NCBI RefSeq assembly: GCF_000821065.1
Contig: NZ_CDGG01000001.1
Coordinates: forward strand, 868,001-932,000
Direction: 5' to 3'
Length of the DNA stretch: 64,000 nucleotides
DNA from: Oceanobacillus oncorhynchi
GTDB taxonomy: Bacteria > Bacillota > Bacilli > Bacillales > Amphibacillaceae
The position numbers were made by a program, and so were the translations under genes. The notes under the pieces are model-generated. The model saw only the letters and a list, made by a program, of their open reading frames with translations, did no database searches and was not told the origin of the DNA. Shown here piece by piece: positions 1 through 64,000 of the stretch (position 1 is its first letter; the number at the start of each line of letters is the position of its first letter).

Positions 1-758
1 GAAATACCAATATTAATAATTTCACCGACACCGTAGCCGGCTAAAGCGCCAATCGCAGCACCAAGAATCAAACCGATAACCATGGAATCCCCAAATACCC
101 CAAAACGTTTTTGGATGGAGTCTGGATCGGCATGAAGTTTATTGAGACCAGGAATTTTTTGAATTCCTTTAACCACAAAAATAAAAGGCGCATACGAAAT
201 CGTACTTCCTGTCGCCACGGAGACGCCGGGCATTTCATAAAAATCACGTACCATCGGCTGCGTCCAGTCTGCTATTTTTAAACAGACGATTTGGAATAAA
301 GTTGCCGCAATCAGTCCTTGCACGATACTGCCAGATACGGTATAAACAATCGCGCCCATAAAGGTATAATGCCAGAAGTTCCAAATATCAACGTTCATCG
401 TTTTCGTTGTTTTTGTTAATAGCATGACAACGTTTACAACTAATCCTAACGGAATAATAAAAGCAGCAATCGTCGATGCCCATGCAATAGATGAAGTAGC
501 CGGCCAGCCAATATCAATGGTATTTAAGCTGACACCGAGTCTGTCTACCATTCCTTGTGCTGCAGGGCCGAGGTTTAAGGTCAACAAGTCGATGACAAGG
601 AAAATACCTACAAATGCAACACCGATCGTCAGTCCAGAACGAAAAGCTTTTCCAGGCTTTTGGCCGAATAAAAGTCCAAGTAAAAAGATGACAACGGGCA
701 AAATGACAGTAGCTCCCAAGCCTAGAAATGCTTGTATAAAATCAACAAAACCTTGCAT
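1..758 (-). CDS. gatC: PTS galactitol-type transporter, EIIC component (partial, 3' end outside window)
   Basis: Membrane channel subunit of a galactitol-family phosphotransferase system; it would carry a sugar alcohol across the membrane while EIIB phosphorylates it. The reading frame runs leftward from an ATG at 758 preceded by GGAGG and continues off the window edge. The visible N-terminus (MQGFVDFIQAFLGLGATV) is followed by hydrophobic segments and EIIC-Gat-like stretches such as LNTIDIGWPATSS and IWNFWHYTFMG. The family assignment rests on this similarity; the exact sugar is not proven. It is the last gene of the minus-strand operon and is separated from gatB by about 355 bases that hold a repeat element, which may affect its expression. 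Confidence 0.85.
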   Translation of the reverse strand, partial: MQGFVDFIQAFLGLGATVILPVVIFLLGLLFGQKPGKAFRSGLTIGVAFVGIFLVIDLLTLNLGPAAQGMVDRLGVSLNTIDIGWPATSSIAWASTIAAFIIPLGLVVNVVMLLTKTTKTMNVDIWNFWHYTFMGAIVYTVSGSIVQGLIAATLFQIVCLKIADWTQPMVRDFYEMPGVSVATGSTISYAPFIFVVKGIQKIPGLNKLHADPDSIQKRFGVFGDSMVIGLILGAAIGALAGYGVGEIINIGI

Positions 759-808
759 TAGTTTTCCCTCCTATGGGTTAGGATGCTGCTCTATTCCTTT
801 TAAGGGGA

Positions 809-1082
809 TGTTCAAAAAGTCCAATAAAAATGACACGGCGAGGAGAGGAACTTCTACTAAGAACACCCACGTCCTGTGGGTAACGTAGAAGCCACCGCAT
901 CCTGCGGAAGTGCGTTGCCGAATTCTTTCCGATACTCACGTATTATAAAGCAAAGAGGAACTTCTGTTAAAACCGTCCACGTCCTGTGGACAACACAGAA
1001 GTCATCACATCCTGTGAAAGTCCGTTCGTAAAAAATTCGTCGCCTTGAACTTCTTGGTCTTTTTCATCGTACTTTTTGAACA
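809..1082. repeat. MITE-like element with terminal inverted repeats between gatC and gatB
   Basis: The 12 bases TGTTCAAAAAGT at 809-820 return inverted at 1071-1082, enclosing about 274 bases without a gene. Inside are two diverged copies of a two-hairpin module. Copy 1 (about 846-910) has CCCAC/GTGGG (866-880) and CCGCA/TGCGG (895-907). Copy 2 (about 956-1022) has GTCCAC/GTGGAC (975-991) and TCACA/TGTGA (1005-1017). No transposase is present, so this would be a non-autonomous mobile repeat. I see no clear target duplication. It lies inside the operon, so the transcript must cross its hairpins to reach gatC. Confidence 0.6.
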
Positions 1083-1113
1083 CGTACTGTAAGAAGAACA
1101 GAGCAGCAAGATA

Positions 1114-1392
1114 TTATTTTAATAATTCTTCTAAAATCTGTTTCTTTGTATCTTCTACACCAATTCCTGTCAGGAACGTACGGGCGTTGATAACAGGGAA
1201 GGGATATTCCTTCTTTGTCATTGCAGTAGTAACCAATAGATCTGCTGTATCTTCATAGGTGCTTACTTCTGCAATCCGGATTTGTTTTAAATCTATTTTT
1301 ACGCCATTTTCTTTTGCTAATTCTTCAATCGCATTATTCACTACAGTGGATGTAGCAATTCCTGCTCCGCAAGCTACAAGTACTTGTTTCAT
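1114..1392 (-). CDS. gatB: PTS galactitol-type transporter, EIIB component
   Basis: A 92-residue cytoplasmic phosphocarrier that takes phosphate from EIIA and gives it to the sugar bound by EIIC. The EIIB-Gat P-loop is at the N-terminus: ACGAGIATSTVV, with Cys8 the expected phosphorylated residue. The length is normal for a stand-alone GatB. Its ATG overlaps the TGA of the upstream EIIA gene in an ATGA arrangement, which supports translational coupling. The downstream partner gatC follows only after a repeat-filled spacer. Confidence 0.9.
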   Translation of the reverse strand: MKQVLVACGAGIATSTVVNNAIEELAKENGVKIDLKQIRIAEVSTYEDTADLLVTTAMTKKEYPFPVINARTFLTGIGVEDTKKQILEELLK

Positions 1393-1880
1393 AGCTTCTC
1401 ACCTCCTTTAAAGTCATGCAGGTCCAGCTTGTCAGCCAGTTGTTTCTGCATTTCTGATGCATTATCTGTCTGAAGTAATTGATTGAGAAAGTTCTCCTCT
1501 TGAAAAATCTTCATTAAATCCTGCAGAAGCTTCAATTGTGAATGAGGCTCATCCATTGCCAGCATAAATACGATTTGAACAGGAGTGGTCTCCGATTCTT
1601 CTCCCATAATGACAAAATCTACTGGTTTTTTTAAGGTAGCTATACTGATGGTTTTATGATTAACATGAACAGAGTCTGTATGCGGAATAGCCACAGATAC
1701 CCCAGCTGTCGGTAATCCCGTTGCAAATTCTTTCTCTCTTTCTATAATTGCTGGAATAAAGCTGTCTTTGACATACTGGTGTTTTGCTAAATTTTCTCCC
1801 ATTTGCTGAAGAACTTCTGTATAATCAGCTGCCTCTAAATGCATTAAAATAACTTCTTTATCAAAACGTAATTCACTCAT
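1389..1880 (-). CDS. gatA: PTS EIIA component (fructose/mannitol/galactitol type)
   Basis: A 163-residue cytoplasmic EIIA that accepts phosphate from HPr and passes it to GatB. The PTS_EIIA type-2 motif AIPHTD is visible, with His67 as the likely phosphorylation site, followed by PVQIVFMLA and HSQLKLLQDL typical of the fold. It lies 21 bases after the regulator gene and overlaps gatB by four bases, so the order regulator-gatA-gatB-gatC reads as one operon. The sugar could be galactitol or another polyol; sequence alone does not decide this. Confidence 0.88.
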   Translation of the reverse strand: MSELRFDKEVILMHLEAADYTEVLQQMGENLAKHQYVKDSFIPAIIEREKEFATGLPTAGVSVAIPHTDSVHVNHKTISIATLKKPVDFVIMGEESETTPVQIVFMLAMDEPHSQLKLLQDLMKIFQEENFLNQLLQTDNASEMQKQLADKLDLHDFKGGEKL

Positions 1881-1901
1881 GAAATAACACTCCTGCCTTA
1901 A

Positions 1902-3965
1902 CTATTGATCAATGATATAATCTCGAATCAACTTGTGAATATATTCTTTGGAACTCGCTTGCGTCAGTTTAGGTAACAGACTGGGCGAGGAAGCAACCTT
2001 CATTAGCTGCATCAGTGCATGAATATGCTGTTTTTTGTCTGCTGCAGCAATCATAATCATCAAGTGAATCTGATGATTTTCTTTCCCGTATGGCACGCCG
2101 TTACGAATTTTTAACAGGCTCATGCCAACTTTTTTGACACCTTCCTCTGGTGTAGCATGTGGAATAGCCACATGTTCGCCAATTGCAATATACGAATCTT
2201 CTTTCGAATGCTGGATGGCTGCATCAATATAATGCGGCGTAATGTATCCATTTGTAAGCAATGGAGCGCCGCATAGCCGAATGGCCTCATCAAAAGAAGC
2301 GACAGATTCTCTCAGCGTAATATGATCCACTGTCAGAAAATCATGTAAATCCTTTTCTTCTGCTGCAACGTCTTGTTTTGTAATGGAAGCATTTTTATCC
2401 CTGTGGATAAAAGCATAGAGTTCCTTCCGCAGACTCTTTTTATCGGAAATATTTGCATACAGTTGAATTTTAGCCATCAAATCATCTACATTGATTTCAT
2501 TCGGGATGTAATCATACACCTCTAGCATGACCTGTTTACGAATACGCTGTTTGTCTTCCGTACGCAGAATGGGTTTACAGATAAATAATTTTTTATCTGT
2601 TTCTAATGAAACAGGCGAGAAAACAATATCGCAATCCAGCTCGTAATGTAAAAACTCTCTGACAGACAGCCAATCCAGAAATACGAATTCAGGAAACAAC
2701 TCACGAAGCTGCTGGAACATTAAACGGGAAACGGAAATTCCCCGCGGGCATACGACCAGTGCTTTTATTTTCTGAGCCATGCTTTCTCCCTGTTTATGCA
2801 TCCAGCCGCTAATCAACATAACAATATAAGTGATTTCATTTTCGGGAATCTTGCTTTCTATCACTTCTTCAAGCGGTGTAATTGCTAAATGGACCAGATG
2901 GCGAATCTGTTCGAATTCTTCATTATCGTTATCTTCAAAAAGAATGGAATCTGTCAGCTGATATTTGATCCGATAATATGCTGGTGTTAAATGCTGCAGA
3001 AGCTTATCAATCAACTGTTTTCGATCGTGAAAATTGATGCAGGCATTCTTTTCAAAGAGCCGGACCATTTTATCAATGGCTGGTACCAGGTCAGGAATGT
3101 AATCCTCGGCCATCCATGAATTTCGGTGGACGCTTCCGGTTAACAAATTGAGCGTAATAAAGATGCGTTCAGGTGTCGGTAGATTTTTGTCATATAGTAT
3201 TTCTTCCGTTGCTTGATACTCCTTTGTATTGGAGAGTTCATCATAGCGGATAAATAAAGGCTTAACCGAATATCCTTTTTGAATTCTTCTCAGGATTAAG
3301 ACAAAAATAGCTGGAAGTGTCATCATAATTTCATCGGTGAACTGAATGGTAAGCTTTTGCTCAACCCGCTCTAAACGGCGCTCGAACTGTGCAAGCAGCT
3401 CATCCTCAAGCATCAGAACTTCCTGCAGTTTACTCTTGTTGTCATCATGCAGGATTAATTCATTTGCGAGTCCTATCATCATTTTACGGGCCTGAAATTC
3501 ATTTCCTGTAATCTGATATCCGTCTTTTCTTGTATGCTGGATTTGCAATTGGTAAGCATTCAACAGCTTCTGCACATGCTTCATATCATTTAGAATAGTG
3601 TTCTTGCTGACGTCTAACAGGTTCGTTAACTCGTTTAATGAAATTGTTTCTGTTCGCCCTAATATAGCCATGGTAAGAAATTTTACCCGATTCTGCTCTG
3701 ACATGATTCCATCCTGGAACTTGGAATCTGCAACAGCGTCTTGCTTCACGGTTGCAGTTAAAATAGATTGATCAATAATAAATTGACCTTTCTTTGTTCG
3801 TTCAATTTCTGGCAAACGGCTATCTTTTAACCACGTATTTATTTTTTGAAAGGTGTAGCCCAGCTGTCGGCGAGAAAGATTATATTTATCTGCGAGCTCT
3901 GAGCTTGTAATACTTGTGTCATTAATCAATGCGTTAAAAATAATCTCTTCTCTTTCTCCTAACAC
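1902..3965 (-). CDS. PRD-containing PTS-regulated transcription activator (BglG/MtlR class)
   Basis: A 687-residue sugar-responsive regulator that would activate this PTS operon. Domains in order: N-terminal HTH (about 3-58), a second Mga-like HTH (about 85-150), two PRD domains (about 185-395), an EIIB-Gat-like domain with CPRGISVS near residue 404, and a C-terminal EIIA-like domain with AIPHATPEE near residue 598. This is the MtlR-type layout, in which PTS phosphorylation of the PRD, EIIB and EIIA modules sets activity. I place the start at GTG 3965 because AAAGGAGG lies seven bases upstream; an in-frame ATG at 3992 is upstream of that ribosome binding site. A cre site sits just before the gene. 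Confidence 0.85.
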   Translation of the reverse strand: MLGEREEIIFNALINDTSITSSELADKYNLSRRQLGYTFQKINTWLKDSRLPEIERTKKGQFIIDQSILTATVKQDAVADSKFQDGIMSEQNRVKFLTMAILGRTETISLNELTNLLDVSKNTILNDMKHVQKLLNAYQLQIQHTRKDGYQITGNEFQARKMMIGLANELILHDDNKSKLQEVLMLEDELLAQFERRLERVEQKLTIQFTDEIMMTLPAIFVLILRRIQKGYSVKPLFIRYDELSNTKEYQATEEILYDKNLPTPERIFITLNLLTGSVHRNSWMAEDYIPDLVPAIDKMVRLFEKNACINFHDRKQLIDKLLQHLTPAYYRIKYQLTDSILFEDNDNEEFEQIRHLVHLAITPLEEVIESKIPENEITYIVMLISGWMHKQGESMAQKIKALVVCPRGISVSRLMFQQLRELFPEFVFLDWLSVREFLHYELDCDIVFSPVSLETDKKLFICKPILRTEDKQRIRKQVMLEVYDYIPNEINVDDLMAKIQLYANISDKKSLRKELYAFIHRDKNASITKQDVAAEEKDLHDFLTVDHITLRESVASFDEAIRLCGAPLLTNGYITPHYIDAAIQHSKEDSYIAIGEHVAIPHATPEEGVKKVGMSLLKIRNGVPYGKENHQIHLMIMIAAADKKQHIHALMQLMKVASSPSLLPKLTQASSKEYIHKLIRDYIIDQ

Positions 3966-4012
3966 AATGCCGCCTCCTTTGATTAAAATCATAACAATTG
4001 CTAAATAATAAA

Positions 4013-4026
4013 TGAATGCGTTTACA
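4013..4026. promoter_or_regulatory. cre site (CcpA) upstream of the PTS operon
   Basis: TGAATGCGTTTACA matches the cre consensus TGWAANCGNTNWCA at 13 of 14 positions. It lies about 50 bases upstream of the regulator start, where bound CcpA could block the operon when preferred sugars are present. The motif match is seen; the binding is inferred. Confidence 0.65.
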
Positions 4027-4308
4027 TCACAAAATAGAGAATTATCTTTGTATTATATTGTGATAATCCATCTTGTCCTATCTTACTTAAAATTTTGAAA
4101 TGCTAGAAGTAACAGGAAAACAAACTGGTAATTTATTTTAACCGGAAAAGGAATTTATCATAGAGAACCATCCGTAAAAAAACCTGTAAAATGACGTTTG
4201 GTTTTGATAGAAAGAGGAAATATCACTCTTTTTGGAGGAGGTGGCATAACAAGAAATGTAAAAGGTAGGTGTATTGAATGCTTTGGAAAAAGACGGGGAG
4301 TAATTTGT

Positions 4309-4368
4309 GTGAATCAGCTGGAGAATGATTTAAATCAGATTGAAAGTAGAAAAATAGAATTGAGGTAA
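4309..4368 (+). other. Possible 19-codon ORF resembling the start of a Spo0E-like protein
   Basis: A GTG codon eight bases after GGGGAG opens a 19-residue frame (VNQLENDLNQIESRKIELR) that resembles the first helix of Spo0E-like phosphatases and then stops. It may be a decayed remnant or chance. The rest of the 3966-4526 gap is AT-rich and holds the cre site and, presumably, the divergent promoters; I see nothing else there. Confidence 0.2.
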
Positions 4369-4526
4369 ACGAATGACGCAATAAAATGGCAAGGTTTAGG
4401 ATATTAACATTAAATTATTACTTATTTCGATACCGTTTGTAATAAACTATTAATATTTTTGTAACTTATTGTTTGGTAAAATGTGCTATTATTAAATTTG
4501 TCGAATATTTATAGGGGGACTACATA

Positions 4527-5708
4527 ATGAAAAAATTAGTAGCTACAGTTGCTACGGGTGTCGTTTTAGGCGGCTCTTGTCTTTCAAATGTTTCAGCAGC
4601 GGAATATCAGGTTCAAAATGGCGATAACTTGTGGAATATAGCAAAAGAACACAGAACGACTGTTGACAAATTATTTGATTTAAATAATTTAAAGTCATCT
4701 CTTATTCATCCAAATCAAAAATTAATTCTTAACGAACAATACAAAGTAAAAAAGGGCGATACATTATCTAGTATCGGATATAAACTAGGTGTAACGGTTA
4801 CTGATTTGAAAGAATGGAATAATCTTGAATCAGATCTTATTTTTATTGATCAAATGTTAACTATAAAAAAATCAAATGTTGAACAAAAAGGTGTACCGGC
4901 TGCACAAGTACCTGATAATAAATCAGCTAATGAAGATGAAGTGAATGAAACTAATCAAGCAAGTGAAAATATAGAAGCAGCGCAAGCAGAAGAAGAAGCG
5001 GAAGCTGAAGCAGCAGCACAAGCGGAGGCAGAAGCAGAAGAAGCGGCGCAAGCAGAGGCAGAAGCAGAAGAAGCGGCGCAAGCAGAGGCAGAAGCTGAAG
5101 CAGCAGCACAAGCGGAGGCAGAAGCAGAAGAAGCGGCGCAAGCAGAGGCAGAAGCTGAAGCAGCAGCACAAGCGGAGGCAGAAGCAGAAGAAGCGGCGCA
5201 AGCGGAAGCAGAAGCTGAAGCAGCAGCACAAGCGGAGGCAGAAGCAGAAGAAGCGGCGCAAGCGGAAGCAGAAGAAGCGGCGCAAGCGGAAGCAGAAGCT
5301 GAAGCAGCACAAGCGGAGGCAGAAGCAGAAGAAGCGGCGCAAGCGGAAGCAGAAGCTGTGAACTCCTCAGAAAATGAGGAACCTGTAACGGAAACCAACA
5401 CACAAGAACAAGCTAGCGGTGAAACAATCTCTGTAACTTCTACCGCATATACAGCTAACTGTGAAGGATGTTCTGGTGTTACATCAACCGGAATTGACTT
5501 AAACGCAAACCCGAATGAAAAAGTAATTGCTGTTGATCCAAATGTAATTCCACTAGGTACAAAAGTATATGTTGAAGGCTATGGTCATGCAGTAGCGGGC
5601 GATATCGGCGGCGCAATTAACGGTAATAAAATCGATGTTCATGTTCCGACACGTGATGAGGCTCTTAACTGGGGCGTGCGTGAAGTTAATGTTACTGTAG
5701 TAGAATAG
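4527..5708 (+). CDS. Secreted LysM / 3D-domain cell-wall protein (YocH-like) with long Glu/Ala repeat
   Basis: A 393-residue exported peptidoglycan-binding and probably lytic protein. A signal peptide (about 1-24, ending VSA-AE) precedes two LysM domains (about 25-72 and 73-117; each has a GDxL motif). A Glu/Ala/Gln low-complexity stretch (about 150-277) leads to a C-terminal 3D domain (about 302-393). The Asp residues of that domain are in AVDPNVIPLG, AGDIGG and IDVHV. The layout matches B. subtilis YocH, a WalR-controlled autolysin, except for the very long linker. TGTAAT/TGTAAC hexamers upstream (about 4439 and 4459) are only a weak hint of WalR control. GGGGGA precedes the ATG. Confidence 0.88.
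   Translation: MKKLVATVATGVVLGGSCLSNVSAAEYQVQNGDNLWNIAKEHRTTVDKLFDLNNLKSSLIHPNQKLILNEQYKVKKGDTLSSIGYKLGVTVTDLKEWNNLESDLIFIDQMLTIKKSNVEQKGVPAAQVPDNKSANEDEVNETNQASENIEAAQAEEEAEAEAAAQAEAEAEEAAQAEAEAEEAAQAEAEAEAAAQAEAEAEEAAQAEAEAEAAAQAEAEAEEAAQAEAEAEAAAQAEAEAEEAAQAEAEEAAQAEAEAEAAQAEAEAEEAAQAEAEAVNSSENEEPVTETNTQEQASGETISVTSTAYTANCEGCSGVTSTGIDLNANPNEKVIAVDPNVIPLGTKVYVEGYGHAVAGDIGGAINGNKIDVHVPTRDEALNWGVREVNVTVVE
4977..5357 (+). repeat. In-frame Glu/Ala-coding minisatellite inside the LysM/3D gene
   Basis: About 380 bases consist of near-identical units coding for variants of AQAEAEAEEA, built from GCGGAGGCAGAAGCAGAAGA-type words. Units combine two alternative blocks (EAEAEEA and EAEAEAA) in a semi-regular order. 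Long open frames on the opposite strand here are by-products of this composition. The tract probably forms a charged helical spacer between the wall-binding and 3D domains and is prone to length change by slippage. Confidence 0.85.
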
Positions 5709-5733
5709 TAGAAACTTAATAGAAAAAATTTGA

Positions 5734-5771
5734 GGAAAAGCACTTTGCAATAAGGTGCTTTCCTTTTTTTT
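5734..5771 (+). terminator. Rho-independent terminator of the LysM/3D gene, with an IS in its T-tract
   Basis: GGAAAAGCAC (5734-5743) pairs with GTGCTTTCC (5755-5763), followed by eight T (5764-5771). The insertion sequence begins two bases later, and its target duplication TTTTTTTA is taken from this T-tract. Confidence 0.8.
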
Positions 5772-5772
5772 A

Positions 5773-7152
5773 GGCTCTATACTGAATGTGGTGGTGTCCT
5801 CCGTTCCATCGCCAGATGGAACGGAGGCAAAAAAATACACTCCTTTTCCTCTCTCTGATAACCTTGAGTTGTCGAGACAAAAGGAATGGGAGAGGAAAAG
5901 AGTGCAACATCATTTTATCACAGAGTTATTAGGAATTAAAGATACACATGTAGATGTGTGGGATATCAGAGAAGAAGAAAGTTATTTGATTGCGGAATTA
6001 TTCACGAAACAGCGTATGCAGAAATGTCCTTGTTGCGGGAAAAGAACGAAACGGATACACAGTTACCGCTGGCAAAGCATCCAAGGACCAGTGTTAACGA
6101 CAAAAGAAGTTCATATATCTCTGCGAAAGAGACGTTATATTTGTATGTCGTGTCACCACACATTTTATGAGCGTCTCCAAATGATCCATCGGTATCAACG
6201 GTGTACGGCGAGTGTGCAAACGGCAGCGATGATGCATGCCGCTGTAAGTTCCTTTCGTACAGCGGCGCTGGTAACGGGAGTAACAGTGAATCGTGTGTTA
6301 CGGTGGTTTGATCAGAAGGAACTGCCCACCAGCAAAGTGTTACCGCGAGTCATTGCGATCGATGAGTTTAAAGGCGACGCAGATGGAGAGAGGTTTCAAT
6401 TGAATGTGGTCGATGTGGAGAACCGAAGAATTATCGATATCTTGCCAGATCGAAAAGTGGAGACCATTGAAGCGTACTTAAATTCCTGCGATACAGGTAA
6501 AGTGGAAATGGTAGTAATGGATTTATCTCAAGCGTTTAAACAAGCGATTCGAAAAGCGCTGGGAAACCCATTGATTATCGCTGACCGTTTTCACTTTATG
6601 CGTCAGGCCTACTGGGCTTTGGATGAGGTCCGCCGTGAAGTTCAAAAGCAATTGCCCAAGAAAGATCGAATTCGAATGAAACGCTCCAAAAAACTTCTGT
6701 GGAAATCATGGACAACCTGTTCGGATGATCAGAAGAAGAAAGTCCAGGAATTATTAAAGATAGATCTCCGTTTAAAGGAAGCCTATGATTTAAAGCATGA
6801 ACTGGATACGTGGTTTAAGGAAAGTGATGCGCACAATGCCACAGCGGGATTAGAAGCATGTCTGGAAAAGTTGAATGCATCCAGATTAGAAGGATTTCAT
6901 CGTGTCGCACGTACATTTAAAAGATGGCAACAAGAAATTCTGCATTCTTTTATGTATCCTTTTAATAATGGCTACATAGAAGGCGTTAATAATACGATTA
7001 AAGTATTAAAAAGATTATCTTATGGAATTAAACAGTTTGATCGAATGAGAAAGAAAATTCTATGGCAACAAGAGGTAAAGCTTGTGTTAAAGCAAGCTTA
7101 TAAATAAAGAGGTGGAGGAATGATATTCCACCACCACATTTGACATAGAACC
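5773..7152 (+). mobile_element. ISL3-family insertion sequence (1380 bp), complete with 8-bp target duplication
   Basis: The left end GGCTCTAT...AATGTGGTGGTG and the inverted right end GGTTCTAT...AATGTGGTGGTG match over 24 bases with five transition differences. The element is flanked by the direct repeat TTTTTTTA at 5765-5772 and 7153-7160, the 8-bp duplication expected for ISL3. It contains one intact transposase gene in the same orientation. The duplication is uninterrupted, which suggests a fairly recent insertion. Confidence 0.92.
5902..7107 (+). CDS. ISL3-family transposase
   Basis: A DDE-type transposase of 401 residues from a GTG at 5902, preceded by AGAGGAAAAGA. Visible features: an N-terminal zinc ribbon (CPCCGKRTKR...ICMSCHHTF), a helix-turn-helix-like region, and the catalytic core with IAIDEFKGDADG (first Asp), VVMDLSQAFKQAI (second Asp) and the C-terminal NGYIEGVNNTIKVLKR (Glu). 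All three acidic residues and the ends of the element are intact, so it may be active. The frame is open upstream to 5755, beyond the left end of the IS, so that longer start is not real. Confidence 0.92.
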   Translation: MQHHFITELLGIKDTHVDVWDIREEESYLIAELFTKQRMQKCPCCGKRTKRIHSYRWQSIQGPVLTTKEVHISLRKRRYICMSCHHTFYERLQMIHRYQRCTASVQTAAMMHAAVSSFRTAALVTGVTVNRVLRWFDQKELPTSKVLPRVIAIDEFKGDADGERFQLNVVDVENRRIIDILPDRKVETIEAYLNSCDTGKVEMVVMDLSQAFKQAIRKALGNPLIIADRFHFMRQAYWALDEVRREVQKQLPKKDRIRMKRSKKLLWKSWTTCSDDQKKKVQELLKIDLRLKEAYDLKHELDTWFKESDAHNATAGLEACLEKLNASRLEGFHRVARTFKRWQQEILHSFMYPFNNGYIEGVNNTIKVLKRLSYGIKQFDRMRKKILWQQEVKLVLKQAYK

Positions 7153-7180
7153 TTTTTTTATGGAATATGAAGCGATTATG

Positions 7181-7804
7181 TCAATGAATATCTTCCCAAT
7201 CCAACTCCCAATAAAGCATCGATTCCGTCTGCTTTTCTTTTTTCATATTCACTTTCTCAAGCACCCGCATGGAAGCAGGGTTACCCAAACGTGTTTCGGC
7301 TATAACTTTTTCAACCTCGGCAGTACGTTTTGCCTAATTTAATAAAGCGGCAAGTGCTTCTGTTGCGTAGCCCTTATTCCAACAGCTTTCCAGAAATCCA
7401 TAACCGACTTCTGCCGTTTTATTTTCATCTGGTCTTCCTTTAAACCCCATATCTCCAATTATTTTGTCATCTGCTTTTCGTTTTACAAGCCAAACACCCC
7501 AATATAAGAGAGCAGGGTCTTCTTTTAATGCATGTAAATGCTGGATAATATGAGGACCATATAGATAGTAATTAAACCTATCTAGCGGAGGAAAAACACG
7601 TAGACTCCTATGGGAAAGCGCAGTGTGAAGACCCCGCAGAAAAAAAGTGAACTTCTTTTTTCGAGGAGGATGAGCGCAAGCCCATGGAAAGCGTAGTGTT
7701 TTTCCGCAGCGGTCGCATTAACTTGACAACCTTGATAGATAGTCTGAAGTCATTGTCTGTTCTGTACAAGGGGTAATGATAAGTCTGTCTGTTTCCAGCT
7801 TCAT
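7181..7804 (-). pseudogene. GNAT-family acetyltransferase, disrupted by a repeat insertion and a nonsense codon
   Basis: Starting at ATG 7804 (AAGGAG upstream), the frame reads MKLETDRLIITPCTEQ, a typical RimJ/RimL-like GNAT start, then enters a 165-bp repeat that brings an in-frame TAA. Beyond the repeat it resumes with YGPHIIQHL, ALLYWGVWLV, KIIGDMGFKG and GYGFLESCWNKGYATEAL (the acetyl-CoA loop), ending at 7181. A second lesion is TAG at 7334-7336, where relatives are expected to have Trp (ALLN-stop-AKR). Removing the repeat and one copy of its 9-bp duplication restores the frame exactly. The gene is almost certainly non-functional. Confidence 0.88.
7570..7734. repeat. MITE-like 165-bp repeat inserted in the GNAT gene, with 9-bp target duplication
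   Basis: The insertion is flanked by ATAGATAGT at 7561-7569 and 7735-7743. Inside it, GCGGAGGAAAAACACGTA near the left end and TAGTGTTTTTCCGC near the right end form subterminal inverted repeats, and AAGTGAACTTCTTTTTTC makes a central hairpin. There is no open frame of note. The make-up recalls short dispersed repeats of Bacillaceae genomes (from memory); copy number cannot be judged here because only one copy of this type lies in the window. Confidence 0.82.
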
Positions 7805-8032
7805 AAAAACCGCTCCTTTTTCACTGCATTTTAATTCGGGTATAACCGACTTTCACAGCTTTTAGTATAACAGATAATATGGGTGGCAAGCCTTCCAGGT
7901 TATAAGTTATGCTGTGATTAGTATCTGCTAATAACTCCTAGTATAATTAGCTTGTGTGTAGTATAATCAGGTTATTTCATTCTGCAAATAATTGTTTCAG
8001 AGATATTTTCAATAGAAGGGTGTTTAAAAAAG

Positions 8033-8476
8033 ATGGAAGAACCAGAACAAAAACGTTCTCAAGCCTATGTTGAAATCATTGGTGATACGGTTGTCGGAAA
8101 AGACTTGATCATGACAATCTCCATCAGTGTGGTGTTGAGCTTTCTTGGCTTTTTTGCTGGCAGAGAGCTTATTTTTCCGCGGATTGCTCCAGAAGAAATG
8201 ATCCTGTCTTATTCTCTATTGTCAGGCATCGTCGGCAGTGTAACAGGTTTGCTTGTGAACACGTTTTTATTTAAACCGAAGCGGACTTTAAATGAAACGG
8301 CGTCTACCAATGCAGAATTGTCGGAAATATATGAGAAGCTGCAGCTGGATATGGAGGAGGAGCGTGACTCTATCTTGAATGATCCAGTGACCACAGCAGA
8401 GATGAAGGAACAAGGATTTTATGAGATGTTTATCCTGGATGAGCAAACGCAAAGCGATGAGAAAGAAAAGAAATAG
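8033..8476 (+). CDS. Small membrane protein paired with a TctA-type permease
   Basis: A 147-residue protein with a short N-terminal cytoplasmic part, two membrane helices (about 25-45 and 60-80) and a long acidic, coiled-coil-like tail (about 90-147, rich in Glu, Asp and Lys). I do not recognise a named family. It ends 23 bases before the TctA-like permease and faces the same way, so the two are very likely co-transcribed. The position is that of the small TctB subunit in tripartite tricarboxylate transporters, but two helices and a charged tail differ from the usual four-helix TctB. A role as accessory subunit is inferred from position only. Confidence 0.7.
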   Translation: MEEPEQKRSQAYVEIIGDTVVGKDLIMTISISVVLSFLGFFAGRELIFPRIAPEEMILSYSLLSGIVGSVTGLLVNTFLFKPKRTLNETASTNAELSEIYEKLQLDMEEERDSILNDPVTTAEMKEQGFYEMFILDEQTQSDEKEKK

Positions 8477-8499
8477 TTGAAAGAGGAGAATGAACGAAA

Positions 8500-9855
8500 A
8501 TGGATGTATTACTGATATCAATCGGATTAGCGATTGTAGCCGGGCTGATTTTCACGGCAATCGGCTTGATTTCCGGCTCCGATGAAACCGCTGTGCTTGT
8601 TCCCGCTACATTGATTGTAGTGCTGTTGGGAGCACCTCCGGAAGCTGTTTTTGCCTTTTTTATGGCTGCCGTACTTTCCAAGCATCTCACGCATGCGATT
8701 CCTACTGCATTAATGGGTGTTCCTGGAGATACGACGGCTACGCCGATGCTGGACCATGCGAACTTTATGCGGCGCATCGGCCTGCCGCATATTGCGTTGC
8801 GGAAAATGATTTCCGGCGGGATTATTGGTGCATTTATTGCGCTTCCTGTATCCTTGGCGTTTGCTGTATTCTTAAGCCAGTTTGGAGAATTTTTTCAGGA
8901 GAATGCCGGGCTAATATTTACATTAGCAGCTGTTTTGATTGGGTATTTTTCCAAAGGTCGCTGGGCGAGTATTATTTTGATTATCCCACTTGCCCTTGTA
9001 ATTCAAGGGTTGAATATGGTCAGCACCACGATTCTGGGAACCGGATTATCAATCAGCTTTTTCTTAGGTATTGCAATTGGACCTATGTTTACCGATATCT
9101 TATTAGCAACCTCCGGAAGCGGACGGCTGATGATTAAGCGCCAGCAGCCCAATGAATATAAATTAGCTCCAGAAAAGAAATCATGGTCGGGATATTTTCC
9201 GAATCCATTTAAAGTGTTAACGAAAAAACAAACAGCAGCGGTTGGAGGGACGTCGTTTTTATCTTCGTTAACCTTTGCTTTAAGTCCTGTCGGCATGACC
9301 GCATTGATGGGAGAGCTGGTAGGTTCCAGGATAAAGGGACAATACAAGAAGTCAACGGCCAGCCTTTCTACGATGAATGGGGTAACGGAATCAACGTATA
9401 TTGCGGAGACGATTATTCCGCTTGTGGCCTTTGGAATTCCACTTAGTCCGGTAGCAATCGGACCGGCGCAAGCGTTATTTAATGCGCCGCCTGTATTTAC
9501 AACAGAGCCGGTCCATAATCTGCATACGTTAATGGAGCCGATGGATTTTCTTCTATACGGGTTGATTGGAATTATTGTTGCGGCTGTTATTGCCTATCCA
9601 TTTTCGATGAATTTTGCGCGGAAAGCGACGGTTCTTGTGTTAAAGCATATTAACCAGGAAGCCATTATTGCTATGTTTATCGGAGTGGTTACCTTGCTTG
9701 CGTTCTATGAAGGCGGCTTGGTGAGCGTCAGCGTCACGTTTGCCATGGCAATGGTCGGCGGATTATTGAATCGTTTCCTTGGTGTGGGAATCGGGGTTCA
9801 ATTTATGATATTCTATGGCTCCGGCTGGATTGTAACAACGTTATTAGGTATGTAA
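8500..9855 (+). CDS. TctA-family tripartite tricarboxylate transporter large permease
   Basis: A 451-residue polytopic membrane protein with about ten or more predicted helices. Family features include SGSDETAVLVPATL near the N-terminus, an ALMGVPGDTTATPMLDH loop like the conserved TctA GxPG loop, and a repeated half with STMNGVTESTYIAETIIPLVAFGIPLSP. TctA proteins import citrate or other carboxylates with a periplasmic-type binding protein (TctC); no TctC gene is nearby. A good ribosome binding site (AGAGGAG) precedes ATG 8500. The substrate is unknown. Confidence 0.8.
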   Translation: MDVLLISIGLAIVAGLIFTAIGLISGSDETAVLVPATLIVVLLGAPPEAVFAFFMAAVLSKHLTHAIPTALMGVPGDTTATPMLDHANFMRRIGLPHIALRKMISGGIIGAFIALPVSLAFAVFLSQFGEFFQENAGLIFTLAAVLIGYFSKGRWASIILIIPLALVIQGLNMVSTTILGTGLSISFFLGIAIGPMFTDILLATSGSGRLMIKRQQPNEYKLAPEKKSWSGYFPNPFKVLTKKQTAAVGGTSFLSSLTFALSPVGMTALMGELVGSRIKGQYKKSTASLSTMNGVTESTYIAETIIPLVAFGIPLSPVAIGPAQALFNAPPVFTTEPVHNLHTLMEPMDFLLYGLIGIIVAAVIAYPFSMNFARKATVLVLKHINQEAIIAMFIGVVTLLAFYEGGLVSVSVTFAMAMVGGLLNRFLGVGIGVQFMIFYGSGWIVTTLLGM

Positions 9856-9951
9856 GGTGTGAAATACAGCGGAACAGATATATCAAAACAGGCCGGTCAA
9901 TCAACATGGCTTCAAATATGGTAAGATAGCAACAGGAAGGATGTGAAGCAC

Positions 9952-10797
9952 GTGAAGTTAATTGCAATTGATTTAGATGGTACATTACTAAGTGAAGACG
10001 GAAAGATCAGTGAAGAAAATCAAGAAGCGATTCATAGAAGACAAGCAAACGGCGATATCGTTGCTTTTTGTTCTGGAAGATCATTGCATGATATGCAGAA
10101 AATTGCGGAAGCGGCGAATTTAGAGGTTCCATTAATTTGTGCGAATGGTTCGTTGACCAGTGTGAATGGAGAAGTTATCCGCAGCCAGATACTTGTTGCG
10201 GACAAGCTGACGGAAATCATGGACACGGTGGCGAGTGCAGGATTATATTTTGAGGTTTATACGAATAAAGGCGTCTATATTCAAAAGGATAAGAAGCCGA
10301 TTTTAGAAGAAGAGAAGGAAGCTTTGTTTGATACGCCGGAAGAAAAGGAAAATGCCGGGCATATTATTCGAATACAAAATATGCAGTATGGGATGGTAGA
10401 AGTAGATGACTACTTAGAAGCAGGAGTAACCGAATTGGATCCGTATAAAGTATTTATTTTGTCCTTCCGTCGCCAGGAGCTGGAGAAGCTTGCGGAAGGC
10501 TGGGAAGGCAGAGAGGATATTTCCATCACCACCTCGGGCTATCAAAAATTAGAGGTTGCTCATCCGGACGCCAGCAAAGGAAATGCATTAGAAGCGCTGG
10601 CAGCGTATTATGAAATTCCGCAGAAGGACACCGTCAGCATTGGAGATAATTTTAATGATATTTCGATGCTTGAATATGCAGGAACAGCTGTAGCGATGCA
10701 TAATGCTGAACCGGAAGTAAAGGAATATGCAGACCATGTAACAAGAAGTAATGAAGAAAATGGTGTCGGTCATGCATTAAATGAAATCATCAAATAA
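9952..10797 (+). CDS. Cof-type HAD-superfamily phosphatase
   Basis: A 281-residue haloacid-dehalogenase-like hydrolase of the Cof/YitU/YkrA type, expected to dephosphorylate small sugar phosphates or similar metabolites. Motif I (AIDLDGTLL, with Asp7 and Asp9) opens the protein. Motif II lies in the CSGRS region, and motifs III and IV are in DASKGNALEAL and IGDNFNDISMLEYAG. A large cap domain fills the middle. I chose GTG 9952 because AGGAAGG lies 11 bases upstream; GTG 9943 is in frame but only two bases from that site. It is followed by a strong bidirectional terminator shared with the next gene. Confidence 0.85.
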   Translation: MKLIAIDLDGTLLSEDGKISEENQEAIHRRQANGDIVAFCSGRSLHDMQKIAEAANLEVPLICANGSLTSVNGEVIRSQILVADKLTEIMDTVASAGLYFEVYTNKGVYIQKDKKPILEEEKEALFDTPEEKENAGHIIRIQNMQYGMVEVDDYLEAGVTELDPYKVFILSFRRQELEKLAEGWEGREDISITTSGYQKLEVAHPDASKGNALEALAAYYEIPQKDTVSIGDNFNDISMLEYAGTAVAMHNAEPEVKEYADHVTRSNEENGVGHALNEIIK

Positions 10798-10862
10798 GAC
10801 AGCAGAGGCTTTGCTTATAAAACGAAACGTCACGCAGTGGGAGTTTTGGCTCCCCATAATAA

Positions 10863-10897
10863 AAAATCCGAATCTGATTTTTACAGATTCGGATTTT
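10863..10897. terminator. Bidirectional Rho-independent terminator
   Basis: AAAATCCGAATCTG (10863-10876) and CAGATTCGGATTTT (10884-10897) form a perfect 14-bp stem with a 7-nt loop. It serves both the HAD phosphatase and the convergent permease gene. Confidence 0.9.
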
Positions 10898-10904
10898 AGT
10901 TGTT

Positions 10905-11999
10905 CTATATACTTTCTTCTTCTACCTTTTCAATCGACTTCTTCTTCACGAATTGAAATAAGCCAACTTCATGGGCTGCTTGAAATGCGCTGACAACAAA
11001 CGGACCAAAAATAAGTCCGAGCACACCAAAGAAGACAAATCCAAAATACATGGATAAAACGGTTGGCAATGCCGCGAGCCCCATTTGATCACCGAGCACC
11101 TTAGGCTCCGTAATCCGTCTGATGACCAGGAGAAATAAGGCTAATACCATCAGCTGCAGACCGGTTGGAACGTCGCCGATAAGCATCATCAGTCCTCCCC
11201 AGGGAACCAGAATTAATGCCGGACCGACATACAGCGGAATAATGTCTACGAGCCAGATAATAAAGGTCATTAAGAGCGCAAACCGAGGTGAGATAAATAA
11301 TAAGCTCACATAGGTAAGTATGAAAATCATTACACTAAGCAGGAATTGCGCTTTCCAGTATCCCCAGAAAACCGTTTTTAAACGCTGGAAGAAGGTCTTT
11401 AATTTTGTAGATGTTGTCTCTGGAAACAGAGAGAAAAAAGCTTGGAACAGCTTTGGCAGATCCAGACTGAATAAAAAGAAAGTAATCAGGTAGACAAGCG
11501 ATACAAAAAGCAGATTAGGAATGGATTGGACCCAGGAACCAAGCATGCCAATCAAACTCTCTACTAAGTCATATCCTGTGTTTAACAGCCGTTCTGATTG
11601 ACGTTCCAGTTCACTGATAATCGCATCACGCTGCGGCAAATCAGCAATTAAATCATTGAACCTGTTAATAATTTCAGTGATGATGGTCTGAATTTCACTT
11701 CCGTATCTGGGAACATTATAACTCCATTCCACGATACGGCTGATGGTACTTGTGAGCATGACATAAATTAATCCGCAAGCCACTACCACGAAGGTCGTAA
11801 AAACAATGGTAACCGGCCAGATTCGTTTTTCTTGTTTTAATACTTTTTGCAGCAGCTTCACAAGCGGTTCAAAAATAATTGCTGTTAATAATGCCAGCAG
11901 GACAGGTATAAATACCGAAAAGTAAAAATATAAAAATACAGCTAGTGCTATAAGTAAGATGCCGATAATAATTTTTTTGATTAATGATTGATTTAACAA
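10905..11999 (-). CDS. AI-2E-type membrane permease, YtvI-like
   Basis: A 364-residue polytopic membrane protein of the AI-2E transporter superfamily, most like the sporulation-associated YtvI branch. Features are two N-terminal helices, a long extracytoplasmic helical segment (about residues 70-150), and C-terminal helices carrying LVDIIPLYVGPALILVPW and RITEPKVLGDQMGLAALPTVLSMYFG. The substrate is unknown and the sporulation link is by family resemblance. I place the start at TTG 11999, seven bases after GGGGG. The gene ends eight bases from the shared terminator. Confidence 0.8.
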   Translation of the reverse strand: MLNQSLIKKIIIGILLIALAVFLYFYFSVFIPVLLALLTAIIFEPLVKLLQKVLKQEKRIWPVTIVFTTFVVVACGLIYVMLTSTISRIVEWSYNVPRYGSEIQTIITEIINRFNDLIADLPQRDAIISELERQSERLLNTGYDLVESLIGMLGSWVQSIPNLLFVSLVYLITFFLFSLDLPKLFQAFFSLFPETTSTKLKTFFQRLKTVFWGYWKAQFLLSVMIFILTYVSLLFISPRFALLMTFIIWLVDIIPLYVGPALILVPWGGLMMLIGDVPTGLQLMVLALFLLVIRRITEPKVLGDQMGLAALPTVLSMYFGFVFFGVLGLIFGPFVVSAFQAAHEVGLFQFVKKKSIEKVEEESI

Positions 12000-12105
12000 A
12001 AGCTTTCCCCCTGCCGAATAACACAATAAAATATCATAATATCATTTTATAATCCGGCTTTCAAATTGTAAACCGGATTAGTGGAGTTCAGGAATTATTG
12101 CTGTA

Positions 12106-13437
12106 TTATTCCGCCTGTTCATGAATCCAATCGCTGATATCCTTGATAACCTGTTCATCCACATGACCAGGAATATTGTATTCAGCTATCGCGCCTTTAT
12201 TTTCCCCTTGGGATAGAATAAAGTTATGGTTAAGGTCCGGATAGGTTTTTAATGTTGCCTGCGATTCATTTGCAAAAATATCTTCCCATGCAGCGAAGTC
12301 ATTCTCCACGGTGACCTGAAAATCTGCTTCCCCCTGAAGAATAAGCAGTGGTTTATTGGAATCAAGAGCAATTTGGCCGACATCGTATTGATCCATTTCT
12401 TGAAGATAATATCCGCTCATTCCGCCAATGTCATATTCCATGGCTTCTTCTGGAGACATATCTTGAAAGCTTTCGGCAAGCTCTTTAAATGCATCTGCTT
12501 GTTCCTGCAGCTGTTCTCGTGCTTCTTCACTCAGATTATCAGAAGCTAAATCTAATTGCTGATTGTACAGGATTTCCCATAATGACCGGGGAGAGCCTGC
12601 TAAAAGAATCATGCCAGCTGTATCTGCCTCGTCGTCAATGCGCGGCGCCAGCATTCCCCCGAGAGAATGTCCATTGATGTATACTTGATCCGTCTGAATT
12701 CGGTCGTCCGCTTGCAGCATGCGGGCTGCTTCCACAGCATCATCCACCGTTTCTTCCTTAACGGTCAGTGCCGCTCCCAGCTCTTCCACCATTTTTTCTC
12801 CATGTGTATACGTACGCTTATCATAACGTAACACCGCAATTCCTTCTTCTGCTAATCCATAAGCAATATCCTGAAAGGGTTTGTAGCTAAAAATAGTTTC
12901 ATCCATATCATTTGGACCAGATCCATGTACAAGCACCACAGCTGGATATGGTCCGCCTTCCTCATCGGGCAGGGTCAATTTTCCATTTAGGGGGTAGCCG
13001 TCATCCGCTTCTATTGTGATATCCTCTTCCACAGCATCATCAGGGAGGGCTAAATCCTCCATTGGGCGCGCTATTTGTAAGCTCTCCAGTTTTTCTTCTT
13101 CATTCCAATCCATGGTTACCTCCATTCGTGCATCATCAAAAATGACTTCACCGGAAACAGCTGTCTCGTCATCATCTGCGGTTGCTTCCAGATTGTTAAT
13201 TTCTTCAAATGTACTTCCGCGATTAGCTTCCCAGGACAGCCGTAATTCATCTGCAGGGTATGCATCCTGCAGTGCTGCGGAGAAATATTGGTCGGTAATT
13301 TGCTGATATTCCTCCTCCTGCAACTGCTGAAGCACTTCTTCTGCGTTCTCTTCTGCTGTGCTTTCCTGACTCGAACAGGCAGAGAGGAGAAAAAAGGCTG
13401 AACCAGCCAGAATTATGTATGTTTTGCGCAACATCAT
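12106..13437 (-). CDS. Lipoprotein alpha/beta hydrolase with DUF3887-like N-terminal domain
   Basis: An extracellular, membrane-anchored serine hydrolase of 443 residues. The lipobox LSAC places the acylated Cys about 20 residues in. An NTF2-like DUF3887 segment follows (about 30-130) and then an alpha/beta-hydrolase domain with LVHGSGPNDMDE, the nucleophile elbow GHSLGG, the acid region EADFQVT and the catalytic His in DLNHNF. Its surface is very acidic, as in halotolerant species. The natural substrate is unknown. The upstream in-frame ATG 13449 has no ribosome binding site, whereas AAAAGGG precedes ATG 13437/13434. Confidence 0.85.
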   Translation of the reverse strand: MMLRKTYIILAGSAFFLLSACSSQESTAEENAEEVLQQLQEEEYQQITDQYFSAALQDAYPADELRLSWEANRGSTFEEINNLEATADDDETAVSGEVIFDDARMEVTMDWNEEEKLESLQIARPMEDLALPDDAVEEDITIEADDGYPLNGKLTLPDEEGGPYPAVVLVHGSGPNDMDETIFSYKPFQDIAYGLAEEGIAVLRYDKRTYTHGEKMVEELGAALTVKEETVDDAVEAARMLQADDRIQTDQVYINGHSLGGMLAPRIDDEADTAGMILLAGSPRSLWEILYNQQLDLASDNLSEEAREQLQEQADAFKELAESFQDMSPEEAMEYDIGGMSGYYLQEMDQYDVGQIALDSNKPLLILQGEADFQVTVENDFAAWEDIFANESQATLKTYPDLNHNFILSQGENKGAIAEYNIPGHVDEQVIKDISDWIHEQAE

Positions 13438-13634
13438 CACCCTTTTCATAAATTATGTGTTTATCTCAAATGAATGGAAGAGCATACAAAGCCTATACCC
13501 TATTGTACGATTTACGAAGGGGTTATGTTTCAAAACTACCTAATTATTTGTTGGTTTGTCCATATTTCGTTAAGATAGGGTTATACTTGAAAGAACGCAT
13601 GATAGAATGATTTTTATGGGAAGAGGTGGAGGAC

Positions 13635-14042
13635 ATGACTACGAATGCAATCGAATTTCAAATAAAAACAAAGAAGAAGCAGGAATTTGTTTTCTTGGAT
13701 AGCCAGCTGGAGGAAATTTTAGACCAGAGCGGTGTGCAGGAAGGAATCATGCTGGTATATTGTCCGCATACGACCGGCGGAATTACAATTAATGAAAATG
13801 CTGATCCAGATGTACGGCGTGACTTATCGCTTGGCTTGAACGAAACCTTTCCAAATAAAGAAGCCTATGTCCATATGGAAGGCAATTCGGACGGACATAT
13901 GAAATCATCGGTTGTCGGTGCCAGCGAAACATTGATTATTTCCAACGGTCATCTGATTCTGGGAACATGGCAGAGTGTCTATTTCTGTGAATTTGACGGG
14001 CCGAGAACACGGACGGTGTACGTGAAGATAATAGAAGGGTAA
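13635..14042 (+). CDS. YjbQ family (UPF0047) protein
   Basis: A 135-residue single-domain protein of the YjbQ/UPF0047 family. Seen: VYCPHTTGGITINENADPDV, the HMEGNSDGHMKSS segment and GTWQSVYFCEFDGPRTR at the C-terminus, which carry the conserved His and Asp residues of the family. Some homologues show weak thiamine-phosphate-synthase activity, but the cellular role is unsettled. GAGGTGGAGG lies just upstream of ATG 13635, favouring it over the in-frame GTG 13626. A protein phosphatase gene follows 28 bases later. Confidence 0.85.
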   Translation: MTTNAIEFQIKTKKKQEFVFLDSQLEEILDQSGVQEGIMLVYCPHTTGGITINENADPDVRRDLSLGLNETFPNKEAYVHMEGNSDGHMKSSVVGASETLIISNGHLILGTWQSVYFCEFDGPRTRTVYVKIIEG

Positions 14043-14070
14043 GGTTTGTGACTAAAGGGGAGGCAGAAGC

Positions 14071-14811
14071 GTGACAACAGAAACTTTATTGTTTAATCCG
14101 GCAAGACATATTGCATTAGAAGGGACACAAAATATTCGTGATCTGGGAGGCTATCCAACGAAGGATGGCAAGCAAACAAAATGGGGAAAGTATTATCGGG
14201 CAGATTCGCTGCATCAGGTGAGCCCTGAGGGGCATGCTTTTCTGCAAAAGGAAAGAGGCATTCATACCGTTATTGATTTACGCATGAGCATGGAAGGGAA
14301 ATATCGAAAAGAGGATAAAGCACGTTATGATTTTTATAATATCCCCTTGCTGGACCCGGCTACATTTACGACTAAAATGCCGAAAAGTCTTGTGGAAATG
14401 TATATCTTGATGCTAGAGACCAGCAAGCCGAAATTTAAACAAATCATGGATATTTTTCTTGAAAATAAAGGAAATCCGGTTCTGTTCCATTGCCGGGTTG
14501 GAAAGGATCGTACAGGTGTCCTGGCCGCTATTTTATTAGATTTAGCAGGCGTGCCAAGAGATATTATCGTGAAGGATTATGCGCTGACGGGCGAGTATAA
14601 GAAGATAACGGATGAAGAGCTTCATCATCGTCCGCCGTTGATGTCACGGAATCAATTTAAAGCGATGTTGAGCTGTGAACCTGCTTACATGGAAGCATTT
14701 TTGGACTATTTGTATAAAGAATATGGCAGTGCGGCTGATTTTCTGAAAGTGATTGGTTTGAGAGAGGAAGAAATCACTGATTTGCGAGATGATTTTATAG
14801 AGGAAGGATAG
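14071..14811 (+). CDS. Tyrosine-protein phosphatase (Tyr_phosphatase_3 / IphP-LipA type)
   Basis: A 246-residue cytoplasmic dual-specificity-type phosphatase. The active-site loop HCRVGKDRTG holds Cys141 and Arg147 (CX5R), preceded by the family signature NIRDLGGYPT near residue 21 and DLRMSMEG near 69. Relatives act on phosphotyrosine or phosphoinositides. It starts at GTG 14071 after GGGAGGCAG and probably shares a transcript with yjbQ. A terminator hairpin begins 10 bases after the stop. Confidence 0.88.
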   Translation: MTTETLLFNPARHIALEGTQNIRDLGGYPTKDGKQTKWGKYYRADSLHQVSPEGHAFLQKERGIHTVIDLRMSMEGKYRKEDKARYDFYNIPLLDPATFTTKMPKSLVEMYILMLETSKPKFKQIMDIFLENKGNPVLFHCRVGKDRTGVLAAILLDLAGVPRDIIVKDYALTGEYKKITDEELHHRPPLMSRNQFKAMLSCEPAYMEAFLDYLYKEYGSAADFLKVIGLREEEITDLRDDFIEEG

Positions 14812-14821
14812 CATAAAAAAA

Positions 14822-14866
14822 GGAGAAGAACGGTTGAAATTTATGCCGTTCTTCTCTCTTTTTTTC
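14822..14866 (+). terminator. Rho-independent terminator of the phosphatase gene
   Basis: GGAGAAGAACGG (14822-14833) pairs with CCGTTCTTCTC (14846-14856), followed by CT and seven T. Confidence 0.85.
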
Positions 14867-14872
14867 TGTTTT

Positions 14873-15247
14873 CTAATAGTACGGTGGATAGGGGTAGCCG
14901 TTATAATAACCAGGTGGTCCGGGCGGTCCAGGAGGGCCAGGCGGACCCGGCGGGCCATAATATCCCATTGGCCCAGGCGGTCCTGGAGGTCCGGGCGGCC
15001 CGGGAGGACCATAATATCCCGGGCCTCCGCCAGGACTAAAAGCGCTGCCCAATAAACCGCCGGCTAATCCGCCGATGAACGGGAAAAAGAACGCACGCTG
15101 TTCTGGCGCATGCTGATTAAATGGCTGTCCCGGGTATGCATTATATGGTGAAGCAGTTATATCAAACTGATCCGGATGCTGATAATCCATCACCTGATAT
15201 TCATCTGCATGAGAATACCCATGATTTGGGTCAGAGTGCATATACAT
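14873..15247 (-). CDS. Collagen-like Gly-Pro-Pro repeat protein, probably spore or cell surface
   Basis: A 124-residue protein with a Tyr/His/Asp-rich N-terminal half, a short hydrophobic Gly-rich stretch ([16 protein letters not shown], about 53-68) and two blocks of Gly-Pro-Pro repeats (about 80-92 and 99-113) separated by MGYY and ending NGYPYPPYY. Such tracts form collagen-like triple helices, and in spore formers they are often found on the exosporium or coat; that location is inferred. No signal peptide is visible. The GPP blocks are nearly identical on the DNA level and may vary in number. It is convergent with the tyrosine phosphatase gene. Confidence 0.75.
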
Positions 15248-15339
15248 TCCTCTTTTCTACATAAGCTATATACCTAACTTATGCAGCTGCTTCAATTATG
15301 TTCACCCATTCCTCTGTATCGTCTTTTAGAATCCGGTCC

Positions 15340-15591
15340 TTAACGGCGGAATAGTCGCATGATGAAACTGACAATAAGAATAAGGATAATCGCACCAATT
15401 AAAGCAGGTACGATAGAGAACCCGCCTATTTCCGGACCTAGTTCTCCAAGAATCGCAGTACCGAGCCAGGCTCCAATGAAACCGGCAAGAATATTTCCGA
15501 TGATTCCGCCCGGCAAATCCTTACTTACTATTAATCCGGCTACCCAGCCGATAATTCCACCAACGATTAGACTCCAAATAAAACTTAGCAT
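15340..15591 (-). CDS. GlsB/YeaQ/YmgE family small membrane protein
   Basis: An 83-residue, very hydrophobic protein with three membrane segments and the family glycine pattern GGIIGWVAGLIV, PGGIIGNILAGFIGAWLG and LIGAIILI. Members are often stress-induced (transglycosylase-associated family) but have no defined biochemical function. I place the start at ATG 15591, eight bases or so after AAAGGAATG; the track-open ATG three codons earlier overlaps that site. It stands alone. Confidence 0.85.
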   Translation of the reverse strand: MLSFIWSLIVGGIIGWVAGLIVSKDLPGGIIGNILAGFIGAWLGTAILGELGPEIGGFSIVPALIGAIILILIVSFIMRLFRR

Positions 15592-16002
15592 AAAAATCAT
15601 TCCTTTCTATATTTTATTTATCCCCAACTATATAAACTTTAAAACGAGAAATCCTTCTTTTTTTAACAAAAAATAGAAAAAATGCTTCAGAATTCCTAGT
15701 ATGGAAAATGAAAATGAAATACAGCTATAATTTTTAGGTTGAAAGTACTTTTATAAATGAAAAGGTTAATAGGTAATAAGGTGTGTTCCCCCTGTGAAAA
15801 TCATGGATGTTTTATTAAAATCAATCTTTCATACATGGAACTTTTATCTTATAAGAAGTATTTAGTTTTTTTGATTTAATGTTAAAGGGTTATTTTTATT
15901 TTATGATTTGATTCTAAAAGAATGATAAATTTACTTTATATTCCTTTTATTTCTTTTTAATGGAATTAGTAAAAATATTTTATAATATTTATTGTATTTA
16001 GA
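15592..16002. other. AT-rich intergenic region before the chemoreceptor cluster
   Basis: This stretch carries no open frame of interest and no clear repeat. It must hold the promoter of the YeaQ-like gene. The SigD-like promoter of the first chemoreceptor follows it. Confidence 0.5.
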
Positions 16003-16029
16003 TACATTTTTTCAGTTTTCTTCCGATAA
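16003..16029 (+). promoter_or_regulatory. SigD-type (flagellar sigma factor) promoter, chemoreceptor 1
   Basis: TACA, 15 bases, TCCGATAA; compare the SigD consensus TAAA-N15-GCCGATAT. It lies 31 bases upstream of the ATG. Confidence 0.6.
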
Positions 16030-16060
16030 ATAATTATAGACAATTAGGAGAGATGAAAAA

Positions 16061-18031
16061 ATGAAGAAATTATTTAAAGCCAAAGGAATCCGGTTTAAGT
16101 TAGTCTTATCTTTTTTCTTAATACTACTCGTCCCGGGAATAATCGTAAGTACGATGTCATTTTTTACTTCAACAAATACTGTAGAGCAGCAGAAGCGGGA
16201 TCAGGTGCAGGAATTAACTGCGGTGATAAATCAGACAATCAATAATACATTTGATCTGAAGCAGAGGGATATGGAAGTCTTATCAAGCGTAATTACAGCC
16301 GACGTCATAGAAGATACTGACGAATTAGATCGAAGAATGTCTGAGTACATAGAGATTCATGAAGAGGCTCCGGAATTTTATCTTGGAACAACAGACGGCG
16401 ATTACCATATGCAGCCGGACTTAGAGATGGAGGAAGGCTACGATCCAAGAGAGCGTGACTGGTATCTGGAAGCCATGGCAAATCCGGAAGAAGTCATTAT
16501 TTCTGATCCATACCTGACAGCAAGCGGGGACGGGCAGATAGCGGTCAGTATTTCGAAAGCACTGGAAGATGGTTCGGGAGCCATCGGTATTGATGTATCC
16601 ATGGACTTTATTCAGCAGCTTGTATCAGAAATGAGCATAGGAGAAAATGGATACGCTATCCTGCTGGATACGAATCAAAACTTTATTTATCATCCGGAAA
16701 CAGAAGCTGGAGAAGACGCAGAAGAAGCTTTCTATCAGAATATGTATGGAAATGATTCTGGGACGTTTGACTATGATTACAACAATATGTCTAAAATTAT
16801 GGTATATGATACGAACAGTTTAACGGGTTGGAAATTGGGAGGAACCATTGACCAAAGTGAAGTAGAAGCTGCAGCCAGGTCTATCTCTACACCGGTTACC
16901 ATTGTACAGGCTTTGACGATAGTCATCGGAACAGTCATTATTTTATTTCTGATTCGTTCGATTATCCGCCCAATCAAGGATTTAAAAGAAAAAGCAGAAG
17001 TCATCAGTACGGGAGACTTAACGCAGTCTGTGGAAGTCAAAACAAATGATGAGATTGGCGAGCTGGGCACTGCTTTTAATAAAATGGGAGAGAGCCTGCG
17101 GGAGCTGGTTGGCGAGGTCGAATATAATGCGCAGCAGGTAGCCGCCTCTGCACAGGAATTAAATGCAAATGCTGATCAGATGACAAGCTCATCGGAGCAG
17201 GTTTCCCTGGCTATTCAAGAGGTATCCTCCAGTGCAGAGCATCAGTTAAGCGGTACGGAAGATGGAGTGAATTCGCTGGAAGAAGTGTCTACAGGCGTGC
17301 ACAGAGTCGTTGAAAGCTCTGCCCAAGTAACGGAATTCGTGCAAAAAATGAATGAACAGGCAGAGGTCGGCGGACAGGCTGTGAGCAACACATTAAATCA
17401 GATGACCTCGATTCAATCATCTGTCGAAAATACCAATGAAAATATTTCATCCTTATTAGAACGGTCGAAGCAGGTCAGCACGATTTTAAATGCCATTACC
17501 GATATTTCAGAACAGACGAATTTGCTCGCATTAAATGCAGCAATCGAAGCAGCCCGGGCAGGAGAGCATGGGAAAGGCTTTGCAGTTGTGGCAGATGAGG
17601 TGCGAAAGCTGGCTGAACAGTCGAAGCTTTCCGCTACGCAAATCAGGGAAATCATTGTAGGAATCCAGACAGACGTTGAGAATGCAGTAGATAAAATGGG
17701 GCAGGTTACCTCCAATGTCAACAGCGGACTGGATGTATCCTATGATGCCATCGATAAATTCGGTGAAATTCTCCGCTCCAGCGAAAGCATTAAACCGCAG
17801 ATGGAAGAAGTAACTGCCATCTCAGAACAAATGTCTGCCGCAGTTGGGCAGTTAATGGAAACCGTGAATAATCTGGCTTCCATCGCCCGCAATAATGCCG
17901 CATCCTCTGAGGAAGTAGCCGCATCTTCTGAAGAACAGCTTGCCTCCATGGAGGAAATCTCGGCATCTGCGAAATCACTTTCTTCCATGGCAGAGGATTT
18001 ATCGGAGAAAGTGTCAAAGTATAAATATTAA
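16061..18031 (+). CDS. Methyl-accepting chemotaxis protein 1 (Cache-HAMP-MCP signal)
   Basis: A 656-residue transmembrane receptor that senses an external ligand and controls the CheA kinase. Order: TM1 (about 15-35), extracellular double-Cache domain (about 40-275, with [12 protein letters not shown] and [12 protein letters not shown]), TM2 (about 285-303), HAMP ([11 protein letters not shown]), then the long cytoplasmic coiled coil. The signalling tip carries [18 protein letters not shown] and [16 protein letters not shown]. It ends in KYKY like its three neighbours. The ligand is unknown; the Cache sequence differs clearly from the other three while the signal domain is nearly the same. 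GGAGAG precedes the ATG. Confidence 0.93.
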
Positions 18032-18092
18032 AGGTTTTAACACTATCTTAAGAAGAAACCCTTAAACTGAATTAATTTTTACCTTAATAAAA

Positions 18093-18127
18093 AAGTGCAG
18101 TAGTGAGAAATTGCTGCACTTTTTTTA
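18093..18127 (+). terminator. Terminator of chemoreceptor 1
   Basis: AAGTGCAG (18093-18100) pairs with CTGCACTT (18114-18121), followed by a T-run. Confidence 0.85.
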
Positions 18128-18193
18128 TGTCATTTTTTAGGTAATTAAACATAATTGTAAAAATATTTACAGGACTAATTAACGAAAAAAGTA

Positions 18194-18220
18194 TTCAAAT
18201 TATCATTTTCTTGCCGATAG
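18194..18220 (+). promoter_or_regulatory. SigD-type promoter, chemoreceptor 2
   Basis: TTCA (or TCAA one base later), 15 bases, GCCGATAG. The -10 element matches seven of eight positions of GCCGATAT. Confidence 0.7.
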
Positions 18221-18260
18221 ATAAGTATAGAAGCATTTTTAGCAGTAGGGGAGGACAACC

Positions 18261-20222
18261 ATGAAGAATACAGGAATTCGATTTAAGTTAATTGTATCAT
18301 TTGTTTGTATGTTATTGATTCCGGGCGTTGTCATTGGGTTTATGACGTATAACAGCTCTTTGAATACATTACAGACGCAGCAAGAGAACCAAGTAGAAGA
18401 AATTATCACGATTATGAATCAAACTATTGATAATACATTTACTTTAAAGAGCAGAGATGCAGAAGTATTAGCGGGACAGATTCAAGGTGAATCGGTAGAT
18501 AACGAATCCGAGGAGATAGCTGCATCTTTTGATCAATATTTTAACCTGCATGATGAGGTAGTATCCGTTTATGCCGGTTCTGAGGACGGAGCATTTATGG
18601 AAGCGTCAACGGATGTGATAGAGGGAGAATATGATCCGCGTGAACGTACGTGGTACATAGAAGCAATGGAGAGCACGGGAGAAATTATTATTTCAGAGCC
18701 TTATATTTCAGCGGGAGCAGATGGTGACATGGTCGTTACCGTTTCGAAAGCATTAGAGGATGGTTCAGGCGTTGTCGGTATCGATTTATCGATTGATTTT
18801 ATTCAGGAAGTAGCGTCAGGAATTCAAATTGGTGAAAATGGCTATGCGATGCTATTAGACGAAACGCAGCATTTCATTTATCATCCGACAGTAGATATTG
18901 GCAATGAAACAGATGAATCTTTCTATGATCATCTTTATGAATCAAATACTGGCGAATTTGAATATAATTATCAAGACACCGATAAAATTATGGTTTATGG
19001 AACTAATGAATTAACAGGATGGAAAATCGCCGGAACGATTGACTATAGTGAAATTCAGTCAGAGGCAGCTTCTGTTTTTAACACATTATTGATTGTATTA
19101 GCCGGTGCTATTGTGATTGGGCTGGCTGTGACAGCAGTGATTGTACGTTCCATCGTGAAGCCAATCAAAGAATTGAAAGAAAAAGCGCAAATTATCAGCA
19201 CAGGTGATTTGACGCAATCAATTGAAGTGAAAACAAAGGATGAAATTGGTGAGCTTAGCATCGCTTTTAATGAAATGCAGGGCAGCTTAAAAGAATTAAT
19301 TCGTGATGTTGAATTCAACGCTCAGCAGGTTGCTGCATCTGCAGAAGAATTAAATGCGAATGCCGACCAGATGACAAACTCATCTGAACAAGTGTCTCTG
19401 GCTATTCAGGAAGTATCCTCCAGCTCGGAAACACAATTGAATGGGACAGAAGATAGTGCGAATTCATTAGAAGAAGTCTCGACAGGGGTCAGCAGAATCG
19501 TTGACAGTTCCTCTCACGTAGCAGAATTGGTAAACCAGATGAGCGATCAGGCAGAAATCGGCGGCAAAGCGGTTACGGATACGTTGAATCAAATGACATC
19601 GATCCAATCTTCCGTAGATAATACAAATGTCAATATTACCTCGTTAATGGCCCGTTCAAATGAGGTAAGCACGATCCTGAAGGCCATTACGGATATTTCT
19701 GAACAGACCAACCTGCTCGCGTTAAATGCAGCGATTGAAGCAGCCCGCGCCGGAGAGCATGGAAAAGGATTTGCTGTTGTTGCAGATGAAGTACGGAAGC
19801 TGGCTGAACAATCGAAAACCTCCGCTGGAGAAATTAGTACGATCGTTCAAGGGATTCAGCAGGATGTAAAGGATGCTGTTGAAAAAATGTCCCAAGTAAC
19901 CGCCAATGTAGATAAAGGTCTGGAAGTGTCCGATGATGCGATGGACAAATTTAAAGGAATTGTCCAATCCAGTACGGATATTAAGCCGCAAATGGAGGAA
20001 GTTATGGCCATCTCTGAGCAAATGGCAGCTGCGGTACAAGAAGTTTCTTCCACAGCGAATGACCTGGCTTCAATTGCCAGAAATAATGCGGCATCTTCTC
20101 AGGAGGTAGCAGCTTCTACAGAAGAACAGCTTGCCTCCATGGAAGAAATCTCTGCATCTGCCAAATCATTATCTACGATGGCAGAGGATTTAACAGAGAA
20201 AATCAATCAATATAAATACTGA
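18261..20222 (+). CDS. Methyl-accepting chemotaxis protein 2 (Cache-HAMP-MCP signal)
   Basis: A 653-residue receptor with the same architecture as chemoreceptor 1: TM1 near residues 10-28, double-Cache ([26 protein letters not shown]), TM2 about 272-295, HAMP ([11 protein letters not shown]) and a complete signalling coiled coil with the conserved hairpin tip. It stands in its own transcription unit, with a GCCGATAG promoter before it and a terminator after it. The Cache domain sets it apart from its neighbours, so the cluster should widen the range of ligands sensed. GGGGAGG precedes ATG 18261. Confidence 0.93.
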
Positions 20223-20245
20223 TAAAGACTAATTTTCATCATGAA

Positions 20246-20294
20246 GAACTGGACCTTTCTATTCCAAAGCGCTGGAATAAGGTCCGGTTTTTTA
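20246..20294 (+). terminator. Terminator of chemoreceptor 2
   Basis: A long interrupted stem: AACTGGACCTT and ATTCCA pair with TGGAAT and AGGTCCGGTT, followed by TTTTTT. Confidence 0.88.
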
Positions 20295-20392
20295 TTTGCT
20301 GTAATGCATTAGATGGATAAAGAATAGTAGGTATTTTGTTTTATTCAATTAACTTTACTCTAGAATCGAAGTAGGGAAACAAGGAAAAATGA

Positions 20393-20419
20393 TTCATTTA
20401 ACATAAATACAGCCGATAA
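20393..20419 (+). promoter_or_regulatory. SigD-type promoter, chemoreceptor 3
   Basis: TTCA, 15 bases, GCCGATAA, 40 bases upstream of the start codon. Confidence 0.68.
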
Positions 20420-20459
20420 ATAATTAGAAGAATTTAGTAAAAAAAGGAGGCTGGAAAGA

Positions 20460-22433
20460 ATGAAGCAGAAAAAAGAAACAAATGGAGTGAAGCGAAAATT
20501 AGTGATATCCTTTTCATCTATCTTAATTATACCGATTGTTCTCATTGGCTTTTTAACGTACAACAGCTCTGTCAATTCCATGCAAGCACAGCAGGAGGAG
20601 CAGGTAAATGAAATCATCACCCTGATGGGACAGAACATTGATGAGACGTTCGATCTGAAGGGCCGGGATATTGATGTATTTGCCGAAAATACTAGAGGAG
20701 ATCAGATAGAAGAGGCAGACGATGAATTGACCCTTATTATGCATCAATATTTACATTTTCATGAAGAAGTAGAAGAAGTTTTCTTTGGTTCAGAGGAAGG
20801 CACCTTTTTGATTGATGCGGAAACAGAGGTCCCGAAAGATTTTGATCCGCGTGATCAATCCTGGTACATACATGCAATGGAGAACCCGGGGGAACTGATT
20901 ATCTCTGATCCGTATCAAACTACAGCGGTCGATGGAGGAATGGTTGTTACGCTTTCCAAAACATTAGCGGATGGTTCCGGTGTTGCGGGTATTGACTTAA
21001 CAATCGATTTTGTCCAGAATATGGCATCCACTGTTGAAATTGGTGAAAACGGTTACCCGATTTTATTAGATAGAGAAGGAACGGTTATTTTCCATCCTGA
21101 CAATGAAGTAGGGACACAGCTGGAAGAAGCGTTTACCTCTTCCATATTGGAACAGGAGTCAGGTGTTCTTGAATATGAGCAGGATAATGAAGATAAAATT
21201 TTAGTGTACGATTCGAATGACCATACAGGCTGGACACTTGCGGGAAGTATTGATTACAGCGAGGTTAAAAATAATGCAGCTTCCATTATAAAAACACTTA
21301 TCATCGTGATGATTGTTGCCTTTCTCATTGGTGCAGGGATAAATGCAGTCACGATTCAATCCATCCTCCGTCCGATTAATGGTTTGAAAAGAAGGGCACA
21401 GGTGATTAGCACCGGAGATTTGACGGAAGAGATCAAAGTGGCCAAAAACGATGAAATCGGGCAGCTTGGCAATGCATTTAATGACATGCAGCATAGTTTA
21501 AGAGAACTAATCAGCGATGTGGAAATGAATGCACAGCAGGTCGCAGCGTCAGCGCAGCAACTGACTGCAAATGCTGATCAATTAACAAGCTCGTCCGAAC
21601 AGGTATCGCTCGCTGTTCAGGAAGTATCATCAAGCGCAGAAAATCAGTTAGATGGAACAGAAGACAGTCTTCGTTCGTTAGAAGAAGTGTCAACAGGAGT
21701 AGGGAGAATCGTAGAAAGTACGACCAGCGTTTCTGACTATGTAGATCGGATGAATGAGCAGGCGAATGTAGGCGGACAGGCTGTAAGCAACACATTGAAT
21801 CAAATGACATCCATCCAATCATCGGTAGAAGATACAAATAAGGATATTCATTCTCTGTTAGAACGCTCGAAGGAAGTGAGTACGATTCTCAAAGCGATTA
21901 CCGATATTTCGGAGCAGACCAATCTGCTCGCATTAAATGCAGCGATTGAAGCAGCACGTGCCGGAGAGCATGGAAAAGGATTTGCTGTGGTCGCAGATGA
22001 AGTACGTAAGCTTGCCGAACAATCGAAAACATCTGCTAGTGAAATCAGTGTTATCGTCCAAGGCATCGAAAGGGATGTTCAAAATGCGGTGGAGAAAATG
22101 AAACAGGTCACGACCTCTGTAAATGATGGACTTGATGTGTCCTATGACGCGATTGATAAATTTGGCGAAATCATACGGACAGGCGAAACGATTAAACCAC
22201 AGATGGAAGAAGTGACAGCTACTTCAGAAGAAATGTCTGCTCTTGTGGAACAAGTGACCTCAACGGCAGATGGTTTAGCATCCATTGCCAGAAATAATGC
22301 AGCATCCTCAGAAGAAGTAGCAGCTTCTACGGAGGAACAATTAGCATCGATGCAGGAAATTACGGCGGCTGCGAAGTCCTTATCTTCTATGGCAGAGGAT
22401 TTGAAGGAGAAGATAAAGGTTTATAAATATTAA
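20460..22433 (+). CDS. Methyl-accepting chemotaxis protein 3 (Cache-HAMP-MCP signal)
   Basis: A 657-residue receptor of the same type. TM1 is about 16-36; the Cache domain has [19 protein letters not shown]2 is about 280-300; HAMP has [18 protein letters not shown]. The signal domain again holds the [18 protein letters not shown] tip and ends KVYKY. Its sensor half is the most diverged of the four (for example [17 protein letters not shown] in place of the AILLD/AMLLD form). The ribosome binding site is AAAGGAGG and the ATG is well placed. It has its own promoter and terminator. Confidence 0.93.
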
Positions 22434-22450
22434 GGACCGATATAAATATA

Positions 22451-22512
22451 AAGAACTGCAGTGAAACGAGATTTCAGAGAGAATGTCGTTATCATCTGCA
22501 GTTCTTTTTTGT
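22451..22512 (+). terminator. Terminator of chemoreceptor 3
   Basis: AAGAACTGCAG (22451-22461) pairs with CTGCAGTTCTT (22496-22506), followed by TTTTT; the loop is 34 nt. Confidence 0.8.
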
Positions 22513-22577
22513 TAGGTATTTACTCACAATTCAAATGGCGTGAAATAGAATGAAAGTTATAAAATAGCAAATTTATA

Positions 22578-22604
22578 TTGAATTCATGAAAAATCAACCG
22601 ATAA
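22578..22604 (+). promoter_or_regulatory. SigD-type promoter, chemoreceptor 4
   Basis: TTGA, 15 bases, ACCGATAA. It lies about 200 bases before the start codon, leaving a longer leader than for the other three receptors. Confidence 0.55.
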
Positions 22605-22799
22605 ATAGTAGGTATGAAATCTTGGGAGTAAGTACTGTATTTTGTAATGAAGGAGTGGTGAATTAGGTAATAGATACTGTATGCTTGTTTCAAAGATTAG
22701 TTGGCCTGTTCGTAAAACAGCTGTCGATAGATAAAATGAACATACAAAGCATGATAGAACATCACCAGAATGAAATATTACAGCGAAGGAGAGTCAGTT

Positions 22800-24773
22800 G
22801 TGAAGAAATTAACCAAACCAAAAGGAATTCGATTTAAATTAGTAGTATCCTTCTTTTTCCTATTATTGATTCCAGGGATGACGATCGGGATAATGACTTA
22901 TTTCAGCTCGATCGATTCATTAGAGCAGCAGCAAACAGAGCAGGTGAAAGATACGGCTACGCTGCTGAACCAGACAGTAAATAATGCCTTGGAATTAAGG
23001 ATAAGTGATTTGAATACATTTGCTGCGCAATTTAACAGCGGGCAGATAGAGGATGATGAAGAGACCTTAGAACAGGTATTGGGACAATATAAGGAAATGA
23101 ATGAGGAAGTCTCTGAGGTATATATGGCTTCCAATGACGGCGATTTATTTTATAGACAGCCGGATACAGAACTGCCGGAGGGATTCGATGCAACCGAACG
23201 TGATTGGTTTATCAATGCAGTGAATAACCCTGGCGAGGTACAGATTTCAGACCCATTTGAAAGTGCCAGCGAAACAGGAACCGTAGTCAGCATTACCAAA
23301 ACATTGGACGACGGTTCCGGTGTGATGGGAGTAAGTCTCTATATCGATTCTATCCAGCAGCTGGCTTCAGAGGTTTCAATTGGAGAGAATGGCTATGCTG
23401 TCATTATTGATCCACAGCAAAAATACGTATACCATCCAACCTTTGAAACAGGGGAAGAAGTGGAAGGTGACGTATCAGGAACGATGTTTGAAGATGCGTC
23501 AGGAAGCTATGAATATAGCCATGATAATACATCAAAAATCATGGTGTACCAGACAAATGATTTAACTGGATGGAAGCTGGCAGGAACCATTGATTACGAT
23601 GAAATCAAAGGAGAGGCAGTATCAACCTTAACGACGATGATAACAATTATTGTCATTACCTTAGTGCTGGGAACAATCATTATTCTATTCTTGATCCGTT
23701 CTATCACTCGTCCGATTCAGAGACTGAAGGAAAATGCAAAAATCATCAGTACCGGTGACCTGACACATTCGATTGAAATAAACACAACGGATGAAATAGG
23801 CGAGCTGGGACAAGCTTTTAACGAAATGCAGGAGGGCTTGAAAACGCTGGTTCGTGATGTCGAATATAATGCCCAGCAGGTTGCCGCATCGGCAGAGGAG
23901 TTAAATGCGAATGCCGATCAAATGACAAGCTCGTCTGAACAGGTATCGCTGGCTATCCAGGAGGTCTCCTCCAGCTCGGAAACACAGCTGCACGGTACAG
24001 AAGAGAGTGCGAATTCGTTAGAAGAAGTATCTACCGGCGTTGGCAGAATCGTTGACAGCTCGACAAAGGTTTCGGATATGGTGACACAAATGAGTACACA
24101 GGCAGAAGTTGGAGGAAAAGCAGTCAGCAACACCTTAAATCAAATGACATCGATCCAATCGTCTGTTGATGATACGAACTTGAATATCGCATCCTTATTG
24201 GAACGCTCGAAGGAAGTAAGTACGATTTTAAATGCCATCACCGATATTTCGGAGCAGACGAATTTACTGGCGCTTAATGCAGCGATTGAAGCAGCGCGTG
24301 CTGGTGAGCATGGGAAAGGATTTGCTGTGGTAGCGGATGAGGTCCGTAAATTAGCAGAGGAATCCAAAACATCTGCAGGAGAAATCAGCTCCATCGTCCA
24401 TGGTATACAGAACGATGTCCAAAAGGCTGTGGAAAAAATGTCTCAGGTGACAGCTAATGTTAATGATGGTTTAGACGTATCCTATGACGCCATTGATAAA
24501 TTTGGAGAAATCCTGCGTTCCAGCGGAGATATTAAACCGCAAATGGAAGAGGTCATGGCCATCTCCGAGCAAATGTCTGCAGCAGTTCAACAGGTAACAG
24601 CCACTGCCAATGACCTCGCTTCCATTGCCAGAAATAATGCGTCGTCTTCAGAGGAAGTCGCTGCATCTACTGAGGAGCAGCTCGCATCGATGGAAGAAAT
24701 CTCTGCATCCGCTAAATCACTGTCAACGATGGCAGAGGATTTAACAGGGAAAATTGCAGAATATAAATATTAA
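22800..24773 (+). CDS. Methyl-accepting chemotaxis protein 4 (Cache-HAMP-MCP signal)
   Basis: A 657-residue receptor: TM1 about 15-35, double-Cache ([29 protein letters not shown]), TM2 about 280-300, HAMP ([11 protein letters not shown]), then the signal domain with the conserved tip and terminal EYKY. I chose GTG 22800, seven bases after GGAGA, because the N-terminus ([14 protein letters not shown]) then aligns with chemoreceptor 1 ([14 protein letters not shown]). An in-frame ATG at 22770 adds ten unrelated residues. Signalling halves of the four genes are so alike that recombination between them is plausible. Confidence 0.93.
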
Positions 24774-24788
24774 GAAAGTTGATAGAAA

Positions 24789-24828
24789 AAGAAGGATTTC
24801 TTATATAAGGGAACCCTTCTTTTTTTTG
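24789..24828 (+). terminator. Terminator of chemoreceptor 4
   Basis: AAGAAGG (24789-24795) pairs with CCTTCTT (24815-24821), followed by a T-run. Confidence 0.8.
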
Positions 24829-24879
24829 CATGATACTTGCACATCCATATTTTTAGCTGTCAAGCTGAATTCATATTCA

Positions 24880-24921
24880 TTTTTGGTGTAGACAAACCCT
24901 ATCGTTTGTCCACACCAAAAA
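24880..24921. terminator. Long inverted repeat, terminator-like in both directions
   Basis: TTTTTGGTGTAGACAAAC (24880-24897) faces GTTTGTCCACACCAAAAA (24904-24921): an 18-bp stem with one mismatch and a 6-nt loop, flanked by T on one side and A on the other. It could terminate transcripts from either side. The rest of the 24829-25253 gap shows no gene. Confidence 0.65.
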
Positions 24922-25253
24922 AAATGGAGTACAGCCTTATTCTTTCTATACATACTATCCATTCATATGTTGTTTAAGTAGAACATGGCAATTTGTTTTG
25001 CTTTTACAAGAATTACAGCAGTGAACAATTATCAGCCAGTATCGCTATGAGCTATCAGCGTCTTCGTTGAATGGGTATATTTTTACTTATAGGAAAGTTA
25101 ATTATTTTAGCGATTGTTTTGTGAGGGTTGAGTAACTGTAGTTCCCAGAAGTATTTTCTAACCTGACTAAAATTTTTAAACAATCATATAAGTGCACCGA
25201 TGTTGATAGGACGAGTAGTGCTTGTCCTAATGAAAGCAATCCTGCGTTAGTTG

Positions 25254-25424
25254 TTAAGTCGATTTGCTACTTTGTTTTAAAATCTGATCTAATTGGTTCA
25301 GTAATTTATCCAGCGATTGTGATATTTTTAATAAATTCGGGTCGTTTGGATTCTTCTCATAAACTGCATACATTTCTTTTCTTTTCGTTTCAATCTGCTT
25401 GTTCAATTCATCAATTTCCGACAT
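25254..25424 (-). CDS. Spo0E-like sporulation regulatory aspartic phosphatase
   Basis: A 56-residue protein, MSEIDELNKQIETKRKEMYA at the start, with the family signature SQSLDKLLNQLD in the second helix (Spo0E pattern SQxLDxLI). Spo0E-family proteins dephosphorylate Spo0A~P and so delay sporulation; some act on other response regulators. The start at ATG 25424 is supported by GGAGAGGG nine bases upstream. The gene is transcribed away from the flagellin gene. Length and motif fit the family well; the target is inferred. Confidence 0.8.
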   Translation of the reverse strand: MSEIDELNKQIETKRKEMYAVYEKNPNDPNLLKISQSLDKLLNQLDQILKQSSKST

Positions 25425-25686
25425 ACTCTCACGCCCTCTCCAATTACCAAATAGAAGTTAATTTGGATGTGGCATAAAAAGATATGATAAGGCTTTAAAC
25501 AAAATTTTAACAGGAAACGTAAGAAAAATAAAATAAATCAACTGTTCTAATTAATGGGAAGGTAGTTATAAATAGTAAGTTTATATTAAAAATATCCTGT
25601 ATTTTATAAAAAGGCAGAAGATTTTTGCGGCAAAAGAAGCAGAGGAATGAATAAAAAAAGAATTTAAAAAAATTATAAAAAAAGCT

Positions 25687-25713
25687 TAAACAATTTGTCC
25701 CCTTTGCCGATAT
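25687..25713 (+). promoter_or_regulatory. SigD promoter of the main flagellin gene (exact consensus)
   Basis: TAAA (25687-25690), 15 bases, GCCGATAT (25706-25713): a perfect match to the Bacillus SigD consensus. The 138-base leader carries GGA triplets around the ribosome binding site (ATGGAGGTAAGGAATT), a feature compatible with CsrA control of hag, though not proof of it. Confidence 0.88.
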
Positions 25714-25851
25714 AAGAAATAGGTCATCAAAGGATGATTCGTTAGGGCCTTAACGATTATTATTTATTTTGCTATTGACCTGAATGGTTAATATAAATGA
25801 GTTCACAAGGATGTGGCTCAAAAAATTACAATTACATGGAGGTAAGGAATT

Positions 25852-27260
25852 ATGATTATTAATCACAATATTTCCGCTATTAACGCACACCGTCAGTTGG
25901 GGGTAAACCAAAACGGTGTACAAGGATCTTTAGAAAAACTTTCTTCTGGTCTTCAAATCAACCGTGCAGGGGATGACGCTGCTGGGTTGGCAATTTCTGA
26001 AAAAATGCGTGGGCAAATTCGTGGGTTGGAGCAAGCTTCTACGAATGCGCAAGACGGCATCTCGCTGATACAAACGGCGGAGGGAGCTTTGAATGAAACG
26101 CATGATATTTTGCAACGTATGCGTGAATTGGCTGTTAAATCTTCCAATGATACAAATACAAACGAAGATCGTGTAGAAATTCAAAAAGAGGTAGACCAAT
26201 TAGCTGCAGAAATTTCTCGTATTTCTGAGAATACTCAATTTAACACACAAGATTTACTGACAGGAGATTTTAGAGCAACTTTCCATATAGGTGCAAATGA
26301 AGGACAAAATATCAGCATCTCTGTAAATAATATGTCGGCTGATGCTTTAAAAGTCGGTACAGCTTATGAAGCAACAAGTGATACTGAAATTACTTTAGAT
26401 GATGGTAATGATACTGTTGCAACATGGCAAGAAGCAGTAGTAATTGGTCAAGAAATTAAAGATCCTGATGATGAAACCGAAACAATAACTGCTACAGCAG
26501 AACATGCAAAAGCGGCTGGATATTATACTGAGGACGGAAATTTAGCTCTTGTAGCTGATGAAGCTTTAGCTGAAGATGCTGTAGGTGTCGCTGGTGTTAA
26601 TGTATCTGATCGTGCTTCTGCTGACTCTGCAATTACAGATATCAATAGTGCAATTCAAACAGTTTCTGCAGAACGTTCTAAACTCGGCGCAGTACAAAAC
26701 CGTTTAGAGCATACAATTAATAACTTAGGAGCATCTGCTGAAAACTTGACAGCAGCAGAATCACGTATCCGTGACGTTGATTATGACTTAGCTGCTTAAG
26801 CAGTCTCAGTCACAGTCGTCCTAACTGGTAACGGTTAGTGATTATTATCGGGTGAATTGCTGGAAACCCCTTAGAGCTTGTCTTACTACAACGCAGCTGG
26901 AAACGGCAAACGTGAAGGTTTGAAAAAAGACGAGATTGGGCAATCAGCAGCCGAGCTCCTGGGAGGAAACTCTGGAGAAGGTTCAACGACTAGAATAAAC
27001 CACCTAATGTATAAGCGATGGTGATGAAATTCGTAGGTGAATGATAGAGCCGCTAATTCTATCAGAATCCGAAGTTCCCGACCCTTCCTAGGTAACTGGA
27101 AGGTGAAGATATAGTCTAGTCATTTATGAAAGTAAATGTTCGCACGATGGCGAAAGAAATGATGGAATTCACTAAGAATAACATCCTTTCACAAGCGGCT
27201 CAAAGTATGCTGGCTCAAGCAAACCAGGTGCCTCAAGGCGTGCTTCAATTGCTTCAATAA
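25852..27260 (+). CDS. hag: Flagellin, split by a group I intron (exons 25852-26781 and 27147-27260)
   Basis: Main filament subunit. Exon 1 encodes 310 residues: the N-terminal D0/D1 helices ([36 protein letters not shown]), a short variable centre and the start of the C-terminal D1 helix, ending RIRDVD. Unspliced, translation would go on for only five codons (YDLAA) and stop at 26799, losing the C-terminal D0 helix needed for export and polymerisation. Exon 2 supplies it: MAKEMMEFTKNNILSQ through QVPQGVLQLLQ (37 residues). Joining the exons gives an in-frame 347-residue flagellin with the canonical RDVDMAKEMM junction. The start has AGGTAAGG upstream. Confidence 0.92.
26782..27146 (+). ncRNA. 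Group I self-splicing intron in the flagellin gene (365 nt)
   Basis: Junctions follow group I rules. Exon 1 ends in U (26781), and the P1 helix is visible: TGATTATGACT (26778-26788) pairs with AGTCACAGTCG (26808-26818), giving the U26781-G26815 wobble at the cut site. The intron ends with G at 27146. The core is recognisable: P2 CTAAC/GTTAG, GAATTGCTGGAAACCCC, GCAATCAGCAGCCGAGCTCC (P4-P6) and GGAGAAGGTTCAACGACTAG. The two strands of P7 are GACTA (26988-26992) and TAGTC (27112-27116, within AAGATATAGTCTAGTC). No ORF lies inside. Group I introns in flagellin genes are known from thermophilic bacilli (Geobacillus). Confidence 0.93.
27147..27260 (+). CDS. hag: Flagellin exon 2 (C-terminal D0 helix)
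   Basis: The 37 codons after the intron encode MAKEMMEFTKNNILSQAAQS, then MLAQANQVPQGVLQLLQ and a stop. This is the standard flagellin C-terminus. It has no ribosome binding site of its own, so it should be made only from spliced RNA. Confidence 0.93.
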   Translation: MAKEMMEFTKNNILSQAAQSMLAQANQVPQGVLQLLQ

Positions 27261-27273
27261 AAAAGATTTTTAC

Positions 27274-27307
27274 GAGACTCTAGCTTTTCAGTTAGGGTCT
27301 CTTTTTA
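27274..27307 (+). terminator. Terminator of the flagellin gene
   Basis: GAGACTCTA (27274-27282) pairs with TAGGGTCTC (27293-27301) with one G-U pair, followed by TTTTT. Confidence 0.85.
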
Positions 27308-27337
27308 TGAAAGTAAGATTCCCTTTACTTCCTTTGC

Positions 27338-28258
27338 TTAATTAATAAAACAAATCTCAGTCAATTTACTATATGTCAAACCGGTCACGCCATTTAGAAA
27401 ATATAGTTTCATCAGGTTTTCTTTATTTACAATTATTTGATAGCTTTTTGTTTGTATTTCTTTTTTACTCCTAGGAATGAATAAATACTTTTCATAGAAT
27501 TTGCTGTTTTTGTAACAACTAACCCAATAATCTAGTTTATTTAAAACAGCATTAATTTCTTTCGTTGGAGATCTAAGTTGAATGGAAGCGGGTAAATAAA
27601 TAGAAGTTCTTTTCGGTGATAAGTCAAAAATGAAATTATATCTATTGATTAATTTTCTATACATACTTTCATGCATATAGGGCAATACAAGAAAAAGAAA
27701 GTAATAGATTTGAAATTGGTCATACAAAATAATCCGGTTTTGTTTATCAAGATGAAATTGGAGGTGATATTTAGCTTTTAAGAAATGAATTAAACGATCG
27801 TTTTCTAATTCGCTAAAACTTTCGGTTGATAAGATAATTTTTAAAGGTTTATTCCCCTTACATTTTAAGTGACCATCGTCCATATACCACCAAGCCAATG
27901 ATTCTCTATTAAAATATTTTGATATTAAATGAAATGGAATTACTTTTCCTGAATCGGAGTACCATTCAGTCCTTAAATAAGTGATGATATTCGATGTTCT
28001 TGATTGAACATAATGTGAAAGGCTGTAGCCTTTACTTAATCTTGGATCGATAATTTTTTTGAACTTAGGTGGATTTAATGGTAGGAATTCTGATAATTGG
28101 GCGTAGCAATAATTACTCCAGGAATAATCAGTTGAAGTATGCGTGAATTTGAATCTTGGTTTTCTCCGTTCTTGTTTAGTAATGGATCCATCCCCAAGCA
28201 ATTTTCCAATCACTTTTGCTTTAAATGGTAATGTTGTGTCAAACCATGTTTTTTCCAT
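27338..28258 (-). CDS. LAGLIDADG homing endonuclease, free-standing next to the intron-bearing flagellin
   Basis: A 306-residue protein with two LAGLIDADG helices: VIGKLLGDGSI near residues 16-26 and LAWWYMDDGHL near 120-130, each with the catalytic acidic residue (GDG, DDG). The C-terminal region resembles the LAGLIDADG DNA endonuclease family found with organellar and bacterial introns. It lies 77 bases beyond the flagellin stop on the opposite strand, outside the intron. It has its own AAAGGAGTG site before ATG 28258. The gene looks intact. By position it probably cuts an intron-less flagellin allele and so drives transfer of intron and endonuclease together; this is inference. Confidence 0.88.
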   Translation of the reverse strand: MEKTWFDTTLPFKAKVIGKLLGDGSITKQERRKPRFKFTHTSTDYSWSNYCYAQLSEFLPLNPPKFKKIIDPRLSKGYSLSHYVQSRTSNIITYLRTEWYSDSGKVIPFHLISKYFNRESLAWWYMDDGHLKCKGNKPLKIILSTESFSELENDRLIHFLKAKYHLQFHLDKQNRIILYDQFQIYYFLFLVLPYMHESMYRKLINRYNFIFDLSPKRTSIYLPASIQLRSPTKEINAVLNKLDYWVSCYKNSKFYEKYLFIPRSKKEIQTKSYQIIVNKENLMKLYFLNGVTGLTYSKLTEICFIN

Positions 28259-28400
28259 AAATAAACACTCCTTTAGAACTTATGTTCTTATATTGATTTT
28301 AACATACTGGATACTATAAAAGGGCATTAATTTGAAAAATTCTTATTTTTATGTGCTTTCAAAGTGTAATTGAAAAACATACTTTAATAATGAACAATAA

Positions 28401-28437
28401 ATAACCACTCTTGTGAATAAAATCTAAGAGCGGTTAT
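28401..28437 (-). terminator. Hairpin downstream of the YheC/D-like gene
   Basis: ATAACCACTCTT (28401-28412) pairs with AAGAGCGGTTAT (28426-28437), one mismatch. On the minus strand it follows the YheC/D-like stop; the T-tract is broken (TTTATTGTT), so termination may be weak. Confidence 0.5.
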
Positions 28438-28503
28438 GAAAAAGAGAATATTATTTACTGATAAGTATATTTTGATTTATTAATTACATCTAACTACTGT
28501 AAT

Positions 28504-30957
28504 CTATTTTTCTAATAAAATTAGTTGCTTTCCCAATTCAAATACTAATTTAGCATATTGCTTAAGATTACTTAAATATGCTGGATGATCCGTATTTACG
28601 CTCGAAATCGTTACATTTTGCTCAGCATCTATAGCAAATGACACTTCTAATTCCGTTAACAACGAAGTCGATTGAACATTTTGTAAGATATCTGCAATCC
28701 TTTTACTTGAATTCACAAGGTTGTCTTTAATTGCATCTAAGTTATGAACTTCTACATTTGGATGTAAAGCACTAACGATTTTCTGATGGACCAATTCATT
28801 AGGATGATTACAATTTTTATATGTCATATCAACGAGGTTCCAGTTGTTTGAGTTTAAATCTTTCATTAGATGCAAAGTAAACTGTTGCATTGGAAAGTGT
28901 TTAGGAGCAGCTTCTACCATAACACGTTTTTTACTAAGGTTTTTTTGAAAATGCTGCTTTAATTGGAATTCGCTGAATATTTTCGTTCCTTTCCTTGTAA
29001 GGAGTTCAAATTTATTATTTGGTAATTGATATACATACATAACTTCTCTCGTTGCTTCTAAAGTTAATTTTATTAGATGATACGTATTGACCCAATGAAA
29101 GACATCTCGAACTTTCTTAACCCTTGAATAATCTGGAAGTAGTGTTGCTAGGTTATTATCTTCTTTTAACCTTTCATACAATGATGTGACATTTAAGATT
29201 TGATTGGACCAGCTATTAATAAAAGGAATGTCTTCAAATTCTTCATAAATAATTTGCAAACCCTCGTTTTCTTTTGCCTTTAATCTATCAAAAATAATAT
29301 CTGGATAAGAGCTTATATAAGGCTTCCACTCATCTTCTTCATTAAAATGTCCTCGAACCAGCATATTCTCAAAATCGATATCGCTTGGTCGAATAAGACA
29401 AATATCCGTATTTTGATCTTCAGCAGCCTCAAGCAAAGCTTTTTGTAAGGGAGTTGTTTTTTGTATAGAAGGAACTATAAGCCCTAATACGATTTGATTT
29501 GTATCCTTGCGAGTACTGAGATTAGATGTACGTGCATTAAATTGATTTTTATATTGAAAGCTGTTCGCAGAAACAGAATGAACAATCCCGTTTTCATAAA
29601 TATATTTTGCATAAGCAATCGTATTTACTGCTCTTTTCTCTTCGTGAAATGCAGTTTGCGGTCCATTATTTGCCTCATGCATCCATATTCTTCCCTTATC
29701 ATCAATGGCAAAGTCCAGCCCGAGCTCATCAATAGCCATACCATATAATTTATCTAAATTCCAAGCAACATCAATAGATAACTCTAGAATATTCTCAGTA
29801 TATTTCTTTCCTTGCTTTTCCCCATATTGTTCAATCAGGAAATCCTGGAAGTTCTCTATTCTGCCCTCTGTACTGATATTGCTCAAGTTTGATTTCTTAT
29901 TCCCGATTCGCGGATAAATATAAGTAAGCTGCCAATCCCCATCAGCATTTTTTTGTACATGAGCACGAATATGGTAAGGCTCATTATTTTTCGTGCGGGT
30001 ATGAATATATTTTTGGATAATATAACTGTTTTTTTCTTTTAAAATGACATTATTTAACCACTTATCAAATCCTTCTGCAGTAAGAATCGTTTCCTTTTTT
30101 TGATCTAATAGAACATATCGCTGGTTTTTCTTTGTCACAAAATAAATATTTTCTCCGCGGTTTGCCCTTAGGTGTTTAAAAACAACTTTAGGATTATTTG
30201 CTAAGAAAGTGTGAATCTGCTCAATGCTATGGCATTGCTGAAAAGGGACAAGCAACCTGACATACTTGTTTCCAGTCTGTAAAAGCCGTTCTGGTAAAGA
30301 AATCTTATTCCCAACAAAAAAGTAACTGGTAAAAGGAATCCTACGATGCAATTTACGACCGGTATGTGTCTTTTTGGTTGAAGTATTATTAATTACATCA
30401 GGAAAAGAGATGTATCCCTGCTTTTTATCTCCATTTTGATAAAAAGTGGCATGGATTGTTTCCTCAGAGAAATTGACATCATCATCTCCAAAGAAGTATA
30501 AAATGGTATTCTGTTTTTCGCTCTCTTCGACCATTGCATCAATACGAGGTTTAGGATAGAAATTGAGCGGATTCCGAAAACCATAAACACCAATTCGCAG
30601 CTTTTTGTCTTCCTTTGATTCTTGACTGCTTTCTTCAAGTAAAAATTTTAATTTATGTAGGTTTGGAATAAATGAAAATTGAGTGATTTCTAGGATTTTC
30701 GCAAATTTTGCATTCTCGATATTTTTAGCGATTAATAAGATATTTTTCTCTAATTTCTCTGCTAAATTTTTATGCGTACTGTTTATGTAACCATATTGGG
30801 TTAAGGCTTGAATACCGTCAACGATACTCCCGAATATAAAGATAGATTGATTAACTTCTTTTTCCTTCGCTAAACCTTGAAAATGTTCGGTGGCTTCTAT
30901 AATTGTATTTACGATGTTTAACGATTGCGTAACCTGTTTTTGATTTATTGTAGTCAT
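28504..30957 (-). CDS. Double YheC/YheD-type ATP-grasp protein
   Basis: An 817-residue protein of the YheC/D ATP-grasp family, linked in Bacillus to the spore coat. After an N-terminal helical part (about 1-110), a full unit follows (about 115-470): IGVYGFRNPLNFYP, FPDVI, the ATP-grasp core with VVFKHLRANRGENIYFV and IIQKYIHTRT, and the metal/ATP-binding end DELGLDFAIDDKGRIWMHEANNGPQ. A second, shorter unit begins near 485 (LGLIVPSIQKTTPLQKAL, YPDIIFDRLK, IPFINSW) but lacks the clear ATP-grasp catalytic residues. Family members are usually 350-450 residues, so this looks like an internal duplication with a decayed second half. It stands alone. Confidence 0.75.
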   Translation of the reverse strand: MTTINQKQVTQSLNIVNTIIEATEHFQGLAKEKEVNQSIFIFGSIVDGIQALTQYGYINSTHKNLAEKLEKNILLIAKNIENAKFAKILEITQFSFIPNLHKLKFLLEESSQESKEDKKLRIGVYGFRNPLNFYPKPRIDAMVEESEKQNTILYFFGDDDVNFSEETIHATFYQNGDKKQGYISFPDVINNTSTKKTHTGRKLHRRIPFTSYFFVGNKISLPERLLQTGNKYVRLLVPFQQCHSIEQIHTFLANNPKVVFKHLRANRGENIYFVTKKNQRYVLLDQKKETILTAEGFDKWLNNVILKEKNSYIIQKYIHTRTKNNEPYHIRAHVQKNADGDWQLTYIYPRIGNKKSNLSNISTEGRIENFQDFLIEQYGEKQGKKYTENILELSIDVAWNLDKLYGMAIDELGLDFAIDDKGRIWMHEANNGPQTAFHEEKRAVNTIAYAKYIYENGIVHSVSANSFQYKNQFNARTSNLSTRKDTNQIVLGLIVPSIQKTTPLQKALLEAAEDQNTDICLIRPSDIDFENMLVRGHFNEEDEWKPYISSYPDIIFDRLKAKENEGLQIIYEEFEDIPFINSWSNQILNVTSLYERLKEDNNLATLLPDYSRVKKVRDVFHWVNTYHLIKLTLEATREVMYVYQLPNNKFELLTRKGTKIFSEFQLKQHFQKNLSKKRVMVEAAPKHFPMQQFTLHLMKDLNSNNWNLVDMTYKNCNHPNELVHQKIVSALHPNVEVHNLDAIKDNLVNSSKRIADILQNVQSTSLLTELEVSFAIDAEQNVTISSVNTDHPAYLSNLKQYAKLVFELGKQLILLEK

Positions 30958-31185
30958 TTTTGCACTCCTGACATGAGATTAATGTTGTGAATAATTAATA
31001 AGTGAAAAGATTTCCTTCTACTTATATTTATTATCGGTATGTTTGGAGAAATACTGAAGAGAGTATAATGACATGTATAGAAATTGTTAAATAGTATTTA
31101 ATAACGTTGCTATAGGTGGATTATTAAGGCTTTCTGAAAAGTATTAAATTTTACATGAACATAAAATGGCTCTAGTGAATATAAA

Positions 31186-31246
31186 CGCAAAGCATACATA
31201 ATAGTCCTAAACAGTTTTAATCAGGACTAATACGTATCACTTTGCG
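31186..31246. repeat. Imperfect inverted repeat downstream of the LysR remnant
   Basis: CGCAAAG (31186-31192) and CTTTGCG (31240-31246) enclose a second arm pair, AGTCCT/AGGACT (31203-31208 and 31222-31227), making a long hairpin. It may be a terminator or a small mobile repeat. The rest of the 30958-31260 gap shows nothing else. Confidence 0.5.
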
Positions 31247-31260
31247 CTTTATTTTCAAGC

Positions 31261-31806
31261 CTATTCAGAATTTAAAATCCCCCCCTCATGAAACGCACAA
31301 ATAGTCTCTATAGACCTATGAATCACAGGTGGCAGATATCTCGAACGATTTTTAACAAGATATACATTTCTTTTTAACATCGGACTTTCCAGCTTTTTGA
31401 TATGCACATTTGGATGGTTAGATGCATTGACATAGTTTTCCGGAACAATGGTAATTCCAAGGCTACTTTCCACAAGGTGATAAGCTGTTTCAAATCGTTC
31501 AATTTCGAATTGGATATTGGGATGGATACTTGCGTTTTGAAAAGCCTTTATGATATCAATCCGTGTTTGGTAGCCCTCTTTGCATAAAATGAAGGGCAGG
31601 TGCTGTAAATTTTCTATCGTAAGTGAAGCTTCGGATTGAAGAGGGTGATTCTTTGGAAGTAATACGACAAGATTTTCCTCATATAAAAAGATGGATTCGA
31701 GCTCTTGTATATCAATAAAACCCTGCTTAAATAGGGGAACGTTATAGAGGATAAAATCTCTGGAAAAACATCCAGTGTATAAATGTTTCCATTCCATAGT
31801 CTTCAA
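31261..31806 (-). pseudogene. LysR-family regulator remnant (effector-binding half only)
   Basis: The 181 codons encode only the C-terminal part of a LysR-type regulator: VVLLPKNHPLQSEASLTIENL, FILCKEGYQTRIDIIKAF, AYHLVESSLGITIVPENY. The winged-helix DNA-binding domain and linker (about 110-120 residues) are missing, and nothing upstream of 31806 encodes them. The first 25 or so residues (KTMEWKHLYTGCFSRDFILYNVPLF) look like the domain entry fused to unrelated sequence. It is probably a deletion remnant. Confidence 0.75.
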
Positions 31807-32001
31807 TTCATGGTATAATAGACTTGGTTTATTTGTTCTATTTTATCATTTTATTCAGACTACATTCTTATGCTGAAGGAAAGAGGTGAATACTGCCAAG
31901 ATCCCTGTCAGGAAGGAAAGAAATGGAGAAGAGCCAGCTTGCTTCATACGGATCAGCACATGCTGTAAATCAACTAATATACATAGAAGGAGAAACGAAA
32001 A

Positions 32002-34941
32002 ATGCATAGAAAGTACAAATGGGGTGGCTTTTTAATCGCTGCTGTTCTTACGTTTTTTGCATGGGCAATACCATTACAGACAGTAAGCGCGGAAAAAGAC
32101 AATAAACAATTTGGAAATACACAAAATGATTCAAACGAACTAGATACGATTGAAATGCCTGCACAAGCTCTTCTTTCTTTGAAGGACTCGGAGGATGATG
32201 AGGAGACAGAGGAAGTGCCAACCGATGATGCAGAAGAGTTAGATTCGCCGGAGGTTTATATTACAGATGACATATTGGCGGAAGCGGTTGCGCAAGAATT
32301 AGGGAAAGAAGCAGGACAGCCGATTACAGAAGCTGATATGAAGCAATTAGTAGAATTGGAGAAGCAGGGAGCAGTTGGCGCTGCATCGATACGCTCTCTT
32401 GAAGGGCTGCAATCTGCGGAGAATTTGGAGAGATTACATTTGCCGATGCATGATGTCAATGATATTTCTCCGCTATCTAACTTGGGGAAGTTACAGTCTT
32501 TAGATTTGGCTTACAGCTCGGTTAATGACCTGACACCTTTAGCCAATCTGGGGAATGTAGAGAGTTTGAATTTGTTTGGAAATCCAATCAATGATGTTGC
32601 TCCTTTAGCAAATTTGGGAAAGTTAAGGGATCTAGACCTGGCTTATACGTTTATAGAGGATATTTCACCCTTATCGGATTTGCCAAATTTAGAGAACTTA
32701 AATTTGGATGGCAATCCGGTGCAGGAGGAAGCGGCAGATTCTGAAGATGAGGGGGACGATGTTGATAATAACTCGGAATCAGATGAAGAAGGAGCAGAAG
32801 AGGACAACGGGGAGTCTGGTATGGATTCGCCAGAGGTTTATTTTGAGGATGCGGTGTTGGAAAAAGCGGTTGCGGAAGAATTGGGAATAGATGGCCGGGC
32901 TATTACTGGGGCGGATATGACAAAACTGACAAACTTAGATGCCAATGGTTTTGATTCTGAACGGATTAGCTCCCTGGAAGGTTTACAGTATGCGACGAAC
33001 CTGGCTGATTTATCTTTATGGAATAATAATATTAGCGATCTGACACCTATCAGCGGCTTAGAAAATTTATCTTATTTAGATTTGGATGATAATAATATTG
33101 AAGATCTTACGCCCTTGACCAATCTAACAAACTTAATGACGTTATATTTGGATAATAATGCGATTGAAGATATTACTCCGCTGCAGGAATTATCTTTAGC
33201 AGACATGTATATCTCTTTGTATGGAAATCATATCGATGATGAAGCTGCGATTCAATATTTACGGGATAATGGAGCTTCAGTTGGCTATTATAACGATTCA
33301 CCAGAGGTATATTTTGAGGACGAAGCATTGGAAGAAGCAATTGCAAATACATTAGGAATAGAAGGGCGAGCGATTACGGAGTCAGATATGGCAAAACTAA
33401 CTGATTTATATGCGAGTGGCTATGAATCTGATTTTGGCCCAATCACTTCTCTGGAAGGATTGCAATATGCAGATAATTTAATGTATTTAGATTTACCTGC
33501 GAGCAACATTAGCGACCTGACGCCTCTGTCTGGATTAGGACAATTGGAAGGTTTAAATCTGTGGGATAACGAGATTAGTGATCTGACACCTCTAAGCAGC
33601 TTGGAAAACTTATCTTATTTAGATTTGGATGAAAATGATATAGAAGACCTCGCACCTTTATCGAATCTAACCAATTTAGAGACTTTATATCTGTCTTATA
33701 ATGAAATTGAAGATATTACTCCGTTACAGGAATTATCCTTGATGGATATGTATATTTCGTTATACGGGAATTATTTCGATGACGAAGAGACCATTCAATA
33801 TTTACGGGATAATGGTGCTACCGTTAATTACGACTGGGAAGAGGAAGAGGAATCACCAGAGGTATATTTTGAGGATGAGATATTGGAAGCAGCAATTGCT
33901 GAGGAATTAGGTATAGCAGGCCGGCCGATCACGGAGGAAGACATGGCTAAGCTTACGGAATTAACTTCATATGGAACCAATTCGGAATCGATAACCTCTC
34001 TGGAAGGATTACAGTATGCAGAGAATTTACGAGAGTTAAATTTGATGTCAAATGCCATTAGCGATTTAACGCCTTTATCCAACTTAGTGAATTTAGAAGG
34101 GTTAACTTTATGGGATAACGACGTCAGCGACATAACGCCGTTGGAGAACTTGAGAAATCTATCTTATTTAGATTTAGATAATAATGCGATAGAAGATCTC
34201 ACTCCTTTATCGGATCTAAAAAATTTAGAGACTTTACATTTGGATGATAATGCAATTAGTGATATTACTCCATTAAGAGAATTATCCTTAAAGGATATGT
34301 ATATTTCTCTGTATGGAAATAGTTTCAACGACGATGATACGATCCAATATTTACGAGATAATGGTGCTATAGTCGGCTATTACTCTACAGAGAGCGATGA
34401 AGAAGACGAAACAGAAACACCTGACCCAGATGATGATTCCGACAATCCAGAAGGGGAAGACGATACACCAACCCCTGAAGGAAGCGGAGATGAAAACGGA
34501 GAAACAAATGACGGCACGCCGAACCCTGAAGACAATGAAGGTGGAAATGGGGAACAAGAAGGTAATACTCCAGCCCCTGAAGGCGACGATGAAGAAAACG
34601 GAGATTCAGAAGAGGAAGCTCCAAATCCGGAAGAAAATGAAGAAGGAACTGGAAATCCAGAAGATGATACGCCAACTCCAACCGAAGCAGAAGGCGGAAA
34701 TGGAGAAGCAAATAATGCCGCTCCAAATGCAGTTGGAACAACAGGAGGCAGCGGAGAATCTGGAAACAATTCCACCGCTGAGGGAAGCCAAAGTGATGTA
34801 CGCGGGGAAACGACAGCGGAAAAGCTGCCAAATACATCAACCAATGCGTATAATTGGTTCTTGGCTGGAGCGATATTCCTTTTCGCTGGTAGCTATATGT
34901 TGATTTTTTATGCATACAGAAACAGAATAAATAACGGATAG
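32002..34941 (+). CDS. Internalin-like leucine-rich-repeat surface protein with LPNTS sorting motif
   Basis: A 979-residue exported wall protein. A signal peptide (about 1-30, ending VSA-EK) leads to four modules of roughly 160-190 residues beginning at SPEVY (about 82, 276, 433 and 617). Each starts with a helical cap (LEGLQ) and continues as internalin-type 22-residue LRRs (NISDLTPLSGL, NAIEDITPL); modules 2-4 end in LYGN...IQYLRDNGA. A Glu/Pro/Asn-rich stalk (about 797-935) precedes LPNTS (942-946), a hydrophobic helix and a positive tail: a sortase substrate with Ser in place of Gly. Such proteins bind other proteins or surfaces; the partner is unknown, and no sortase gene is nearby. The protein is very acidic. 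Confidence 0.85.
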   Translation: MHRKYKWGGFLIAAVLTFFAWAIPLQTVSAEKDNKQFGNTQNDSNELDTIEMPAQALLSLKDSEDDEETEEVPTDDAEELDSPEVYITDDILAEAVAQELGKEAGQPITEADMKQLVELEKQGAVGAASIRSLEGLQSAENLERLHLPMHDVNDISPLSNLGKLQSLDLAYSSVNDLTPLANLGNVESLNLFGNPINDVAPLANLGKLRDLDLAYTFIEDISPLSDLPNLENLNLDGNPVQEEAADSEDEGDDVDNNSESDEEGAEEDNGESGMDSPEVYFEDAVLEKAVAEELGIDGRAITGADMTKLTNLDANGFDSERISSLEGLQYATNLADLSLWNNNISDLTPISGLENLSYLDLDDNNIEDLTPLTNLTNLMTLYLDNNAIEDITPLQELSLADMYISLYGNHIDDEAAIQYLRDNGASVGYYNDSPEVYFEDEALEEAIANTLGIEGRAITESDMAKLTDLYASGYESDFGPITSLEGLQYADNLMYLDLPASNISDLTPLSGLGQLEGLNLWDNEISDLTPLSSLENLSYLDLDENDIEDLAPLSNLTNLETLYLSYNEIEDITPLQELSLMDMYISLYGNYFDDEETIQYLRDNGATVNYDWEEEEESPEVYFEDEILEAAIAEELGIAGRPITEEDMAKLTELTSYGTNSESITSLEGLQYAENLRELNLMSNAISDLTPLSNLVNLEGLTLWDNDVSDITPLENLRNLSYLDLDNNAIEDLTPLSDLKNLETLHLDDNAISDITPLRELSLKDMYISLYGNSFNDDDTIQYLRDNGAIVGYYSTESDEEDETETPDPDDDSDNPEGEDDTPTPEGSGDENGETNDGTPNPEDNEGGNGEQEGNTPAPEGDDEENGDSEEEAPNPEENEEGTGNPEDDTPTPTEAEGGNGEANNAAPNAVGTTGGSGESGNNSTAEGSQSDVRGETTAEKLPNTSTNAYNWFLAGAIFLFAGSYMLIFYAYRNRINNG

Positions 34942-34952
34942 TAAGACGAAAG

Positions 34953-35003
34953 AAGCTACTCTCTCTCCCTTGCAAAATTTCAGGAATGAGAGTAGCTTTT
35001 TTC
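34953..35003 (+). terminator. Terminator of the LRR surface protein gene
   Basis: AAGCTACTCTC (34953-34963) pairs with GAGAGTAGCTT (34988-34998), followed by TTTT. Confidence 0.85.
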
Positions 35004-35277
35004 ACTAATTTATCATTTTAAGAGTGGACGAAATTATTCCTAAATATTATATAAATTTCTCCAATAATGACATTTATAGATGATGTTCAAAAGCCCACCT
35101 GAAATGATTAACAGTAATTCTATGTTGGAGACAATTTTTTAATACCATAGAAATACTTCCATTTTTTGTTTATAATTCATTTTTTTACACATGTTTAATA
35201 GAATCGTAAAACTATATTCAATAACAAACACTTATAATACAATAAGAATATGTGAATCACGAGGGGAGGTTTTTAAC

Positions 35278-36732
35278 ATTTACAAACTACTATTAGCCGA
35301 TCGTGATAAAGAAGAACTTCAAGGCATTCGTTGGTTACTATCTAAATATTCATTCCCAATAACAAATATTAGCTTAACTGACCAAATAACCGATGTTCTA
35401 ACAAATCTCGAAAATGAACTTCCTGATATTCTATGTGTTGAATTAGATATGATACCAGAGAATAAGTGGGAAGTAGTAAAAACCTTTATTTACAGGTATT
35501 CAGGGCAGGTGATAGCGATTACTGCAGAGGCGACTTTTGAACGAGCTATGCAAGCGATGTCTATAAAGGCAGTTGATTTGTGGGTGAAGCCACTATCGCC
35601 TTCACGTATGAAACGTGCCATACAACAAGCAGTTGGTAACCTAACAGCCATTCGTAAGAAAAATACAGAAATTGAATTTGAACAGGTTATTCGATATGAA
35701 TCTTTATTTATAGATGATTACGTACCCTTCCATTACCCAGTCTACTTATTAGAGGCTGAACATCGAGAAACACTGAATGATTTACGGGTTTTTATTAATC
35801 AATTTGATTTTGATTATAAACCATCAGTATTCTCAACTCATAATTGCATTATTCTTGTATTCCGCCATGATTTCCCAGAACCGTTAAAACAAGCACAGAG
35901 ATTTTTAAGAGAATGGAAACACGTAGAAGCAGGTTCTATTGTGATAGTTGTACATACGGGGAGTGAAGATTCACTTTTTCAAATTTATATGAAACTAATT
36001 CGTATGATGGAAACAACATTTTTTATTGGTTACGAGCAAGTGCTGCTTGCAGAAGACGCACAAGATTGGGTGGAGATAGATCCTTTTCTAACAATGGAAG
36101 AACAAAGGAATTTGATTTTTATGCTAGATGAGGGACAGGGAGATAAGTTAAAGACATGGTTGTATGAGGAATTTTTTGATATGCAATCTCCTTATCTTGA
36201 ACCAGGACTGCTTCGTACACGTTTAACGAGTATATTGGCACAGGTACGTCGTTTTATGTTTCGCAAAGGGATAACAAATCAAGATAGTGAAGTTTATTAT
36301 AAGAAGGTATTTGAGATTATCTTATATGGTCCGGTTCTATATCGTATTGTTCAAGAGTTGATTCTATTTATTCATTATTTGTTTCAAACGGTTAAAGAGC
36401 AACAGATGTATGCGAAGGCAGATGTTGTCGAGTCAGCTATTAGCTACATGGAAAATCATTATAATTATGCAACTCTTTCGTTGACAGAAGTAGCAGAACA
36501 TGTTGGTCGCAGTCCATCCCATTTAAGTCACATCCTAACCAAAAAGTATCATCAATCATTCCGTGAAATGCTGATTTATATCCGATTGCAAAAAGCAAAA
36601 GAACTGCTTGGATCAACGGACGAGTCCATTCAAAATATTGCAGTCTCTGTTGGATTTCGTAATCCGAATTATTTTAGTCGTGTGTTCAAATCATATACGG
36701 GGCTCACTCCTCGTGAATGGAGATTACGATAA
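35278..36732 (+). CDS. AraC-family pseudo-response regulator, apparently starting at AUU, upstream of hutU
   Basis: A 484-residue regulator: a receiver-like N-terminal domain (about 1-118), a long middle domain, and a C-terminal double-HTH AraC domain (about 385-484; LTEVAEHVGRSPSHLSHIL, IAVSVGFRNPNYFSRVFK). The receiver keeps the acidic pocket (LLADRD) and Lys (WVKPLS), but the phosphoacceptor Asp appears to be Glu (PDILCVELDMIP). The start is unusual: AGGGGAGG lies eight bases before ATT 35278, giving (M)YKLLLADRDKEEL, a standard receiver start. The only in-frame ATG (35191) has no ribosome binding site and adds 29 unrelated residues. It lies just upstream of hutU and may control the hut genes. 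Confidence 0.8.
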   Translation: MYKLLLADRDKEELQGIRWLLSKYSFPITNISLTDQITDVLTNLENELPDILCVELDMIPENKWEVVKTFIYRYSGQVIAITAEATFERAMQAMSIKAVDLWVKPLSPSRMKRAIQQAVGNLTAIRKKNTEIEFEQVIRYESLFIDDYVPFHYPVYLLEAEHRETLNDLRVFINQFDFDYKPSVFSTHNCIILVFRHDFPEPLKQAQRFLREWKHVEAGSIVIVVHTGSEDSLFQIYMKLIRMMETTFFIGYEQVLLAEDAQDWVEIDPFLTMEEQRNLIFMLDEGQGDKLKTWLYEEFFDMQSPYLEPGLLRTRLTSILAQVRRFMFRKGITNQDSEVYYKKVFEIILYGPVLYRIVQELILFIHYLFQTVKEQQMYAKADVVESAISYMENHYNYATLSLTEVAEHVGRSPSHLSHILTKKYHQSFREMLIYIRLQKAKELLGSTDESIQNIAVSVGFRNPNYFSRVFKSYTGLTPREWRLR

Positions 36733-36809
36733 GTGCGAAAATCTTAATGTAATGAAAAGTAGTTAATAATCATATATTTTTATAACAATCTAATATTTTT
36801 TCTATAAAA

Positions 36810-36823
36810 TGAAAGCGTTTTAT
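36810..36823. promoter_or_regulatory. cre site (CcpA) upstream of hutU
   Basis: TGAAAGCGTTTTAT matches TGWAANCGNTNWCA at 12 of 14 positions, 122 bases before the hutU start. Carbon catabolite repression of hut genes is known in B. subtilis; this site is inferred by motif. Confidence 0.6.
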
Positions 36824-36944
36824 AAAATGATTTATAGTTACCTAAAATTTTTATTGTATTTCGAAATTCCATTATCTATATTCCACTTCTCTTCATTGAT
36901 AAAATAAGAATTATCAGAAGACTTCAACGAGGAGTGAATGTGTG

Positions 36945-38612
36945 ATGAAAGAGACGAAATCAAAAGAAGTAAAGCAATACAGAGGTACAGAATTAAATAC
37001 AAAAGGATGGATTCAAGAGGCAGCATTACGTATGTTAAATAACAATTTGCATCCGGATGTAGCAGAAAATCCGGATGAATTAGTCGTTTATGGAGGAATA
37101 GGAAAAGCAGCAAGAAACTGGGAGTGTTATGAAGTGATTGTTGCTTCCTTAAAAGCTTTAGAAGAGGATGAGACATTATTAATTCAGTCTGGTAAGCCCG
37201 TAGCGGTTTTACCTTCTCATAAAGATGCACCGAAAGTTTTAATTGCCAATTCAAATCTTGTACCGGCTTGGGCAAATTGGGACCACTTTCATGAGATGGA
37301 TCAAAAAGGATTAATGATGTATGGACAAATGACAGCAGGAAGCTGGATTTATATTGGAAGCCAGGGGATTCTTCAAGGAACCTATGAAACATTTGCGGAA
37401 TGTGCCAAGCAGCATTTTCATGGCGATTTGGCTGGAACTATTTCAGTGACGGCGGGTCTCGGTGGAATGGGTGGTGCGCAGCCGTTGGCGGTAACTTTGA
37501 ATGGCGGAGTTTGTATCGCGATTGAAGTAGATCAGCATCGAATTAATCGCCGAATTGAAACGAAGTATTTAGACACGTATACCGATGATTTGGATGAAGC
37601 CATTCGTCTTGCTAATGAAGCCCGTTCAGAAAAGAAAGCGTTATCTATTGGCTTGTTGGGAAATGCTGCAGAATTGTTACCGAAAATGATTGAAAAAGGG
37701 CTCATCCCAGATGTGTTAACAGATCAAACCTCGGCACATGATCCGTTAAATGGTTATATTCCTGAAGGGTTTAGTCTGGAGAAAGCTGCTGATTTACGAG
37801 GAAAAGATGAAGCAGCATATATGAAGCTTTCCAAAGCAAGCATGGCAAAGCATGTTGAAGCAATGCTGGAAATGCAAAAACAGGGGGCTGTTACCTTTGA
37901 TTATGGAAATAATATCCGTCAAGTAGCAAAAGACGAAGGAGTGGAGAATGCCTTTGATTTTCCTGGTTTTGTTCCAGCTTATATTCGTCCGCAATTTTGC
38001 GAGGGGAAAGGGCCTTTTCGCTGGGTAGCATTATCAGGAGAACCAGAAGATATTTATAAAACAGATGAAGTTATTTTGCGGGAGTTTAGTGATAATAAGC
38101 ATTTATGCAACTGGATACGTATGGCACGTGAAAAGGTGAGTTTCCAAGGGTTGCCTTCACGTATTTGCTGGCTTGGCTATGGAGAACGCGCCCGTTTTGG
38201 GAAAATTATTAATGAAATGGTTGCCAGTGGTGAAATAAGTGCTCCAATCGTTATCGGTCGTGATCATCTCGATTCCGGTTCTGTTGCTTCGCCGAATCGG
38301 GAAACAGAAGCGATGAAGGACGGAAGTGATGCAGTTGCGGATTGGCCGATTTTAAACGCTCTGATCAATAGTGTTGGTGGAGCAAGCTGGGTCAGTGTCC
38401 ATCATGGTGGCGGGGTAGGAATGGGATATTCCCTTCATGCCGGCATGGTCATTGTAGCGGATGGAACAAAGGATGCAGAAAAACGGCTGGATCGTGTGTT
38501 AACAACAGATCCAGGAATGGGAGTTGTCCGTCATGCGGATGCTGGATATGCGTTAGCCCAGGAAACAGCCCGCAAGAAGAACGTAAATATTCCGATGTTA
38601 AAAGATCAATAA
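36945..38612 (+). CDS. hutU: Urocanate hydratase
   Basis: Second enzyme of histidine breakdown: converts urocanate to imidazolone propionate with tightly bound NAD+. The 555-residue length is normal. The Rossmann-type NAD site is in [17 protein letters not shown], and other conserved stretches include [55 protein letters not shown] and [17 protein letters not shown] lies nine bases before ATG 36945; the GTG directly before it (36942) is possible. It heads a hutU-hutI-hutG unit. Unlike in B. subtilis, hutH and hutP are not at the front but 4 kb downstream. Confidence 0.96.
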
Positions 38613-38617
38613 TGTGG

Positions 38618-38667
38618 ATAGCAACTCCCAGGGAAAAGCAGTTCTTCTACTGGGGAGTGCTATTTTC
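38618..38667 (+). terminator. Hairpin between hutU and hutI
   Basis: ATAGCAACTCCCAG (38618-38631) pairs, with small bulges, with CTGGGGAGTGCTAT (38650-38663), followed by a short TTT. It may be a partial terminator that lowers hutI-hutG expression, or an RNA stabiliser. Confidence 0.5.
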
Positions 38668-38714
38668 AATGGTACTAGTAAATAGATAGAATGTAACTTC
38701 AGGAGGGAAAAACA

Positions 38715-39989
38715 TTGACACAAAAGCTGTTTATTTCAAATGCAAACCAAGTAGTTACCATGGCCGGGCATTCTGATAAGCCTGCCAAAAAAGAGGCGAT
38801 GTCCGACATAACAATTTTGGAACATGGGAGTATCTGGATAGAAGATGGCAAAATTGTTGAGGTAGGTACAGACGCAGAAATGCGCGAAAAATACCAAGGG
38901 CAACTTGATTCTGTAACTGAAATTGATGCATCGGGCAAAACTGTCACACCTGGTTTGATTGATCCACATACGCATCTTGTTCATGCGGGAACACGTGAAA
39001 ATGAATATGCTATGCGTTTAAAAGGAAAAACCTATATGGAGATTATGGAATCTGGCGGTGGGATTCATGCTACAACCCGTGCTACACAAGCTGCCAGCTA
39101 TGAAACATTATATGAAGCGTCAAAAAAACGTTTAGATAAGTTTTTATTACATGGTGTTACCACCGTTGAAGCAAAGAGCGGTTATGGATTAACGCTTGAA
39201 CATGAATTAAAACAGCTGGAAGTGGCAGAGCAGCTGCGCCAAAACCACCCAATAGATATTGTTTCTACATTTATGGGAGCACATGCGGTGCCGCTGGATG
39301 AAAAAAGGAATCCGGAAGCGTTTGTTACACGTGTCGTAGAGGAAATGATTCCGGAAGTAGCCGAAAGAAAACTGGCTACATTTAATGATGTATTTTGTGA
39401 GCGCGGTGTATTTACACCAGAACAATCCAAGCGTGTACTGGAAGCTGGTAAACAGTATGGACTTACCCCTAAGATTCATGCCGATGAGATTGAAGCCTAT
39501 GCTGGAGCGGAATTAGCGGCAGAAGTGGGTGCCATTTCGGCGGATCATCTTCTGAAAGCCTCCGATGCAGGGATTAAAGCGATGGCGGAAAAGGAAGTTG
39601 TCGGTGTTCTATTGCCGGGTACAGCGTTTTTCTTAATGGCAGAATTTGCTCCAGCGAGGAAGATGATTGATGCAGGGGTTGCTGTTGCATTGTCAACAGA
39701 CCAAAATCCTGGGTCTTCTCCAACGATTTCCTTGCCTTTCATCATGAATTTAGGCTGCTTGAAGATGAATATGACACCAGAAGAAGTATTGACTGCGACG
39801 ACGATTAATGCAGCGCATGCTATTGGATGTGCGGGTGAAGCAGGGAGCCTGGAAGCAGGGAAAAAGGCAGATATTACGATTTTTGATGTTCCTAATTATT
39901 TAACTTTATCGTATCAATATGGCATGAATCATGTGGATACGGTTATAAAATCCGGGAAGCAGCTTGTAGTGGAGGGGCGGTTACAATGA
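38715..39989 (+). CDS. hutI: Imidazolonepropionase
   Basis: Third step of the histidine pathway: hydrolyses 4-imidazolone-5-propionate to N-formimino-glutamate. A 424-residue amidohydrolase-fold metalloenzyme with the metal-binding DPHTHLVHAGTRENEY, AKSGYGLTLEHELK, MGAHAVP, HADEIEAYAGAELA and STDQNPGSSPT. The start is a TTG (38715) eight bases after AGGAGGG. Its TGA overlaps the ATG of hutG by four bases (ATGA), so the two are translationally coupled. Confidence 0.96.
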   Translation: MTQKLFISNANQVVTMAGHSDKPAKKEAMSDITILEHGSIWIEDGKIVEVGTDAEMREKYQGQLDSVTEIDASGKTVTPGLIDPHTHLVHAGTRENEYAMRLKGKTYMEIMESGGGIHATTRATQAASYETLYEASKKRLDKFLLHGVTTVEAKSGYGLTLEHELKQLEVAEQLRQNHPIDIVSTFMGAHAVPLDEKRNPEAFVTRVVEEMIPEVAERKLATFNDVFCERGVFTPEQSKRVLEAGKQYGLTPKIHADEIEAYAGAELAAEVGAISADHLLKASDAGIKAMAEKEVVGVLLPGTAFFLMAEFAPARKMIDAGVAVALSTDQNPGSSPTISLPFIMNLGCLKMNMTPEEVLTATTINAAHAIGCAGEAGSLEAGKKADITIFDVPNYLTLSYQYGMNHVDTVIKSGKQLVVEGRLQ

Positions 39990-40984
39990 GCCATTATCCT
40001 TACCCAATGCTCCATAAGCCCAACATGATATGGTCCAAACAGACAGAGCAAACAATAGATTTAAAGGTTCATGAATGGATTGAAACGATTGGAGATACCG
40101 AGGTGGACTGGTCTCCTTATGATGTGACGATTCTTGGTGTTCCGCTTTCTAAATCCTCTATCAGTACATCGGCAGCCAGCGAAAATCCAGATGCGATGCG
40201 GCAAGCGTGGAAATCCTTTGGAACGTACAATCTAAATGAAAATATAGATTTGGCGGCGTTAAAGGCAGTTGATTTAGGAGATGTGAAGCAGCATGTAACA
40301 GACATCGCTTCTTCCCACCAAAATATTGAAGAGGCAATGGCAGCGATAAGAAGTCATCACCCGCATACTTTGCCGATTACGATGGGCGGTGATCACTCCA
40401 TCACGGCTATGCTGGTAAAGGGATGGAAAAAGACGCATCCTGAGGAGACAATTGGAATTTTACAAATTGACTCCCATTTTGATTTACGTGATCTGAAAAT
40501 ATTTGGACCGGCAAATGGCACCCCGATTCGAAATATCATTGAGAGTGGGACGGTTAAAGGAGAGCATATTCACACCATTGGGCTGCATGGTTTCTTTAAC
40601 GCTAAAGAACTAAAAGATGTTGCAGATCAAAATGGGATTCGTTATACGACTATGAAACAAGCGCGTAAAGAAGGAATACAGCAAGTTATTGCGCATGCAT
40701 TAGAACAGTTGAATCAACAAGTAGATACAATTTATTTAACGGTGGATATGGACGTATTAGATATTGTACATGGACCTGGAACACCTGCTGCAGCTCCAGG
40801 CGGAATGTACACAGAAGAATTATTTGATGCTGTTCAGCTTGCAGGAGAACATCCGAAAGTCAAAGCCATGGATATTGTGTGTCTGGATCCGAGAAAAGAT
40901 ATAGCGCAAATTACGGTGAAAAATGCCGTTCATACGATGTTGTCGTTTTTAACAGGGTATTGTAAGAGGAGAAATAAAGGATAG
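39986..40984 (+). CDS. hutG: Formimidoylglutamase
   Basis: Last step of the pathway: hydrolyses N-formimino-L-glutamate to L-glutamate and formamide. A 332-residue member of the arginase/ureohydrolase family. The binuclear manganese ligands are visible in GGDHS (His137), DSHFD (Asp162, His164, Asp166) and DMDVLD (about 253-258). The coupled ATGA start follows hutI. A diverged copy of its last 20 codons occurs again at 42722-42787, after the next gene, suggesting that the region downstream was rearranged. Confidence 0.95.
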   Translation: MSHYPYPMLHKPNMIWSKQTEQTIDLKVHEWIETIGDTEVDWSPYDVTILGVPLSKSSISTSAASENPDAMRQAWKSFGTYNLNENIDLAALKAVDLGDVKQHVTDIASSHQNIEEAMAAIRSHHPHTLPITMGGDHSITAMLVKGWKKTHPEETIGILQIDSHFDLRDLKIFGPANGTPIRNIIESGTVKGEHIHTIGLHGFFNAKELKDVADQNGIRYTTMKQARKEGIQQVIAHALEQLNQQVDTIYLTVDMDVLDIVHGPGTPAAAPGGMYTEELFDAVQLAGEHPKVKAMDIVCLDPRKDIAQITVKNAVHTMLSFLTGYCKRRNKG

Positions 40985-41010
40985 TTAACGCAATAACTAA
41001 GCCAATGGTG

Positions 41011-41041
41011 ATAAAGTGAAACTTCTTTCAGTGGGGGATTT
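41011..41041 (+). repeat. Dispersed motif, copy 1 (GAAACTTC...CAGTGGG)
   Basis: ATAAAGTGAAACTTCTTTCA followed by GTGGGGGATTT. Similar sequences occur at 45241-45267 (inverted) and 53289-53319, always in intergenic DNA. This copy opens the unusual 40985-41376 gap. Confidence 0.5.
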
Positions 41042-41200
41042 CATTTACCATTGTAGATTAAAGGAATAAGGACTAAGTTCATGACGTCGTGGGAATGAGG
41101 TTGATTACTTGTCATAACCTCGCAAAATAGTTGTCTCAGATGCCTTTGTGACCTACCTTCTGCAGGCTGGAACGAGCCAGGCTGTTACTGGCTGTTCTAT

Positions 41201-41246
41201 CTCCCACTTAGAAATAACATATCTCTTTCATTTCTTGAAGTGGGAG
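41201..41246. repeat. Inverted repeat in the hutG-transporter gap
   Basis: CTCCCACTT (41201-41209) and AAGTGGGAG (41238-41246) form a perfect 9-bp stem. The same CTCCCACT core pairs in a hairpin at 45223-45248. The surrounding 40985-41376 gap has no intact gene. An open frame of some 20 codons (reading ASVPASNTAINVSVMG) just before the next gene may be the tail of a lost gene or chance. Confidence 0.5.
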
Positions 41247-41376
41247 TATTACAAAGCCCTTCGATGGGGGAAGTAATCGCAGCCTCCGTCCCAGCCAGTA
41301 ATACTGCGATAAATGTTTCTGTTATGGGAATGTATTACTAATAGAGTAAATTCAAATAAAAAAGGTTAGGTGTCAA

Positions 41377-42714
41377 ATGAGTGAGATTCAAACGACTAAA
41401 TATGATGTTGATAATGATCATAAAAATAATCGGAAAAATATTGTCAAATTTAGCATTTACAGTTTGATAGGTGGATTTATGTTTTTTATACCCATAACGA
41501 TTAACGGAAACGCTTCTATTATGCTGGATCATATGGTTACTTTCATTCGAAATACTTTTCCCGCGTTTGTACCTTATTACTTATTAATTGTTATTGCTCT
41601 CGGTGCCGTTTATCCGTTTATTAGAGGTACATGGAATAAAGGGAACGTAAATACAGTTCTATCTTTTTTTAAGCTTTTAGGATTAGTTGCTGCACTAATG
41701 ATTGTTTTTAATATTGGGCCAGCATGGTTATTTAATCCAGATATGGGACCTTTCATATTCAATAGTCTAGTTACACCTGTTGGCATTCTAGTTCCCATTG
41801 GTGCAGTATTCCTTGCACTTATAGTAAGTTATGGACTCCTTGAATTTATTGGGGTATTAATGCAAAGAATTATGAGACCTGTTTGGAAAACTCCCGGCCG
41901 TTCTGCGATTGATGCAGTTGCTTCATTTGTTGGCAGTTATTCAATTGGATTACTAATAACTAATCGTGTGTTCAAAGAAGGGAAGTATTCAGTAAAAGAG
42001 GCTTCCATTATCGCAACTGGATTCTCTACTGTTTCTGTAACGTTTATGGTAGTTGTTGCTAATACATTAGATTTAATGGGTATTTGGAATCTGTATTTTT
42101 GGTCAACACTTGTCATCACATTTTTAGTAACGGCAATTACCGTACGATTATGGCCGCTGAATAAAATGAGTAATGAATACTACGATGGGGCTAAACCTCA
42201 ATATGAGGAAATAATTACAGAAAATCGCATAAAGGTAGCGTGGGAACAAGCGATGAAAGTTGCTGATAATGCTCCCAGTTTATTTGAAAATATTAAAATG
42301 AATTTAAAGGATGGAATGGTAATGACGATGGCAATTCTACCATCCATTATGTCTATTGGTCTACTAGGACTTGTGTTAGCCGAATATACACCGATCTTTG
42401 ATATTGTTGGCTATATCTTTTACCCTTTCACATGGTTAGTGCAATTACCTGAACCTTTATTAGCAGCAAAAGCCGTTTCCATGGGAATTGTAGAAATGTT
42501 TTTACCTGCTTTAATGGTGACGGAAGCAGTTTTAATAACGAAATATGTAATAGCTGTGGTATGTATTTCTTCTATCATCTTTTTTTCAGCTGTTGTGCCA
42601 GTTATTTTATCAACAGACATCCCAATTAGTATTCCAAAACTAATTGTAATATGGTTTGAAAGAGTTGTATTAACTATTTTAATTGCTGCACCGGTTGGAT
42701 ATTTATTACTATAA
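41377..42714 (+). CDS. YjiH-family transporter (nucleoside-recognition/Gate domain), probable histidine-pathway permease
   Basis: A 445-residue membrane protein with about ten helices and a Gate/nucleoside-recognition-type core, including GRSAIDAVASFVGSYSIGLLITNRVF and EMFLPALMVTEAVL, as in the YjiH family. The substrate of the family is not established. Its place inside the hut cluster suggests uptake of histidine, urocanate or a breakdown product. It starts at ATG 41377 after AGGTTAGGTG. It is bounded upstream by a repeat-bearing gap and downstream by a fragment of hutG, which suggests that it was inserted between hutG and hutP. Confidence 0.75.
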   Translation: MSEIQTTKYDVDNDHKNNRKNIVKFSIYSLIGGFMFFIPITINGNASIMLDHMVTFIRNTFPAFVPYYLLIVIALGAVYPFIRGTWNKGNVNTVLSFFKLLGLVAALMIVFNIGPAWLFNPDMGPFIFNSLVTPVGILVPIGAVFLALIVSYGLLEFIGVLMQRIMRPVWKTPGRSAIDAVASFVGSYSIGLLITNRVFKEGKYSVKEASIIATGFSTVSVTFMVVVANTLDLMGIWNLYFWSTLVITFLVTAITVRLWPLNKMSNEYYDGAKPQYEEIITENRIKVAWEQAMKVADNAPSLFENIKMNLKDGMVMTMAILPSIMSIGLLGLVLAEYTPIFDIVGYIFYPFTWLVQLPEPLLAAKAVSMGIVEMFLPALMVTEAVLITKYVIAVVCISSIIFFSAVVPVILSTDIPISIPKLIVIWFERVVLTILIAAPVGYLLL

Positions 42715-42721
42715 GGAGAAA

Positions 42722-42787
42722 GCCATTCCCTTTCATACAATGTTGTCGTTTTTGACAGGTTATCAAAAAAGAAAAGTGATCATATAA
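42722..42787 (+). pseudogene. Fragment of a second hutG (last ~20 codons)
   Basis: Reads AIPFHTMLSFLTGYQKRKVII-stop, against the real HutG end KNAVHTMLSFLTGYCKRRNKG. The DNA is also alike (TTCATACAATGTTGTCGTTT against TTCATACGATGTTGTCGTTT). It lies eight bases after the transporter stop and has no start codon. It is a duplication scar. Confidence 0.8.
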
Positions 42788-42919
42788 TAAATATAACAGG
42801 TTGGCATATAAAATTCTTTTTCATTTTATATAAAATGCCAGAAAAATAATTGACTATTACCACTATTCAGATTATAATCAAAATAGCTATTAGTAAAAAG
42901 TTTTATTTTTGAGATAAAA

Positions 42920-42933
42920 AGGGAGCGCTTACA
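42920..42933. promoter_or_regulatory. Possible cre site overlapping the hutP ribosome binding site
   Basis: AGGGAGCGCTTACA matches cre at 11 of 14 positions, with a perfect right half (GCGCTTACA). It also contains the GGGAG ribosome binding site, so the match may be partly coincidental. Confidence 0.4.
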
Positions 42934-43370
42934 TGCCGCAAAAAATTCGCATTGGTAAAATTGCCACACTGCTTGCTATGTTAGATGAAAGTGAATACAG
43001 CTCCTTTGAATCCATGTTTGACGAGGTGGATACATGCCTTGGAAAAGTCGGGTCCATGAATATGCAGAAGGTTATTTCCGCAGTGGAAACAGCAGTTAAG
43101 AGAAGCGGATTAATTGAAGAAGGGGTTTATCGAGAAACCCACGCATTATATCATACAATTGTTGAGGCGCTTGAAGGGATAACCAGAGGACAACTGGCGA
43201 TTGGAGAGACAATGCGGACAGTAGGTCTTCGCTTTGCTGTTGTACGCGGGAAACCGTATAAAGAGGAAAAAGAAGGAGAATGGATTGCCGTCGCCTTTTA
43301 CGGGACAATTGGAGCACCTATAAAAGGATTGGAACATGAAGCGGTTGGTCTTGGAATTAATCATATTTAA
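42933..43370 (+). CDS. hutP: HutP, histidine-responsive RNA-binding antiterminator
   Basis: A 145-residue regulator that, with L-histidine and Mg2+, forms a hexamer and binds NAG-repeat RNA to prevent formation of the hut terminator. The sequence aligns with B. subtilis HutP along its length: [18 protein letters not shown]-like [41 protein letters not shown] and [34 protein letters not shown] precedes ATG 42933. The target RNA site and terminator follow directly, before hutH, so the system can be read in full here. Confidence 0.95.
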
Positions 43371-43395
43371 CAAATAAATACGAAATCATGACCTA

Positions 43396-43412
43396 TAGTA
43401 ACGAGACGTTAG
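43396..43412 (+). promoter_or_regulatory. HutP-binding RNA site: three NAG triplets with 4-nt spacers
   Basis: TAG (43396-43398), GAG (43403-43405) and TAG (43410-43412), each four bases apart, 26 bases after the hutP stop. This is the NAG-N4-NAG-N4-NAG arrangement bound by B. subtilis HutP. It directly touches the terminator stem. Confidence 0.82.
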
Positions 43413-43468
43413 GAGGTGATGATGGCTTACTTCAGTATGCCGTTATCGCCTCTTTTTGCTGTTTTTTT
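43413..43468 (+). terminator. HutP-controlled terminator in the hutP-hutH leader
   Basis: GAGGTGATGATGG (43413-43425) pairs over all 13 positions (three G-U pairs) with CCGTTATCGCCTC (43440-43452). Above it TAC/GTA encloses a TTCA loop. Five T, GCTG and seven T follow. An AGGAGG and a GTG codon lie in the stem, but hutH starts further on. Confidence 0.85.
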
Positions 43469-43526
43469 AGAGAAAGTCAATAGTGTAGCGGACCATAGAA
43501 AATCCGTTAAGAAGGAGGAAGAAACA

Positions 43527-45050
43527 ATGATTGAATTAACAGGCCATACTTTAACGATTGAACAACTAAAAAGAATTTTGCTCGATAATGAAAAAGTATC
43601 CATTTCCGAAAAAAGCATGGAGGAAGTTCATGATAGCAGATGTGCTGTTGAACAAATTGTAGCAAATAGAGAAACGGTATATGGAATTAATACAGGCTTT
43701 GGAAAATTTAGTGACGTGATTATCAATCAAAAAGATGTTGAAAATTTACAATTAAATTTAATCCGTTCCCATGCATGCGGGATTGGTGAACCTTTTCCGG
43801 AAATTGTATCACGTGCCATGATGGTACTTCGATTGAATGCTTTACTAAAAGGATTTTCAGGTGTTCGTGGAGTATTGGTGGAATTACTATCTGAATTAAT
43901 TAATAAAAGAATCCATCCAGTCATTCCACAACAGGGATCTTTAGGGGCATCTGGCGATTTGGCGCCATTGGCTCATTTAGCACTTGTTTTAATTGGAGAG
44001 GGAAAAGTCTATGGTGAGTCCGGAAACGTAATTGATTCAGCTTCCGTTTTTTCTGAAAAAGGAATTCGTCCGATTACATTGCAGGCTAAAGAAGGGTTGG
44101 CACTTATCAATGGAACGCAGGCAATGGTTGCTATGGGGATAGTTAATTATATTGAAGCGGAACAGCTTGCTTTTGATAGTGAATGGATTGCTGCAATGAC
44201 AATGGAGGGGCTGGAAGGAATTGTAGATGCTTTTCATCCAGCAATACATGAAGCGAGGGGATACCCGCAGCAAATAGATGTGGCAAAAAGAATGCGGGGA
44301 TGGTTAGACGGAAGCAAACTGATTACAAGACAGGGTGAAAAGCGGGTACAAGACGCGTATTCTTTGCGTTGTATTCCCCAAGTACATGGTGCGTCCTGGC
44401 AAGCACTTGATTACGTGAAGGAAAAACTAGAGATTGAGATGAATGCAGCTACGGATAATCCGCTTATCTTTGATGAAGGAGAGGTGGTTATTTCAGGCGG
44501 GAATTTTCATGGTCAGCCAATCGCATTTGCAATGGACTTTTTAAAAATTGCAGTAGCAGAATTAGCGAATATATCAGAGCGCCGTACTGAACGGTTAGTG
44601 AATCCACAGCTAAATGATTTACCTGCCTTTTTAAGCTCAGAACCCGGTTTGCAATCGGGAGCAATGATTATGCAATATGCTGCGGCATCCCTTGTCTCGG
44701 AAAATAAAACCTTAGCGCATCCTGCAAGCGTGGATTCCATTCCTTCCTCTGCCAATCAGGAGGATCATGTTAGTATGGGGACGACGGCATCAAGACATGC
44801 AGGAATGATGATACAGAATGCCCGGCGTGTGTTGGCGATTGAATGTATTTGTTCCCTGCAGGCAGCGGAATATCAAGGCGTGGAAAATCTGTCGCCAAAA
44901 TTAAAGAAAAAATGGGAGAAGATGCGTCATGTTGTCCCGAGCATTACCGAAGACAGAGTTTTTTCAGAGGATATAGAGAAGCTTAATCAGACATTGCACC
45001 CGCTGTATCATAACAATAACTTTTTAAAAAAAGAAATTTCTATTAAATAA
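43527..45050 (+). CDS. hutH: Histidine ammonia-lyase
   Basis: First enzyme of histidine breakdown: eliminates ammonia from L-histidine to give urocanate. The 507 residues agree with B. subtilis HutH. The MIO cofactor tripeptide Ala141-Ser142-Gly143 lies in [14 protein letters not shown]. Also seen are [12 protein letters not shown] (catalytic Tyr), [21 protein letters not shown] and QEDHVSMG. The true start is ATG 43527 with AAGGAGG eight bases upstream. The frame is open back to a GTG at 43416, but that lies inside the HutP-controlled terminator stem. Confidence 0.96.
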
Positions 45051-45055
45051 AGAAA

Positions 45056-45103
45056 AAGAGGCAGTATTTATCAGTTTTTATGAAGGGTATAAAGCTGCCT
45101 CTT
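45056..45103 (+). terminator. Hairpin after hutH
   Basis: AAGAGGCAG (45056-45064) pairs with CTGCCTCTT (45095-45103). The T-run after it is poor (CATATTT), so read-through to the next transporter is possible. Confidence 0.55.
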
Positions 45104-45222
45104 CATATTTATCATGGAGAAGCGCCCGTGAAACTCTCGGCTCCAAATAAAGGAGAGGGAATAAATTTATTTAGGCGGGAGATAACGGGTGCTAACTCCC
45201 TGAATTACTCAACTAATCATTC

Positions 45223-45267
45223 AGTGGGAGAAAAGAAAAACTCCCACTAAATGAAGTTTCGTTTTAT
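45223..45267. repeat. Hairpin plus inverted copy 2 of the GAAACTTC/AGTGGGAG motif
   Basis: AGTGGGAG (45223-45230) pairs with CTCCCACT (45241-45248), and the latter continues as AAATGAAGTTTCGTTTTAT (to 45267), which is copy 2 of the dispersed motif, inverted. The rest of the 45104-45350 gap shows no gene. Confidence 0.5.
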
Positions 45268-45350
45268 GAAAACGGCAGTGTTATCATCGAGATTATTTTA
45301 ACTCGTGTGATACCTCATAAAAGATTGAAAAATAAAGGGGGAGTTAGGAG

Positions 45351-46664
45351 ATGCTTACAAATGCAGTTTTAGTCAGTGTGCTTGTGATGGTAGTGGTAAG
45401 TTTATTTCGTGTCAATGTTTTGTTTGCCATTATTCTTGCTGCTTTAACGGCTGGTTTAATGTCTGGAATGAGTTTGGGTGAAGCAGCGGAACTGATGGTG
45501 TCGGGCATGGGGGGACAGTCAAACACAGCATTAAGCTATGTTCTACTGGGAATATTTGCTGTAATGATTGGTTTATCAGGGATTACTACAATCCTGGTAA
45601 ATAAGATGTTAACACTTTTTAGAGGTAAAAAAATGGCACTTGTTTTGAGTCTTGCTGTAATTGCTTGTTTGTCACAAAATATCGTACCTGTACACATTGC
45701 TTTTATACCTATTTTAATTCCGCCATTGTTAGGTCTGTTTAATAAATTGAAATTAGATAGACGGGCAGTTGCTGCTGCATTAACTTTTGGACTTAAAGCT
45801 CCTTATATGACAATACCAGTAGGTTTCGGATTAATATTTCAAGGGATTATTCGAGATGAAATGATCGCAAATAACATGCCCATTACCTTGAATGAGGTAA
45901 CGATTTCTATGTTAATACCCGGAGCGGGAATGGTAGTCGGATTATTGGTAGCTATTTTTATCACGTACCGTAAAGATCATCTGCCTAAGGAAAGCCAGCC
46001 GGATGAAGCAAATATAGAAGTTGCGTACACAGAAGAAAAAGGAAATTGGGGTTTTTATCAATGGATGACAATTATCGCGATTATCGCAGCATTGGTAACA
46101 CAGCTTATGACGGAATCACTTATTCTTGGTGCATTATCTGGAATTATTATCCTGTTTGCAACGAGAGTAATAAAGATGAACGAGAATGAAAAAGTGGTCC
46201 AAAAAGGTATTGGAATGATGGGGATGATAGCATTTATTATGCTGGTTGCTTCCGGTTATGCGACTGTGCTACAGGAAACGGGAGGCATTGAACAGCTTGT
46301 TGAACAGGCAATTTCCATGGTTGGCACATCATCGTTTCTGATTGCTACGACGATGTTGGTGGTTGGATTGTTTATCACAATGGGAATTGGTACATCATTT
46401 GGCACAATTCCTATTCTGGCAGCATTATATGTCCCGATTTGTGCAGCCGCTGGTTTATCCCCGTTGGCAACTGCAGCACTTATTGGAACAGCAGGTGCTC
46501 TAGGAGATGCGGGATCACCTGCTTCTGACAGTACGCTTGGACCAACTGCCGGGTTAAATGCTGATGGAAGGCATAATCATATATGGGATACGTGTGTCCC
46601 TACATTTTTGCATTATAATATTCCATTATTTATATGCGGAGTAATTGCAGCAGTAATTTTATAA
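45351..46664 (+). CDS. YuiF-type transporter (NhaC/ArsB-like), probable histidine permease
   Basis: A 437-residue membrane protein with about eleven helices in the Na+/H+ antiporter-like family to which B. subtilis YuiF belongs. Typical segments are GGQSNTALSYVLLGIFAVMIG, LSQNIVPVHIAFIPILIPPLL, GLKAPYMTIPVGFGLIFQG and the C-terminal GDAGSPASDSTLGPTAGLN. Members are annotated as putative amino-acid (histidine) transporters, and its place right after hutH supports histidine uptake. GGGGGAG precedes ATG 45351. It and the YjiH-like protein appear to replace the HutM permease of B. subtilis. Confidence 0.82.
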   Translation: MLTNAVLVSVLVMVVVSLFRVNVLFAIILAALTAGLMSGMSLGEAAELMVSGMGGQSNTALSYVLLGIFAVMIGLSGITTILVNKMLTLFRGKKMALVLSLAVIACLSQNIVPVHIAFIPILIPPLLGLFNKLKLDRRAVAAALTFGLKAPYMTIPVGFGLIFQGIIRDEMIANNMPITLNEVTISMLIPGAGMVVGLLVAIFITYRKDHLPKESQPDEANIEVAYTEEKGNWGFYQWMTIIAIIAALVTQLMTESLILGALSGIIILFATRVIKMNENEKVVQKGIGMMGMIAFIMLVASGYATVLQETGGIEQLVEQAISMVGTSSFLIATTMLVVGLFITMGIGTSFGTIPILAALYVPICAAAGLSPLATAALIGTAGALGDAGSPASDSTLGPTAGLNADGRHNHIWDTCVPTFLHYNIPLFICGVIAAVIL

Positions 46665-46707
46665 AATGAAATTTTCCAGATGAATTTCTTTGACCAGTTT
46701 TTGTATC

Positions 46708-46760
46708 TAAAAAGAGTCCTTTTGAGGTTGAATCTTACATCCCAATTAGGACTCTTTTTA
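46708..46760 (+). terminator. Terminator ending the hut region
   Basis: TAAAAAGAGTCCT (46708-46720) pairs with AGGACTCTTTTTA (46748-46760), 13 bp, with the T-run as part of the stem end. Confidence 0.8.
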
Positions 46761-46806
46761 AATTCTTTAAAATCAACCCAAAATAATAAAAAAACTCCTC
46801 AATCAC

Positions 46807-46834
46807 TTCACTTACCCGCCAAATCAACCGATAT
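46807..46834 (+). promoter_or_regulatory. SigD-type promoter of the second flagellin gene
   Basis: TTCA, 16 bases, ACCGATAT, 49 bases before the start codon. Seven of eight -10 positions match; the -35 is weak. Confidence 0.6.
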
Positions 46835-46882
46835 ACCTAATAACAAGTAAGATACACCTTAGGAAAGGTGGAGTTATTATCG

Positions 46883-47698
46883 ATGCGTCTCAACAATAAT
46901 GTAATGGCGTTTACGATTTACAATAATATGAACAATCATTTTGCCATGGCTCAGAAATCAATGCTTCGTATCGCAACGGGCAAGCGGATTAACAGTGCTG
47001 CAGATGATCCGGCAGGGCTGGCTATTTCCGAGAAAATGCGTGCGCAGATTCGCGGATTGAATATGGCCATTCGGAATGCGCAGGATGGCATCTCGCTATT
47101 GCAAACGGCGGAGGGTGCGGTGAATGAAACGCATGCGATATTGCAGCGGATGCGGGAGCTGAGTGTGAAGTCAGCGAATGGAACGTATTCGGAATCGGAC
47201 CGGAAAATCATGCAGGATGAGATGAATCAGCTCCGGGAAGGGTTATCGCAGATTGGACGGGATACCGAATTTAATACACAGTCTCTATTAGACGGTTCCT
47301 TTACCAATATACGCCTGCAGATCGGTGCCAATGCGGAGCAATATATTGAAATTTCAATTGGCGATGTAAGGGCAGCTGCGCTGGGTATAGATGAAATCGA
47401 TATTACGACACAAGAAGGCGCAGATACAGCCATCGGGATTTTAGATGAAGCGATAGAGAAGGCATCCTCACAGCGTTCCAGTCTTGGAGCTGTACAGAAC
47501 CGGCTGGAGCATACGATCAATAACCTCTCCAATACAGTAACCAACCTGACACAGGGAGAATCGCGGATTCGGGATGCGGATATTGCAAAAGAGATGATGC
47601 TTTATACCAAGCACAGTCTTTTGGCACAGGTTGCCATGGCAATGCTGGCTCAGGCAAACCAGCAGCCGGGGATGATATTGCAGCTTTTACAGAATTAA
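46883..47698 (+). CDS. Second flagellin, short and intron-less
   Basis: A 271-residue flagellin with intact N-terminal ([38 protein letters not shown]) and C-terminal ([16 protein letters not shown] to MILQLLQN) domains and almost no variable centre. The intron site of the main flagellin corresponds here to RDAD-IAKE, which is uninterrupted. The unusual FTIYNN near the start and Met-rich tail suggest a minor filament protein or a specialised paralogue. I choose ATG 46883 by homology of the N-terminus; AAAGGTGG is 12 bases upstream. An in-frame GTG at 46868 overlaps that site. Confidence 0.9.
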
Positions 47699-47806
47699 TT
47701 TTGAAAATGAGAATCTGAAAAAATATCTTTGCAGTCTATGAGAAACATAGATATAGTGAAAAATTAAATAAAAAGTGCTCTCACTAAAAGTAAGAACACT
47801 TTATCT

Positions 47807-48922
47807 CTACCCATGAAACGGGCAGCCTTTTCCTTGCCGATAAGCCTTATCCTGGTAAAAGAAATTTGGCTTTTTCAGCTCATTGCTGTAGGGCTGATGC
47901 CAGACATGCGTGGTTGCAGGGGAAACAGGTGGAATAAGCCAGGTCCATTTTCCGGTTACCTCCCGTTCGGCTTTTGCTTCCTGCTTTTCGAAAATGCGGA
48001 ACTGGGATGCAGCGGTGTGATGGTCGACAATGGATACACCTTGTTTTTTAAAGGAGTGGAGCACCATTTCATTCAATTCAATGAGGGCACGGTCCTGCCA
48101 TAAATTACTGGCATGTTTTGTTGATAATCCCATGATTTCAGCTACTTTTGGCAGTAAATTATAGCGGTGCTCATCTGCAAAGTTTCTGGCGCCGATTTCT
48201 GTTCCCATATACCAGCCGTTGAAGGGAGCAGATATGTAATGCAGCCCACCGATTTCCAGACGCATATCTGAAATAATCGGGAGGGCATACCATTTCAAAT
48301 TCAGGTCTGCTACCGCTTCATATTCTGGATGTTCCATAGGAATCTCAGGGATGAATGCCTCGGGAATGGTTCTCCAGACAGGGGGATGATCACCGATTTG
48401 AATAACAAGCGGCAAAATATCGAAATGTGTTCCTTCCCCCTGCCAGCCCAGCAGCTCACATATTTGGGTGAATTCCAGGGAATCGGAATCACCGATAATT
48501 CCTTCTTCTGTTTCATAGCCTGCATAGCGCAGCAGCTGATGATTCCAGATTTTCACGGTTTCCTCCTTGGCCGAGGAAGCAGGGAAGATGGTGATATAAG
48601 GTTTGATTCTTCCTTGATTAAAGGCGTTTTTTAAATGACTGAACAAGAATTCAAATATCTCTTCTTCTGTTGTTGCCTGTCTGGCATCTGCAACATCGAT
48701 ACGCTCCCAGAACAATCTGCCGATACAGCGGTTTGAATTTCGCCAGGCGAGCTTTACTCCATACACTATTTCCTCATAGGTTTGGGTATAGGTGCCATGT
48801 GCATTTATCTCGGCTGTAACTTCTTTGATTCGTTCTGCTGATTTTTCTGCAGGAGCACCGGTTTCTGTATAATAGGTTGTCAGGAAACGTGCCGCTTCCT
48901 GCTGCATTTCATCTTTATTCAA
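47807..48922 (-). CDS. nos: Nitric oxide synthase oxygenase (bacterial NOS)
   Basis: Makes nitric oxide and citrulline from L-arginine using O2, haem and a pterin, with electrons from flavodoxin-type reductases because the protein lacks a reductase domain. The 371 residues cover the oxygenase domain. The haem-ligand Cys66 is in WRNSNRCIGR. The substrate-site Glu is in GWYMGTEIGARN, and KWTWLIPPVSPATTHVWHQ is the conserved pterin/dimer region. The best start is TTG 48922, eight bases after GGAGG; TTG 48937 is in frame but overlaps that site. It stands alone. In Bacillus, NOS protects against oxidative stress. Confidence 0.95.
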   Translation of the reverse strand: MNKDEMQQEAARFLTTYYTETGAPAEKSAERIKEVTAEINAHGTYTQTYEEIVYGVKLAWRNSNRCIGRLFWERIDVADARQATTEEEIFEFLFSHLKNAFNQGRIKPYITIFPASSAKEETVKIWNHQLLRYAGYETEEGIIGDSDSLEFTQICELLGWQGEGTHFDILPLVIQIGDHPPVWRTIPEAFIPEIPMEHPEYEAVADLNLKWYALPIISDMRLEIGGLHYISAPFNGWYMGTEIGARNFADEHRYNLLPKVAEIMGLSTKHASNLWQDRALIELNEMVLHSFKKQGVSIVDHHTAASQFRIFEKQEAKAEREVTGKWTWLIPPVSPATTHVWHQPYSNELKKPNFFYQDKAYRQGKGCPFHG

Positions 48923-49293
48923 TGGAATTACCTCCAACTGTTCACAATGGATCGTATACTTTCTTTTCCATTGTAGCGAAGAGTAAGATGAATTTCTATG
49001 TTATTCGACAAATGAAAAGGGGAGTAAAGACCTTTGTTCAATTGTTTGTCACATGATAAAGTGAATTGTAGTTACCTTTTTTTAAATGTTTCGTACTGAT
49101 TTGCTGGATGGTTAAATCATTATTAATAGAATATACGCTGTATTTTATGGGATTTTGTCAAAAAATGATACGATTATTAAAAAATTAATTTAAGGTTAAA
49201 TGAGCGATAATTGTTTAAATCCATCGAAATAGATGTGTTTTTGTCTATTTTACATGATATATTAAAACTAGATGTAATTGCTGTGTTGGTGCA
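48923..49293. other. Intergenic region between nos and the GGDEF-EAL gene
   Basis: AT-rich DNA holding the two divergent promoters. AAATAGA/TCTATTT (about 49227-49250) can form a small hairpin. I see no gene or repeat. Confidence 0.5.
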
Positions 49294-49307
49294 AGGAGGA
49301 AATGAAC

Positions 49308-51323
49308 TTGGCTCAGGCTGTATTTAAGATTCGGAATAAAAAAATATATTTTACGGAGCTGTTATCTTGGGATGTATTAAATGAGTCAAAGGATATCATT
49401 TCTGGAGAAGATTATGATAATATACTTTCTCATTATATCGGACCTCATGTCGCATTAGAATTTTCAAAGCTGGTTGATGATGAGGAAGAGCAAATTCATT
49501 TTAATGCAACGGTTAATAGAAAAAACGGAGAAATGGTGCTGCTGAGTATTTTTGGCTATCAAATTCAATCAGAGGATGGGGTAGAAGTGTTCGGAATCAT
49601 TTCTGATGACAGGGAAGCAAATAATCAATTAATGAAGGCATTAAAAGAGCTGTCAGATATTAAACATGCGTTGGACCAATCTGTGATTTTAGCCATTACA
49701 GACCGGCAGGGGAAAATCATTCATGCAAATAACCTCTTCAGTGAAATATCCGGTTATTCTCATGACGAGTTGATTGGAAATACCCATCAGCTGATTAATT
49801 CAGGCTATCATTCCAGAGAATTTTTTAAAGAGATGTGGCGGACAATCGGATTTGGCGGAGTTTGGAAAGGCGAAATCAGAAATCGTGCAAAAGACGGCTC
49901 TTTTTATTGGGTGGATACAACTATCGTACCGGTGAAGAATGAAAAAGGAAAGCCGGTGCAGTATATTGCGATGCGCTACGATATCACGGATAAAAAAGAA
50001 AATCAGGAAAAGATACGGATGATGGCCTTCTATGACCATTTAACAGGGCTGAAGAATCGCCGTAAGTTTGATGAAAATTTAATCCAAAAGATAGCATATG
50101 CTAAAGAAAATCAGGAAAGATTCGGAATCATGTTTGTTGATTTGGACGGCTTCAAGTATGTGAATGATACGCTTGGACACATCATAGGAGATGAGTTGCT
50201 TATCGCCGTTGCCCGCCGGCTGGAGGAAATCGTCGGTAAGAATGGAGTTGTTGCAAGGCTCAGCGGTGATGAGTTTGCTATCCTTATTGATTTCATCACT
50301 TCCCCGAGAGATATGCAGCGCTATGCAGAATCTATTATTACCAATTTTAAAGAGCCTTTTGCTATTGAAGGCTATCAATTAAGCACGACAGCAAGTATCG
50401 GGATATCTACCTATCCAGAGGCTGGTTCAGATGCGCCTACGATGATGAAGCATGCTGATTTAGCAATGTATCGCGTGAAGGGCTTGTCTAAAAATGATTA
50501 CCGGTTTTTTGACAGAGAGATGCGAATCTCGAATCAAAGAGCGTTTCAAATAAAAAATGATTTACGAATAGGTTTAGATAATAATCAATTTTATCTTGTA
50601 TATCAGCCTAAAGTATCTCCAGGGAAAAAAGATATTGTTACAAGCTATGAAGCGTTGATTCGTTGGCAGCATCCGGAATTTCAGGAGGTATCTCCGGGTG
50701 AATTTATTCCTTTAGCGGAAGAATTGGGTATGATTAATGAAATCGGTGATTGGGTGCTGGAAAATGTTTGCAGGCAGCTGAAGGCATGGAAAACCAATGG
50801 TTACGATTTACTTCCTGTATCTATTAATCTATCATCCAGCCAATTTTTGCAGGCCGATTTTGTCGATAAATTCTGGTCTGTTCTTCATGCGTACCAGGTG
50901 GATCCAGCTTGGATTCAGATTGAAATCACGGAGAGTCTCTTTATTGATAATGAAAAATACGTGCAGCAAATTTTAAAAATAATGAAGGAAAATGGAATCA
51001 AAATTGCATTGGATGACTTTGGGACAGGATACTCTTCATTGGCTTATTTGCAAAAGCTTGATTTAGATATTTTGAAAATTGACCGTTCCCTCATTAGCGG
51101 CATTTCGCATTTATCTATCAAGCGAAAAATTGCAACAACCATTGTCCAGCTGGGAAAAAGCATGGGGATGAAGGTGGTTGCTGAAGGAGTGGAAACCAAA
51201 GAAGAACTCGATATTCTACGCAATCATGATATTGATGAAATTCAAGGTTATTATTACAGCAAACCACTTGCGATACAAGAAATGTCGGAAGTATTGAAAA
51301 CAAAGAAGTTGGGTAAATCATAA
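49308..51323 (+). CDS. PAS-GGDEF-EAL cyclic-di-GMP enzyme
   Basis: A 671-residue cytoplasmic protein. N-terminal sensory region (about 1-115), PAS/PAC (about 120-235; ITDRQGKIIHANNLFSEISGY, GSFYWVDTTIVPV), GGDEF domain (about 240-400) and EAL domain (about 410-665). The GGDEF signature is degenerate (RLSGDEF) and lacks the RxxD inhibitory site. The EAL residues for c-di-GMP hydrolysis are present: SYEALIRWQHP, INLSSSQF, EITES, LDDFGTGYSSL, LKIDRSL, AEGVET. Net phosphodiesterase activity is likely. TTG 49308 is eight bases after AGGAGG; ATG 49302 is only two bases from it. Confidence 0.88.
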   Translation: MAQAVFKIRNKKIYFTELLSWDVLNESKDIISGEDYDNILSHYIGPHVALEFSKLVDDEEEQIHFNATVNRKNGEMVLLSIFGYQIQSEDGVEVFGIISDDREANNQLMKALKELSDIKHALDQSVILAITDRQGKIIHANNLFSEISGYSHDELIGNTHQLINSGYHSREFFKEMWRTIGFGGVWKGEIRNRAKDGSFYWVDTTIVPVKNEKGKPVQYIAMRYDITDKKENQEKIRMMAFYDHLTGLKNRRKFDENLIQKIAYAKENQERFGIMFVDLDGFKYVNDTLGHIIGDELLIAVARRLEEIVGKNGVVARLSGDEFAILIDFITSPRDMQRYAESIITNFKEPFAIEGYQLSTTASIGISTYPEAGSDAPTMMKHADLAMYRVKGLSKNDYRFFDREMRISNQRAFQIKNDLRIGLDNNQFYLVYQPKVSPGKKDIVTSYEALIRWQHPEFQEVSPGEFIPLAEELGMINEIGDWVLENVCRQLKAWKTNGYDLLPVSINLSSSQFLQADFVDKFWSVLHAYQVDPAWIQIEITESLFIDNEKYVQQILKIMKENGIKIALDDFGTGYSSLAYLQKLDLDILKIDRSLISGISHLSIKRKIATTIVQLGKSMGMKVVAEGVETKEELDILRNHDIDEIQGYYYSKPLAIQEMSEVLKTKKLGKS

Positions 51324-51348
51324 TGTGGTATGCTTATGTGAAAAATGA

Positions 51349-51397
51349 ATAACGTCATTCCGAAAATGATTTATGATTTATTCGGAGATGACGTTAT
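51349..51397. terminator. Inverted repeat between the two convergent c-di-GMP genes
   Basis: ATAACGTCATTCCGAA faces TTCGGAGATGACGTTAT (51381-51397), overlapping the end of the minus-strand gene. T-tracts are poor, so bidirectional termination is only probable. Confidence 0.5.
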
Positions 51398-52498
51398 AGC
51401 AGGGTATACTTGGTTTTTACCTAAGTGCTTTGCTTTATATAATGCTTCATCGGCCTGATGAATGATTTGACGCGGGTTGCTGCAGGTATCCGGGTAGGTT
51501 GCTGCACCAATCGAAACAGTGATATAAATGCTTTCCTTTTGAGAAATCTGAAAGGAGTGCGCTTTCACGTCCTCCAGTATGCGTTCGGCTACCTCCAGCG
51601 CATTTTCAATACTGCAGTTTGGCAGCACAATTGAAAATTCATCTCCGCCATTTCGGAACGCCATATCAAATGAACGGATATTTCTGGATAAAATGTCACC
51701 AAATTGCGTTAAAATTTGGTTTCCTGCCGGATGCCCATATGTATCATTTATCTGCTTGAACTGGTCAATGTCCAGCGATAAAATAGTCAGCTTTTCGTCT
51801 TTTATGACTGCTTTATTGACTACCTGGCCCCACACTTTTTCGAAGGAGCGCATGTTTTGCAAGCCTGTTAAAAAGTCTGTAGATACCTCCTCTTTATACT
51901 TCGCTAAAAGCATTTCTGTTTTTCCGAGATATCTCACGTAAAAAAGAGAAGCCAATCCGCCGACAAATGATACAAAACAATAAATCGGTAAAAAGCTTAG
52001 CAGGGAGAGGTAATCATTTTGAAAGTGGAACATCATCGTGATGGTAAAAACGATATTGGAATAGAAAATCATCACGACAGCTTTTATATATATCTTTTTT
52101 TCCATTTTCGTCTGGTATAGCTTATGTATCAATTGAAATCCAATCACTAATGCAATCATTAAAAAGACAGCAGAGATGGAAAAGTCCGACATTCCGCCGA
52201 TGATAAATCTGCCGGCAATCACCACGATACTGGCAATAATCGCAGGAAATAATCCTTCCAGCAAGATTATGAGCATAATTGGTATAAAACGAAGGTCTAC
52301 CAAGGCACCTTCTGCGACTTCAATGGAAAATATAATTAACATAACACTATTCAGCCCGCATAGAACCCCGTCGATAATTCCTTTTTGCCAAAACGGTCTG
52401 TCAGCAATTTTTAATTTTGATCGGAGTGGTACGTATAGCACAGTTAAAGTGATGATGACGCAAAGATTAATAAAAAAATCATCTAAAAAAAAGAACAT
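51371..52498 (-). CDS. Membrane diguanylate cyclase, LytS-type 5TM sensor plus GGDEF (DgcK/YhcK-like)
   Basis: A 375-residue enzyme that makes c-di-GMP. The N-terminal half (about 1-190) has six hydrophobic segments of 5TMR-LYT type (IADRPFWQKGIIDGVLCGL; LIILLEGLFPAIIASIVVIAGRFIIGG). The GGDEF domain (about 205-370) has an intact active site FRNGGDEFSIVLP and an RSFD inhibitory site five residues upstream, so feedback control is expected. The layout resembles B. subtilis DgcK (YhcK). I start at ATG 52498, four bases after GGAGA; the longer frame starts at a TTG before that site. It converges with the GGDEF-EAL gene. Confidence 0.88.
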   Translation of the reverse strand: MFFFLDDFFINLCVIITLTVLYVPLRSKLKIADRPFWQKGIIDGVLCGLNSVMLIIFSIEVAEGALVDLRFIPIMLIILLEGLFPAIIASIVVIAGRFIIGGMSDFSISAVFLMIALVIGFQLIHKLYQTKMEKKIYIKAVVMIFYSNIVFTITMMFHFQNDYLSLLSFLPIYCFVSFVGGLASLFYVRYLGKTEMLLAKYKEEVSTDFLTGLQNMRSFEKVWGQVVNKAVIKDEKLTILSLDIDQFKQINDTYGHPAGNQILTQFGDILSRNIRSFDMAFRNGGDEFSIVLPNCSIENALEVAERILEDVKAHSFQISQKESIYITVSIGAATYPDTCSNPRQIIHQADEALYKAKHLGKNQVYPAITSSPNKS

Positions 52499-52960
52499 GA
52501 TGTCTCCGTTAGCCAAACGTTTTCCTCTCCTTTACCCAATAATCATGCAGCTTGGACGTCTTGAAATCACGGCTGTGTAGAGCGTAGCCGAATTAAAGAA
52601 GCTGCGGTAGTTACCAAAGGAATCGTCAGCTGCTGTTTCTAGTCATTATGTATGTTTTTTATGTATATTTTTAAGCGATTATCCATTATAGATATCGTTT
52701 CTTCTTGCAGCTGATGCTTTAGAAATAGTTCTATATTCTAATACTAGAATTTTATCATGAATCGATGTACTTACCAAAATTTAAGATACGTTTTTTAAAT
52801 ATTGTATTCTTTCTTGTGGCAATAATTACTTAAATCGTTTGAACATATAAGCCAATTATTTTCCTGTTCCCGTTATAGTAGAAAAGATGCATCATTTGAC
52901 AGAAAACTATGTTAAAATAAAGGTAATTCGTAAATCTTTCAGAGTGAGGTGAATGGATAG
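52499..52960. other. Intergenic region before yjfB
   Basis: No gene, repeat or clear sigma-factor signature seen beyond a TTGACA at about 52897 that could be part of a SigA promoter for yjfB. Confidence 0.4.
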
Positions 52961-53137
52961 GTGGATGTTGGGAAAATGTCGATGATTATGAGTCAGGCTA
53001 ATTTGCAGACACAGGTGTCCTTCAGCTTAATGGGAAAAGTCATGGATCATGCGGAAGCGCAAAATGCGGAGCTGATTAAAATGCTGGATCAGCCGCAGCA
53101 TCCGAATTTAGGGCATTCCATTGATGTGAAGGCGTAA
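52961..53137 (+). CDS. YjfB family putative motility protein
   Basis: A 58-residue protein reading (M)DVGKMSMIMSQANLQTQVSF at the start, then MGKVMDHAEAQNAELIKML and ending LGHSIDVKA. This fits the YjfB family (typical MDIxxLSMxxSQxxLxxxVSLxLLxKxM...LGxxIDVxx), annotated as a putative motility protein of unknown biochemistry. The start is GTG 52961, nine bases after TGAGGTG. It lies near the second flagellin and c-di-GMP genes. Confidence 0.78.
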   Translation: MDVGKMSMIMSQANLQTQVSFSLMGKVMDHAEAQNAELIKMLDQPQHPNLGHSIDVKA

Positions 53138-53177
53138 CACTTTTTCTCTGTAGGAATGAAAAAGGAAGATAAAAGCT

Positions 53178-53210
53178 GCCCCGTTTCGGTGTGAAGAAGC
53201 GGGGGTTTTT
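53178..53210 (+). terminator. Terminator of yjfB
   Basis: CCCCG (53179-53183) pairs with CGGGG (53200-53204) in a short GC-rich stem followed by TTTTT. Confidence 0.75.
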
Positions 53211-53288
53211 ACATATTAGCAATATATCTGCCAGGAATAAATGTTATTTACTATCTCATAAAATTCTTGTAATCTTATAACAAGATAC

Positions 53289-53319
53289 ATAAAATGAAAC
53301 TTCACTCAGTGGAAGTTTT
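53289..53319 (+). repeat. Dispersed motif, copy 3
   Basis: ATAAAATGAAACTTCACTCA followed by GTGGAAGTTTT. Compare 41011-41041 and the inverted copy ending at 45267. Confidence 0.5.
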
Positions 53320-53366
53320 ACAAACAGTTCTCCATGATAAAGTATCCTTCACCTTAGAAAAGGGGC

Positions 53367-56300
53367 GTGGACGTTATTTCGAATTCTAAAAATCGAGCCC
53401 AAATTTTGCAAGAAGAATTGATTGAATTATTAAAAAGAGATCTTATCAGCATGGAAGATTATAAACGCATCTTAACAGCCCATCAGGAATATGCGAAACA
53501 GGTAGATAAAAGTATGGATGGGTTAGCGCGTGAGGATGCGGAAGAAGAAGCCTCTAAAGAGAGGTATCAGGCTGCAGAACAGGATCAGCCGGAGGAGGCA
53601 GAGGCCTCTTTTTCACAGTCAGACAGCAAGCCTGTTAAAAAACAATCAACCGGGTTTTTCCAGGGCAATAAGGATAAAAAAGAATGGCTGTTGACTCCAG
53701 AGGAGCGGGAAGCGGCAAAGCAGAAGAAAGCGAAGCCGGTCCGCGAACCGAAAACAGCGGAGCAGGTCAGAGAAAGAAATATTACCTGGCTGCTTATTTT
53801 AGGAGTTTCTTTTCTGTTAATCAGCGGTTTAGTTGTGGCAACCAGCTCTTGGGATCAGATGGGAGCCTTGTTAAAGGTTGCGACATTGCTTGGCGTTTCG
53901 ATTTTCTTTTTAGCATTAAGCGGGTTATCCTCCCGTTTTCTTAAAATCGAAAAGACAGCTTTTGCGTTTTTGACGCTCGGAAGTTTATTACTGCCGATTG
54001 CGATAATCGGTATTGGTTTTTTCGGGTTGTTTGGCGATTATTTAACGTTAACAGGAGAAGGGCGTTATTGGCTGGGAATGCTGTGTACTATTGTCCCGCT
54101 TCCGTTATACGCTTGGAATGCTTATAAGACAAAAGCGAAATTATTTGTATGGATTTTTTATATATTCCTATCCTTCTTTATCGGATTTTCCCTTGCTGCA
54201 CTGCAAGTCCCGACAGATGTGTTCTTTTTCCTAATGATGCTGTATAACGGTGTCTTGTTATTCGTGTATCACCATTTTCGGAAAGAGAAGGGGCAAGTGT
54301 TTCGTGTGTTTTTACATGAACTGCCGGCCTATGCACAGTTAAATCTGATTGTTTCCACGTTATTAATGCTGTTTGTCTATAATCAGGCTGTGTTTTATAG
54401 TTTTAATGTGCTTTTGACTGCATTTCTCTATATGGCGATGGTGTTCGTCTATCAGACAAAGGGCTATCAATTTGTTTTTGCCGCTTTATTTGCTTATGGC
54501 ATTTACCAGCTGACAGAGAATTCGTTTTTATATACAGCGGATACGTTGATTTATGCATTGATGGGGGCAGCTTATCTCGGATTTGCTTATGTGATGCGGA
54601 AGGACAGCTTTGCGAATAAGGCGTTTTATTATATAAGCGGCGTCATTTCGGGCTTTGCTTTTCTCTACATCAGCTTTCAAGGCTTGATTATCCGTGCTGA
54701 CTGGGATTCCTGGTTTATGCTGCTGGCGTATATTGTTATTGCTGCCACCTATGTCTATCTTGCAGAGGTGACGAAACGGGGCGTTTTTCGCTGGATTGCT
54801 CCTGCATTCTTTATTGCGGTCGGGATACAGTTTTGGTCGTTAGCAGTGCATCCGTTTTTTCCGGAAAGCACACTTAACTTTATGTTTTTCTATATGATTA
54901 TTTTATTTCTGTTTGTCGGTTTCGGGAATCGCATTCCATTTATGCAGGCTGTACAAAAAAGTATGTATTTCTGGTCGATGCCGGTAATTGGAATCATTAT
55001 CCTGGGTAAGCTGATCCTGCTTGAGTTCGTGGAGATTGCAGTTATATTTGCCTTGCTAGGCGTCGTTGCTTTCTATATGACTGTGGTATCGAAAAAAACG
55101 TTGGAGAAGCAAGTTGCTTCCTGGGCTGTTCCAATTAATTGGCTGTTGGCCATGTACATCCTTTATTTTGAATTTGTGGAAGCATCCTATGTTTACCGCA
55201 GTCAGCTGGATATTCCTTTTCAACTGGCGGGCGCCGGTGTCGTGCTGCTTGGAATCAGCCTTATCTGGAAGCAGAGAAAGCAGCAGGAATTGACCCGGAC
55301 AACGTTCTATACGGGTCAGGGAAGCTATCTATTAGCTATGCTTCTGCTGTTTGTTGGATTTACCGGAGATGAAATATTTGTAAGACCTGTCATTCTGTTG
55401 ATAGGAATCGGCGTCGTCTACTGGCTGGTTCGTTTTACTGGAAAGCCTGTGTTTTGGAGTCTGGTTGCGGCGGTAAGTTTAGGATTTTATGTATCGTTGC
55501 TGCGCACATTTTCAATTGATACGTTGGATGGATTTGTCTGGTTTATGCTTGGCCTGCCCATTGTATTCTTAGCGGTGGAACGTTATTTAGGAAAATGGGA
55601 TGCCGGCTTAAAGCCGTATTTCTTCTATTTTGCGCACGCGGTGCTCTTGTTCCTTGTGCTCATCATAGCAGGGGACAGTGTAGCACGTCCTATCCTTTAT
55701 CCGGCAGTCTGGCTGCTTCCACAGGCAATCTATACCTATACGGCACTGACAAAGGAAAAAGAATGGGAAATAAAAACGGCTTTATATGCTGGGTTACTGA
55801 TGCTGCTTGGAGCAGTGGTATCCTTCATCTCTCATTATGAATGGATGGCAGTTATTTCATTTGTTTATGCTTGGCTTGCTGCAGGAATCATTATGATTGC
55901 AATCTGGGCAGCAGTATCAGCGGTGTGGAAGCGGCGGATAGAATATTTTCTCATTCCGTTTATGAATCTGGTTTTAGGTATGGGCGTGTTTTTATCTGCA
56001 GTAGAGGTGTTTTGGCAGCTTCTCATCTTTACCGGACTGATTATAGTGAATGTATATTTTCTGCATATGCGAAAATGGACATTATACCTTGTGGTGCCTT
56101 TATTTTTCTCCATCTATTTATGGCAAATACAAGCGGTATTTGAGGAAACGATTCATTTATGGCTGATGTATACCATTGGATTTGGCATATTAACAGCTGC
56201 CGGGAGATATTTATTTTCAAAACTGTATGTTACTACTGAGGGAAGCCTGCGGGCTGTAGACTGGTATTCTCTGATGGCAGTTGCCTATCTCGTTTTTGCA

Positions 56301-56948
56301 TTAAACTGGGCAAATGAGCTGGATACGATTTGGCTGACTGTTATTCCGCTTGTTTTGTTCGCTTCCTGGTTTTTCCTGCAGCAGGATCGTGTGGGGAATC
56401 AGATGCTGCAGAAAATATGTATCAGCCTTGGCGGCGTGGCTTGTTTACCGCCTTATTATCTGGTGCTTGATTATTATATTAATGCTATTTCAGAAGTGTT
56501 TTATGCGGAGCTTCATGCGCTGCCGGTTCTTGCTTTGGCAATTATTTTGTCTAAGAAAACATGGAATGATTACGAATCGGTGATGCGGCATATTCAGACC
56601 GTGCTGTTGATTCTGGTTACGGTGTACCTGATTGCGGATGCGATTCAGAGTGCTACGATAATGGATGCATTGATTATCGGAGTGTTGTCAATTCTTTCCT
56701 TACTCGCAGGGATGCGTTATCAATTAAAATCCTATTTCTTTGTCGGAATCGGAACCCTCTTGTTTAATGTGATTTATCAGACACGGCCTTATTGGGGCAA
56801 TCTCCCTTGGTGGGCGTATCTTCTGATTGCCGGAATATTATTTATCAGCATCGCCAGCTATAATGAATGGAAGAAACAGCGTGATGGGGAAGGAAAGCTG
56901 GAGAAAAAGCTGAAGCAAATGATTGCACGGTTTAAAGAATGGAATTAA
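53367..56948 (+). CDS. Very large multi-pass membrane protein of unknown function
   Basis: A 1193-residue protein. The N-terminal cytoplasmic part (about 1-135) is helical and highly charged (KRDLISMEDYKRILTAHQEY; EEREAAKQKKAKPVREP). It is followed by about 30 hydrophobic segments in near-continuous succession (about 138-1165) and a short basic tail. No enzyme motif is evident. It resembles large Firmicute membrane proteins annotated only as hypothetical or SCO7613-type/DUF2157-like; I do not recognise a function. The start is uncertain: GTG 53367 is the first in-frame candidate after a stop, but AAAAGGGG ends only one base before it, which would suit a start a few codons later (ATT 53376 is in frame). 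A terminator follows. Confidence 0.75.
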   Translation: MDVISNSKNRAQILQEELIELLKRDLISMEDYKRILTAHQEYAKQVDKSMDGLAREDAEEEASKERYQAAEQDQPEEAEASFSQSDSKPVKKQSTGFFQGNKDKKEWLLTPEEREAAKQKKAKPVREPKTAEQVRERNITWLLILGVSFLLISGLVVATSSWDQMGALLKVATLLGVSIFFLALSGLSSRFLKIEKTAFAFLTLGSLLLPIAIIGIGFFGLFGDYLTLTGEGRYWLGMLCTIVPLPLYAWNAYKTKAKLFVWIFYIFLSFFIGFSLAALQVPTDVFFFLMMLYNGVLLFVYHHFRKEKGQVFRVFLHELPAYAQLNLIVSTLLMLFVYNQAVFYSFNVLLTAFLYMAMVFVYQTKGYQFVFAALFAYGIYQLTENSFLYTADTLIYALMGAAYLGFAYVMRKDSFANKAFYYISGVISGFAFLYISFQGLIIRADWDSWFMLLAYIVIAATYVYLAEVTKRGVFRWIAPAFFIAVGIQFWSLAVHPFFPESTLNFMFFYMIILFLFVGFGNRIPFMQAVQKSMYFWSMPVIGIIILGKLILLEFVEIAVIFALLGVVAFYMTVVSKKTLEKQVASWAVPINWLLAMYILYFEFVEASYVYRSQLDIPFQLAGAGVVLLGISLIWKQRKQQELTRTTFYTGQGSYLLAMLLLFVGFTGDEIFVRPVILLIGIGVVYWLVRFTGKPVFWSLVAAVSLGFYVSLLRTFSIDTLDGFVWFMLGLPIVFLAVERYLGKWDAGLKPYFFYFAHAVLLFLVLIIAGDSVARPILYPAVWLLPQAIYTYTALTKEKEWEIKTALYAGLLMLLGAVVSFISHYEWMAVISFVYAWLAAGIIMIAIWAAVSAVWKRRIEYFLIPFMNLVLGMGVFLSAVEVFWQLLIFTGLIIVNVYFLHMRKWTLYLVVPLFFSIYLWQIQAVFEETIHLWLMYTIGFGILTAAGRYLFSKLYVTTEGSLRAVDWYSLMAVAYLVFALNWANELDTIWLTVIPLVLFASWFFLQQDRVGNQMLQKICISLGGVACLPPYYLVLDYYINAISEVFYAELHALPVLALAIILSKKTWNDYESVMRHIQTVLLILVTVYLIADAIQSATIMDALIIGVLSILSLLAGMRYQLKSYFFVGIGTLLFNVIYQTRPYWGNLPWWAYLLIAGILFISIASYNEWKKQRDGEGKLEKKLKQMIARFKEWN

Positions 56949-56950
56949 TG

Positions 56951-57002
56951 AAAGCAGTTTGGGGATGCTAAATTATAAAGCAAATCCAAACTGCTTTTAT
57001 TT
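56951..57002 (+). terminator. Terminator of the large membrane protein gene
   Basis: AAAGCAGTTTGG (56951-56962) pairs with CCAAACTGCTTT (56986-56997), then TATTTTT. Confidence 0.82.
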
Positions 57003-57126
57003 TTATAAAGAAATAAGTGTGCCTATAAAATAATTGCTCTCAGGCAAATTTATTTATGTTTGGCATAAAAAGGCGTATACTATAAATGTAAAATCACATT
57101 GGAAAAAATAGAAAGAAGGATTTCTC

Positions 57127-58020
57127 ATGGAATTTAAGAATGTAACGATAGCAGGCAGCGGCGTATTAGGAAGCCAAATTGCCTTTCAAGTTTCTTTTAA
57201 AGGATTTAATGTAACAGTTTACGATATTAATGATGAGGCTGTTCATGCTGCAAAAACACGGATGGAGAAATGGCAGCAACGGTATCAAGAAGATATAAAT
57301 GCAACGGAGGCAGAAGTAAAAGAGGCGTTCGAGAGCATGCACTTCTCTACCGATTTAAAAGAAGCTGCTGCAGATGCTGATTTAGTTATTGAAGCAGTTC
57401 CGGAAAATGAAAAAATTAAATTAGATTTCTATCATAAATTAGCGGAAGCCGCTCCGGAAAAAACCGTTTTTGCATCTAATTCATCCACCATGCTTCCAAG
57501 TCAATTTGCCGAAGCAACTGGCCGCTCTAATCAATTCTTGATGCTTCACTTTGCAAATGAAATTTGGAAAAACAATACCGCAGAAATCATGAAGCATGAA
57601 GGCACAGATATGAACGTGTTTGATGATGTCGTAGCATTTGCAAAACAAATCGGAATGGTTGCATTGCCTATATATAAAGAACAGCCTGGATATATTTTAA
57701 ATTCCTTGCTTGTTCCTTTTCTAGATGCAGCAGAGGAGTTATTGGTCAATGATGTTGCCGATGCAGAAACCATTGATAAAACATGGATGGTTGCAACTGG
57801 CGCTCCAAAAGGTCCATTTGCAACATTAGATGTCATTGGTATACGCACACCGTATAACTTATCTGCGGCAAAAGCAGAAGCTGGAGATAAGAAAGCTGAA
57901 AAAGTTGCTGCGTTCTTAAAAGAAACGTATCTGGATAAAGGGAAATTTGGGATTGAATCGGGAGAAGGCTTTTATAAATATCCTCATCCAGCATTTAAAA
58001 ATCCTGATTTCTTGAAATAA
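57127..58020 (+). CDS. 3-hydroxyacyl-CoA dehydrogenase family protein
   Basis: A 297-residue NAD-dependent dehydrogenase of the 3-hydroxybutyryl-CoA dehydrogenase type. The Rossmann motif is GSGVLGSQIAFQ near residue 11, VYDIND follows, and the active-site region has ASNSSTMLPS and LMLHFANEIWKNN. The C-terminal domain has PGYILNSLLVPFLDAAEEL and GAPKGPFATLDVIGI. The stretch after the catalytic His differs from the usual HFFNPVP, so the substrate may not be a standard fatty acyl-CoA. AGAAAGAAGGA precedes ATG 57127. It is a single-gene unit with a bidirectional terminator after it. Confidence 0.85.
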   Translation: MEFKNVTIAGSGVLGSQIAFQVSFKGFNVTVYDINDEAVHAAKTRMEKWQQRYQEDINATEAEVKEAFESMHFSTDLKEAAADADLVIEAVPENEKIKLDFYHKLAEAAPEKTVFASNSSTMLPSQFAEATGRSNQFLMLHFANEIWKNNTAEIMKHEGTDMNVFDDVVAFAKQIGMVALPIYKEQPGYILNSLLVPFLDAAEELLVNDVADAETIDKTWMVATGAPKGPFATLDVIGIRTPYNLSAAKAEAGDKKAEKVAAFLKETYLDKGKFGIESGEGFYKYPHPAFKNPDFLK

Positions 58021-58022
58021 AT

Positions 58023-58069
58023 AACCATTAGAAAAAGCTGGCTGCACTGGACAGCTTTTTCTAATGGTT
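58023..58069. terminator. Bidirectional terminator, overlapping the end of the minus-strand gene
   Basis: AACCATTAGAAAAAGCTG (58023-58040) faces CAGCTTTTTCTAATGGTT (58052-58069): a perfect 18-bp stem. The right arm includes the last codons and stop of the next gene. Confidence 0.85.
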
Positions 58070-58789
58070 ATCATTATATTGCTGGTATGCCAGCTCCAGC
58101 TGCTGAAAATACATTTCCGTTTCATTAGGCTGGCCTGCATTGATAATGATAAAGCTGTCCTCTGTCTGGACAATCATAAATGGAGCGTTGTTGGAACGAA
58201 TAAATAGCTTGCCGGCTCCCCATCCCTCCATCCGATAATTGCCGAGGTGTTTTCCAAACATGGAAATGCCGTTTGTGCGTATCGTGGTTTCTGGAAGTTC
58301 ATCGTAGAGAGAAATATCCTCTATATCCGAATACGCCCATATTTCTCCATATAAGCCTGTCATTTCGAAGGAGTCCTCATTTATTTCCAGTTTATTTGGT
58401 ATAAAAGGAATGGCGAAAACGACAATGACTAACATAAGGGAAAGCAATAACACCGTTTTGTTTATCCGTTTCGATTTCTTTTTCAACTTTTTCGTCATCC
58501 AAAAGAATTCCACAAATAAAACGATAAGCATGACAACATAGGATCCTTCAATCGCATAAGGAACATGCAAGAGCTGGAGCAGGAAGCCAAGGCTTAAAAT
58601 AATGGCTATATGCAGGGTCATCTTGCCGACAGCACGCGGATAGCCTGCTTGAATCATTTCCCGCTGCTCCTCAGGCGTACTTGTATTAAATCCGCTGATT
58701 AGATAATAATTTTTGCGTATTAAAATAAGGTAACTGAAAAAGAAAAACATAAGGATTAAAAAGATTTGAATAACGTAGCTGTATTCCAT
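58061..58789 (-). CDS. Membrane protein with DUF3784-like helices and a PH-like C-terminal domain
   Basis: A 242-residue protein with four membrane segments (about 5-25, 58-75, 80-100, 110-132). The first two flank a cytoplasmic loop YLISGFNTSTPEEQREMIQAG resembling DUF3784. A soluble C-terminal domain follows (about 135-242; FEMTGLYGEIWAYSDIEDISL, FIIINAGQPNETEMYFQQL) of the bacterial PH type. Function unknown. GGAGGGGAAAACGA precedes ATG 58789. It is convergent with the dehydrogenase gene and shares its terminator. Confidence 0.75.
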   Translation of the reverse strand: MEYSYVIQIFLILMFFFFSYLILIRKNYYLISGFNTSTPEEQREMIQAGYPRAVGKMTLHIAIILSLGFLLQLLHVPYAIEGSYVVMLIVLFVEFFWMTKKLKKKSKRINKTVLLLSLMLVIVVFAIPFIPNKLEINEDSFEMTGLYGEIWAYSDIEDISLYDELPETTIRTNGISMFGKHLGNYRMEGWGAGKLFIRSNNAPFMIVQTEDSFIIINAGQPNETEMYFQQLELAYQQYNDNH

Positions 58790-58978
58790 TCGTTTTCCCC
58801 TCCAAATTCTTTCTGCACTATAACTACGAAATAAGGGAGAGAAGGTTTCAGCGAATACGAAAAATCAGGAATTTCTATGATAAACAAGCTTGTTTTATCC
58901 CGAAATACTTGCTTTATCGGCTGGATAGGATTAAATTATACATTATTAATAATGTACGGATAAAGGTCTGGTGGTTTG

Positions 58979-59350
58979 ATGAATTATCTATTTGTGATGA
59001 TAGGGGCTTTTTGGGGAGCGATCGCCCGCTATGGGGTCAGTCTATGGCTTGGTGATATGACTTTTCCAATGGCAACGATAACGGTAAATATCATTGGTTG
59101 CTTCTTGTTAGGCTTTTTACTGACGCTTGTTTCGCTTTCCAGACATGATCGCCGCATATGGGCGTTGACGTTTGGCACCGGGTTTCTAGGCGCATTTACA
59201 ACATTTTCTGCCTTTGCATTAGATGCATTGCTGTTAACCTTGCCCATGGCTCTGCTTTATATTGGGATAAGCGTGGTTGTGGGAGTCATTTTTGCCGGGG
59301 CAGGAGTTTGGACAGCGCGTGTTGTCTATGCACGAATCAGGAAAGTATAA
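58979..59350 (+). CDS. fluC: Fluoride exporter FluC/CrcB, subunit 1
   Basis: A 123-residue, four-helix channel protein that exports fluoride as a dual-topology dimer. Family residues are visible: GAFWGAIARYGVS, TITVNIIGCFLLGF (pore Asn) and the TTFSAFALD motif in helix 3. The ATG at 58979 follows AAAGGTCTGG; a TTG just before it is also open. A second FluC gene starts 24 bases after the stop, so the two probably form a heterodimer of opposite topologies. I see no fluoride riboswitch upstream. Confidence 0.92.
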   Translation: MNYLFVMIGAFWGAIARYGVSLWLGDMTFPMATITVNIIGCFLLGFLLTLVSLSRHDRRIWALTFGTGFLGAFTTFSAFALDALLLTLPMALLYIGISVVVGVIFAGAGVWTARVVYARIRKV

Positions 59351-59374
59351 CAAGCAGAAGGAGGCGTCATTCTT

Positions 59375-59737
59375 ATGTTTTTTGTAGGGGCAGGCGGTGC
59401 CGTTGGTGCATTATTGCGTTACATCATCAGTGAATATATGAAGCCGTTAAAGGCAGAAAAAGGCATTATCTTTCCAGTTGCGACCTGGATCATTAATGTG
59501 TCTGGCTCTCTTTTACTGGGAGTGCTATATGGGCTTGATTTGCCATTCGAGCTGTGGCTGCTGTTAGGAGTCGGCTTTTGTGGCGGATATACGACCTTTT
59601 CTACTTTCGGGAAGGAAGTAATTGATCTGCTGCTGGATAACAAGTGGCTGGCAGCTTTCTGGTACATTAGCACATCTGCTTTATTAAGTATTGCTGCAGC
59701 TTGGGCGGGAATACATAGTGTTTTCATTTTTTCTTAA
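59375..59737 (+). CDS. fluC: Fluoride exporter FluC/CrcB, subunit 2
   Basis: A 120-residue partner of the preceding gene. Conserved features are GAGGAVGALLRYIIS, TWIINVSGSLLLGV (pore Asn), and GYTTFSTFGKEVIDLL. Paired fluC genes are common in Gram-positive bacteria; in such pairs each subunit has one fixed membrane orientation. AGAAGGAGG lies 10 bases before ATG 59375. Confidence 0.92.
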   Translation: MFFVGAGGAVGALLRYIISEYMKPLKAEKGIIFPVATWIINVSGSLLLGVLYGLDLPFELWLLLGVGFCGGYTTFSTFGKEVIDLLLDNKWLAAFWYISTSALLSIAAAWAGIHSVFIFS

Positions 59738-59781
59738 AAAAGAAACCGCCACCTCGATAGAAAGCCAATTATTTGTAGTTT

Positions 59782-59795
59782 TGTAAGCGGTTACG
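59782..59795. promoter_or_regulatory. cre site (CcpA) upstream of the SDR gene
   Basis: TGTAAGCGGTTACG matches TGWAANCGNTNWCA at 13 of 14 positions and is itself nearly palindromic. It lies 41 bases before the start codon. Confidence 0.6.
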
Positions 59796-59835
59796 TAAAA
59801 TAGGAAAAGAAGATACTATAAAGGAGAGGTGTTAT

Positions 59836-60600
59836 ATGCGAGATAAGGTGGTATTAATCACTGGTGGAGCCGGCGGAATTGGTCAAGCAGCTGCAAAATT
59901 GTTTTTAAACGAAGGTGCAAAGGTTGTTTTGGTTGATATTAATGAATCATCCTTAGCAAAAGCAAAGGAATCTCTCACGGATAATCCGGAAAATGTGGGC
60001 ATTATTCAAGCCGATGTAACGAAGGAAGAAGACGTAAAGAAATATGTTCAGGAAACGGTTGATCAATTTGGCCGCATCGATGTTTTCTTTAATAATGCAG
60101 GAATTAATGGTCCTGTTGCGGAAATTACTGATTTGGATAAGGATACCTTTGAACAGATTATGTCGATTAATGTTACCGGGGTGTTTTTAGGCTTAAAACA
60201 TGTGCTTCAACAAATGAAAAAACAGGGGCATGGACGAGTGATTAATACAGCATCTAATGCTGCCTATATCGGTTCAGCGGGAATGGTCGGTTATATAGCC
60301 TCCAAGCATGCGGTTGCAGGAATAACGAAGACGGCAGCATTAGAAACAGCTCCGTTAGGGATTCGTGTGAATGCGGTAGCTCCTGCTGCTATTGATACAC
60401 AGATGCTTCAAGATATTCAAAATAATTTAACGCCTGGCGAGCCGGAGAAATCAGGAGAAGCTTTAAAACAGGGGATTCCGGTCGGAAGATTTGGCGCGCC
60501 GGATGAGGTTGCCCAGATTGTCCGGTTCCTGGCATCGGATGAAGCGTCGTTTGTACATGGCGCATTGTATAATGTAGATGGCGGAATGCAGGCGGATTAA
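59836..60600 (+). CDS. Short-chain dehydrogenase/reductase (glucose-1-dehydrogenase-like)
   Basis: A 254-residue classical SDR that would oxidise or reduce an alcohol/ketone with NAD(P). Visible: cofactor motif TGGAGGIG (9-16), VDIN with Asp39 near the end of strand 2 (favours NAD), NNAG (86-89), catalytic Ser140, Tyr153 and Lys157 (YIASK), and the C-terminal VHGALYNVDGGMQAD. The substrate is unknown. GGAGAGG precedes ATG 59836. The cre site suggests repression by preferred sugars. A bidirectional terminator separates it from tcyP. Confidence 0.88.
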   Translation: MRDKVVLITGGAGGIGQAAAKLFLNEGAKVVLVDINESSLAKAKESLTDNPENVGIIQADVTKEEDVKKYVQETVDQFGRIDVFFNNAGINGPVAEITDLDKDTFEQIMSINVTGVFLGLKHVLQQMKKQGHGRVINTASNAAYIGSAGMVGYIASKHAVAGITKTAALETAPLGIRVNAVAPAAIDTQMLQDIQNNLTPGEPEKSGEALKQGIPVGRFGAPDEVAQIVRFLASDEASFVHGALYNVDGGMQAD

Positions 60601-60611
60601 ATTATCCTAAT

Positions 60612-60653
60612 AAAAAAGCAGTTATCTCGGGTATGTGAGATAACTGCTTTTTT
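60612..60653. terminator. Bidirectional terminator between the SDR gene and tcyP
   Basis: AAAAAAGCAGTTATCTC (60612-60628) faces GAGATAACTGCTTTTTT (60637-60653), 17 bp perfect. Confidence 0.92.
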
Positions 60654-60659
60654 AAAGAC

Positions 60660-62054
60660 TTAAATGCCAGTGTTTTCTACTACGGCATCTTTATTATTAA
60701 ATTTCTTCTCATCCAGGTTGCCGAGCACTTTGGAAGTGACAGTACCTGAAACCATGCTGCCGTTGACATTGACTGCGGTACGGCCCATATCAATAAGCGG
60801 CTCAACGGTAATCAGCAGACCAGCGAGTGCGATTGGCAGTCCCATAGAGGACAGAACAATAATTGCTGCAAATGTTGCTCCGCCGCCGACTCCAGCGACT
60901 CCAAAGGAGCTGATTGCTGTAATTAAGACAAGCTGTACAATAAAGTCAAGTGATGTTGGATCAATACCAACAGTTGGAGCAATCATAACGGCCAGCATCG
61001 CAGGATAAATACCTGCACAAGCATTTTGCCCCATGGTTGCGCCAAAGGATGCGGACATATTCGCAGCTCCGTCATCCACGCCCAGTGCTTCCTTCTGTGC
61101 AGTAACATTCAACGGAATAGCTCCTGCACTGGAACGGGAAGTAAAGGCAAATCCGAGCACCGGGAACACTTTTTTCATAAACGTAATCGGATTTAATTTG
61201 AATCCGCTGATGATGAGCATGTGAATAAGAACCATAACAATCAACGCGACATAGGATGCAATCACAAATTTACCAAGCTGAACAATCCCTGCAAAGTTTG
61301 TCGTGGCAACCATATTCGTCATCAGTGCTAATACGCCAAATGGAGTTAAGCGTAAAATAAGTGTTACAAGCCGCATGACAATCGCAAACACGGCATTCAC
61401 CATTCGTGTAAACCGTTCTGCCTGCTCGGGCTGTTTCCTGCTTACTCCAAGTGTGGCTATCCCGACGAGGACAGAGAAAATAACGACGGCAATAACGGAT
61501 GTAGAACGTTCTCCAGTCATATCTAAGAAGATATTGTTCGGGATAAAGTTAATGATCCGCTGCGGTGTTGTTTCCTCTTCCATGGATTCAAAATTTTCTT
61601 CCATCGAAGCGCCGCGTTCTGTTTCTTCATGACCCGCTTCAATTTGTTCTGCATTCAAATCAAAAACAAGAGAGGTTACAACACCGAGTGTTGCTGCAAC
61701 AAGTGTTGTCGAAATAAGTACGCCAATCACCCATGCGGCCATTTTTCCAAGCTGCTTTGTCTCATTCAAGTTAATAATGGCACGAATAATCGAAACCATA
61801 ACGAGCGGAACCACGATCAGCATTAAGAAGCGAATATATCCGCTGCCGACAATGCCGTACCAATCGAGCGTTCCTGTAAGAATATCTGACCCTTCTCCAT
61901 AGATAATCTGGAAGAGAGCTCCTAAAACGATACCAATCCCCATACCTGTAAATACACGTTTGGCAAAGGAAACATGCTTTTTCTGCATATAGATTAGTAA
62001 ACCGATTAATGCAAGTAAAATAACAATATTTAATAATATAAACCAATTATCCAT
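60660..62054 (-). CDS. tcyP: L-cystine symporter TcyP (DAACS family)
   Basis: A 464-residue sodium/proton-coupled carrier for L-cystine. Features of the dicarboxylate/amino acid:cation symporter fold are present: PLVMVSIIRAIINL (helical hairpin 1), FAFTSRSSAGAIPLNV (Ser-rich hairpin loop), SFGATMGQNACAGIYPAML and GVAGVGGGATFAAIIVLSSMGLPI. An acidic loop (about 140-165, EAGHEETERGASMEENFE) lies between early helices as in B. subtilis TcyP. The ATG at 62054 is preceded by AAAGGAGGAT. In Bacillus tcyP is under CymR sulphur control; I did not identify that operator here. Confidence 0.93.
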   Translation of the reverse strand: MDNWFILLNIVILLALIGLLIYMQKKHVSFAKRVFTGMGIGIVLGALFQIIYGEGSDILTGTLDWYGIVGSGYIRFLMLIVVPLVMVSIIRAIINLNETKQLGKMAAWVIGVLISTTLVAATLGVVTSLVFDLNAEQIEAGHEETERGASMEENFESMEEETTPQRIINFIPNNIFLDMTGERSTSVIAVVIFSVLVGIATLGVSRKQPEQAERFTRMVNAVFAIVMRLVTLILRLTPFGVLALMTNMVATTNFAGIVQLGKFVIASYVALIVMVLIHMLIISGFKLNPITFMKKVFPVLGFAFTSRSSAGAIPLNVTAQKEALGVDDGAANMSASFGATMGQNACAGIYPAMLAVMIAPTVGIDPTSLDFIVQLVLITAISSFGVAGVGGGATFAAIIVLSSMGLPIALAGLLITVEPLIDMGRTAVNVNGSMVSGTVTSKVLGNLDEKKFNNKDAVVENTGI

Positions 62055-62265
62055 TTGGTATTATCCTCCTTTGATAAAATGTTCTTCGGAAATCCAACAA
62101 AAATAGTACGGATTAAACTATACAACGATTCTATTTTGATTTCAAGATAGTTGCTTTGGATGTGTTTTTATTTTGTTCGTTATGTTTTTAACCTGTTAAA
62201 AAACCCTTAAATAGCCGCTGTTTTGAAAGGACACTGTGCTTATCATGAGTAGAAAAAAATGTTTT

Positions 62266-62301
62266 ATTTTGAGATGGGTAAAAAAATACCCAACTCAAAA
62301 T
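62266..62301. repeat. Inverted repeat in the menC-tcyP gap
   Basis: ATTTTGAG and GGGTA (62266-62280) pair with TACCC and CTCAAAAT (62287-62301) around an A-rich loop. The 62055-62570 gap holds no gene; this hairpin might be a terminator, an operator or a small repeat. Confidence 0.45.
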
Positions 62302-62570
62302 CATTTTCAAGGAAAGATAGTTGTTTAAAACCAAGCGTTTTTGTAGGGATTGATATTCTATGCACGTTATAGGATATTGGCTATTCTTTATACACAGTGT
62401 AACTGGTAGTAATGTCAGGCTACGATTTTTAAGAAATCAAGAAAATACGTCATTTTAAAGCGGGAAATCAGACAGACAATAACGGTCTGTTTCGTTTTAT
62501 ATAAAAAATAATTCCTCCGCTTAGTATGTACGAACTTTGAAATAACATAATTGATTTTAAACAAGAAAAG

Positions 62571-62619
62571 GAGAAGAGGCATCCAGACAGAAATGGATAC
62601 TGTCTAAATGTCTCTTCTC
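62571..62619 (-). terminator. Hairpin downstream of menC
   Basis: GAGAAGAGGCATCCAGAC (62571-62588) pairs with GTCTAAATGTCTCTTCTC (62602-62619) with few mismatches. On the minus strand CTTTTCTTG follows, a weak T-tract. Confidence 0.6.
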
Positions 62620-62632
62620 AAGATGGAGTTGA

Positions 62633-63739
62633 TTATTTAAATGTTTCTTTCTGAACCGTGTATTTTGCCAATTTCTCACGGTTAACTTCATATCCGATTC
62701 CCGGAGAAGCAGGGACCTGTACGATTCCGTCTTTGACAACTACTTCTGGGTCAATGATATCTTCTTCCCAATAGCGGGAGGAAGCTGCGGTATCTCCAGG
62801 TAATGTAAATGCCGAGAGGGAGGTAATCGCGATATTATGCGCACGGCCTACGCCTGATTCAAGCATGCCGCCGCACCACATTGGTATGTTTGCTTCTTTG
62901 CACAGCTCATGAATTCGTTTCATTGTTGTAATCCCGCCGACACGGCCGACTTTCATATTAATAATTTTACCGCTTCCCAATTGAATAGCTTGTCTTGCAT
63001 CATCATAGGAATGAATGCTTTCATCCAGACAAATCGGGGTCTTGATATGCTTTTGCAGCTCCGCATGATCAATCAAATCACCGGCAGTTAATGGCTGTTC
63101 AATCATCATCAGGTTATACGGGTCCAGCTGCTTTAAGGTCTCTACATCGTCCAGTGTGTAAGCGGAGTTCGCATCCACCATCAGTGGAATATCAGGGAAA
63201 TGCTCGCGGATTTCCTTGACAACTTCTACGTCTTTGCCAGGTTTGATTTTCACTTTGATTCGCTTATAGCCGTCTGCTGTTTTTTCTTTAATGTTGGTAA
63301 GCATGCGCTCCATATCATCTTCAATGCCGAGACTGACCCCGACTTCGATTTCTGTTCTGCATCCGCCGATAGCCTCTGCCAGAGAAAGACCCTGCTGTTT
63401 AGCATAAATGTCCCAGGCAGCTGCATCAATCGCTGCTTTTGCTAAGTTATTGCGCTTAAACGGCTCGAATAGCTCTGTCAGCTCATCGGGATGGCTAATC
63501 TCACGGCCGAGAGTAAGAGGGATTAAATATTCTTCGAGCATCACCCAGGCAGCTTTTGTGAATTCCTCAATATAAAGAGGGGACTCGGAGGTAACACATT
63601 CTCCCCAGCCAACAGTTCCATCCGCATCCTTTGCTTCTAAAATGATAAATTCACGATCCTGTTCTGTTCCAAAACTTGTCGTGAACGGGTTTTTCATTCG
63701 CATATTCATCCGATGCATCGTTATTTCTGTAATTTTCAT
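62633..63739 (-). CDS. menC: o-Succinylbenzoate synthase / N-acylamino acid racemase (enolase superfamily)
   Basis: A 369-residue member of the NSAR/OSBS subgroup; such enzymes dehydrate SHCHC to o-succinylbenzoate for menaquinone and/or racemise N-acylamino acids. The catalytic set is complete: Lys162/Lys164 in KVKIKPG, metal ligands Asp189 (VDANSAY), Glu214 (IEQPL) and Asp239 (LDES), and Lys263 (NMKVGRVGG). No other menaquinone gene is visible nearby, so the racemase role is equally possible. ATG 63739 is seven bases after AAGGAGT. The neighbour on the right is cut by the window. Confidence 0.88.
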   Translation of the reverse strand: MKITEITMHRMNMRMKNPFTTSFGTEQDREFIILEAKDADGTVGWGECVTSESPLYIEEFTKAAWVMLEEYLIPLTLGREISHPDELTELFEPFKRNNLAKAAIDAAAWDIYAKQQGLSLAEAIGGCRTEIEVGVSLGIEDDMERMLTNIKEKTADGYKRIKVKIKPGKDVEVVKEIREHFPDIPLMVDANSAYTLDDVETLKQLDPYNLMMIEQPLTAGDLIDHAELQKHIKTPICLDESIHSYDDARQAIQLGSGKIINMKVGRVGGITTMKRIHELCKEANIPMWCGGMLESGVGRAHNIAITSLSAFTLPGDTAASSRYWEEDIIDPEVVVKDGIVQVPASPGIGYEVNREKLAKYTVQKETFK

Positions 63740-63896
63740 TTCCAAGACTCCTTGTATTTTGTTAGTAAATAGGAAAGATACCTATTGTAAAAGTTCAACA
63801 TCTTCTTATGTTCTAGTATATGGAAGTTTGTTCTCAATAGCAATATGGATGCTGAGGGAAGCTTCATTTCTGCAAGACAGGAGATGAATTTTAGAT

Positions 63897-63933
63897 AAAA
63901 AAACAAAGGCTGTCAGCTCCCAGCCTTTGTTTT
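63897..63933 (-). terminator. Terminator of the partial gene at the right edge
   Basis: AAAACAAAGGCTG (to 63912) pairs with CAGCCTTTGTTTT (63921-63933); on the minus strand the stem runs into T-rich sequence. Confidence 0.8.
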
Positions 63934-63939
63934 CTACTT

Positions 63940-64000
63940 TTAAGCAAATACATCCATCGCCTGTTCAAATAATTTTAATTGGCTATTCAAAGCTTCATCA
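63940..64000 (-). CDS. C-terminal end of an unidentified gene (5' part outside window)
   Basis: On the minus strand the last 19 codons read DEALNSQLKLFEQAMDVFA and a TAA at 63940-63942, followed by a terminator hairpin. Too short to identify. Confidence 0.5.
   Translation of the reverse strand, partial: DEALNSQLKLFEQAMDVFA

Follow-up and report, generated by a model that had tools for sequence, protein, structure and literature searches.

How does a flagellin gene yield a complete protein when its last codons are cut off from the rest of the reading frame, and what becomes of the product when the interruption stays in the mRNA? This question is raised by a flagellin locus of Oceanobacillus oncorhynchi, which we analysed in a window of 64,000 nucleotides (the whole stretch of DNA under study, to which all positions refer). 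The flagellin open reading frame (25852-26799) closed with RDVDYDLAA and a stop, and the missing C-terminus, MAKEMMEFTKNNILSQAAQSMLAQANQVPQGVLQLLQ followed by a stop, was found in frame from 27147. The 5' exon (25852..26781, + strand) comprised 310 codons with GTTGAT at its end and matched Flagellin_N (9.5e-46), and the 3' exon (27147..27260, +) comprised 37 codons and a stop. The coding gap between GAT (to 26781) and ATG (27147) was 365 nt. Upstream lay a sigma-D promoter with the exact form TAAA-N15-GCCGATAT (25687..25713, +), the sole exact match within the window to the sigma-D consensus. A second flagellin gene, intronless and encoding 276 aa, was observed at 46868-47698 (+), and two tandem matches to the Bacillaceae-1 RNA at 841-908 and 951-1018.

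The group I intron and its splice junctions

The sequence-only reading had proposed that the gap is an ORF-less group I intron (26782..27146, +) splitting the flagellin gene, and had named an Infernal search with RF00028 as a check. cmscan placed the match at 26797-27138 (E 1.8e-15), and its 69.2 bits exceeded the gathering score of 50. Together with the exon frames, this match indicated that the proposed coordinates were correct to the base and bore out an ORF-less, 365-nt intron beyond which the flagellin C-terminus resumes in frame. No other RF00028 match at E <=0.001 was detected in the genome (one contig, 4.6 Mb). We then compared 42 introns less than 90% alike in an alignment that included the exon ends. 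The exon side of P1, GAC-GUU-GAU (26773..26781, +), faced the internal guide AGUCGUC (26814..26820, +); the pairing of GAU came from the alignment fold and that of GAC was read by eye. The U-G wobble predicted at the end of the 5' exon proved to be U26781/G26815 and was kept in 42/42 introns. Both P7 strands of that reading, GACTA and TAGTC, were located (26988..26992 and 27112..27116, both +) and were invariant in the 42 aligned relatives, so that P7 gave no covariation information. The last intron base was G at 27146, as had been claimed. RNAalifold yielded 98 consensus pairs, 50 of which were changed on both sides in one or more of the 42 introns, and the single intron sequence folded 2.8 sd below its shuffles. 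A hairpin, UUCGC-ACG/AUG-GCGAA (27139..27154, +; alignment columns 420-433), spanned the 3' splice site; one of its pairs had changes on both sides in 2/42 introns, and its GCG was present in 112/115 intron-bearing genes. No P10 pairing was found by eye. The covariance score, the U-G pair at the 5' site, the terminal G and the covarying core identified the insertion as a group I intron. Full-length flagellin would require its removal from the mRNA, and we infer that it is spliced in vivo. It is hardly credible that the insertion stays unspliced in a dead gene and that motility is served by the intronless flagellin at 46868-47698, since the interrupted gene retains its sigma-D promoter and a conserved frame on both sides, the ribozyme core covaries in relatives, and a thermophile flagellin intron is an active ribozyme according to the accessible part of PMC4853749.

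That flagellin genes of thermophilic bacilli can contain group I introns had been noted in the sequence-only reading and is indeed on record. The introns of Geobacillus stearothermophilus and thermophilic Bacillus are called IA2 (Hayakawa and Ishizuka 2009, 2012, cited in the accessible parts of PMC3984707 and PMC4853749), and the splicing of flagellin introns in thermophilic bacilli is described as temperature-dependent in the same two sources. Compared by intron kind and gene, the present intron is alike, a group I intron in a flagellin gene; it differs in its host, Oceanobacillus, and in its tail and neighbouring endonuclease, which go unmentioned in the accessible text on those introns. 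The literature matches listed included no report of the tail or the endonuclease, which is weak evidence of absence because subscription papers lay mostly outside the search. Within Bacillales, such introns were present in over 20 named genera, many of which are presumably mesophilic. The intron DNA also matched 4 plasmid records and, at 60-90% identity, 101 phage records, with 38-42% of the intron covered in the eight phage matches listed, suggesting that a phage origin is possible.

The read-through tail

On unspliced RNA, ribosomes would continue through five codons of the P1 loop before reaching a stop. The intron-encoded tail, Y-D-L-A-A-stop (26782..26799, +), is proposed here as an ssrA-like degron on the basis of its translation and its relatives. 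The in-frame read-through product of the window, RDVD-YDLAA, would be a flagellin shortened by the final 37 residues, devoid of the C-terminal helix and closing with -LAA; the commonest tail in relatives was YALAA (55 of 113). Two samples together provided these 113 distinct introns at the site (site 1), namely loci fetched via the endonuclease and via intron DNA, and RF00028 matches in 199 genomes of the order (30 loci and 80 stretches among the matches listed). It was observed that 108 tails ended in -AA, four in -VA and one in -VS. The final residue was Ala in 112/113, and the single other ending, YALVS, occurred in locus L210. Every one of the 113 introns had an in-frame stop after 5, 6 or 8 codons. 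As a control, we listed the eight commonest last residues per frame and stop. In the other two frames, Ala lay outside these eight, and a final Ala was thus possible in at most 6 and at most 10 of the 113 introns. Ala was again outside the eight commonest at the second in-frame stop, and at the third and fourth it was found in 6 and 7 introns. The N-terminal flagellin site, described below, gave a final Ala in 0/13 distinct sequences.

The codons were then examined in 96 distinct P1 domains, where the last sense codon was GCT in 39, GCA in 22, GCC in 19, GCG in 15 and TCC in 1. Parsimony on a FastTree phylogeny of the intron core counted 1/0/49 changes at positions 1/2/3 of the last codon and 0/4/14 at those of the penultimate codon. 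The second tail codon, which is paired in P1, gave 7/13/13. The pattern of the last codon indicated that selection acts on the peptide, and the variation of codon 2, though paired, indicated that paired bases are free to change and the Ala codons are not. The tail length switched 13 times on the tree with the ending unchanged. In locus L112 the usual stop was lost and the end lay three codons later, still with -AA.

These data bear on two other explanations of the ending. One is that the early stop is what counts, by keeping ribosomes off the ribozyme core, and that Ala is tolerated rather than selected. The stop present in 113/113 introns fits this account, and so does the idea, in the accessible part of PMC3984707, that in-frame stops may aid folding via ribosome stalling. 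We nevertheless consider it improbable, because Ala is not needed ahead of a stop and the thymidylate synthase and N-terminal flagellin sites use other residues; the two functions, stop and Ala, can also coexist. The other is that -LAA is a mere by-product of the RNA hairpin in the P1 loop, with no function as a peptide. In most sequences the Ala codons sit in the apical P1 hairpin, so that RNA pairing contributes to their conservation; positions 1 and 2 of the last Ala codon were both predicted to be paired in 76/96 P1 domains, and the apical stem shows two-sided changes. A pure by-product is highly improbable, however, in view of the 1/0/49 changes in the last codon beside a freely varying, P1-paired codon 2, the return to -AA in L112 after the loss of its stop, and the ending kept through 13 changes of length. 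Moreover, the last codon encoded Ala in 19/19 P1 domains in which its first base, its second base or both were predicted to be unpaired (both in 12 of these, by eye). The conservation thus indicates, at the sequence level, that selection acts strongly on the Ala-Ala ending as a peptide; a C-terminal AA conserved in this way marks the tail as a putative ssrA-like C-degron.

In B. subtilis, ssrA-tagged and poly-Ala-tailed proteins are recognised by ClpXP (PMC8957991; also PMC8138137), and the accessible part of the review PMC8957991 points out that the ALAA motif resembles poly-Ala. The tmRNA tag of the present host was GKENNQPVLAAA, and clpX was present in its genome. ARAGORN found tmRNA tags in 24/30 other hosts, all 24 ending in -AA, and no tag in the other 6/30. 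In three Anoxybacillus, tag and intron tail both ended in the five residues YALAA. A matching of tag lengths (-AAA tags with -AAA introns, 4/7 vs 1/18, p 0.012) was set aside, as the hosts are related. The likeness of the tail ending to the ssrA tag suggests by analogy that the flagellin made from unspliced mRNA is probably recognised by ClpXP. The useless truncated protein would be handed to ClpXP, and the intron may in this way clear up the products of its own splicing failure. As far as the accessible parts of PMC8957991 and PMC8138137 go, ssrA/tmRNA tags and RqcH alanine tails share this principle, a C-terminal ALAA or poly-Ala marking incomplete proteins for ClpXP; the flagellin ending, in contrast, is encoded in cis by the intron and would be produced only when splicing fails. 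Yeast HAC1 offers a further parallel in that ribosomes on its unspliced mRNA continue into the intron, and the first intron codons form a C-terminal degron. There the setting is eukaryotic and splicing depends on Ire1 (both points from the accessible part of PMC8002603), whereas the flagellin case involves a bacterial ribozyme and an ending that resembles the ssrA tag.

The neighbouring LAGLIDADG gene

A free-standing, I-SceI-like LAGLIDADG gene of 306 aa (HEG hereafter; 27338..28258, - strand) was found convergent with the flagellin gene, 77 nt beyond the flagellin stop (PF03161, 1.2e-28; I-SceI, 4.6e-11). Between the two convergent genes, an inverted repeat with T-runs (27266-27306, by eye) is a likely terminator. 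The profile searches returned LAGLIDADG_2 alone from Pfam and one LAGLIDADG family from PHROGs, and NCBIfam gave no match for HEG. Residues D23 and D128 aligned with D44 and D145 of I-SceI, its catalytic residues; among 58 HEG sequences D128 was invariant and D23 at least 90% conserved. The profile match and the two motifs with their Asp residues identify HEG as a putative LAGLIDADG homing endonuclease. It resembles I-SceI as a LAGLIDADG_2 sequence relative with both catalytic Asp positions and differs from it in being free-standing and in carrying ~100 extra C-terminal residues. This extension past the I-SceI-like part (27341-27640, -) contained conserved YLP and PT. A resemblance of the C-terminus to a ribbon-helix-helix was rejected, as Pfam and PHROGs gave LAGLIDADG only.

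HEG was found in 11/147 genomes, its own included. A full-length intron match was present in 9/11 HEG-bearing genomes versus 15/136 others (Fisher p 8.5e-7, kinship ignored; partial intron matches in G005, G040 and G046 left out of the count). A scan of named genomes gave 79 HEG-related loci, and in the 68 with a flagellin site the two genes were convergent in 68/68. The nearest flagellin site was intron-bearing for 51/53 intact HEGs (ORF at least 270 aa) and 11/15 shorter ones. Intact HEGs lay 58 to ~2,800 nt from this site and were thus not always adjacent to it; those with an empty nearest site were L088, which has a second-site intron, and L109, which adjoins intron-bearing copies. The flagellin site was lacking at 11/79 loci, three of them from remote phyla, and at 5/58 long HEG ORFs (four Bacillales and one weak remote-phylum match). 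Phage and plasmid records gave no match to HEG at E 1e-5. Seen from the intron side, a HEG-like match occurred in the flank of 21/56 loci (14 clear, 6 weak and one 29-residue remnant, L016); these intron-bearing loci were chosen by intron similarity or RF00028, some of them overlap, and the flank was usually ~1.5 kb. Downstream of the intron-bearing flagellin in L024, L030, L031, L134, L154 and L163, a weak LAGLIDADG-like stretch (25-36% identical) was observed. Enzyme decay after fixation of the intron would fit the scarcity of HEG at intron loci. The distances of HEG and intron correlated weakly (r 0.27, partial 0.22, p 0.001; 46 loci).

The endonuclease gene lies outside the ORF-less intron, yet is linked to it. 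The convergence and the intron at the nearest site suggest that the two form a collaborative homing pair, with the intronless flagellin gene as the predicted target. The free-standing enzyme would cut intronless flagellin genes, and break repair would copy the intron in, together with the endonuclease gene through co-conversion. In phage collaborative homing, as given in the accessible part of PMC3984707, an ORF-less intron and a free-standing endonuclease likewise share one site; the present putative pair differs in its bacterial chromosome, its LAGLIDADG enzyme and its convergent position. The alternative that HEG is a bystander or a maturase, and not the mobility enzyme of the intron, is possible but unlikely. 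It draws on the weak co-divergence, on the 35/56 intron-bearing loci with no HEG-like match in the flank examined, and on a LAGLIDADG maturase-like protein described in the accessible part of PMC3984707. It is opposed by the convergence in 68/68 loci, the intron at the nearest site of 51/53 intact genes, the co-occurrence (p 8.5e-7, ignoring kinship) and the retention of both catalytic Asp positions.

The exon sequences around the insertion were considered as a trace of the cut site. In 115 intron-bearing genes, codons -3, -1, +2, +3 and +4 were near-fixed at synonymous sites, unlike in 29 intronless genes; GAC was found in 114/115, GAT in 115/115 and GCG in 112/115. As proof of an endonuclease site this constraint was dropped, because P1 (GAC and GAU with GUCGUC) and the 3' hairpin (UUCGC/GCGAA) also account for it.

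Introns at other sites and the overall reading

In some relatives the last flagellin exon was interrupted by a second intron (e.g. L055 7385-7342, L081). Its 5' part encoded a complete spare flagellin C-terminus and a stop, intact in 58/60 distinct genes and with much synonymous variation; of the two exceptions, one ended in MLAQFEQIAA (-AA again) and one was degenerate (L205). SNQMPQGVLQLLR and ANQQPQGVLQLLR are one example of the two C-termini that such genes encode. The 3' exon could be identified, with its tail intact, in 59/60 second-intron genes; in L214 it was not located. From a reading of a few sequences, the spare C-terminus lies in the P1 loop of the second intron. Spliced and unspliced mRNA of site 2 could therefore both give full-length flagellin. 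Fungal mORFs with duplicated C-termini are similar in that a mobile element carries a spare gene end, but a ribozyme choice between two tails is not described in the accessible part of PMC3630166. A third flagellin site, in the N-terminal region after NAQDG, was occupied in L045, L046, L055, L082 and L111, and RF00028 confirmed introns there in all five scanned loci; L046, L055 and L111 carried three introns within one flagellin gene.

Outside flagellin, the ribonucleotide reductase (RNR) and thymidylate synthase genes were named from a reading of their translated exons. At one RNR site, 19/30 distinct tails had a final Ala. At a second, four tails ended in -VA or -AA, one had an immediate stop (L147 = L220b) and one row stopped after APK. 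Four rows of thymidylate synthase introns stopped after R. In these sequences the Ala-ending rule holds strictly at flagellin site 1 and partially in other introns, and its extension to RNR introns is suggestive. The RNR introns L294 and L295 (G239, G363), of one lineage, had a ~0.9 kb insert in the same place, perhaps an intron-borne endonuclease gene.

Taken as a whole, the explanation that we consider probable joins a removable intron, a selected ssrA-like tail leading to ClpXP, and collaborative homing with a LAGLIDADG enzyme. Flagellin group I introns were already known; the coding tail is new and strongly supported, and the mobility partner is probable. It is also reasonably likely, with somewhat less confidence, that self-splicing introns have evolved ways of handling the translation of unspliced mRNA, an ssrA-mimic degron at site 1 (and partly in RNR) and a spare C-terminus at site 2. 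If true, this would account for the persistence of group I introns in strongly expressed protein genes of bacteria, in which translation and splicing are in competition. The introns would neutralise the faulty product, and 'evolving towards harmlessness' would become a testable idea. The locus would then provide a degron encoded naturally in cis, as well as a chromosomal homing pair based on a LAGLIDADG enzyme.
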